Shown: in pieces, positions 1 through 32,306 of the stretch
Layout: every line of letters starts with the position of its first letter
Numbering within the stretch: position 1 is the stretch's first letter
DNA from: a virus
Reading direction: 5' to 3' (one strand)
IMG/VR virus record: IMGVR_UViG_3300008735_000058
Span: 1 to 32,306 of that record
DNA length: 32,306 bases
Program-made: the position numbers and the translations under genes
Notes under the pieces: model-generated
What the model saw: the letters and a program-made list of their open reading frames with translations, nothing else
What the model was told of the DNA's origin: nothing
The model's database searches: none

Positions 1-629
1 AGGAACCCGGTGGTATATTTGGTAGTGGCGGGTTGTTTGGCCCAGCCCCTGTGCAACAAGGTTTGATGCAGGGCCCCTCTAGAGGCGGTACAGCGGGTAT
101 ATTCCAGCTTACGCCTGATAAGTTGGGACAAACTGTTGGCAATGGTGCGGCACAGGGTTTTGCTCGTCCGCCTTCGCCCCCACCGTGGAGTGGCGGGGTA
201 CACGGAATAACCGGTTTGTCAGCTAGCAAAGCCCCAGACGTTATTAATTTAGCACAGCAAGCTAATATGTCCCCAACAGCCGTGGAGACAATGAACCGAG
301 CGGCTGGGTTCCCACTTGATGCGGCACCAACAGTAACAGGAACACAAACTGCCACAAGTGCGGCGTCAAATACTGCCGCTAACGTAGGGGCCAAAGGGGT
401 AAACGCAGGGAGTAAAGCGGGCAGTAATCTCTTAGGTAAAGCAGGCGTAGGATTAGGTGCAGGATTAAGTATATATGATATGACCCAGAATGGGATCAAT
501 GTAAGTAACGCCCTTGGTCTTGCAGGAGCAGGAGCTATGGGCATGGGTATGATGGCAGGTGCCGCAAACTTTTGGAATCCATTAGGTTGGGCATTGATGG
601 CGGGCTCAATAGGTTCATCATTTTTCTAA
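1..629 (+). CDS. Gly-rich virion-associated protein, 5' end missing
   Basis: The reading frame is open from base 3, so the true start lies before the window; the TTG at 33 is only an internal codon. The visible 209 residues are rich in Gly, Ala, Pro and Ser. The last 60 or so form a glycine-rich hydrophobic stretch (GLGAGLSIYD, then AGAGAMGMGMMAGAANFW) that could insert into a membrane. No catalytic motif is visible. It is followed after 9 bases by another virion-region gene and lies in the same block as the 1203-residue protein and the LysM protein, so a structural or DNA-ejection role is inferred from position only. I do not recognise the family. Confidence 0.75.
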   Translation, partial: EPGGIFGSGGLFGPAPVQQGLMQGPSRGGTAGIFQLTPDKLGQTVGNGAAQGFARPPSPPPWSGGVHGITGLSASKAPDVINLAQQANMSPTAVETMNRAAGFPLDAAPTVTGTQTATSAASNTAANVGAKGVNAGSKAGSNLLGKAGVGLGAGLSIYDMTQNGINVSNALGLAGAGAMGMGMMAGAANFWNPLGWALMAGSIGSSFF

Positions 630-638
630 GGAATAGAT

Positions 639-1820
639 ATGGCAAAAGGTAAATACATTTCTCCAAGCAAGAGGTATCGGCGTGATGCCGGTGACGTAGG
701 TGATTGGTATGACTATTGGTTGGGTGGAGGAAACTGGAAGCCTGACGCTAGCGTGGCAATTGAGAAGGAATATAAGAGGCCTCCGGTACTGGGGTCGGGA
801 AAACCACTGTTTCCTTCTGTACCACGACAGACTATACACCAGACCACCACTAGCCCACGAGCTATGCCTGTGACACAACGGTTACCAGCCCCTATCAATC
901 CTATTAAAGCAACTCCAGCTAATATAAGAGATAGTGGGGCAACTTTAGTCCCAAACAATGTTTCGCCATTGGAGGTGCCGAAAAGGGGTTTATTAGATCG
1001 TGCTGGGGACTTTATCTCACGCAAGTGGGAGGGGAGAGATAAAACTCCCATGGACTCACCTGTGAATCGTGGTTTAATACAATTTGGTTTATCGGCTATG
1101 AACCCAGACACTTACTATAACGATCAGGGGTTTGGCATAGGTGCTTTGGGTGCGTTTTCTAAGGCTGGGCAGGCTGGCTTAGCAGAGCATGATAAAATTA
1201 CCGAAATGTTAGCCAAGCGAGAGGACAGAAGGTTTGACAGGGATATGCGTAACAGGCTATACGACCTTGAAGTGGACAAGGGTGATCGTGCCCAAGAGGA
1301 ACTTGGTTTCCGTGAGCAAGAAATAGATTTATTGGGTGATAGATTTAAGCTGGACGAAAAGAATATCAAAGGGTTGGTCAAGACCCGTGCTGGCCAGCTA
1401 AAATTACAGGAACGTATATTCGCCCACAACCAGTGGAAAGACAGGGAAGCTAATGAGCAAATGAAGATGAGCGGTACAGACATGTCGTTCACTAAAGCAC
1501 AATGGGCTAAAATCATACCAACCATTGTGTCTAGCCAAACTGAGTTGGATGCCATGACAATGTATATGGTTTCTCAAATGGAGAAAAAAGAAAAAGCTGT
1601 TTTTATGAAACAAATGGAAAGTAACGATCCGATGACTAGGCTGAACGCTCTTTTTAAAAAGCTAAAGCCCACTTCTAGGTCTGACGGATACCATCCAACA
1701 GACGGGACCGAAGATCCTCTTTCCACGTGGGAAATGAAAAAGATGATAAGGGGTATACTAGATCCCCAAAAGGCCAATCAACTCGAACGTATATTAAAAG
1801 CACGAAATCAAAATGGTTGA
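639..1820 (+). CDS. Virion-region protein with charged coiled-coil middle
   Basis: This 393-residue protein starts at an ATG preceded by AAGGAATAG. The first 130 residues are basic and proline-rich. Residues about 180-290 are highly charged (many Glu, Lys, Arg, Asp and Gln) and look helical or coiled-coil. No enzyme motif is visible. It sits between two other virion-region genes and overlaps the next start by 8 bases, so translation is probably coupled. Within its DNA, bases 784-816 are identical to part of the DnaB P-loop coding sequence at 12913-12945, read here in another frame (see findings). A minor virion or ejection protein is an inference from the neighbourhood. Confidence 0.8.
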   Translation: MAKGKYISPSKRYRRDAGDVGDWYDYWLGGGNWKPDASVAIEKEYKRPPVLGSGKPLFPSVPRQTIHQTTTSPRAMPVTQRLPAPINPIKATPANIRDSGATLVPNNVSPLEVPKRGLLDRAGDFISRKWEGRDKTPMDSPVNRGLIQFGLSAMNPDTYYNDQGFGIGALGAFSKAGQAGLAEHDKITEMLAKREDRRFDRDMRNRLYDLEVDKGDRAQEELGFREQEIDLLGDRFKLDEKNIKGLVKTRAGQLKLQERIFAHNQWKDREANEQMKMSGTDMSFTKAQWAKIIPTIVSSQTELDAMTMYMVSQMEKKEKAVFMKQMESNDPMTRLNALFKKLKPTSRSDGYHPTDGTEDPLSTWEMKKMIRGILDPQKANQLERILKARNQNG

Positions 1821-4800
1821 TATAACAACACTAACAGATGACGAGTTATCCACTATCACTCAGTCGTTCCCCGCAAATATTTCTGACGAAGATATATTAT
1901 TTGCAATAGAAAATGCGGGGAGGGAAGAGTTGCTTGGTGGGAAACCTGTGCCACGGGTTGATACTGATGTTGGAGTGGGCGGAGAACAAAATAGATTAGG
2001 AGGCCAAGATACCTCTTCGATTCCAGTTCAGAATCCAAAGTATTCAACTTGGGACACAGAAAGGTTCCCAGAAGGCAAAGTTTTCCAACAGGCACACGAA
2101 GAATACTTCGGGGTGTCCCCAAATGATGCCCGTGGAATTTCTAGGGATAAAATAGAGAGTCAGTTAAAACAAGATTTACAGGGGTTTGCTGAAAGAGTAT
2201 ATGATGACCCATATTTTGCTCCTAAAAAGTCTGACGTGGAGTGGGCTGGTGATGACCCCACCCGGCTGTCTCTTCTTGATTCAGAGGGCAAAATTGACTT
2301 TGATACTTTCATTGGTGCACGTACTGGGATGGAGCCAAGGGAGATCAGTGATTTCTGGGCACAATACACACCGGAACGAATAGAGGAGTTAGGCAAAGAG
2401 GATGAGGATAAGGGTATCGTTGGTAATACTTGGGATACGGCCAAGAGTGTTGTTGGGCATGTAACTGGCGTCCCTGAAACTATGACCAGCATGACGACTG
2501 GGTTTTTTAGTAGTGGCGGCGGATTGGTAGTGGGGCTAGGCTCCGCTCTCTTTAATTGGGATGCAGAAAAGATCCCGGAAGAAATGGAAAGAATACAGGC
2601 GGGCTTTACCTACCAGCCTAGAACCGAGGCTGGCCAGAAATATATGGAAAATATAGGCGAATTTTATGAGGCCTTAATATCTAAGCCGACAGATAAATTC
2701 TTGGTAGACCCACATGAGGGCAGTCCTTATATCCAATTAGCGGGGAAAGTTGCTGGTGAAGGTATTGGTCTACTTGCCCCATTTCGTTTACTTAAAGGGA
2801 AGGGTGGAAAAACAAAGATTGATTTGAAATTAAGGGGAAGGTCCCCAATAGAAACCGGGACCCATGATGCTCATATTAGAGCATTTGATCGGATGGTGGA
2901 AGATGGGGTATACCAAAAAGGACACGTCAGTGCATTTGAAAAATCAAAAGCAGGTGATATATCCATAGAAACAATGTCTCATCAGGACCCCACGCCAGTA
3001 ACCCCGCTTAGGTCGCCTAGTTCACTAGCGGAAATATGGGCTTCTTTTAAAGACATATTTTTTGAGGGAAGGGAGTCTGTGACTCGTATTGATCGTATTC
3101 GAGAAATGTTTGGTAACAGATTACACAAGATAGACCTTATGTTAGGTGGCAACATAATAGGAAAGACTGTCGGTTACTTTAAGAATAATCAATACCGCCA
3201 AAACCGCAAGGCTATGAATGACATATTACTTGAAGGTGATATGCAAGGTAAAAATTTTACTGTTAAAGAGTTAAAGGACAGGGGCTATAGCGATAATGTT
3301 ATTAGCGGATACCGACAAACCAGAAGTGCCTTTAATCACGCATACCGTATGGCTAGGAATGTTCGTGACGAATTTGGGCGACCGTTAGTGCCAAAGAGGG
3401 TGGGGTATATTCCACATTTCTTCCATAACTATTTTGTCCGTTTCGGCAACAACCTCAGATCCGCTAAAACACTAGCAGAAGCTAAGGAGATAGCCCAACA
3501 GGCAAAGGCCGAGGGATGGCAAGATATTAAAATCAACCCGAAGCCGTTTAAGTTTGCCGGTGAAGAAACGCAAGCTGTAGTGTTAGGAGATCATGCGTAC
3601 CACAAGATGATGCGTGAGTTTGAGACTAAATGGGAAATGTCAGAGGCTGACTTAGCCCAAATGAAGGATTATTTTACCAAGTCCTCAAAGAATCGTCAGT
3701 TCGGTAACTTCATGGAGCGTAAGGGTGTTGAGGGATGGGAGCAAAATTTAGACTGGGCGGTGCCCCACTACTTTAACAAGGTTTCACGTTATATAGGTAT
3801 GGAGATATTTAAGCACCGGGCTATCTCTCATTATGAGAAGAACTATAAGACAAAATTTACAGATGCCCCCGAGGCAGGTTCACAGGCGGCGTATGCTAGG
3901 CAATATATTAATGATATGCTTGGTGTCCCAAATAGCATGGAACTAGCTATTAGTGCTGGTATTCAGAAAGTACCTTGGCTTAACCGTTTTTCCAGCGACT
4001 CGTTAGGGGGAAGGCCATCGGCTGAACTAGCCTCCCGCATCGCTGGTGCTACGGCGGTAGCAAAACTAGGGCTTTACAACGTATCGGCGGCGGCTGTCAA
4101 TATGACACAGCTTATGATGAGTAATGCAATACTTGCTGGTAGAGGCTCTATGGCCCCCGTGTCCCCTTATCTTTTACAGGGGATACAAAGAACATTAGGT
4201 ATCGCTACCCGTAAGGGGCTTAGGCAATTTGGTGTCAAGGTAAAGCCTAGTCCGAATGAAGGATTACTTCGTAAGATGAATGTGGGCCGTGACCAAGGAT
4301 TGGAGTCTGGTGCAGGCTATAGCAAATTTAACGCTGGTAAAATATTTAATGCTACAACCTCTATGTTTAGAGGAGCGGAGTTTTTACTTCGTGCTTCCAC
4401 TGGCATAGGTGCTTTTATGAAGTCCATGGCTGAGACTAGAGGTAAGGGTATGACAGAGATAGCGAGGCGTAAACAAGCTATTGAATACGCTAAAGATGTC
4501 AACCGACAAGCTAACTTCGATTATTCTATCGCTGATGCCCCTTCTGCTTTGCGTAACCCACTGGGTGTTACATTGGGCCAGTTTAAGAAGTTCCCCATTA
4601 AAGCGGTTGAGTTCATGTGGGGTTTGGAGGGGACGCAACACGCTAGGTTTTGGACGCCATTTATGCTTATGTCTGGGATGAATGGGATGCCGGGGCTTCA
4701 GTTCTTTAGTGAGACAATAAAACAATTAGGTGGTCCAGAGCTAGAGTTGGAAATTAAGAAGGGGATGGCTGAGTGGGCCGGTGACGACCCTGACCGTAAG

Positions 4801-5424
4801 AAGATTGCAGAGACTGCCATGTATGGTTTGATGTCACAGGTCGGTGAAGGTACAGATATATCCAAGCGTATTGGTATGGGTGATGTTATACCATCCCGCC
4901 CAAAAGACTTATTGGGGCCCCAACTTAGCTCAATGATTAGTGCGTCCAAGGCGATTGGTGATGCTGACCCGATTCAAGCTATTCGCTCTGTTACTACCGC
5001 CCCGGGCAATATGTTGAAGGCTATATTCGAAGATGAGCTATATGTTTCACCGCATGAACGTGGACGAGCAGTAGCAAAAATTAACGATCAAGACCGCATA
5101 GCTATGGCACTAGGGTTTAGGCCATTAAAAGTGGCCAAGTCCTCTGACTTTGCCCGTATTACCAAATATATTAAAGACGGTTTACAGGATGAAGAGAAGG
5201 AAATTATAGATGATATTGTTTTCCTAATGCGAAGTGGCAGAAGTAATCGGTTAGGAAAATCTATTGGCAAGGCGTCTGCCCGTGGAATTACTTCTAAGCG
5301 TATTATGAATGAGATGGTTAAAAAAGGAATGCCTCGTGATATGAGGGCGTTGATGAATAATCTTACTAAGCGTAATGCCCCAGATATCTTGCCGGTGGCA
5401 CCTTTCTTTATGGGGGGCAAGTAA
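1813..5424 (+). CDS. Large virion / internal ejection-type protein
   Basis: This is the largest gene, 1203 residues. Such giant proteins in podovirus-like phages are normally carried in the capsid and ejected with DNA. Its tail-gene neighbours, the LysM protein downstream, and a hydrophobic segment near residues 205-260 (repeated Gly, Phe and Val) fit that role. Residues about 905-970 (GQFKKFPIKAVEFMWGLEG, then a Met/Phe-rich stretch) resemble the large polyvalent protein-associated domains of phage virion proteins, possibly LPD38; this is from memory and not a search. The motif EWAGDDPxR occurs twice, at residues 143-151 and 987-995. No protease or lysozyme motif is seen. The start overlaps the previous gene by 8 bases. 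Confidence 0.85.
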   Translation: MVDITTLTDDELSTITQSFPANISDEDILFAIENAGREELLGGKPVPRVDTDVGVGGEQNRLGGQDTSSIPVQNPKYSTWDTERFPEGKVFQQAHEEYFGVSPNDARGISRDKIESQLKQDLQGFAERVYDDPYFAPKKSDVEWAGDDPTRLSLLDSEGKIDFDTFIGARTGMEPREISDFWAQYTPERIEELGKEDEDKGIVGNTWDTAKSVVGHVTGVPETMTSMTTGFFSSGGGLVVGLGSALFNWDAEKIPEEMERIQAGFTYQPRTEAGQKYMENIGEFYEALISKPTDKFLVDPHEGSPYIQLAGKVAGEGIGLLAPFRLLKGKGGKTKIDLKLRGRSPIETGTHDAHIRAFDRMVEDGVYQKGHVSAFEKSKAGDISIETMSHQDPTPVTPLRSPSSLAEIWASFKDIFFEGRESVTRIDRIREMFGNRLHKIDLMLGGNIIGKTVGYFKNNQYRQNRKAMNDILLEGDMQGKNFTVKELKDRGYSDNVISGYRQTRSAFNHAYRMARNVRDEFGRPLVPKRVGYIPHFFHNYFVRFGNNLRSAKTLAEAKEIAQQAKAEGWQDIKINPKPFKFAGEETQAVVLGDHAYHKMMREFETKWEMSEADLAQMKDYFTKSSKNRQFGNFMERKGVEGWEQNLDWAVPHYFNKVSRYIGMEIFKHRAISHYEKNYKTKFTDAPEAGSQAAYARQYINDMLGVPNSMELAISAGIQKVPWLNRFSSDSLGGRPSAELASRIAGATAVAKLGLYNVSAAAVNMTQLMMSNAILAGRGSMAPVSPYLLQGIQRTLGIATRKGLRQFGVKVKPSPNEGLLRKMNVGRDQGLESGAGYSKFNAGKIFNATTSMFRGAEFLLRASTGIGAFMKSMAETRGKGMTEIARRKQAIEYAKDVNRQANFDYSIADAPSALRNPLGVTLGQFKKFPIKAVEFMWGLEGTQHARFWTPFMLMSGMNGMPGLQFFSETIKQLGGPELELEIKKGMAEWAGDDPDRKKIAETAMYGLMSQVGEGTDISKRIGMGDVIPSRPKDLLGPQLSSMISASKAIGDADPIQAIRSVTTAPGNMLKAIFEDELYVSPHERGRAVAKINDQDRIAMALGFRPLKVAKSSDFARITKYIKDGLQDEEKEIIDDIVFLMRSGRSNRLGKSIGKASARGITSKRIMNEMVKKGMPRDMRALMNNLTKRNAPDILPVAPFFMGGK

Positions 5425-5454
5425 TAGGATGTACTTTTTAGAAGGAGAGAATAG

Positions 5455-6075
5455 ATGACTGATTGGGGTAAGATACTATTGGGCTTAGGTGGCGCAGGTG
5501 CTTTATATGGGTTATACAATAATTTCGGAGGGGGCCGACCCGTAAGCAGGGCGATGGGGTTACTGGACGTAGAAGACCCTGAGGCTGTAGAAGCGCCTTG
5601 GGATAGGTTTGTGGATGAAACGATAGACGAGGAGGGGAATGTTATAGACAGTAGAATAACTGAGGTTTCTCCCGAAGGCGAAGAAAGACTTGCCCCAAGA
5701 TTTGGCAGGCCTGAAAATTTCCCAGAAAACGTGCCACCAGACGCTATGAGAGAAATCCCTGACCCTGTTCAGTATTTCCGCCCCATTAGCGACTTCGCAC
5801 CAAATCCTCATACTTATTCTCCAGAAGAATACTGGGAGGGGAAGACAAGGCAATTAGCGGAGACAAGCGGGGTAGATTATCCAGCCAGTCTAGCAGAATA
5901 CAGGCGTATGCAATCCTTGGCAGGGGCTATTCCGTCAAGCCCACATAACCCAAATAGATATCGAATGGCAAGGCCTATGCCAACATTAGGGCAGTTACAA
6001 GACGTTGATCCAAGAAGTTACACTATGGGTACTGGTGGTTTACTTGATGAATTGGGCACAGAAAGGTATAGATAA
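5455..6075 (+). CDS. Small virion-region protein with N-terminal membrane segment
   Basis: This 206-residue protein has a clear start (AGAAGGAGAG then ATG). Residues 6-22 are hydrophobic and glycine-rich (ILLGLGGAGALYGLY) and could be a membrane anchor. The rest is acidic and proline-rich without any motif I recognise, and reads as a low-complexity virion protein. Its stop overlaps the start of the LysM gene by one base (TAATG), so the two are probably translated together. A role in the ejection apparatus is inference from position. Confidence 0.75.
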   Translation: MTDWGKILLGLGGAGALYGLYNNFGGGRPVSRAMGLLDVEDPEAVEAPWDRFVDETIDEEGNVIDSRITEVSPEGEERLAPRFGRPENFPENVPPDAMREIPDPVQYFRPISDFAPNPHTYSPEEYWEGKTRQLAETSGVDYPASLAEYRRMQSLAGAIPSSPHNPNRYRMARPMPTLGQLQDVDPRSYTMGTGGLLDELGTERYR

Positions 6076-7208
6076 TGTTTGGAGATGCTTTTACTGGGAT
6101 TAAAGGCTTTTTTGGTGGGCAGACACCACCTGTTCCAAGTCCGCAACAACAATACGAGGCTAGGCCAAGACCTCCGTTGACCCCACCACCTACGCAGTAT
6201 ACCATTCAGGGTGGCGACACATTATCACAGATAGCACAACGGCTGGGGGTATCTGCGGATGATCTTGCTAGAGCCAATACCATCCAAAACCCCCACATGA
6301 TTCGTGCAGGGCAGGTTTTAAACTATCCTTCAACGCAATCCCCGGATGCCAATGAATCCTTAGTACAAGCACAACAAAATAGCAAGATGGTATGGGATGA
6401 TTACATAAAGGCTGTGAAGCGTAAGAATAGCCGTGAGGAGCAGGTAAGGAAAAAGGACATGATCTCCGTTAAGCCGAAGGAAGCGTTCGGGGCCCCTCCA
6501 CTAGATGTGATGGAGCCAGACACCGAGGCTATGTTAAACGGGGCACCCGGTGCTTTTGATTGGTTGAACCCTATGGCCGGAAGCTATGACCCTACACAAA
6601 ACACAGACTTAGAGCCGAAAAAAGTCAAAGAGATAGCGACTGAACCGGATATGTCCCATTTGACGGGTATTCGTGACCAGAATGGCACCCTAACCGTAAA
6701 CCAGCTAGGGGCTCGGCTACACACTGACCACCCTAATTTAAGTAAGGCCCAAATGCAGGTCCCAGCTACACTAGGTAATAACAACCCTATCGGGATTTTA
6801 GTGGGTGATGGTTTTATCAACTGGGACGGGCTCACTCAGCGTGGGCAAGATCGGAAGGGGCATGAACACTCAATGTACCAGTTTATTACGCCAGAATATG
6901 GTGCGAGGGCGGCCGCTAGAAATATCAGAACGCAGGGGCGTACGGGCAAGGCGAGTACTTATGGCGGTTTTGTCAACCTACTTAAATCTCGTGATAAGAA
7001 ACGGGGTAGAGGGTATGATAAATTTGTAGCAGACAAATTAGGGGTAAAGGTTACTGATACATTTAACTACGAAGATGACCAATCGTTGGCTGATTTCTTA
7101 GAGGTATTTGCTAATTATGAATCTGGGTCATACGAAACAAAAAACAAACATGTCCAGAAATGGCCTCGTGGGGTTATAGAAACAGGAATTTTAATGGAAA
7201 GAAGATAA
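6075..7208 (+). CDS. LysM protein with phage lysozyme-like C-terminal domain
   Basis: This 377-residue protein has a hydrophobic, Gly/Phe-rich N-terminus (residues 1-15), a Pro-rich linker, and a well-formed LysM peptidoglycan-binding module at 42-85 (YTIQGGDTLSQIAQRLGVSA, then NP, then GQVLNYP). Residues about 190-372 match the layout of the phage domain with the NNNPGNIR signature: NNNPIGILVGDGFINWDG, then FITPEYGARAAARNIRT, then a late YESGS. That domain is usually labelled a virion lysozyme or structural protein. Here the canonical NPGNIR reads NPIGIL, so catalytic status is uncertain. It is probably a virion-borne wall-degrading or wall-binding protein. It is the last gene before the early promoter. 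Confidence 0.85.
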   Translation: MFGDAFTGIKGFFGGQTPPVPSPQQQYEARPRPPLTPPPTQYTIQGGDTLSQIAQRLGVSADDLARANTIQNPHMIRAGQVLNYPSTQSPDANESLVQAQQNSKMVWDDYIKAVKRKNSREEQVRKKDMISVKPKEAFGAPPLDVMEPDTEAMLNGAPGAFDWLNPMAGSYDPTQNTDLEPKKVKEIATEPDMSHLTGIRDQNGTLTVNQLGARLHTDHPNLSKAQMQVPATLGNNNPIGILVGDGFINWDGLTQRGQDRKGHEHSMYQFITPEYGARAAARNIRTQGRTGKASTYGGFVNLLKSRDKKRGRGYDKFVADKLGVKVTDTFNYEDDQSLADFLEVFANYESGSYETKNKHVQKWPRGVIETGILMERR

Positions 7209-7214
7209 AATTAC

Positions 7215-7242
7215 TTGACACGCAGAAAACTTGTGGTATATT
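7215..7242 (+). promoter_or_regulatory. Strong sigma70-type promoter with extended -10
   Basis: The -35 box TTGACA (7215-7220) is perfect. After a 16-base spacer comes TATATT (7237-7242), preceded by TGG, an extended -10 (TGn). Transcription should start near 7249, just upstream of a hairpin. It begins 6 bases after the LysM gene stop and faces the exonuclease gene, so it most likely drives the recombination/replication operon. The segment TTACTTGACACGC (7211-7223) recurs on the other strand at 30154-30166. Confidence 0.85.
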
Positions 7243-7248
7243 AGTCTC

Positions 7249-7401
7249 AACAGTCGGGAGGACTGAGGCTTACCACACGATGTTTTGCACAATAAAAGTC
7301 TCTTGCAGAGCGTAAGCTCATCCACGCAAGAGCGTCCTCCCAAGGGGGTTGGTACTGTTACCCAGTATCAGCCCCCGCTTACTTTTCAACGGGAGGACAA
7401 T
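7249..7401 (+). promoter_or_regulatory. Structured 5' leader with SD / anti-SD switch
   Basis: About 150 untranslated bases precede the exonuclease gene. Hairpin A is CAGTC/GACTG (7251-7265, loop GGGAG). Hairpin B pairs CTCTTGC 7300-7306 with 7326-7332 around an inner GAGC-GTAA-GCTC hairpin (GNRA loop, 7308-7319). Hairpin C is a 14-bp helix 7344-7357 with 7363-7376 (two G-U pairs, 5-base loop). GTCCTCCC (7334-7341), between B and C, is complementary both to the ribosome-binding site GGGAGGAC (7391-7398) and to a second GGGAGGAC (7256-7263) in hairpin A. The two pairings exclude each other, as in a translational riboswitch. It matches no riboswitch class I know. A short ORF (ATG 7280 to TAA 7315, 11 codons plus stop) could be a leader peptide. 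Confidence 0.7.
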
Positions 7402-8250
7402 ATGCCAATCACAGAAGAACAAAGACAATTGAGAGAAGGGAAGATAGGTAGCAGTGATATTGCTGGTGCCAGAGGTCATTCCCCATACACCACCCCTGCG
7501 AAGGTTTACGCCAAGGTTAAGGGTTTGTGCGATGGTCCTGTAGAAACCACCGCTATGCGTGTGGGGACTGCTATGGAGCCTATTATCTTAAATGAATTTA
7601 ACCTTAAACATGGGGTGGATTTTAATGAGTATAACGACACTTTGCATCATCCTTATTATGAGTTTCTTATCTGTCATTGTGATGGGATTAATGGAGATCA
7701 GACAGAGCTTCTTGAAATCAAGAATGTAGGACACAGAGTCAGCCATCACTGGGGACCTGACGGTGATCCCGTTGGAGTACCTTTATATGTGCTAGACCAG
7801 TGTGTGTTTCAGTCGTTTATGACCGGTATTATGACAGTATGGGTGTGTGCTTATTTTGGTGGAAATGACATACGATCTTACAAAATTGTGTTCTCTAAAA
7901 AAGATCACAATGCGTTAGAGGACGACCTACTGAAATTCTGGGGTTACGTTGAGAGGAGCGAGGTACCACCATTAGGTGCCACGGATGCAAAATCCGCCTC
8001 TTTGTACTGGCCACAACATAGTACCGGAGTAACGGCTTCTATAATTGACAATGCCAGAGTACTAGGGTATACTAAGAATCGTCAGAAGAAGCAAGATGCC
8101 GAGGAGGAGATGTTGAAGTATGAAGCCTCACTTAAGCAGAGTATGAAGGATTCTGAGGAGCTTCTTGACGATAAAGGGAATGTAATATTCACTTGGCGGA
8201 CCGATAGAAGGGGCAACCGGTCATTTCGCTGTAAAATTCGGGGAGGCTGA
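7402..8250 (+). CDS. YqaJ-type phage exonuclease / recombinase
   Basis: This 282-residue protein is read from ATG 7402 because GGGAGGAC lies 3 bases upstream; an upstream TTG frame (7285) is leader sequence. It is a PD-(D/E)XK nuclease of the YqaJ / lambda exonuclease group: GSSDIAGA near residue 16, a Glu in RVGTAMEP (E59), Asp in CDGI (D94), ELLEIKN (E105 and K107) and a downstream Gln in LDQCVFQ. Such enzymes chew one strand of linear duplex to give 3' single strands for a partner annealing protein, and an ERF protein is encoded two genes on. Residues 215-250 are charged and helical. It opens the early operon under the promoter and leader described here. Confidence 0.92.
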   Translation: MPITEEQRQLREGKIGSSDIAGARGHSPYTTPAKVYAKVKGLCDGPVETTAMRVGTAMEPIILNEFNLKHGVDFNEYNDTLHHPYYEFLICHCDGINGDQTELLEIKNVGHRVSHHWGPDGDPVGVPLYVLDQCVFQSFMTGIMTVWVCAYFGGNDIRSYKIVFSKKDHNALEDDLLKFWGYVERSEVPPLGATDAKSASLYWPQHSTGVTASIIDNARVLGYTKNRQKKQDAEEEMLKYEASLKQSMKDSEELLDDKGNVIFTWRTDRRGNRSFRCKIRGG

Positions 8251-8251
8251 T

Positions 8252-8587
8252 ATGCCAAGAACAATAACTAACCGGAAGCACCAGTTTGATGTATTCTATG
8301 AGGTACTAGCGTTGTATTACAATGCTGAATCTTTAAGATTTGAAAAGTTAATAGATGACGGGGCACACCCCCATGTTATTCGAAGAGAAATGCAGGCTTT
8401 AGACAGGCAGATTAAAACTTTTAAAAACCGTTATTTAGAGGAGACTAAAAATGACACAAACGACAGAACACCAAGAGGCGGTGCAGACGATACCAGTCCC
8501 AGTGGAAAAGCATGTGGCGGTGATAACTCAGGCCCTAGTGGAAGTAATGAGGGACGTTCGGTATGTTCAGAAAACCGGAAGAAATGA
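8252..8587 (+). CDS. Small basic protein, C-terminus overprinted by the ERF gene
   Basis: A 111-residue ORF starts one base after the exonuclease stop, with GGGAGG upstream. Residues 1-65 are a plausible helical domain (KHQFDVFYEVLALYYNAESL, then a Lys/Arg-rich helix). From about residue 67 the frame runs 137 bases into the ERF gene in the -1 relative phase, giving a Gly/Ser/Asp-rich tail without hydrophobic pattern. The N-terminal part is likely a real gene; the tail may be only what the frame allows before a stop. I recognise no family. Its position suggests a recombination accessory protein, which is inference. Confidence 0.6.
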   Translation: MPRTITNRKHQFDVFYEVLALYYNAESLRFEKLIDDGAHPHVIRREMQALDRQIKTFKNRYLEETKNDTNDRTPRGGADDTSPSGKACGGDNSGPSGSNEGRSVCSENRKK

Positions 8588-9152
8588 CTTCCATAAATAT
8601 ACTTATGTCACCGAGGGTAGTCTACAGGATCACTTAGTTCCTGCGTTAAGCAAGGTAGGCTTGTCTTTGGTCGGAAGTGTAAGTGAGATGAAAGTTGATG
8701 AAAAAAAGGGAGGAGTGTACGTTGAATTTACTTACAACCTTACTCATCAGAGTGGGGCAATTTGGCCGTGGCCTATTAAGTACTGGGGCTATGGACAGGA
8801 CAAGGGTGATAAGGCTATTTATAAAGCCTATACTGGGGCTAACAAGTATGCCCTGTTCAAACTGTTTCAGATTGCTACTGGGGATGACCCCGAGGCTGAT
8901 GTTGCCACAGACATTAATGCCGAAAGTTCCCCAGTGGGGAAAGTGGTTGAGGCAATAGGTGGGGAGAGCCAGAAAGCTGTGACAGCTTATCTTATGAATC
9001 GCTTTCCTAATAACCCTAAGAACCGAACTGCGTTGCTGAAAAGCTACGTTAGTAAGACGAAGAGCCAGATGGAAGCAGGCAAGGTAGCCGATGTTTCCGA
9101 CTTGACAGAGCAAGATTGCTCTGCTATATTAACCATCATTGAGAAGGAGTAA
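8451..9152 (+). CDS. erf: ERF-superfamily single-strand annealing protein
   Basis: This 233-residue protein starts at ATG 8451 with GAGGAG 8 bases upstream. Residues 18-150 carry the ERF pattern: an early helix (ALVEVMRDVRYVQKTGRNDF), HKYTYVTEGSLQDHLVPAL, SLVGSVSEM, then a beta-strand with WPWPIKYWGYGQDKGDKAIY and KAYTGANKYALFKLFQIATG. Such proteins anneal complementary single strands during phage recombination and genome circularisation. The partner exonuclease is two genes upstream and SSB is next, the classic annealing module. The C-terminal about 80 residues are charged helices. Its first 137 bases are shared with the preceding ORF. Confidence 0.92.
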   Translation: MTQTTEHQEAVQTIPVPVEKHVAVITQALVEVMRDVRYVQKTGRNDFHKYTYVTEGSLQDHLVPALSKVGLSLVGSVSEMKVDEKKGGVYVEFTYNLTHQSGAIWPWPIKYWGYGQDKGDKAIYKAYTGANKYALFKLFQIATGDDPEADVATDINAESSPVGKVVEAIGGESQKAVTAYLMNRFPNNPKNRTALLKSYVSKTKSQMEAGKVADVSDLTEQDCSAILTIIEKE

Positions 9153-9157
9153 TAAAG

Positions 9158-9511
9158 ATGTCATCATTTAACGGTGTTACATTTATGGGCAACCTGACAA
9201 GGGACCCGGAAACAACGTTCCTAAAGAATGACAAGACCGTAACTAAATTCGGGCTTGCCATGAATAGGAAGTACAAAACAGGCGATGAAACAAGGGAAGA
9301 AGTTTGTTTCATTGATGTCGAATTCTGGGGCAAGCGGGGGGAAACTATCTCCGAATACTTCAAGAAGGGTTCGCCAATTCTTGTGAATGGTAGTTTGAAG
9401 CAGGACAACTGGGAGGACAAGGAGACTGGGGCTAAACGCTCTAAACACCTTGTTTCCGGTAAGGAGTTTGCGTTTGTCGGCAAGAAAGAGACAGCAGACG
9501 TACCATTCTAA
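9158..9511 (+). CDS. ssb: Single-stranded DNA-binding protein
   Basis: This 117-residue OB-fold SSB starts at ATG 9158 after GAAGGAG. The family pattern is plain: NGVTFMGNLTRDPETTF, TKFGLAMNRKYKTGDE, ETREEVCFIDVEFWGKRGE, SPILVNGSLKQDNWEDKETG. It ends in ADVPF, close to the acidic DDIPF tip through which bacterial SSB recruits partner proteins. It is short of bacterial SSB (about 170) because the flexible linker is nearly missing. It is the third part of an exonuclease, annealing protein and SSB set. A GC-rich hairpin follows. Confidence 0.95.
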   Translation: MSSFNGVTFMGNLTRDPETTFLKNDKTVTKFGLAMNRKYKTGDETREEVCFIDVEFWGKRGETISEYFKKGSPILVNGSLKQDNWEDKETGAKRSKHLVSGKEFAFVGKKETADVPF

Positions 9512-9516
9512 TAGTT

Positions 9517-9537
9517 GGGGGGCGTAAAGCCCCCCTT
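9517..9537 (+). terminator. GC-rich hairpin after ssb (possible terminator)
   Basis: GGGGGGC (9517-9523) pairs perfectly with GCCCCCC (9529-9535) around loop GTAAA. The following run is weak (TTCACCTTAAATTTA). It may stop or pause transcription or protect the upstream message; the next gene's ribosome-binding site begins at about 9553, so partial read-through is likely. Confidence 0.6.
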
Positions 9538-9561
9538 CACCTTAAATTTATGGAGGACGTT

Positions 9562-9786
9562 ATGAGTAAAAAGAAAACAGCTACAAGAGGAAGACCGCTT
9601 GGGACGGAGATGCCTAAAGACCTAAAGGCTATCAAGACTATTTCAGATGTTTTAATAGATCTTGATGATCCTAATGTTGTAGAGCGTGTAACGTGGTATG
9701 TGAGGCAGGCAGTCGAATCTCATTATGAGAAGCTTGGTTACATGTCAGGGTTACAGTGTTGTGATGGAGGTGACGATAATGAGTAA
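9562..9786 (+). CDS. Small basic protein with AT-hook-like N-terminus
   Basis: This 74-residue protein starts at ATG 9562, chosen over ATG 9550 because GGAGGAC sits 3 bases upstream. The N-terminus is basic and holds TRGRPLG, close to the GRP core of AT-hook DNA-binding peptides. The middle (IKTISDVLIDLDD, then VVERVTWYVRQAVESHYEKL) reads as two helices. It overlaps the next gene by 8 bases. A DNA-binding accessory role in replication is suggested by composition and position only. Confidence 0.7.
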   Translation: MSKKKTATRGRPLGTEMPKDLKAIKTISDVLIDLDDPNVVERVTWYVRQAVESHYEKLGYMSGLQCCDGGDDNE

Positions 9787-10132
9787 AGACCCGATGAGTA
9801 ACGATGAAGTTCTTGATTTAGTAGGAGATTTTGTCTACAGTCAAGGACGTTTGAGCATGAATGAGGCAAAGGAACATGGTGACAGGGATATAACTAACTG
9901 GAATCCCGGAACCACATTACCAATAACTTTGAAGTGGCTTATGGATTGTCAAACACAATACGCTAAAGAGTTAGCAGTGCGTGATGCCGCTCTCAAAGAA
10001 ATACTGGGAGATAAATACAATGAGGCAATATTACGAGTGCAGGGTTTACGACCCAGAAGGCAACCTGAAAAAAGTGCACACGCCGGAAATGTTGATGAAA
10101 CGAGCGATGAAGCTGGGGACGCAGGATGCTGA
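9779..10132 (+). CDS. Small hypothetical protein in overlap cluster
   Basis: A 117-residue ORF starts at ATG 9779 with a textbook ribosome-binding site (GGAGGTGA at 9766). Residues about 1-80 look protein-like (NDEVLDLVGDFVYSQGRL, then an amphipathic helix AKELAVRDAALKEILGDKYN). The last 35 or so residues lie in the next ORF's DNA in another frame and are Arg/Glu/Ala-rich with no hydrophobic pattern. The true domain therefore probably ends near residue 80. I recognise no family. Confidence 0.65.
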   Translation: MSKDPMSNDEVLDLVGDFVYSQGRLSMNEAKEHGDRDITNWNPGTTLPITLKWLMDCQTQYAKELAVRDAALKEILGDKYNEAILRVQGLRPRRQPEKSAHAGNVDETSDEAGDAGC

Positions 10133-10274
10133 ACTCTACGAAAATAAAGACCCGAGCAAAAAGTTTGTTACAAGAAATCGCCCGTCTAGAGAGGAACTTG
10201 CCGAGATTGAAAGCCGAAACACGCTATGGAAAGTCAGCCAAGGAACGGCGTATAGCTTCGGAAGGCATACCTAG
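10020..10274 (+). CDS. Small hypothetical protein with YDPEGNLKK N-terminus
   Basis: From ATG 10020 (GGGAG 9 bases upstream) the frame encodes 84 residues, beginning MRQYYECRVYDPEGNLKKV, a compact beta-hairpin-like start of a kind seen in many small phage ORFs. An earlier start at 9981 in this frame would add 13 unconvincing residues. It overlaps its upstream neighbour by 113 bases and the next ORF by 149 bases. The well-formed N-terminus makes it likely real; its C-terminal half competes with the next ORF for the same DNA. Function unknown. Confidence 0.55.
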   Translation: MRQYYECRVYDPEGNLKKVHTPEMLMKRAMKLGTQDAELYENKDPSKKFVTRNRPSREELAEIESRNTLWKVSQGTAYSFGRHT

Positions 10275-10353
10275 GACCGAGGCTTTGATTAGGGAAAAGA
10301 AAAAAGATTACGCCAACCTTAACAAATTAGGAGGCTACGACTATGGCTCATAA
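10126..10353 (+). CDS. Small basic coiled-coil protein
   Basis: This 75-residue ORF begins at ATG 10126, overlapping the stop of the 9779 gene (ATGCTGA). It is highly charged and helical (SLLQEIARLERNLPRLKAET, then RTEALIREKKKDYANLNKLG), consistent with a short coiled coil. The ribosome-binding site is weak (GGGACGCAGG), but the overlap would allow coupling. Two-thirds of its DNA also encodes the end of the 10020 ORF in another frame, so at most one of the two may be strongly selected there. Function unknown. Confidence 0.5.
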   Translation: MLNSTKIKTRAKSLLQEIARLERNLPRLKAETRYGKSAKERRIASEGIPRTEALIREKKKDYANLNKLGGYDYGS

Positions 10354-10903
10354 TCCAGAGTTTTATTTACTACTTGACAAGATCGCCAAGATGCACGATA
10401 GTAAAAATGCGGACTACGCAAATAGTGACGACCCTTTTGCAAATTTCAGAATGTGTGAGAATATGGGTTTGGACGCATGGAAGGGTTGCTTAGTTCGTAT
10501 GGGCGATAAATTCCAACGTATTTCAGAGTTCGCCCGCAAGGGGACAGTCGAAAACGAAAAGATTGAAGACACCTTTTTGGACTTGGCTATTTATTCACTA
10601 ATAGGTCTGTTGTTGTACCAAGAAAAACATATAAAGACAGACTCAAACGATTTAGGGAGGGAAGAGCTTTATGGGACGTCTCACATCAGAATTGACAAAA
10701 ATACGGGCTTCGTTAGAGAGCTTACAGTTACAGAATCAAAGCCTATCACGGCAGATGGAGGAGTTAGCGAAGAAAAATGCGGTCCCTCTAGAGGTTCCAA
10801 AGAAGAGGGTATCGGCGAAAAAGCGGACTTATTCGAAGACTGCAACTCCACCTTCGTTTCTAGACCGGAAGACAGCGGAGAAGATATGGGAGGGGGTTCG
10901 TAA
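10343..10903 (+). CDS. DUF1599-like protein (nucleotide modification-associated domain 1)
   Basis: The start ATG 10343 follows AGGAGG. Residues 1-95 carry a recognisable pattern: KMHDSKNADYANSDDPFANF, then a helix ending in RMGDKFQRISEF, and IEDTFLDLAIYSLIGLLLY. This fits DUF1599, a family linked to nucleotide metabolism or modification and common in phages, where it is often near MazG-like enzymes. The family domain is about 90-100 residues, so the remaining 80 or so (Gly/Ser/Glu-rich) exceed it, and 233 bases of this gene lie inside the next gene in another frame. A role on nucleotide pools is family-level inference. Confidence 0.75.
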   Translation: MAHNPEFYLLLDKIAKMHDSKNADYANSDDPFANFRMCENMGLDAWKGCLVRMGDKFQRISEFARKGTVENEKIEDTFLDLAIYSLIGLLLYQEKHIKTDSNDLGREELYGTSHIRIDKNTGFVRELTVTESKPITADGGVSEEKCGPSRGSKEEGIGEKADLFEDCNSTFVSRPEDSGEDMGGGS

Positions 10904-11165
10904 TGTCTCGGGGAGCAGACGGGAGCCGAACTTATCCAAGTGGGCCGAAGACATTCGTAAGCTCAAGAACAGGGAGAAGGTCAGTGATTCCAGAATTTTG
11001 GAAGTATTCAACTTCGCAAATACTGATAGCTTCTGGAAGACCAACGTTCTTAGTGCGGGGGGGCTATCGAAACATTGGGTCATGCTTTCAGCCAGAGTTA
11101 ATTCGAAGGCCGAAGAAAAGGGTAGTGACCACTCGGAGTTCATTAGAAATCTTATAAAATCTTAG
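10671..11165 (+). CDS. Replication-initiation-like protein with coiled-coil N-terminus
   Basis: This 164-residue protein starts at ATG 10671 with GGGAGG 14 bases upstream. Residues 1-36 form a coiled coil (IRASLESLQLQNQSLSRQME). A Lys/Arg/Ser linker follows, then a folded domain at about 85-164. The segment TDSFWKTNVLSAGGLSKHWV matches the FW-x-x-N-I-L-S-P-x-x-L-x-K-x-W pattern found at the end of phage replication initiators and DnaT-like proteins. It lies upstream of the DnaB-type helicase, so a helicase-loading or initiation role is plausible. Its first 233 bases overlap the preceding ORF. Confidence 0.7.
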   Translation: MGRLTSELTKIRASLESLQLQNQSLSRQMEELAKKNAVPLEVPKKRVSAKKRTYSKTATPPSFLDRKTAEKIWEGVRNVSGSRREPNLSKWAEDIRKLKNREKVSDSRILEVFNFANTDSFWKTNVLSAGGLSKHWVMLSARVNSKAEEKGSDHSEFIRNLIKS

Positions 11166-11174
11166 GGGGGACGT

Positions 11175-11417
11175 ATGGATAAAACAAAATTTGTGTTAAC
11201 AATTTTAGTATCCGCCTTTATAGTATGCTTAGTAATATTCTATCTTATGTGGCGAGAGCCTGACGCCAGATTAACCTCGGAGCTTCGTGCGGGGCATAAT
11301 GAAACCTTGGAACTGGGTTTTTCTATTGCTGATATAAGGCGTGAATTAGGTGATAAAAATTGGGAGTTTGTCCACTGTACACCAACTAATAAAGATTGCG
11401 GGAGGTTAGATGACTAG
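11175..11417 (+). CDS. Small single-pass membrane protein
   Basis: This 80-residue protein starts at ATG 11175 behind GGGGGGACGT. Residues 6-26 are strongly hydrophobic (FVLTILVSAFIVCLVIFYLM), one membrane segment after a short basic start, followed by a polar tail with two Cys. It overlaps the next gene by 8 bases. No lysis or immunity motif is recognised; small inner-membrane proteins of early phage operons often affect host physiology, but nothing specific can be said. Confidence 0.75.
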   Translation: MDKTKFVLTILVSAFIVCLVIFYLMWREPDARLTSELRAGHNETLELGFSIADIRRELGDKNWEFVHCTPTNKDCGRLDD

Positions 11418-11628
11418 ACTTATAGACACTATCCACGTTAAGCCCGTGCTGGAATATACGCTTCCAGTGCGTGTTGACAAATATACCAAGTCCTTGGTAC
11501 AGCAAGTGGCTAAGAACGCTAATGTATCGCAGTCTGAATTATTGAGGCGTATCGTGGCCTATGGATTAAAAACCTATTTCACCGAGATTACAGACGTTAA
11601 GGAGGAGAAATGTCTAAAATCGGAGTAG
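11410..11628 (+). CDS. Ribbon-helix-helix DNA-binding protein
   Basis: This 72-residue protein starts at ATG 11410 with GGGAGG upstream. Residues 15-57 have the ribbon-helix-helix layout: a beta-strand (EYTLPVRVDKYT), helix 1 (SLVQQVAKNANV), the SQSELLRR turn and helix 2 (RRIVAYGLKTYF). Such proteins are dimeric transcription regulators or antitoxins; no toxin gene is adjacent. It is the only clear repressor candidate in the window and could bind the dyads near 14777, 18511 or 18599, which is inference. Confidence 0.8.
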   Translation: MTRLIDTIHVKPVLEYTLPVRVDKYTKSLVQQVAKNANVSQSELLRRIVAYGLKTYFTEITDVKEEKCLKSE

Positions 11629-12194
11629 TTGGGATGTCCAGCTTATCTCTACAGGACTGCCCACTCCACGACCCCACAAGTATTGGGGATGACTGGATGT
11701 TTTATGGGTTGCCTTGGCATGATGAGTTTTACCAGTTATTTGATGTATGCTTTGAGATGCACCCTTGGGAAGAATTGCAGAAGTCTCATGCTAAGCGTCC
11801 TCCAGATTACAAGGGACGCTTGAACTTGCTCTCACAGAGCCAAGCATTATTTATGCAGAAATTAGTCCCAGATGTCCCTGAGGCTCTTGTGTACCCGTTA
11901 GGTGATATTGTGGGCCAGTTGGGCATAGATTACTTTAATTCATCTATTGCATACGCTATGGCTATGGCTATTTGCAATAAACCTTCAGAAATATCAATCT
12001 GGGGGGTTGACATGACGGCCACAGAGGAGTATGCTGTCCAACGTCCTAACATGGAGTTCTTGATAGGACTGGCGGTAGGCAGGGGGATTGACGTTAAAAT
12101 ATCCAATTATTCGCCATTATGTAAGTTTGATACAACTGGCATCCATTTAGGTAACATGGAGATGGAGTACAAAGAGAGGTATGGGTGGCTATGA
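11610..12194 (+). CDS. Conserved phage protein, Rossmann-like (DUF115-like)
   Basis: This 194-residue protein starts at ATG 11610 after AAGGAGGAG. It opens with a beta-turn-helix (KIGVVGMSSLSL), then has WMFYGLPWHDEFYQLFDVCF and FEMHPWEELQ, and later SIAYAMAMAICNKPSEISIW with GVDM. This resembles phage proteins related to the MptE/DUF115 or sugar-transferase-like Rossmann folds that read out a position, an object and a match. It is a family resemblance from memory only. No catalytic claim is made. It overlaps the upstream gene by 19 bases. Confidence 0.6.
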   Translation: MSKIGVVGMSSLSLQDCPLHDPTSIGDDWMFYGLPWHDEFYQLFDVCFEMHPWEELQKSHAKRPPDYKGRLNLLSQSQALFMQKLVPDVPEALVYPLGDIVGQLGIDYFNSSIAYAMAMAICNKPSEISIWGVDMTATEEYAVQRPNMEFLIGLAVGRGIDVKISNYSPLCKFDTTGIHLGNMEMEYKERYGWL

Positions 12195-12310
12195 GAATCC
12201 TGTGTATGTTGGGATTCCATAGGTGGAGTAAGTGGCAGGAGACATCTGACAAAATCCATCAACGCCGAATTTGCATCCGTTGCCAGCTACAGAAACAAAT
12301 AATCATCTAG
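12191..12310 (+). CDS. 39-residue zinc-ribbon-like microprotein
   Basis: A 39-residue gene starts at ATG 12191, overlapping the upstream stop by 4 bases (ATGA), so coupling is likely. It carries C5, then GFHRWSKW with H10, and a CxxC at C28 and C31, a compact zinc-ribbon-like set; the GFHRW...RxCxxC layout recurs in many tiny phage proteins. It fills the gap before the helicase gene. Function unknown. Confidence 0.65.
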   Translation: MRILCMLGFHRWSKWQETSDKIHQRRICIRCQLQKQIII

Positions 12311-12319
12311 GGAGGATGA

Positions 12320-13612
12320 ATGATAAACGCCACAGAACAGGAAAATGTAGTTTTAAGCTGTATTCTAAGGAAACCTACGCTCATTCACAGGGCTAGCACC
12401 ATTTTAGAGTCTGGTGATTTTAGCGACAATAGGGCAAGGGTGATCTATATGTGTATGCTTTCCCTGATGCGGGATGGTCAGAGCGTAGACTTCCTATCAA
12501 TCATAGAAAGAGCTAAACAGCTAAAGTTCCCACCCCCTACGGTACAGGAGTTATCTGTTTTAGAGGACTTTACATGGACCGCAGAGGTATTTGGGCAAGC
12601 ATCATCCACGGTCAAAGAAGATTCGGTGGTACGGAAAATTCGGATTCTATGTGAACACATTAGTAAGCAGGCAGGCGATCAAAAGGCAAGCGACATCCTT
12701 AGTGACATCCAGAAACGCACTACGGCACTCTGTATGGACTTAGATTCGTGTTCTGGGGATGATGGAGTACTTACCCCCGCTGACAGTTCTGAACTGGCTT
12801 TAGAGTTGATCAGGGACAGGATGGCTAACCCCGGTGTGCAGGGGCCACAGATAGGATTTCCTACAATCGACCGTGCTATTAGGGGCTTAAGGCCAATTAA
12901 CATCGTATCTGGCGGTACTGGGGTCGGGAAAACCACTGTTTCCTTGAGTATGGCAGTCAACCTTGGTATCCATCGTCAAGTTCCTACACTTTACCTGAAT
13001 TACGAAATGGATAAAGAGGAACTGATAGGTCGGATACAGGCTAATCTGTCGAATACAACCCTAGATGAGGTAGAGACAGGAACATACGACCAGAAGACCG
13101 CTGAGAGGCTTATATCGGCATCTGAGTGTATTGGCAAGTGCAAATTGTTTCTTTCTGGGAATGAGCCAAAGACTATTGACCATACTATTAATCTGATACA
13201 CCAATACCATTCAGAGCATGGGATTAAGGTGGTTTTTATAGATTACTTAGGGGAAATAACCCCTGATAAGTTCAAAACTGACAATAGGGAGTCTGATTAT
13301 GCCACATTCAGTCGTTGGGTACAAACTATCAAAGATGAATGCAGTCCTCTCGGAATCAAAGCTGTCATCTTGTCTCAACTTACCAGAGATGCTGACGATA
13401 ATCCTAAACTTAACCAAGTCGCAGGAAGCATTGACATCGCAAGAAAAGCGAATACATTTATTGTTCTTGGATATGATAAGAATATTGCTCAAACGCACGG
13501 ATTAAATTGTAACCCTAATTTCATGAAAATAGTGAAGAATAGGGCTGGGCGTTCGCCAGTCACAGTCCCTATATCGTTTAACGGTGACTATCAGCAGGTG
13601 AGGGAGAACTAA
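12320..13612 (+). CDS. dnaB: DnaB-type replicative helicase
   Basis: This 430-residue protein starts at ATG 12320 after GGAGGATGA. The N-terminal domain (residues 6-115) matches the DnaB primase-binding region (EQENVVLSCILRKPTLIHRA, then VIYMCMLSLMRDGQ). The RecA-like domain has Walker A GGTGVGKTTVSLS at about 197-209, DnaB-like TLYLNYEMDKEELIGR, Walker B KVVFIDYLGEI near 310, and VILSQLTRDADDNP. It unwinds DNA 5' to 3' at phage forks. It is shorter than E. coli DnaB (471). Its P-loop DNA contains the 33-bp sequence also found in the virion gene at 784-816. Confidence 0.95.
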   Translation: MINATEQENVVLSCILRKPTLIHRASTILESGDFSDNRARVIYMCMLSLMRDGQSVDFLSIIERAKQLKFPPPTVQELSVLEDFTWTAEVFGQASSTVKEDSVVRKIRILCEHISKQAGDQKASDILSDIQKRTTALCMDLDSCSGDDGVLTPADSSELALELIRDRMANPGVQGPQIGFPTIDRAIRGLRPINIVSGGTGVGKTTVSLSMAVNLGIHRQVPTLYLNYEMDKEELIGRIQANLSNTTLDEVETGTYDQKTAERLISASECIGKCKLFLSGNEPKTIDHTINLIHQYHSEHGIKVVFIDYLGEITPDKFKTDNRESDYATFSRWVQTIKDECSPLGIKAVILSQLTRDADDNPKLNQVAGSIDIARKANTFIVLGYDKNIAQTHGLNCNPNFMKIVKNRAGRSPVTVPISFNGDYQQVREN

Positions 13613-14053
13613 ATGCCTACATACGAAACGGAGCAAGACCGTAAGAATGAACTAAAGGTTGGTTTGGCAGTAGCGGATAAGTTGGGGTACAGGGCTACAC
13701 AGATGCCAAAATATTCACCTTGGGACTTTGAGTTGTTTGGTAGTGGTAAACTCCAAGGGATTGTTGAGGTTAAATGGAAGGAAAGGATTCGCTTTGGCCA
13801 ATTTGATGATGTTTATTTAGATTTATCCAAATGGGTTAACTGTTTGGAGAAGGCTAAAAAAAATACTTGCGTTCCTTTCTGGCTTGCGGTAAAGTTCAAG
13901 GACGGTATATATATGACTGAAACAGATATACCGACACCGACAGGGTGTACTATGGAACAAAGAGATGGCAGGGAGGAGAAGGTATTGGTTCTTAGGATAG
14001 GGATGAAGACCTTCCAACCGTTAAGTTATTTTGAGCAAAGACCTTTATGGTAG
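13613..14053 (+). CDS. PD-(D/E)XK resolvase-like nuclease
   Basis: This 146-residue protein follows the helicase with no gap. It shows the PD-(D/E)XK core: a helix at 9-25, Asp in YSPWDFEL (D38), and the EVK motif GIVEVKWKER (E52, K54), then DDVYLDLSKW. The size and layout suit a Holliday-junction-resolvase or phage endonuclease fold used to resolve branched replication intermediates before packaging. It is distinct from the one at 15040. Nuclease identity rests on motifs only. Confidence 0.75.
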   Translation: MPTYETEQDRKNELKVGLAVADKLGYRATQMPKYSPWDFELFGSGKLQGIVEVKWKERIRFGQFDDVYLDLSKWVNCLEKAKKNTCVPFWLAVKFKDGIYMTETDIPTPTGCTMEQRDGREEKVLVLRIGMKTFQPLSYFEQRPLW

Positions 14054-14278
14054 ACAGCCCCAGTTCACGGCAAAGCTACCTGTCGGGTGTCGGGGGCAAA
14101 ATCGGCACCATTTGAGGGCGTTGACGGAGGACAACGTAAGGTAGCAATCCTCCCCAAATTAGCAACTAGCCTCACCCCCTATATTATAAATATAACCTGT
14201 ATAGAGAGCTATCTGGGTGGTGTTTATACCTATATCTTGTGTCGAGATCAGGGGGTGGGGCTTTTATATTGGGGAAAA
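14054..14278. other. Non-coding region with possible promoter and structured leader
   Basis: About 225 bases lack a convincing gene. A weak promoter may lie at TTAGCA (14159-14164), 17-base spacer, TATTAT (14182-14187). Near its start a hairpin can form at 14195-14218 (9 bp with one mismatch). Upstream, GGAGGA (14126-14131) can pair with TCCTCC (14148-14153), and GCCCC (14057-14061) with GGGGC (14093-14097). Nothing here is conclusive. A longer ORF through this stretch (from 14087) starts in non-coding-like sequence and is not used. Confidence 0.4.
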
Positions 14279-14524
14279 ATGGAAATCAACGTTCTTAGCT
14301 TAGCTGAAACCTATGGGTGGACTCTCTTTATGACGCTGTGGGCGGCTTGGACTGTAAAACAGATAAACAGGGGGCTATGGTATGGGGTATATTCTGGCTT
14401 AGTCTGTAATTCATGTTTCCTTTATCACTGGTGGTTAACTGGGCAGTATGGTTTTCTTGTGGGGGACCTGATATTTACCGTTACATATTTGACTGAAATT
14501 AGGCATAACCGGGGGACGAGATGA
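14279..14524 (+). CDS. Small multi-pass membrane protein
   Basis: Read from ATG 14279 (GGGG upstream), 81 residues. Two or three hydrophobic segments are visible (WTLFMTLWAAW, YGVYSGLVCNSCFLYHWWLT, FLVGDLIFTVTYL). Tryptophan and tyrosine are abundant at the segment ends. The topology is holin-like, but the position among early genes rather than beside lysis genes makes holin only one possibility. Its stop overlaps the next start by 4 bases. Confidence 0.6.
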   Translation: MEINVLSLAETYGWTLFMTLWAAWTVKQINRGLWYGVYSGLVCNSCFLYHWWLTGQYGFLVGDLIFTVTYLTEIRHNRGTR

Positions 14525-14700
14525 AATGTAAGGAATGCGTATATTGGGAATGGCCAGATAATAAAATGGGTTTATGCAAGAAGACAGTGAGTGACGTTGG
14601 ACGTGAGGGTATGGTCACTATGTCGGATGATGGCTGGGAGGCCGGCATATATACAGGGCCGGAATTTGGGTGTATTCACTACGAAAAAGAGCCAGAATGA
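14521..14700 (+). CDS. 59-residue Cys-rich microprotein
   Basis: Starts at ATG 14521, overlapping the upstream stop (ATGA). It has CKECVYW (C3, C6), C19 and a late C51 in EFGCIHYEK, a zinc-binding-like spacing. The same C3, C6, C19 spacing occurs in the protein at 15350, so the two may be paralogues. It is the last gene before the dyad-rich region at 14706. Function unknown. Confidence 0.7.
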   Translation: MKCKECVYWEWPDNKMGLCKKTVSDVGREGMVTMSDDGWEAGIYTGPEFGCIHYEKEPE

Positions 14701-14705
14701 AAATC

Positions 14706-14791
14706 TTGTCAAGTAAAATCGTAAACTTTATTTTCTTTACCAGACTGGTCGATTTAGCTTGACAACGTTTGAAATGTATGAGACACTCATA
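14706..14791. promoter_or_regulatory. Nested dyads around a -35-like box (operator candidate)
   Basis: TTGTCAAGTAAAATCG (14706-14721) and CGATTTAGCTTGACAA (14750-14765) form an inverted repeat with 14 of 16 positions matching. ACCAGACTGGT (14739-14749) and TATGAG-ACA-CTCATA (14777-14791) are further dyads. TTGACA at 14759-14764 looks like a -35 box, and the third dyad covers where a -10 would be (GACACT at the 17-base spacing is poor). The gene at 14913 lies downstream. The 17 bases 14707-14723 recur at 30157-30173. A repressor-bound promoter region is the simplest reading. Confidence 0.5.
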
Positions 14792-14912
14792 ATGAGAAAA
14801 AGATGTCCAAAAAATAGTTTAACCTGTTAAATCCTCCCAGAAAAAAAATATATTAACTCTGAGCGTAAGCGAAGAGAATGAAATTTAAATCTTTTGATTT
14901 TTAAGGAAGAGT

Positions 14913-15104
14913 ATGCCTAAAAAAGCTAAAATGTGTTATATTTGTGACAGGGTATTTTTTGAAAATGGTATAACACATGAAGTTTTGGATGATAAGACGG
15001 TGTGTACTCAATGTTGTGTAATGAGAGGACTGGGAAGTTATGGCGAGTCGTTCCAAGATCAAAGGTTCGAGAGTAGAGAGGGAGATAGTCAAGCTATTCA
15101 CTGA
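14913..15104 (+). CDS. Small zinc-finger-like protein
   Basis: This 63-residue protein starts at ATG 14913 with AAGGAAGAG upstream. It has two CxxC-type pairs (C8 and C11 in MCYICDRVFF, C31 and C34 in TVCTQCCVM), consistent with a zinc finger. The end (from about residue 44) is polar and overlaps the next gene by 65 bases, again in the +1 phase. Function unknown. Confidence 0.65.
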   Translation: MPKKAKMCYICDRVFFENGITHEVLDDKTVCTQCCVMRGLGSYGESFQDQRFESREGDSQAIH

Positions 15105-15363
15105 TAGAGGGTATGAAGCTAAGAAAGTCCCGTTATCTGGTGCTTGTGCGGAATATAAGGGGGATATCGACTGGAAATTTAAGGACCGTGACATTAAGAT
15201 AGAGTGTAAGGCTAGGAAAGACGGTACTGGATTTAAGGTATTAGATAACTGGATGGGAGATAATGATATACTGGTGTTGAAGAAGGATAGAACACCACCG
15301 AATGTATATATGTCTTTAGAAACCTTTTTCGAGATTACTAAATATTGTGATGAATTGCCTTAA
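15040..15363 (+). CDS. Holliday-junction-resolvase-like nuclease (Hjc-type fold)
   Basis: This 107-residue protein starts at ATG 15040. It shows the Hjc/RuvC-like nuclease pattern of the PD-(D/E)XK fold: SKIKGSRVEREIVKLFTDRG with Glu13, then KVPLSGA, KGDIDW with Asp42, and IKIECKARKD with Glu55 and Lys57. This four-residue set is the usual active site of archaeal-type junction resolvases and phage relatives. It probably resolves branched DNA. Two resolvase-like proteins in one genome (see 13613) is mildly unusual. Confidence 0.85.
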   Translation: MASRSKIKGSRVEREIVKLFTDRGYEAKKVPLSGACAEYKGDIDWKFKDRDIKIECKARKDGTGFKVLDNWMGDNDILVLKKDRTPPNVYMSLETFFEITKYCDELP

Positions 15364-15541
15364 CTGTAAATATGCTAGATGGGTTGACCAAGAAGTGGGT
15401 GAGTGTACTTGGGAGCCTATACACCTAGCAAAATACATGCCAAAAGCGGCTAATAACTGCTCAGTGGCCAATGCTATTATTTACAAAGACCCAATCTACA
15501 GGGCAGAGCCTCATTATGAGTGCCCAGCGTTCTTAGCTTAG
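15350..15541 (+). CDS. 63-residue Cys-rich microprotein
   Basis: Starts at ATG 15350, overlapping the resolvase stop by 14 bases; an upstream GTG (15347) is possible. Cys at 3, 6, 19, 37 and 58 (MNCLNCKYARW, ECTW, NNCSVAN, YECPAFL) suggest metal binding. C3/C6/C19 match the 14521 protein. No clear ribosome-binding site is seen, so translation may depend on coupling. Function unknown. Confidence 0.6.
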   Translation: MNCLNCKYARWVDQEVGECTWEPIHLAKYMPKAANNCSVANAIIYKDPIYRAEPHYECPAFLA

Positions 15542-15609
15542 CCCGATCTTAGCTTAGCTACTCCACCCCGAATCGCTCAACCCAAGTCAAAACAATGGGT
15601 CAAAACCAA

Positions 15610-15714
15610 AAAGATGAAGGAAGATATTAAAGTAAAACCTTGCCAAACAGGAAGGAAGAGATATTGAAGTGAAAAGATGAAGGAAGATATTGAAAGATTT
15701 TTTGCCTTGCCAAA
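15610..15714. repeat. Degenerate tandem repeat, about 63-bp period
   Basis: AAAGATGAAGGAAGATATT occurs at 15610-15628 and 15673-15691, and CCTTGCCAAA at 15638-15647 and 15705-15714, so a unit of about 63-67 bases is duplicated with changes. A weaker third block (GGAAGAGATATTGAA, about 15653-15668) lies between. It sits just before the terminator. Confidence 0.7.
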
Positions 15715-15766
15715 TTACGATCCTAAATCCCATTTTTGGGATTTTCGAGAAAACAGAGGAAAAAAT

Positions 15767-15797
15767 TCCCCGGCTCTTTTTGGATGGGAGCCGGGGA
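15767..15797. terminator. Strong bidirectional terminator
   Basis: TCCCCGGCTC (15767-15776) pairs with GAGCCGGGGA (15788-15797), a perfect 10-bp stem with an 11-base loop. On the plus strand it is followed by GATTTTATTATTTG; on the minus strand by AATTTTTTCC. It therefore suits both the rightward genes ending at 15541 and the leftward cassette ending at 15992. Confidence 0.85.
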
Positions 15798-15991
15798 GAT
15801 TTTATTATTTGATTCGGACGAGGAACCCGGCGATCCTGCCGGGAACCCCACCCAAAATGATTAAGATTCTTTAAAGCAAAAAGTTAAAATTGAGCCAGTG
15901 AGGAACCAACCCCAACCCCCGATTTCTGCAAAACATAAAAGCCCTGCAAGAATCAGGAGAAGGATTGAAACCAGATTATGCCATTGACTCA

Positions 15992-16846
15992 TTAATACCC
16001 TTCAAGATTAAAAAGTTTCTGCCTGTCTAGCTCAATCTGCTCCGCTCTGTTTTCTTCCATTTCCTTCTCTTTTGCGTTCCAGTATTTGCACTCATCGGCA
16101 AATATTTCTTCCCTTTTTTTCCAGTAAGCATCATTCCATTGATCATCTCCGTATCTGTGAACTGGTGTATACCCTCTGCCAACGGGTTCCTCCCAAGCAT
16201 CGTAGCCATAATTAATATTCTCATCACCATCGAAAACATAACCAGATTGACTAGTGGTTCCACCTTTCACCATCAATCCCATTTTCCAGAAATTATTGGA
16301 AGAAACGAAACCATCGTGTTTATCCCAATATGCTCCCGTTAAATCAAGTTTTCCAGAGTGATGTAAAATTGCTAGATACTCATCAGAATCTGATAAAGTC
16401 GCACCTTTTGAGAGATACCCTTCCCAAGCCAGTAAACGGGAGTCAGACCAAGCACCTTTCGGAGGCCTGTTAGTTTCGCAAATGTCTATAAAATCTTTTT
16501 CCCATTGTGAGACATGCCCATTATGAAATAAAACTGAACCCTTCAAACTTCCCGCTAATCTTAAATCAGCGGTTTTATTAATAGGAAAAGGATGAGTCAA
16601 TTTATCACTTATACCACCGCAAGATGAAATCCTGAAATGGAAAACCACTGGGGTTTTAGACGCATCAATATCATACTTCTTGATTAATTCAAGCATTTTA
16701 TCGGCATCAATCCCCTTCCGAAAAAATAGCCTATTATTCCAGACCCAAGCCATTCCGCCTCCGTCTGGATTTGTCTCTTCCCCTTTTTTCAAATCTTTAT
16801 ATGATGGGAGTTTTCCGCCCTTATCCGTTGCAAAAATTACGCACAT
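15992..16846 (-). CDS. Class II glutamine amidotransferase-like Ntn hydrolase
   Basis: This 284-residue leftward protein starts MCVIFATDKGG, placing Cys2 to become the N-terminal nucleophile after Met removal, the hallmark of class II glutamine amidotransferases. Further family features: NPDGGGMAWV (residues 26-35), VFHFRISSCGG (the Arg site), a later HNGHVSQWE (the NG site) and WSDSRLLAW. It has about 190 residues of domain, then an Asn/Asp/Glu-rich tail. No synthetase domain is fused, so it presumably works with the adjacent amidoligase, supplying ammonia from glutamine or trimming amides. It overlaps the amidoligase gene by 26 bases. Its start follows A7-GG-A7-C, the same leader as the cassette's first gene. 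Confidence 0.88.
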   Translation of the reverse strand: MCVIFATDKGGKLPSYKDLKKGEETNPDGGGMAWVWNNRLFFRKGIDADKMLELIKKYDIDASKTPVVFHFRISSCGGISDKLTHPFPINKTADLRLAGSLKGSVLFHNGHVSQWEKDFIDICETNRPPKGAWSDSRLLAWEGYLSKGATLSDSDEYLAILHHSGKLDLTGAYWDKHDGFVSSNNFWKMGLMVKGGTTSQSGYVFDGDENINYGYDAWEEPVGRGYTPVHRYGDDQWNDAYWKKREEIFADECKYWNAKEKEMEENRAEQIELDRQKLFNLEGY

Positions 16847-17597
16847 GTTTTTTTCCTTTTTTTGATGTTATAGAATATTCCTCAATCAAATGATTGTTGA
16901 ATTTTTTCGGTAACGCAAAATATATTGGGTTCCCTTCTGAAGACCAATTGTTTTTCTTATCTGATAAATAATTTTCATAAATTTGTAAAATTGCTATGAC
17001 AGCTTTTAAAGCTATTTTTTTATCCCCAAACATCGGAAGGACTCTGCATTCAATAGTCTCGTGGTCTATCCAACAATAATTTAAAATTGAATATCTCGAC
17101 TGACCTTGATTGTCACCTAGTTGTCTGCCCGGAGCGTGAACATCTAAACAATAATCATTATGACCTGCAAGCCTGTCAAAGAAAGACCGCTTGTTGGGAC
17201 AATGAACTAAACCCCATTCAATCAATTCTTTTTTAAAATGTTTATAAAACGATTTTTCACATAAACGGGAATAATCGTCAACTCCATTTAGACTGATATG
17301 AACGTGAAGCCCACAGGTTAAATTTACCTCGTCTGGGTGGTAATCGTCAAAAAAATGTTTCATCTCCTCAGATGAGTACAAAATATCACTTGCGACCTCG
17401 CCAACATATCCGCTGTGGTAAGACTCGCTTTGATCACAGTCGCAATATTCGTAATCATCACAGTCTGGATGATGCTCATGGTCTTGATAGAACTCAACAG
17501 ATCCATCCTCTTTAAAAAGGTCATTGTGTCGATACCATAGCCCCTCAAATTCTAAACCAACTGCTTTAACATTGGTGAAAATTTCTGTTTTATTCAT
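16821..17597 (-). CDS. Amidoligase of the glutamine-synthetase-like COOH-NH2 ligase family
   Basis: This 258-residue leftward protein carries the GS-fold amidoligase signature: GLEFEG (residues 14-19; metal-binding acids E16 and E18), EDGSVEF (30-36), GEVASDIL (66-73), CGLHVHISL (95-103), RYSILN (168-173) and TIECRVLPMF (181-190). The family (PF12224 type) couples ATP to amide-bond formation between a carboxylate and an amine. Family precedent in phages and bacteria includes neighbouring class II amidotransferases and peptide or cell-wall substrates, but the substrate here is unknown. An Asp/His/Cys-rich loop (about 39-62) is unusual. It overlaps the upstream gene by 4 bases and the amidotransferase gene by 26, so the three are one operon. 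Confidence 0.88.
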   Translation of the reverse strand: MNKTEIFTNVKAVGLEFEGLWYRHNDLFKEDGSVEFYQDHEHHPDCDDYEYCDCDQSESYHSGYVGEVASDILYSSEEMKHFFDDYHPDEVNLTCGLHVHISLNGVDDYSRLCEKSFYKHFKKELIEWGLVHCPNKRSFFDRLAGHNDYCLDVHAPGRQLGDNQGQSRYSILNYCWIDHETIECRVLPMFGDKKIALKAVIAILQIYENYLSDKKNNWSSEGNPIYFALPKKFNNHLIEEYSITSKKGKKHVRNFCNG

Positions 17598-18106
17598 TTG
17601 CCAATTTCCTTATTTTGTTGAAATTTTAAAGTAAAATTATAGGTCGTTTCAATAATATGATTAATGTAAACGTGCCGCAAAAAATTGTTCAACTGCTCTT
17701 TAAATTTTCTCAAGACCGATTTGCAAATAGGAACCTCCAAAATAAATTTATTCCCCTTTTCTGCGAACATGAAAGAGAATACAGCTAAATTATCAAGTAG
17801 TAATGTGCCTCCACCGTATCCAAAATAACCCAGCGGGTAAAAATCTTCCGGGACTACTTTCTCTGTCAAGTTGACCTTATCGCCAGAGTCCGCATGAAAC
17901 AAATTAGGGAGAGCATAAGAGCTTCCATCAACTGGGTCGAGGCTACGCATAAAATCCCAAAACTCAGGAGCTTCAATTGTAACTAAAACACCTTCCATTT
18001 TTTTCGATTTATATTTAATTGCATTTGCCCTGACTTGATATGAATCAGCATGAGGGCTTTTCCTTTTACCACCTTTGCCAGACCGTTTCATTCGATTTCT
18101 AGCCAT
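17594..18106 (-). CDS. Basic unknown protein opening the amidoligase operon
   Basis: This 170-residue leftward protein is first in the cassette. Residues 1-38 are very basic (RNRMKRSGKGGKRKSPHADS), the rest a mixed alpha/beta domain with repeated Phe and Tyr (FWDFMRSLDPVDG, then FYPLGYFGYGGGTLLL, then a helix FKEQLNNFLRHVYINHII). No family is recognised. Because it overlaps the amidoligase gene (ATGA), it may be the substrate, a carrier or a partner of that enzyme; this is a guess from linkage. The promoter is at 18186-18157. Confidence 0.75.
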   Translation of the reverse strand: MARNRMKRSGKGGKRKSPHADSYQVRANAIKYKSKKMEGVLVTIEAPEFWDFMRSLDPVDGSSYALPNLFHADSGDKVNLTEKVVPEDFYPLGYFGYGGGTLLLDNLAVFSFMFAEKGNKFILEVPICKSVLRKFKEQLNNFLRHVYINHIIETTYNFTLKFQQNKEIGK

Positions 18107-18156
18107 TTGTTTTTTTCCTTTTTTTAGTTAAGAAAATAAGTTTATAAACAGATGCA

Positions 18157-18186
18157 ATTATCTCATACAAAGTATATACATGTCAA
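18157..18186 (-). promoter_or_regulatory. Leftward promoter of the amidoligase cassette
   Basis: On the minus strand TTGACA (18186-18181) is followed, after 18 bases, by GATAAT (18162-18157) with TGA just before it, an extended -10. Initiation is expected near 18150, where a 10-bp palindrome GTTTATAAAC (18140-18149) could serve as an operator. The unknown protein, amidoligase and amidotransferase follow without another obvious promoter. Confidence 0.8.
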
Positions 18187-18477
18187 TAATCTTTATTGCC
18201 TTTGATGGAAAAAATATCTCTTCTATATATAAGCATTTTTGCGGTAATTGAAAGAGGGGAAGAATGCTGGGAAATACTGATATACAGTGATTCGCTAATC
18301 TTTCCCAGAATCGCCCCGAATCGCCTTCCCCCTGTCAATGTTTCATTGTGGAACCTTGCTGAATCGCACGCGATATGCCAAAAATAAATTCGGACAGTTT
18401 ATGAGTAAATATATTTACTGGAGCGTCCCAATAATGGGATTTTTGCTTAAAAATTTTTAACCCCCTAAAGGTAGAGA

Positions 18478-18570
18478 TTAAGGCATTATATTAAGTCAAA
18501 GGATAGAAGGTGTCACTATGTGACATATTTATAACTGCATATTAAATTAAGGCATATTAAGTTAAGGCAC
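18478..18570. repeat. TTAAGGCA short repeats
   Basis: TTAAGGCAT at 18478-18486 and 18547-18555, TTAAGGCAC at 18562-18570, and a related AGTAAGG at about 18576. The sites bracket the dyad TGTCAC-TAT-GTGACA. They may be iterons or operators, or chance in AT-rich DNA. Confidence 0.45.
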
Positions 18571-18593
18571 ATTGGAGTAAGGTCTATGATAGA

Positions 18594-18635
18594 GGCGACA
18601 AGATCACTGTTCACCAATATGGTGATCTTGACGCC
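18594..18635. repeat. Extended inverted repeat
   Basis: GGCG-A-CAAGATCAC (18594-18607) pairs with GTGATCTTG-A-CGCC (18622-18635): 9 bp plus 4 bp separated by an A/A mismatch, around a 14-base loop. No T-run follows, so it is not a simple terminator. An alternative inner helix is CACCA (18612-18616) with TGGTG (18620-18624). Confidence 0.75.
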
Positions 18636-18929
18636 GACTCAGGATAGAAACACATGGAAAGTTATTGTAATGTTGGAGCAACCAGATGATTGACAACAAG
18701 GGCAAGGGGCGTTGTCAACACTGGTCGCAAACATCATAAAGGTACTTATATTAGGACAAGTCAAAGGATGTGGAAAGTGCAAGCACTCCGGCTGACGCCT
18801 CCGGCAAAGAACCGGTGGAATATTATTATAGGCTATCAGTTGTTGCCAACGCAACGGCCTTGCCCGCAATTGTACTGCAAGGAAGATATTAGATACAGTT
18901 GCTGTAGCTAACGCCTTGCCTTGCCTGTA

Positions 18930-18961
18930 CCGGGGGGTATACCCCCGGATTTTTAGGGGGT
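18930..18961. terminator. GC-rich palindrome followed by T-run
   Basis: GGGGGTATACCCCC (18933-18946) is a perfect palindrome flanked by CC and GG, then GGATTTTTA and GGGGGT, so ACCCCC (18941-18946) could instead pair with GGGGGT (18956-18961). The first hairpin plus ATTTTT fits a rightward terminator; the alternative makes a possible switch. It lies just before the promoter at 19026. Confidence 0.5.
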
Positions 18962-19025
18962 ACCCTCAATACATACAGTCTCTTCCACACCCAGCCTCTC
19001 CCAAAAAAAAATTTCAAAATTTTTC

Positions 19026-19054
19026 TTGACTTCTCACTTTCTCTCTGCTATACC
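19026..19054 (+). promoter_or_regulatory. Promoter for the 19065 gene cluster
   Basis: TTGACT (19026-19031), a 17-base C/T-rich spacer and TATACC (19049-19054) with TGC before it (extended -10). Initiation near 19061 would leave almost no leader before ATG 19065. Confidence 0.7.
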
Positions 19055-19064
19055 ATGGGATGAA

Positions 19065-19268
19065 ATGAAACTTAAAGTGGTACGAAAAAAAAAATCCAAA
19101 AATTCTGAATGGGTATCTGCGGATAAATTAATTGGTGGATCGGATATCCCGTCTAATTGGGGGATTATTGAGGAGGGTATGTGTTTTCAGGTTAGGGTAA
19201 GGGGCGGTGAGCTTTTTGGTTCCTTTGAGCCTGCGAATATATATAGTAATCATTATAAGGTTAAGTGA
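19065..19268 (+). CDS. Small basic hypothetical protein, near-leaderless
   Basis: Read from ATG 19065, 67 residues; an upstream TTG in the same frame at 19026 is the -35 box, so it is not used. No ribosome-binding site precedes it, and the start of transcription predicted from the promoter is only a few bases away. The protein is basic (MKLKVVRKKKSKNSEWV) with a mixed beta-like remainder. Function unknown. Confidence 0.6.
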   Translation: MKLKVVRKKKSKNSEWVSADKLIGGSDIPSNWGIIEEGMCFQVRVRGGELFGSFEPANIYSNHYKVK

Positions 19269-19534
19269 TGCTTGAGCAAGACTCCCACATGTGCGACTAC
19301 AGGGATTGTGGTAAACTGATTATATTTGATAGTATGGTACAGGGGGTTGACTACGATTTGATGGTGTATAAGGGCAGGCCTAGGAGGGACGGGGAGGAAG
19401 AGCGTACGTCCCCTGCGTTTGGGGACTTGGTGTTTATTTTATGCAGGGACCACTTTTATGTTGCCCAAGCGGAGATGATAGCCAACCAAGGCGTTGACGA
19501 TGAGGGATTAAGGGAGGTATTCGGGATATGGTAA
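19268..19534 (+). CDS. Small Cys-containing hypothetical protein
   Basis: Starts at ATG 19268, sharing one base with the previous stop (TGATG); a GTG at 19265 is also possible. It has 88 residues with CDYRDCGKLI (C9, C14) and later LCRDHFYVAQ, so a CxxxxC...CxxH zinc site is possible. RBS AAGG is weak. It overlaps the next gene by 7 bases. Function unknown. Confidence 0.6.
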   Translation: MLEQDSHMCDYRDCGKLIIFDSMVQGVDYDLMVYKGRPRRDGEEERTSPAFGDLVFILCRDHFYVAQAEMIANQGVDDEGLREVFGIW

Positions 19535-19743
19535 CTATATTGAGTATTATTGGTATGGTAGGAGCTTTATTCTTGTTTATCAAGTATTTGACAGGCTTTG
19601 GTGTTAAATCCGAAAGGTTGAAGAATTTAGAGGAAGCTCATGGTCACGCTATTAAGGAGGCCAATTTAAGGGCTGAAATAAGGAAGAAATATGTGGAGAA
19701 AATCAATAGCATTGTACCTGACGATCCTAACCTTTTTGGCTAG
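19528..19743 (+). CDS. Membrane-anchored small protein (i-spanin candidate)
   Basis: This 71-residue protein starts at ATG 19528. Residues 3-23 are one membrane segment (TILSIIGMVGALFLFIKYL), followed by a charged helical stretch (RLKNLEEAHGHAIKEANLRA), the layout of an inner-membrane spanin (Rz), though Rz is usually about twice as long. The next gene starts inside it in the +1 frame and encodes a lipoprotein, as in Rz/Rz1 pairs. No sequence homology is claimed. Confidence 0.5.
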   Translation: MVTILSIIGMVGALFLFIKYLTGFGVKSERLKNLEEAHGHAIKEANLRAEIRKKYVEKINSIVPDDPNLFG

Positions 19744-19936
19744 TGGTTGTTTCTCTTGGTACCAACGCAGTAATTTAGACTTGCCTTTGTACCCGAAAGA
19801 ACCTATAATGGAACTTAAGCGTGAATCGGAGATTAAGTGGTCTATGAGCCATGATGATAAGGTGGAGCTACAGAAATGGATTCTTGGCGTCCAACGCTTT
19901 AGGGATGAGTGCTACGTTGTTGGGGGAGGACCATGA
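19691..19936 (+). CDS. Putative lipoprotein (o-spanin candidate)
   Basis: This 81-residue protein starts at ATG 19691, 53 bases inside the previous gene in the +1 frame. Residues 1-20 form a short basic start, a hydrophobic core and LASGC (lipobox-like, Cys20), then SWYQRSN. That is the layout of an outer-membrane spanin Rz1, but it lacks the usual proline richness. It overlaps the next gene's start by 4 bases. Together with the 19528 gene it is the best lysis-pair candidate in the window. Confidence 0.5.
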   Translation: MWRKSIALYLTILTFLASGCFSWYQRSNLDLPLYPKEPIMELKRESEIKWSMSHDDKVELQKWILGVQRFRDECYVVGGGP

Positions 19937-20394
19937 AATATTGGTTAGTAATGTTTGTTTGGGTGCTTAGTGGCAGTGTTTATGCAGGTGAGCATTGGAA
20001 GGAGCCTGACCATTATAAGGAGGTGGATGTTTCCAAACGGTTTCAAACGGAGAGGGATTTTCATGCCCATGTGTACGCATGGCAACCTAACATGGTGCCC
20101 CATTCTGTAGTGGCTTATATGGATTATGACTTAAACACCGCTGTTGATGAGGCGTTAGTTTTTCCTTATTACTCAATGAACAGGATACGAAGCTGTAATC
20201 CAGAGCATCGGGTTAAGGCCAAGGAGGATCATTTGGTGTTTAGTATTTGCGATTCGTTAAACAACTTTGAATCTATTCATCAGCCTTATGATTACATAAC
20301 AACTACCAAGGGATGGGTTTGCCATACATGTATTTATGAGAAGATTTATGGTAAGATGAGTGTGTTCCCTGTAGCCCAAGTTAATGCCAATTAA
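19933..20394 (+). CDS. Secreted hypothetical protein
   Basis: Read from ATG 19933, because GGGGAGGACC precedes it; an earlier ATG at 19909 lacks one. The 153-residue protein has a signal peptide (YWLVMFVWVLSGSVYA, likely cleaved before GEHW), so it is probably exported to the periplasm or beyond. Cys pairs include CHTC near residue 130. Nothing else is recognised. It overlaps the metalloprotease gene by 11 bases. Confidence 0.65.
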   Translation: MKYWLVMFVWVLSGSVYAGEHWKEPDHYKEVDVSKRFQTERDFHAHVYAWQPNMVPHSVVAYMDYDLNTAVDEALVFPYYSMNRIRSCNPEHRVKAKEDHLVFSICDSLNNFESIHQPYDYITTTKGWVCHTCIYEKIYGKMSVFPVAQVNAN

Positions 20395-20833
20395 AAATCC
20401 AAATCTAAGGGAGTTGTTGAAGAAGTGGCAATTACGCCTCGGCTTACAGAACTGGCACATTAAGGTTCGATATGCCAAACCTGTAGATATGGAAGGGTGT
20501 CAGGGTTTAAACGACTATGACCAGACTTATCTTACTTCTAGTATTAAAATTCTTAAACCAGAGTATTACAGTGACAAGGACTTTCCACAAGATATTGAGG
20601 CTACCCTCATACACGAATTGCTTCATCTTCACTTCGCTTTCCTTCGTAAAAGCTCGGATAACGCAGGGGATGCAGAAGAACAAGCAATAGAATTACTAAC
20701 CAGAGCGGTGCTATATGACAGAAAAAAAACTACCACAGCAGTGGGAGAAGGGCCAAAGCGGAAACCCAAGGGGGCGTCCAAAGGGAGCAAGGTCGAAAAT
20801 ATCGGAGGCAACTCTACAGGACCTTCTGGTTGA
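20384..20833 (+). CDS. SprT-like zinc metalloprotease
   Basis: This 149-residue protein has the zincin motif HELLHLHF (about residues 71-78) and a downstream EEQAIELL that could supply the third ligand, plus an early IKVRYAKP strand. This fits small SprT-like proteins found in phages. Its substrate is unknown. The last 119 bases lie inside the next gene in another frame, yielding a Lys/Gly/Ser-rich tail after about residue 112. Confidence 0.75.
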   Translation: MPIKNPNLRELLKKWQLRLGLQNWHIKVRYAKPVDMEGCQGLNDYDQTYLTSSIKILKPEYYSDKDFPQDIEATLIHELLHLHFAFLRKSSDNAGDAEEQAIELLTRAVLYDRKKTTTAVGEGPKRKPKGASKGSKVENIGGNSTGPSG

Positions 20834-21248
20834 TTGGGAGGCTCATGGATCAGAGGCTATATCTGCGTTTAGAGACAAGGACCCCGGCGGGTATGTGAGG
20901 ACGGTAGTTTCATTATTGCCTAAGAATGTTGAGCTTAAAAGTGAGCTTAACGTTAATTTTATTGACGCTTTAAAGGAAATAGAGGATGCCAGCAGAAAGC
21001 TCTTGGAAGCAGAAGTTATTGACGTGGAGATCGGACCCTCACTTATTCGTAAAGGAGGTGTTCAAGGCGAAAGCGGAACCGTGGCAGAAGGAGATGATGG
21101 AGAATGTCCAGAAGAGCGACAGGATAGCGGTACGGTCGGGACACGGAGTGGGGAAGACGACAGTACTCTCATGGATCATCCTGCATTGGCTCTTGACACG
21201 GTATCCAGCGAAGGTGGCTTGCACGGCTCCGACAGCACACCAGCTTGA
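20715..21248 (+). CDS. Small terminase-like protein (DUF5681 N-terminus)
   Basis: The N-terminus has KGQSGNPRGRPKGARSK (about residues 12-28), the signature of DUF5681-type proteins often encoded directly before large terminase, followed by helical repeats (LLVDWEAHGSEAISAF, then DPGGYVRTVVSLLPKN). It probably recognises phage DNA for packaging. The family part ends around residue 95. The remaining 80 or so residues are out-of-frame sequence from the large terminase gene, a 263-base overlap. The ribosome-binding site is weak. Confidence 0.7.
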   Translation: MTEKKLPQQWEKGQSGNPRGRPKGARSKISEATLQDLLVDWEAHGSEAISAFRDKDPGGYVRTVVSLLPKNVELKSELNVNFIDALKEIEDASRKLLEAEVIDVEIGPSLIRKGGVQGESGTVAEGDDGECPEERQDSGTVGTRSGEDDSTLMDHPALALDTVSSEGGLHGSDSTPA

Positions 21249-22362
21249 GGATGTTCTCTGGTCAGAAATAGCCCACTGGTATCGTCAGATGCCTAAACCT
21301 CTACAAGCCCTCCTCAGAATGACTGGGGAGCGGATAGAGGTTGAGGGGGCTACCTTGGAATGTTATGCCGTAGCCCGGACGGCTAGGAAGGAGAAACCGG
21401 AGGCGTTTCAGGGTTTCCACAGTAAACACATGCTTTTTATAGTGGATGAGGCTTCTGGTGTGGAAGATATTATATTTGAGGTAGGCGAAGGTGCGATGTC
21501 TACCGCCGGTGCAAAGACGCTTATGACCGGTAATCCTACCCGCACCAGTGGTTATTTCTATAACGCATTTCATGAACAAAGACATTTATGGACCACTATG
21601 AAGGTGGGGTGTGCTGATTCCGGCAGGGTTAACCCACGTTATATAGAGGAGATGAAGGAGAAATATGGAGAAATATCGAACGTATTTCGTGTGCGTGTGT
21701 TGGGTGAGTTTCCTTCTGGCGATGACGATTCTGTTATCCCCCTTAGTATTGTTGAAGAAGCTGTGGATAGAGATATCAAACTTGTGGAAGGAGATGTTGT
21801 CTGGGGCCTAGACGTAGCGAGATTTGGTGGAGACCGCACTGCCTTAGCTAAACGTTGCAACAATCATTTACTGGGGAATATAATATCATGGCGTGGAAAA
21901 GATTTGATGCAGACGGTTGGGATGGTGAAGGCTATGTACGACAAAGCGAAGGGATGGGAAAAACCGGTAGAGATTCTCGTGGACGCAATCGGTATGGGGG
22001 CAGGCGTAGTAGACCGTATGATGGAAGTTGGTTTGCCCGTAAGAGCAGTGAATGTAGCGGAGTCACCCTCTACGGAAGGAAGGTTCAACCGAAAAAGGGA
22101 TGAGCTATGGTGGGAGGCTAGGGATTGGTTTATGAATAGGACATCTGTTATCCCTAATCAAGAGGAACTTATATATGAATTAGCTATGCCTAGGTACCAA
22201 TATACATCAGCTTCTAAGATAAAGGTGGAATCTAAGGATGAAATGAGACGTAATGGGATACAATCACCCGATTTAGCTGATGCTTTTTGCTTGACTTTTG
22301 CTCATACTTATGTTAAGAGTTATGGTAAGAGTATAGTTTACCCTGAACTGGGTGTTGTATAA
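20986..22362 (+). CDS. terL: Large terminase subunit
   Basis: This 458-residue protein has an N-terminal ATPase domain with Walker A SGHGVGKTT (about residues 51-59), Walker B MLFIVDEASG (about 149-158) and TGNPTRTSGY, and a C-terminal nuclease domain with WGLDVARFGGDRTAL (about 272), VDAIGMGAGVVD and SPDLADAFCLTF. It pumps DNA into the head and cuts concatemers. The start ATG 20986 follows AAGGAAATAGAGG. The length is typical. It overlaps the small terminase ORF by 263 bases. Confidence 0.97.
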   Translation: MPAESSWKQKLLTWRSDPHLFVKEVFKAKAEPWQKEMMENVQKSDRIAVRSGHGVGKTTVLSWIILHWLLTRYPAKVACTAPTAHQLEDVLWSEIAHWYRQMPKPLQALLRMTGERIEVEGATLECYAVARTARKEKPEAFQGFHSKHMLFIVDEASGVEDIIFEVGEGAMSTAGAKTLMTGNPTRTSGYFYNAFHEQRHLWTTMKVGCADSGRVNPRYIEEMKEKYGEISNVFRVRVLGEFPSGDDDSVIPLSIVEEAVDRDIKLVEGDVVWGLDVARFGGDRTALAKRCNNHLLGNIISWRGKDLMQTVGMVKAMYDKAKGWEKPVEILVDAIGMGAGVVDRMMEVGLPVRAVNVAESPSTEGRFNRKRDELWWEARDWFMNRTSVIPNQEELIYELAMPRYQYTSASKIKVESKDEMRRNGIQSPDLADAFCLTFAHTYVKSYGKSIVYPELGVV

Positions 22363-22375
22363 TAGGAGAAAACTG

Positions 22376-22615
22376 ATGGCTGAATATGAAGATACAGGCG
22401 GATACGCCGTAAAATTTACAGGAAACAACCACCGTGGGGGTGCTAAACAGGGAGGAAAGTCAGGCCGGGGTTCTTATACCTCAAAGTATAATCACACCAA
22501 GATGGAAGATGGTATGGGGAATATGACTACTTCATATCATGGCACCGAACACGGGTACGCATGTGAGGGTGAAGCTCGTGCCAACAAACACGCAAAAAAG
22601 ATCGCCAACCAATAG
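22376..22615 (+). CDS. Small Gly/His-rich hypothetical protein
   Basis: Read from ATG 22376, 79 residues, with AGGAGA upstream, rather than the TTG at 22352. It is rich in Gly, Lys and His (KQGGKSGRGSYTSKYN) and probably disordered or DNA-binding. It lies between terminase and portal, a common site for small packaging-associated genes. Function unknown. Confidence 0.6.
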   Translation: MAEYEDTGGYAVKFTGNNHRGGAKQGGKSGRGSYTSKYNHTKMEDGMGNMTTSYHGTEHGYACEGEARANKHAKKIANQ

Positions 22616-22630
22616 GAGTTTACATTTACT

Positions 22631-22822
22631 ATGAGTGCCAAGCTAACTGCTAGGGTCAACACCTTGGAATCACAGGTGGTTGAACTGGAGGAGGTCGTTA
22701 AATCATTTTTGTCATTAAAATCATTAAAATCTGATGATTTAGGTATTGACATAACACCTAAGAAGAGAGTGAATGGAAAACACAGTAGCCCAAGGGGAAA
22801 AGGTAAAACCAAGAAAAGTTGA
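22631..22822 (+). CDS. Small coiled-coil protein before portal
   Basis: This 63-residue protein starts at ATG 22631 with TAGGAG upstream. Residues 3-30 are a coiled coil (LTARVNTLESQVVELEEVVK), followed by a basic tail (PRGKGKTKKS). It overlaps the portal gene by 50 bases in the +1 phase. A small packaging or chaperone role is possible but unproven. Confidence 0.6.
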   Translation: MSAKLTARVNTLESQVVELEEVVKSFLSLKSLKSDDLGIDITPKKRVNGKHSSPRGKGKTKKS

Positions 22823-25022
22823 TGATGAACGCTTGAGAGCGATTATCGACTTTGAAATTAGAAACTCTCTTGGTTTTGGTGGGGAATTATTTGAACAACG
22901 TAGGAAAGCCTTAGACTATTATTACGGAGATAAGTTCGGTAATGAGGTTGAGGGTCGTTCTCAAGTTGTGTCTTCTGATGTATTTGACACTATTGAGTGG
23001 ATGATGCCGTCTCTTATGCGTATATTCACATCAGGGGATGATATTTGCCGTTTTGACCCAGAGGGGCCAGAAGATGTCAAGGGGGCCGAGCAGGAGTCTA
23101 AGTATATAAACCATATTTTGATGAAGGATAATGATGGCTTCAAAATCCTTCATGATTGGTTTAAAGATGCCTTAATGATGAAGAACGGCATTGTCAAGTC
23201 TTGGTGGGACGAGTCCGAAGAAGTTACTATGGACGAATACGAGGGACTGAACGACAATGAATTTATTCAACTAATCAATACAGACGGGGTTGAGGTATTA
23301 GAGCATACCGAGAATCTTAGCGAAGATATAGCTATGCAGGTGGCCATGAGCCCCGGCCTTGAACGTGCTGGCGTAACGCATGACGTTAAGATCAAGAAAA
23401 CAAGAAAAACTGGGAAGGTACGGGTTACGGTTGTACCACCAGAACAGCATTATATATCACGAAGAGCGGAAGACATAGATGACGCCATGTTCATTGGTGA
23501 GCGGTCGCTATGGACAATTTCCGAGCTTCGTGAAGCGGGTTACGATGTATCTGAGAGTATCACAGGAGACGATGAAGGATGGTGGCAGGAGGAGTATCTA
23601 TCTCGCCACGACTATGACGACTCCCACCTATTGACTGAAGTCAACCCCGGCATGGACGGTGCCGAACGTAAAGTGTGGGTTGACGAAGCCTATATCAAGA
23701 TTGATAAAGACGGAGATGGAATCTCCGAATGGTTAAAGGTAGTAAAGGTGGGAGAGGTTGTTCTTGAAATCGAAGAGGTGGATGGCCACCCGTATACAGC
23801 AATAACTCCCACGCCCATCCCGCATAAGTTCTACGGTTTATCCGTAGCAGACCTAACGATGGACTTGCAATTAGTTAAGTCTACGTTATGGCGGAGCATG
23901 TTGGATAATTATTACATGCTTAATAACGGACGTTATGCCGTTCTTGAGGGTATGGTCAACTTGGATGACATGTTGACTTCACGCCCCGGCGGAGTGGTTA
24001 GGGAGAAGGTGCCAAACGCTGTACGACCTATAGATACTCCTCCGTTGCCCAACCACATATATTCTATGATTGAGTATGTGGACAAGGTGCGTAATGAGCG
24101 TACTGGTATCCGTGCCTTCAATGGTTTGGATGCGGACACGATGCAGAATACTACCGCCACTGCTGTAAGCCAGCAGGTTGATGCGGCAAATATTAAAGAG
24201 GAAATGATTGCCCGTATATTCGGGGAGGGTGTTAAACGCCTTTGTTTGAGGATACATGAGATCGTATGCAAACATCAAGACCAGAAAAGGATTGTAAGGT
24301 TGACGGGAGAAGAGTGGGTACCGATAGACCCGAGTCATTGGAAGCATCGGATGGACATGACTGTCGTTGTGGGTTTAGGAAACGGAAACAAGGACCAGAA
24401 GATAAGAAATCTAAGTATGCTTGCCCAACAGATTGGGGCGACCAGACAGGACCCTGAGCTTAAAGCCTTAACCAGCCCCAAGAATGTTTACAACATGCTT
24501 GTTGAAGGGACAGAGGCTATGGACATGAAAAACCATGCTGATTTCTTTACCGACCCTGATTCTCAGGAAGGCCAGCAGGCGGTTCAGATGGCTCAGCAAA
24601 ACCAACCTAAAGACCCAAAGGTGCAGGCCGAGGAGGTCAAAGGGCAGTTTATGCTTCAGAAAACCCAGATGGATGCACAGCAGGAAATGCAGAAATTGCA
24701 GATGGAGGTTGGTAAGTTACAAGCCGAAATGAAGATGGAGGAAATGAAGCAACAGCTTGATTTTATTAAGCTCAAAACAGAAGCTGATAACGAGAAAGCT
24801 AAGAATGACATCGAACTGGAGAAACTACGGTCTGAGTTGGTTGCCGAAAGAGAGCAGAATGAGGTGGAACAGGCTAAGACGGCGATTGAAATTGAGAAAG
24901 TTAATTTCGAAAAAGAAAAACTGGCTCAGGAAATGGCTTTGGCCCAGCAAGAGCACGACTTAAAGCTACAGGAGTTGGAAGTTGAAAAAACACAAGAAAG
25001 ATCAGTTAGGATTGGCGAGTAG
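22773..25022 (+). CDS. Portal (head-tail connector) protein
   Basis: This 749-residue protein is the portal by size, gene order (after terminase, before scaffold and capsid) and sequence pattern: EQRRKALDYYYGDKFGNEVE, VSSDVFDTIEWMMPSLMRIF, KNGIVKSWWDESEE, then YGLSVADLTMDLQLVKSTLW. The last 150 residues are a Gln/Glu/Lys-rich coiled coil. It forms the dodecameric channel through which DNA enters and leaves. The long helical tail probably lines the inside of the head, as in large podovirus portals, which is inference. Confidence 0.93.
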   Translation: MENTVAQGEKVKPRKVDDERLRAIIDFEIRNSLGFGGELFEQRRKALDYYYGDKFGNEVEGRSQVVSSDVFDTIEWMMPSLMRIFTSGDDICRFDPEGPEDVKGAEQESKYINHILMKDNDGFKILHDWFKDALMMKNGIVKSWWDESEEVTMDEYEGLNDNEFIQLINTDGVEVLEHTENLSEDIAMQVAMSPGLERAGVTHDVKIKKTRKTGKVRVTVVPPEQHYISRRAEDIDDAMFIGERSLWTISELREAGYDVSESITGDDEGWWQEEYLSRHDYDDSHLLTEVNPGMDGAERKVWVDEAYIKIDKDGDGISEWLKVVKVGEVVLEIEEVDGHPYTAITPTPIPHKFYGLSVADLTMDLQLVKSTLWRSMLDNYYMLNNGRYAVLEGMVNLDDMLTSRPGGVVREKVPNAVRPIDTPPLPNHIYSMIEYVDKVRNERTGIRAFNGLDADTMQNTTATAVSQQVDAANIKEEMIARIFGEGVKRLCLRIHEIVCKHQDQKRIVRLTGEEWVPIDPSHWKHRMDMTVVVGLGNGNKDQKIRNLSMLAQQIGATRQDPELKALTSPKNVYNMLVEGTEAMDMKNHADFFTDPDSQEGQQAVQMAQQNQPKDPKVQAEEVKGQFMLQKTQMDAQQEMQKLQMEVGKLQAEMKMEEMKQQLDFIKLKTEADNEKAKNDIELEKLRSELVAEREQNEVEQAKTAIEIEKVNFEKEKLAQEMALAQQEHDLKLQELEVEKTQERSVRIGE

Positions 25023-25143
25023 CCAAGAGATCGTTCGTGCTGTAATTGCTAGGAAGTTTAGGGAAGACAAGGAATTTAGAACGAAGGTAATTCCGAATAA
25101 AAAGAGATGTCAGAAAAGAAACTTAGAGGATTACTCGGATTAG
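24982..25143 (+). CDS. Likely small basic gene overlapping the portal end (TTG start)
   Basis: A 53-residue frame from TTG 24982 is preceded by AGGAG at a 7-base spacing. It encodes KKHKKDQLGLASSQEIVRAV and IARKFREDKEFRTK, a basic helical peptide, and fills the gap between portal and the next gene. It ends 37 bases inside the downstream gene. No family is recognised; it may be a false positive. Confidence 0.45.
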   Translation: MKKHKKDQLGLASSQEIVRAVIARKFREDKEFRTKVIPNKKRCQKRNLEDYSD

Positions 25144-26036
25144 AAGAAAAGGTTTCTGGGCGTAAACAGCCTAGCTTGTATCGTGATGTACCGGGAGAAT
25201 TTGATAGCATAAACCAAGGGTTGCTGGGTATGATGCCATTTGCTGGCATGACACAGCCGGGAAGATGGTTTCATGGTACGCCGGTGAGTAAAAAAATTGA
25301 TAAGTTTTCAGACCCGGTAATAGATGGTCTAAAAGGTCAATCTAAAAAAAAAGGGGCGGCAATAGACACGCTTATTGGGACGCATGCCGCTAAAGACACT
25401 AATGTTTCAAACAAGTTTGCCATGGGGCTATTTAGGAAAGTGCCGGGGCAACAGGGTAGTTATGGACAAACCATACCACTTAAAATAGAAGGAGCTGGTT
25501 ATCAAGTTCCGCAGAAAAAAACCAAGGAGGGTTGGGTAGCCCAGTCTGATGCACACTCTATCGCTATGGATGTAGCGAACCGGGTTTTTAAGAAAAGTAA
25601 AGATTTATTTAAACAGTGGTTGCGCCCTACACTGATGCACAGAGGATACCTGTCAGACAAACAAATGGATGTTATTTGGCATAAACTAAAGGCCGGGAAA
25701 AGAGTAGAGTTTCCAAAGTCAAAGGGTCACAGGGATATTTCAGTTGAAAATTTCAGTGATTTGTCACATAAAATTGATCCACAGTTATTTGGCAAGAACA
25801 GCACCAGTAAACTGAGGTTTAAGATAGTTGACGCTTACAGAAAAGATTTAAGAGAAAAGGGGTATTCTCATATTACTTACGAAAATACAGCGATGAGCGA
25901 AGTCGGTTTATCGGCATCAATTCCCTTGGGTGGTAAAAAGGTAGGTGTTATCCCTAAAGCAGAGAATGACACAGCCGCTATTATTTTAGACCAAAGTAAA
26001 ATGAAACCAGCATTTGGAAGAGGTCTTATTAAATGA
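25107..26036 (+). CDS. ADP-ribosyltransferase-like (ART-PolyVal type) protein
   Basis: This 309-residue protein has GRWFHGTPVSKKIDKFSDPV (residues 52-71, the His-Gly-Thr start of an ART fold) and, near the end, KGYSHITYENTAMSEVG (residues 251-267), then AAIILDQSKMKPAFGRGL, resembling the G-x-x-G-I-x-Y-x-N-x-x-E and IVFDPxQI end of ART domains found in phage polyvalent proteins. Such enzymes could modify host proteins after injection. It lies between portal and scaffold, where head-packaged proteins occur. Catalytic function rests on sequence resemblance only. The stop overlaps the next start (ATGA). Confidence 0.6.
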   Translation: MSEKKLRGLLGLEEKVSGRKQPSLYRDVPGEFDSINQGLLGMMPFAGMTQPGRWFHGTPVSKKIDKFSDPVIDGLKGQSKKKGAAIDTLIGTHAAKDTNVSNKFAMGLFRKVPGQQGSYGQTIPLKIEGAGYQVPQKKTKEGWVAQSDAHSIAMDVANRVFKKSKDLFKQWLRPTLMHRGYLSDKQMDVIWHKLKAGKRVEFPKSKGHRDISVENFSDLSHKIDPQLFGKNSTSKLRFKIVDAYRKDLREKGYSHITYENTAMSEVGLSASIPLGGKKVGVIPKAENDTAAIILDQSKMKPAFGRGLIK

Positions 26037-26332
26037 CAAAAGAAGAAGAGATCGCACGGGGTAATACCGCCAAGCGAATACTTAAAGAAGAACTGTTACA
26101 CGAAATATTTGAAGAACATCAGAAACGATATATCATGGAGTGGACTAATACTCCAGTCCGAGATACAGAGGGGCGTGAGAAGATATGGTTCTTGCTCACT
26201 GCTCTCAATGAGGTGAAGTCACAGTTGATGACATACGCCGAAACCGGGAAGATGGCAGAGATAGAACTCCACCAGAAGGACAAGGAGGAGAAAGCTACTG
26301 GCTTGAAACGGTTTAATAAGAATTTATTTTAG
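26033..26332 (+). CDS. Small helical protein between portal and scaffold
   Basis: This 99-residue protein starts by ATGA overlap. It is highly charged and helical (KRILKEELLHEIFEEHQKRY, then EKIWFLLTALNEVKSQLM). Small proteins at this position are common in SU10- and P22-like head modules; it could assist assembly. No motif is recognised. Confidence 0.75.
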   Translation: MTKEEEIARGNTAKRILKEELLHEIFEEHQKRYIMEWTNTPVRDTEGREKIWFLLTALNEVKSQLMTYAETGKMAEIELHQKDKEEKATGLKRFNKNLF

Positions 26333-26340
26333 GAGTTTTT

Positions 26341-27378
26341 ATGTCGACCAAGGAAACAGTCGCCGCAGAACCAAGTGTAAATGCTAATTCAGGTATTTTT
26401 GGTAGTTATGATGATGTGTCAAGTGCCGCAAAAAAAATTGAAGATTTAGCCGCACCAGAAGAATATGTAGAGAAAGATAAACGGCCCGATCATGAGACTG
26501 CTCCTCAAGATGGGACAACCGAAGAAGAGGGTAAAGAGCGTGAAGATACCAGCGAGGAGCAACCCGAAGAGGAAGCTCAAGTTGAGGTAGAGGCCGAAGG
26601 TTCAGAAGGGGACCCCGATTACTACGCTGTCAAGATTGACGGTGAGGAGATGGAGGTAACTCTGGATGAGTTGACAAGCAATTACCAGAAAGGAACAGAC
26701 TATACCAAGAAGACTCAGAAGCTAGCCGATGAAAACCGGAAAGTTGCTGAAATGCAGAACTACTTGGTCCAGCAGAGTCAGGCTTACACACAACAGCTTG
26801 AAACGTTAAGGGACAACCTTAATCGTGAAGTAGAGAGTAAGTATGATTCTGCTGAAATGGAGCGTTTGCGAGTAGAAGAACCTATGGAGTATTTTGCCCG
26901 TAGGGATGACATGCGAGAGTTGGAGAATCATCAACGGCAAGTAAACGATGCAATACAGGCTGAGACACGTAGCCAACAGGCTGTATTGCAACAAAATCAA
27001 GCCGAACATTTGAGGCTAGAGCAAGAGAAACTTTTGACCGCTATCCCTGAGTGGGTTGATGGTGCGAAAGGAAAAGAGATGCGAAATGAGTTGCGTGCTT
27101 ATGGAATATCTCAAGGGTTCAAAGAGGAAGAGATGGACACGGTTACTGACCATCGTTCGATCTTGATACTAAGGGACGCTATGCTTTACAACAAGATGAA
27201 AAATTCCACTGACATCAAAGCTAAACAGATTCGCAAAGCTCCGAAGGTAAGGAAAACAAAAGCGGCCGACATGCGGAAAGCGAGTAAGTCGGAGACGCAA
27301 AAACGTCAACGTCAACAACTCAAACATAGCGGAGCCACGGAAGATGCGGCGAGGCTATTGTATGAGATGGATTTATAG
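26341..27378 (+). CDS. Scaffolding protein
   Basis: This 345-residue protein directly precedes the capsid gene and is the scaffold by position and composition. The first 110 residues are acidic (KEREDTSEEQPEEEAQVE), then DYYAVKIDGEEMEVTLDELT (about 97-116), then a long coiled coil and basic C-terminus (KAPKVRKTKAADMRKASKSE) typical of capsid-binding ends. It shapes the procapsid and is later lost. The start follows TAGGAG. Confidence 0.85.
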   Translation: MSTKETVAAEPSVNANSGIFGSYDDVSSAAKKIEDLAAPEEYVEKDKRPDHETAPQDGTTEEEGKEREDTSEEQPEEEAQVEVEAEGSEGDPDYYAVKIDGEEMEVTLDELTSNYQKGTDYTKKTQKLADENRKVAEMQNYLVQQSQAYTQQLETLRDNLNREVESKYDSAEMERLRVEEPMEYFARRDDMRELENHQRQVNDAIQAETRSQQAVLQQNQAEHLRLEQEKLLTAIPEWVDGAKGKEMRNELRAYGISQGFKEEEMDTVTDHRSILILRDAMLYNKMKNSTDIKAKQIRKAPKVRKTKAADMRKASKSETQKRQRQQLKHSGATEDAARLLYEMDL

Positions 27379-27387
27379 GAGAGTGCG

Positions 27388-28362
27388 ATGGCACAGGTAA
27401 CAAATACCTTTGACAGTTATGACTCAATTGGTAATCGTGAGGACCTTAGTGATGTCATTTATGATATTAGTCCTGTCGATACGCCTTTTATGTCAAACAT
27501 CGGTCGAACAAAGGCGACCAACACTTTGCATGAGTGGCAGGTAGATTCACTGGCCGCACACAGTGCGGATAATGCAGTTATTGATGGCGATGACGCCACC
27601 AACGATGCTGTATCTGCTACTTCCAGACTTAAGAACTACACTCAGATTTCTGACAAAGTAGTTGTTGTTTCTGGCACGCAGGAAGTTATTAATAAGGCAG
27701 GCCGTAAGTCTGAGGTAGCGTATCAGGTTGCGAAACGTGGGCGTGAGCTCAAGCGTGATATGGAGGCCCGTCTTACTTGTGAACAGGGTGCTGTTGTAGG
27801 TAACTCTACTTTAGCCCGTGAGTGTGCTGGTCTTGAGACTTATTTATCTCAGAATATCAACTCACACGGGGTTGGTGGTTCCACCGATGATGGTTGGAGA
27901 ACGACTCCGGGGTACCCTGATAATGATGTCACAGATGGCACACAGGTTGCCTTCACTGAGGCAATGGTCAAGAGTAATATGCAGGCTACTTATACCGCTG
28001 GGGGAAACCCTGACTGTCTGATGGTCGGTCCTTACAATAAGCGTATCGTATCCGGTTTTTCTGGAATCGCTACCTTGTATCGTGACCAGCGTAAAGTAGG
28101 TCCAGCACAGATCATCGGTGCGGCTGACATTTATGTCAGTGATTTCGGCGAGTTGCAGGTTGTCCCGAATAGGTTCCAAAGGGACCGCACTGCGTTCTTT
28201 CTTGACAAGTCTTATTGGGCAGTTGCTTATCTGCGACCGTTCCAAGTTAAACCGTTGTCACGAACGGGTGATGCGGAAAAACGTCAGATGCTAGTAGAAT
28301 ATACTTTGGAAGCAAGAAACCCAGAGGCTTCTGCTAAGTCACCTGACTTATCTACGTCGTAA
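27388..28362 (+). CDS. Major capsid protein, SU10 (DUF5309) family
   Basis: This 324-residue HK97-fold capsid protein of the DUF5309/SU10 group has a start at ATG 27388 after AGGAGAG. Typical segments: NTFDSYDSIGNREDLSDVIY, ISPVDTPFMSNIGRTKATNT, HEWQVDSL, TRLKNYTQISDKVV-like and VSGTQEVINKAG, then TAGGNPDCLMVGPYNKRIVS, IYVSDFGELQVVPNRFQRDR, and LDKSYWAVAYLRPFQVKPL. These are common in marine and wastewater phage heads. It follows the scaffold gene and is closed by a terminator. Confidence 0.95.
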   Translation: MAQVTNTFDSYDSIGNREDLSDVIYDISPVDTPFMSNIGRTKATNTLHEWQVDSLAAHSADNAVIDGDDATNDAVSATSRLKNYTQISDKVVVVSGTQEVINKAGRKSEVAYQVAKRGRELKRDMEARLTCEQGAVVGNSTLARECAGLETYLSQNINSHGVGGSTDDGWRTTPGYPDNDVTDGTQVAFTEAMVKSNMQATYTAGGNPDCLMVGPYNKRIVSGFSGIATLYRDQRKVGPAQIIGAADIYVSDFGELQVVPNRFQRDRTAFFLDKSYWAVAYLRPFQVKPLSRTGDAEKRQMLVEYTLEARNPEASAKSPDLSTS

Positions 28363-28369
28363 ACCAGAT

Positions 28370-28395
28370 GCCCCCTTTAATTAGGGGGCTTCTTT
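28370..28395 (+). terminator. Terminator after the capsid gene
   Basis: GCCCCC (28370-28375) pairs with GGGGGC (28384-28389) around loop TTTAATTA, then TTCTTT. This would cap the high-level capsid transcript with partial read-through to the connector genes. Confidence 0.85.
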
Positions 28396-28406
28396 CCGGG
28401 GGAGCT

Positions 28407-28484
28407 ATGAATATATTACATAGGTACAACTGGGTTGTGTGGGCTATTATAATTTTAGGCGGTATTTATCATCATTTTTTCTGA
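28407..28484 (+). CDS. 25-residue membrane micropeptide
   Basis: After GGGGGAG an ATG opens a 25-codon frame (NILHRYNWVV, then WAIIILGGIY, then HHFF), a single hydrophobic segment. It sits between the capsid terminator and the next gene and its stop overlaps that gene's ribosome-binding site (TGAGGA). It may be a tiny membrane protein or a leader for coupling. The short length makes this uncertain. Confidence 0.45.
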   Translation: MNILHRYNWVVWAIIILGGIYHHFF

Positions 28485-28494
28485 GGAATAAGCA

Positions 28495-28920
28495 ATGGCT
28501 TTATGGAGTGAATTAGCCGGAACATTAGATTGGAATAGAGCCATTGGCGTATGGTCAGCACCTATTGATGCTCCAAATGTAGAAAAGTTTATGAGCGAGG
28601 CCGGTGCTACCGCCGATGTGTTGGGTGTTTCCCGTGATATGAGCGAGTGGGAAGAGGGGTTGCTTTATCTTATTGGCGTAGAAAACAGTGGCACGGGTAC
28701 GGCAGACGTCACATTTCAAGCATCACCTGATCGTGGTATGACTTGGATGGACCATACTGCATTTACTCAGCTTACAGCAACTGCCAATGAAATGATTAAG
28801 CTGACCCAAATTCCAAGGCGTGGCAGGCTTGAATTGGATTTGGGTGCTTCTGGTTCACCAAATTACGATATCACGGTGTACTTTGAAGGAACAAAGAAAA
28901 GGCAAGGAAGAGGTATCTAA
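28495..28920 (+). CDS. Head or decoration-like virion protein
   Basis: This 141-residue protein starts at ATG 28495 after GAGGAATA. It looks beta-rich (VTFQASPDRGMTWMDHTAFT, then RLELDLGASGSPNYDITVYF) with a conserved-looking start (ALWSELAGTLDWNRAIGVWS). It lies directly after the capsid gene. A head-decoration or neck protein is plausible; family not recognised. Confidence 0.7.
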   Translation: MALWSELAGTLDWNRAIGVWSAPIDAPNVEKFMSEAGATADVLGVSRDMSEWEEGLLYLIGVENSGTGTADVTFQASPDRGMTWMDHTAFTQLTATANEMIKLTQIPRRGRLELDLGASGSPNYDITVYFEGTKKRQGRGI

Positions 28921-29237
28921 TGGCGACAAAAAAACTTGATAGCGAGTGGTCCGGCGATATACTACGAAATTACTGGTATGACGACACGGCAGATACACTG
29001 CACCTTGAGAATGAGCAGGATATTGAACCTGTCTTAGAGCACAACAAGTACCAGCGTGATGCTTGGGAAAGCATGAGAATGTCGGGCATGGGAGAGTTCC
29101 ATAAGGTAGCAAGTATTCCCTTGGTAGTTGTGGAACAATTAATGCGTGAGGGGGTATGGAACGACAAGGTGGCTTTTAAAAAGTGGTTGAACAAGAGTGA
29201 CAACACAGTATTTAGAACCTCAACAGCGGTAATTTAA
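28920..29237 (+). CDS. Small connector-region protein
   Basis: This 105-residue protein begins by TAATG overlap. It is acidic at the N-terminus (YDDTADTLHLENEQDIEPVL) and has an AFKKWLNKSDNT end. Gene order (capsid, two small proteins, adaptor) suggests a head-completion protein, but no motif confirms this. Confidence 0.7.
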   Translation: MATKKLDSEWSGDILRNYWYDDTADTLHLENEQDIEPVLEHNKYQRDAWESMRMSGMGEFHKVASIPLVVVEQLMREGVWNDKVAFKKWLNKSDNTVFRTSTAVI

Positions 29238-29863
29238 TGTCAATAGCATCTTATGACGAGCTTAAAACTGCGGTATCCTCATGGACTGACCGGGATGACT
29301 TAACGAGCAGGATTCCTGATTTTATTACATTAGGCGAAGCCTATATTAACCGTATGCTACGAATCAGGCCGATGGAGCGTCGTGTTCAAGCCAGTACGGT
29401 GTCTGGAACCAGTTACTACGGTCTTCCACCCCGATACAGGCAAATGCGTCACATGAAGCTGTTGACAAGCCCTACAACCGACCTAGAGTATGTCACTCCT
29501 GAACGCCTAGACACTATCTATGCCGGCAGTACCAATGGCAAGCCTCGTGTGTATACGGTGGCTGGGGATGAAATCAGATTAGGTCCAACGCCAGACGCTA
29601 GTTACACCATGGAAATGCTTTATTATCAAGCATTTGAATCTTTATCAAGCTCTAAACCAAGTAATTGGTTAATGGAAGAGGCACAAGACCTATTACTTGC
29701 GGCGACACTTTCTGAGCTTGGCCCGTTTATTAGGGATGAAAAGGCTGTAATCTACTGGACACAAAAACGAGATAATATTATTGTAAACTTGACCACAGAA
29801 GACAGTAAGGACCGACATTCTGGCTCTGCCTTGTCTGTAAGAGTGGAGCATGGAGTTTATTAA
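29237..29863 (+). CDS. Phage adaptor protein (head-tail connector)
   Basis: This 208-residue protein resembles the SU10 / P22 gp4-type adaptor group: DELKTAVSSWTDRDDLTSRI, IPDFITLGEAYINRMLRIRP, YGLPPRYRQMRHMKL, DEIRLGPTPDASYTMEMLYY and LLLAATLSELGPFI. It binds the bottom of the portal and seats the tail. It starts by TAATG overlap and is followed by the tryptophan-periodic microgene. Confidence 0.88.
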   Translation: MSIASYDELKTAVSSWTDRDDLTSRIPDFITLGEAYINRMLRIRPMERRVQASTVSGTSYYGLPPRYRQMRHMKLLTSPTTDLEYVTPERLDTIYAGSTNGKPRVYTVAGDEIRLGPTPDASYTMEMLYYQAFESLSSSKPSNWLMEEAQDLLLAATLSELGPFIRDEKAVIYWTQKRDNIIVNLTTEDSKDRHSGSALSVRVEHGVY

Positions 29864-30033
29864 TGTCGATTTGGACTGAAGTTTTTGCAGAAGAAAGATG
29901 GACTTCGGTTTCTAGTACTTGGGCCGATAATACTAATGATTGGAGAGACACCGAAACTGAATGGTCCGTTGGCTCGTTAACTTGGTCTGGGGCTAATCGC
30001 TCATGGAATGAGTATGCTACGGAATGGGGATAG
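29863..30033 (+). CDS. 56-residue protein with Trp every seventh residue
   Basis: Overlaps the adaptor stop (TAATG), so it is probably translated by coupling. It has Trp at 13, 20, 27, 34, 41, 48 and 55, exactly 7 apart, with Ser/Thr/Asn/Asp between, and one more Trp at 4. The TGG codons recur every 21 bases from 29899. This periodicity implies a repeated turn or strand unit (as in short beta-repeat virion proteins), or a helix with one Trp stripe. It ends just before terminators. Function unknown; likely a small tail or head component. Confidence 0.75.
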   Translation: MSIWTEVFAEERWTSVSSTWADNTNDWRDTETEWSVGSLTWSGANRSWNEYATEWG

Positions 30034-30058
30034 ATTATACCATTCAGTTTGAGTGGAG

Positions 30059-30138
30059 TCCGAGGAGAGGCCTCGGGGGTTTTGTTCTTTAAGCCCTCCG
30101 TGGGCTTTGAAAAACTTTTTGAACCTCTTTTTTAAGAG
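30059..30138. terminator. Run of terminator hairpins closing the head genes
   Basis: CCGAGG (30060-30065) pairs with CCTCGG (30071-30076), then GGGTTTTGTTCTTT. AAGCCC (30091-30096) pairs with GGGCTT (30102-30107), with TTTGAAAAACTTTTT after. CTCTT (30125-30129) pairs with AAGAG (30134-30138) around T4. Together they are a strong end for the head operon, also partly working from the other side. Confidence 0.85.
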
Positions 30139-30156
30139 TACACGAAATTTTGGGCG

Positions 30157-30173
30157 TGTCAAGTAAAATCGTA
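30157..30173. repeat. 17-bp motif shared with 14707-14723
   Basis: TGTCAAGTAAAATCGTA is identical at 14707-14723 and 30157-30173, both intergenic. Its complement contains TTACTTGACA, and GCGTGTCAAGTAA (30154-30166) is the exact complement of 7211-7223 in the early promoter. It lies just upstream of the fibre promoter and may be a regulator-binding site. Confidence 0.75.
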
Positions 30174-30190
30174 CACTAAAATGAAAAAAA

Positions 30191-30219
30191 CTGACAAACC
30201 CTCATCCGGTGGCTACAAT
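30191..30219 (+). promoter_or_regulatory. Promoter for the fibre-like genes
   Basis: CTGACA (30191-30196), a 17-base spacer, and TACAAT (30214-30219): near-consensus. Transcription should start near 30226, leaving a short leader before ATG 30264 with ribosome-binding site TAGGAGATAG. Confidence 0.8.
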
Positions 30220-30263
30220 AACACACAATTTACAATTTATAAAACAACTCTAGGAGATAGAAA

Positions 30264-31130
30264 ATGGCTTTAGAAAGTGTAACATATATTTCAGATTTAG
30301 TAACTACCAACCCCGTAGCCACAGATGACGTTAGCCAAGGTGATGATCATTTGCGGGCTATTAAGACCGGTTTAGCGGGTTCTTTCCCTAATTTTGCGGG
30401 GGCCGCTATGACTAGCACGGAGGCAGAACTTAATGTTCTCGACGGCGTAACAGCCGGCACGGTAACAGCTTCCAAGGGGCTTGTTGTTGATTCCAGTTCA
30501 AAGTTGAATACTTTAAATATTGATAATATTGATCTGGACGGCAACACAATATCAACCACCGACACGAACGGCGATCTAGTGGTGGCCCCCAACGGAACAG
30601 GGGACGTTGATTTTGACGCATGCTCCATTATGATTGACACTGGCGAGGGGATCAAGGACGCTGGTGGCGACGAGTATATGGTGTTTACCGAGACTACTAC
30701 TCCAGTTAACTATATTGGTGTTACGCAGGCGGACACCGGGAGTGGTCCAATTTTAGCGGCGGCTGGTAGCGATAGCAACATTGATCTTAACCTGACACCA
30801 AAAGGTTCGGGGGGCGTGGTTGTCAACGGTTCTTTTGTTACCGCAGAGACATCAACGAGAAGTGGTGCCGGAGCTATTCCAGTTACCGCTTCGTTATGTG
30901 AGATTACATCTACGGGTGCTGACGCTATGACATTGGCAGATGGTGTTGAAGGCCAGCATCTCACACTTCTCTTTGTAACTGATGGCGGGGATGCCACAAT
31001 TACCCCATCTAACTTTGCGAACGGGACAACCATTACATTTGCGGATGTTAATGATTCCTGTGATCTAGTATTCACTAATTCAAATTGGTATATGAAGGGT
31101 GCTGGATATGGGGCTCCTGTTATAGCTTAA
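30264..31130 (+). CDS. Tail fibre / virion-attachment protein, copy 1
   Basis: This 288-residue protein starts at ATG 30264. The first about 80 residues (ESVTYISDLVTTNPVATDDV, GDDHLRAIKTGLAGSFPNFA, EAELNVLDGVTAGTVTASKG) are the conserved start of podovirus tail-fibre or structural proteins, thought to attach to the virion. The rest is beta-rich with repeated Gly/Asp/Thr (NGDLVVAPNGTGDVD) and a beta-strand-like C-terminus. It is paralogous in its N-terminus to the next gene. Receptor binding is family-level inference. Confidence 0.8.
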   Translation: MALESVTYISDLVTTNPVATDDVSQGDDHLRAIKTGLAGSFPNFAGAAMTSTEAELNVLDGVTAGTVTASKGLVVDSSSKLNTLNIDNIDLDGNTISTTDTNGDLVVAPNGTGDVDFDACSIMIDTGEGIKDAGGDEYMVFTETTTPVNYIGVTQADTGSGPILAAAGSDSNIDLNLTPKGSGGVVVNGSFVTAETSTRSGAGAIPVTASLCEITSTGADAMTLADGVEGQHLTLLFVTDGGDATITPSNFANGTTITFADVNDSCDLVFTNSNWYMKGAGYGAPVIA

Positions 31131-31144
31131 TTAGTTTGTGCCTT

Positions 31145-31175
31145 GGAGGGGGCCTAATACCCTCCCTTAATTTTA
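31145..31175 (+). terminator. Terminator between the two fibre-like genes
   Basis: GGAGGG (31145-31150) pairs with CCCTCC (31160-31165), then CTTAATTTTAT. It probably stops or weakens transcription before the second fibre gene. Confidence 0.75.
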
Positions 31176-31189
31176 TATTGGAGTGTTAA

Positions 31190-32306
31190 ATGGGAATAGA
31201 GAGCGTAACATACATTGATGATTTTGATTCGTCAAACCCATTAGGGACCGACCCCCGCTCAGAGGGTGATAATCATATAAGGCTGATTAAGTCTGGGATT
31301 TTGGCAACTTTCCCTAGTATTGCCGGAGCCGTGACTGCAACCCACACAGAACTGAATGTTTTGGATGGTGTCGCAGGTGGCACGGTAACAGCCTCTAAAG
31401 GGGTTGTGGTAGATGGGAGTTCCAAGGTAGATGTTTGGAATGTAGATAACCTGAGTTTAAACGGTAATTCCTTAACCTCTACCAGTGGGGACCTTCAATT
31501 AGCCGCAGTTTCAGGATCAAATATTACGCTACAGGATGACGCTGATAATACCAAGGAAGTGACCTTGGACATGGCTACTGTGACAACCTCAACTGAGCGC
31601 ACTTGGACCTTCCCAGATGCCACTGACACCTTTGTCGGTAAAGCAACAGCTGATACATTAACCAACAAGACATTAACCTCTCCCACAATCAGTACCAGCC
31701 CAACAGCGTCTGGTTCTACATGGGCTGATTTAGGTACGGTAACTACCATTGATATTAATGGTGGCACCATAGATGGCACCAATATAGGTGTCTCATCTAC
31801 GGGGACAGGTGCGTTTAGCTCGTTGGCAGTTGACAATATTAATATCAACGGTAATAGCATTACTTCCACTACCGGTGATCTTGAATTAGCCGCTGTATCC
31901 GGGTCGAGTCTTACTTTGCAGGATGACGCTGACAACACTAAGGAAGTAACCTTAGATATGGCAACGGTGTCCACAGGTACAGAGAGGACTTGGACTTTCC
32001 CTGATACTGCGGGTACTTTTGCATCCCAGTCTTATGTGTCAGATATGACCAGTGCGGTTGCTTGGTCATACACATTTAATACTGGCACCACAATGTCTGA
32101 CCCCGGTGCGGGTACTATCCGTTTTGATAATGCGACACTTGCCTCTGTAACTAACTTGGCTTTTGATGCTACGACAGCCGATACGGGCAACCCTGACATA
32201 TCCGATTTTATAGCAAGCATAGATGATGGGACCAACACATCTCATGAGGGTTTCATCACCATCAAGAAGCAGTCAACCCCATCCACTTTTGCCGTGTATG
32301 CGGTAA
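31190..32306 (+). CDS. Tail fibre-like protein, copy 2, 3' end missing
   Basis: Starts at ATG 31190 (GGAG upstream) and runs open to the window edge (at least 372 residues). Residues 1-90 parallel the upstream gene's start (GIESVTYIDDFDSSNPLGTD, HTELNVLDGVAGGTVTASKG). A segment of about 61 residues is repeated 129 residues later: NGNSLTSTSGDLQLAAVSGS and NGNSITSTTGDLELAAVSGS, both followed by LQDDADNTKEVTLDMATV and ERTWTFPD. It is a beta-repeat fibre. Late residues (SHEGFITIKKQSTPSTFAVY) look like a different, head-like end. Confidence 0.85.
   Translation, partial: MGIESVTYIDDFDSSNPLGTDPRSEGDNHIRLIKSGILATFPSIAGAVTATHTELNVLDGVAGGTVTASKGVVVDGSSKVDVWNVDNLSLNGNSLTSTSGDLQLAAVSGSNITLQDDADNTKEVTLDMATVTTSTERTWTFPDATDTFVGKATADTLTNKTLTSPTISTSPTASGSTWADLGTVTTIDINGGTIDGTNIGVSSTGTGAFSSLAVDNININGNSITSTTGDLELAAVSGSSLTLQDDADNTKEVTLDMATVSTGTERTWTFPDTAGTFASQSYVSDMTSAVAWSYTFNTGTTMSDPGAGTIRFDNATLASVTNLAFDATTADTGNPDISDFIASIDDGTNTSHEGFITIKKQSTPSTFAVYAV
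31499..32013 (+). repeat. Intragenic duplication in the fibre gene
   Basis: The copy at about 31439-31620 recurs at about 31829-32008 (offset 387 bases, 129 codons), preserved mainly at amino-acid level. The conserved core includes LQDDADNTKEVTLDM in both. Fibre domains expand this way by recombination. Confidence 0.75.

Follow-up and report, generated by a model that had tools for sequence, protein, structure and literature searches.

The window analysed here, the whole stretch of a 32,306-base IMG/VR virus record, belongs to a tailed phage with SU10-type portal and capsid proteins. On its plus strand, structure and lysis genes lead up to a LysM/endolysin-like gene, which is separated by a 193-base gap from a recombination block; the leader element under study is located in this gap, between the endolysin-like gene and the exonuclease gene. 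The exonuclease is recognized by the profiles Pfam YqaJ (E 1.9e-18) and phrog_434, RecE-like (E 4.2e-43), and the block downstream of it encodes an Erf annealing protein, an SSB, a DnaB-like helicase and nucleases. The genes flanking the leader and the elements within it are as follows.

6075..7208, plus strand: LysM/endolysin-like gene, directly upstream of the leader and the supposed source of read-through
7251..7265, plus strand: short 5' hairpin CAGUC-GGGAG-GACUG of the own-promoter transcript, predicted to be the first to form
7256..7263, plus strand: first GGGAGGAC (exact match), the anti-anti-SD or RBS decoy
7264..7320, plus strand: predicted open-state extension, UGAG 7264-7267 with CUCA 7317-7320 and CUUAC 7269-7273 with GUAAG 7312-7316
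7280..7315, plus strand: possible 11-codon leader ORF, MFCTIKVSCRA, read from the sequence, its UAA stop in the GUAA loop
7300..7332, plus strand: compound hairpin with a GUAA tetraloop, CTCTTGC 7300-7306 and GCAAGAG 7326-7332 around GAGC-GTAA-GCTC 7308-7319
7334..7341, plus strand: anti-SD GTCCTCCC, exact complement of both GGGAGGAC copies
7344..7376, plus strand: 14-bp helix, 7344-7357 with 7363-7376, including two G-U pairs, which brings anti-SD and RBS together
7391..7398, plus strand: exonuclease RBS GGGAGGAC, read from the sequence
7402..8250, plus strand: YqaJ/RecE-like exonuclease of 282 aa, the first gene 3' of the leader, beginning with ATG 7402

A longer exonuclease starting at TTG 7285 within the leader was considered and rejected: its frame is open, but relatives begin with MPITEEQR and the TTG has no well-placed SD.

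The original prediction had placed two copies of GGGAGGAC in competition for one GTCCTCCC, with a compound GNRA hairpin and a 14-bp helix between them, and all of these parts are present in the sequence at the positions it gave. The repeat containing GGGAGGAC extends to 9 nt (CGGGAGGAC). The leader was put through 200,000 dinucleotide shuffles; 2,883 of them produced an 8-nt complement to the RBS region, and 4 produced both such a complement and an upstream copy. At the window's other SD-type RBSs, upstream complements never exceed 7 nt. The duplicated GGGAGGAC with its single complement is real, and chance is an unlikely source of it. Folding of the RNA 7249-7410, proposed at the outset as a check, gave -63.7 kcal/mol (z -4.96), well beyond what shuffles reach (0 of 200 as good).

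Two readings of these elements touch on how the leader RNA itself might be used. Ribosomes sitting on the first GGGAGGAC/GAGG or on the ORF 7280-7315 could block the decoy and close the RBS, or otherwise couple the two; the first GGGAGGAC is itself an SD sequence, and the MFCTIKVSCRA frame ends with UAA inside the GUAA loop. However, the spacing from SD to ATG is poor (18 nt from GGAGG, 11 nt from GAGG), the peptide has no run of a single residue, and an ORF this short is common by chance, so that we consider control by ribosome occupancy quite improbable. We rate lower still the reading of the leader as a processing site, with hairpins either cut by RNase III or acting as a barrier or 5' stabiliser that separates the lysis and recombination messages. 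Extended double-stranded stems at the junction of two functional gene blocks, and a stable hairpin close to the 5' end, would suit such a role; yet the stems are interrupted and each is shorter than 20 bp, and the exact 8-nt duplicate of the RBS with its single complement would be left unexplained.

Three further features begin upstream of the first GGGAGGAC, one of them a promoter-like site.

7215..7242, plus strand: putative sigma-70-like promoter, TTGACA-16 nt-TGg-TATATT, with an extended -10; 11 of 12 matches, the best in the region
7222..7288, plus strand: outer helix of the gate, GCAGAA 7222-7227 with UUUUGC 7283-7288, found in the MFE structure of 7209-7402
7232..7277, plus strand: gate hairpin, predicted in read-through RNA only; UGUGGUA 7232-7238 with UACCACA 7271-7277, AGUCUCA 7243-7249 with UGAGGCU 7264-7270, and GUC/GAC

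From standard promoter spacing we infer a transcription start at about A7249, which would put the 5' boundary originally drawn at the beginning of the own-promoter transcript. All parts named for the element 7249-7401 are present within these bounds; its 5' limit does not hold, because two sets of pairings missing from the original description, 7264-7273 with 7312-7320 and 7232-7255 with 7261-7277, place the start of the element upstream of 7249, within the promoter-like site. The latter overlaps the 5' strand of the gate hairpin, which on its own folds with -18.4 kcal/mol (z -3.94) and whose loop holds GGGAG 7256-7260, part of the first GGGAGGAC. The strand that a start at the leader's own promoter would remove thus pairs with 7261-7277 around the decoy, and not with the RBS or the start region, while the RBS partner 7334-7341 is present in both transcript types. 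In MFE, nascent and constrained folds, the open-state extension 7264..7320 is mutually exclusive with both the compound hairpin and the gate. Between the endolysin gene and the leader we found no terminator-like site, and transcription of the upstream genes should therefore continue into the leader. The gate hairpin begins 23 nt past the endolysin stop codon, and its start probably lies beyond the reach of a ribosome terminating there.

Read-through RNA was represented by 7209-7402, whose MFE of -78.4 kcal/mol (z -7.42) ranks first among 4,016 windows of both strands; the minus strand at the leader is less structured (z -4.0). In this RNA, the 7232-7277 helix is predicted with a probability of 0.99 (Turner 2004), and the RBS is closed with a probability of 0.99-1.0 under four energy sets at 15, 25 and 37 C. 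Before the RBS is made, pairing of the decoy with the anti-SD in nascent read-through RNA stays at 0.001-0.008 under Turner 2004 (at most 0.002 for starts at 7225-7233, 0.003-0.008 for longer RNAs), and it rises to 0.99-1.0 in nascent RNA that starts at or beyond 7236. The switch point accordingly falls at start positions 7233-7236, at least 13 bases upstream of the predicted start at 7249. The Langdon 2018 and Andronescu sets give a weaker gate in nascent RNA (decoy pairing 0.26-0.69), but the RNA still ends up closed. With the RBS included, the compound hairpin reaches a probability of at least 0.94 for starts at or upstream of 7209 and folds fully in read-through RNA only; in own-promoter RNA its probability is about 0.4-0.6. 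The RBS of the read-through RNA was closed by 30 s in all 48 simulated runs.

The 14-bp helix stays formed in both states (P 0.999), and this bears on a further candidate, a transcription attenuator, which we rejected: a helix common to both states is also a poor intrinsic terminator, with a terminator d score of -28.7 vs -0.3 for the hairpin at 15766.

How far these properties depend on the particular upstream strand can be judged from replacement sequences. With the real upstream 40 nt (7209-7248), closed is favored over open by 13.4 kcal/mol, a bias matched by 1 of 500 random 40-mers from the same genome under Turner 2004, 2 of 500 under Turner 1999 and 0 of 500 under Andronescu; the effect on nascent RNA was matched by none of 800 shuffles of the real upstream 40 nt and by 6 of 800 random 40-mers. 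Overall, 0.4-1.5% of random upstream pieces perform comparably. The specificity of the upstream strand is good, not overwhelming, given that the fold had been seen before the idea arose. These figures also count against the view that the upstream pairing arose by coincidence or reflects a DNA operator overlapping the promoter, and that the leader is a kinetically timed RBS hairpin which permits a brief phase of translation and then closes, with no sensing of the start site. Inverted repeats of 7 bp do arise by chance in 250 nt, and another one is present; a repressor could act at TGTGGTA, which overlaps the extended -10; and own-promoter RNA drifts towards the closed state in the Turner 2004 model. 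An energy bias that no more than 2 of 500 random pieces reach fits coincidence poorly, however, and the hairpin, with its one-sided bulges and a G-U pair, is unlike a symmetrical operator, with 39 bp between half-site centres, which is long for a single dimer. We regard this alternative as unlikely.

In RNA that starts at about 7249, the gate cannot form. The nascent segment 7249-7388 pairs the decoy GGGAGGAC at 7256-7263 with 7334-7341 at a probability of at least 0.999 under four energy sets at 15, 25 and 37 C, and the pairing is extended by UGAG/CUCA and CUUAC/GUAAG. With the RBS complete, Turner 2004 favors the closed state by about 1.3-1.4 kcal/mol in the ensemble, or 90% closed at equilibrium, and the other energy sets favor the open state or an even split. 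The mutually exclusive pairings at the heart of the original prediction are thus borne out, and from a start at 7249 the two states lie near each other in energy. Given 90% closure at equilibrium under Turner 2004, opening of this RNA would depend on kinetics. Direct conversion of the open into the closed form costs about 14.5 kcal/mol, an upper estimate, and in cotranscriptional simulation the RBS was free on emergence in 47 of 48 runs and still free in 26 of 48 after 30 s with ribosomes left out. Under slow kinetics, folding went by way of another trap that leaves the RBS free, and 12 of 16 runs had reached the closed state at 30 s. The simulation is coarse, relying on sampled structures, direct paths and assumed prefactors of 1e5-1e7 per second.

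A small energy difference between two conformers would also suit a switch responsive to a ligand or protein, where one form of the own-promoter RNA is bound by a metabolite or by a protein of phage or host (for instance SSB, Erf or another product of the operon) and the open/closed balance is set by this binding. The difference of about 1.3 kcal/mol resembles that of riboswitch expression platforms, the GUAA-loop compound hairpin could serve as a binding site, and T4 genes 32 and 43 are autoregulated in a manner of this general kind (PMC3014915). Conversely, Rfam searches with the leader at gathering and relaxed thresholds gave no match apart from an lncRNA hit at chance level on the minus strand, and the original prediction had likewise been unable to match it to a known riboswitch class; no homologous leader, no relatives with aptamer-like conservation and no candidate binding site came to light; and the compound hairpin folds best in read-through RNA that is already closed. 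Such a switch appears rather unlikely to us. The leader had originally been read as a translational riboswitch or thermosensor. Control of translation is still the natural reading, a ligand riboswitch lacks positive evidence, and a thermosensor is not supported, the predicted closure of the RBS being nearly flat between 10 and 60 C: in own-promoter RNA, P(closed) is 0.76, 0.87, 0.90, 0.90, 0.90, 0.87 and 0.78 at 10, 20, 30, 37, 42, 50 and 60 C, respectively.

That the promoter strand pairs with the leader, a point missed earlier, suggests a different input, namely where the transcript starts. We propose a cis-acting RNA gate through which the exonuclease would be translated only from own-promoter transcripts, and put the probability of this reading at roughly 45%; like every functional claim made here, it draws on the predicted folding of one sequence. 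An RNA initiated at about 7249 would lack the promoter strand, and nothing would shield its first GGGAGGAC. Once the anti-SD 7334-7341 has been transcribed, GGGAGGAC together with the adjoining UGAGgCUUAC would capture it; the RBS, completed about 57 nt later, would thus emerge open and could be loaded. A late-gene transcript, by comparison, would carry the promoter sequence as RNA, and this strand would pair with 7261-7277 and lock the first GGGAGGAC in a loop. With the decoy locked, the anti-SD would be free, the compound hairpin and the 14-bp helix would fold, and the anti-SD would close the RBS. Early recombination functions would in that case stay off late in infection despite read-through. 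That this three-step relay serves to sense transcript origin, and so limits the first gene of the early recombination operon to transcripts from its own host-type promoter, is a fuller claim that we hold a little more tentatively.

The original prediction went further and had the leader control entry into the whole recombination operon. This is too strong: only the RBS of the first gene would be directly gated, the later genes mostly have their own SDs, and two promoter-like sites with 11 of 12 matches each lie within the block on the plus strand, at 8045-8073 in the exonuclease gene and at 9102-9130 in the Erf gene. The second of these is about 20 bases ahead of the SSB start region; access to the SSB RBS also appears higher in a short transcript, as far as predicted folding indicates.

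Several known systems provide points of comparison. For T4 e, soc, 49 and I-TevI/mobE, the RBS is closed in long transcripts derived from upstream, and for e, soc, 49 and I-TevI a late promoter sits in the 5' strand of the inhibitory hairpin, so that own transcripts escape and are translated (PMC3014915, PMC2988022). The present leader resembles T4 e and I-TevI in its predicted RBS closure of 0.99-1.0 in read-through RNA and in a promoter-like site, 7215-7242, within the 5' strand of an inhibitory structure that own transcripts cannot form. Unlike in T4, where the removed strand pairs with the RBS region, here it would hide a decoy RBS, and a relay of three pairings would be involved in which the decoy takes the anti-SD away; moreover, a late promoter and late genes in T4 contrast with a sigma-70-like promoter and a recombination gene downstream of lysis genes in this phage. 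The hok, aapA3 and MS2 maturation leaders are metastable SD-sequestering RNAs in which the order of cotranscriptional folding can decide translation (PMC6733600). Our leader would share with them sequential, exclusive anti-SD pairings and RBS access set by folding order; their input is the timing of one transcript type or its processed forms, whereas here it would be the start site. With translational riboswitches and erm-type leaders it has in common three segments (SD, anti-SD and anti-anti-SD) contesting a single anti-SD, but no aptamer, ligand or stall peptide is recognized and no Rfam family matches. If the proposal is correct, sensing of the start site through mRNA structure extends beyond late genes of the T4-like kind, and would operate in a small phage outside the T4 group in the opposite direction, keeping an early recombination nuclease off late transcripts. 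The relay would then explain how early and late proteins are kept separate in compact phages that have no terminators between gene blocks.

Searches of viral contigs, one-per-species genomes, phages and plasmids did not recover the leader in any relative: phages and plasmids searched at the DNA level gave nothing, patterns for the exact leader architecture had no match, and scans with the exonuclease, endolysin, Erf and DnaB proteins found no close relative. The two nearest contigs (portal 98-100%) end short of the leader, and a search of 40 records with the exonuclease yielded one match, at 28%. Among twelve distant exonuclease loci, in which L002 and L091 represent one contig, none has an upstream RBS complement longer than 7 nt or a leader of this kind.

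Elsewhere in the window, a three-gene operon on the minus strand (15992-18106) has its own strong promoter-like site at 18186-18157 (11 of 12 matches). Its last protein gives a weak, below-cut-off match to a class-II glutamine amidotransferase (GATase_4, E 0.011), and its other proteins have no match in Pfam, PHROGs or NCBIfam. The segment 15660-15990, between convergent operons, is highly structured and contains a GC-rich hairpin with a T-rich tail at 15766-15798; it matches no Rfam family above gathering and is probably a terminator region. In an AT-rich intergenic stretch at 14820-14880 on the plus strand, TCCTCCCAG and GAGCGTAAGCG resemble the leader's anti-SD and GUAA hairpin, a likeness that could be due to chance. 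Unusually stable RNA structure is also predicted at 14080-14310 on the plus strand, around the start of the unassigned ORF 14087-14524.
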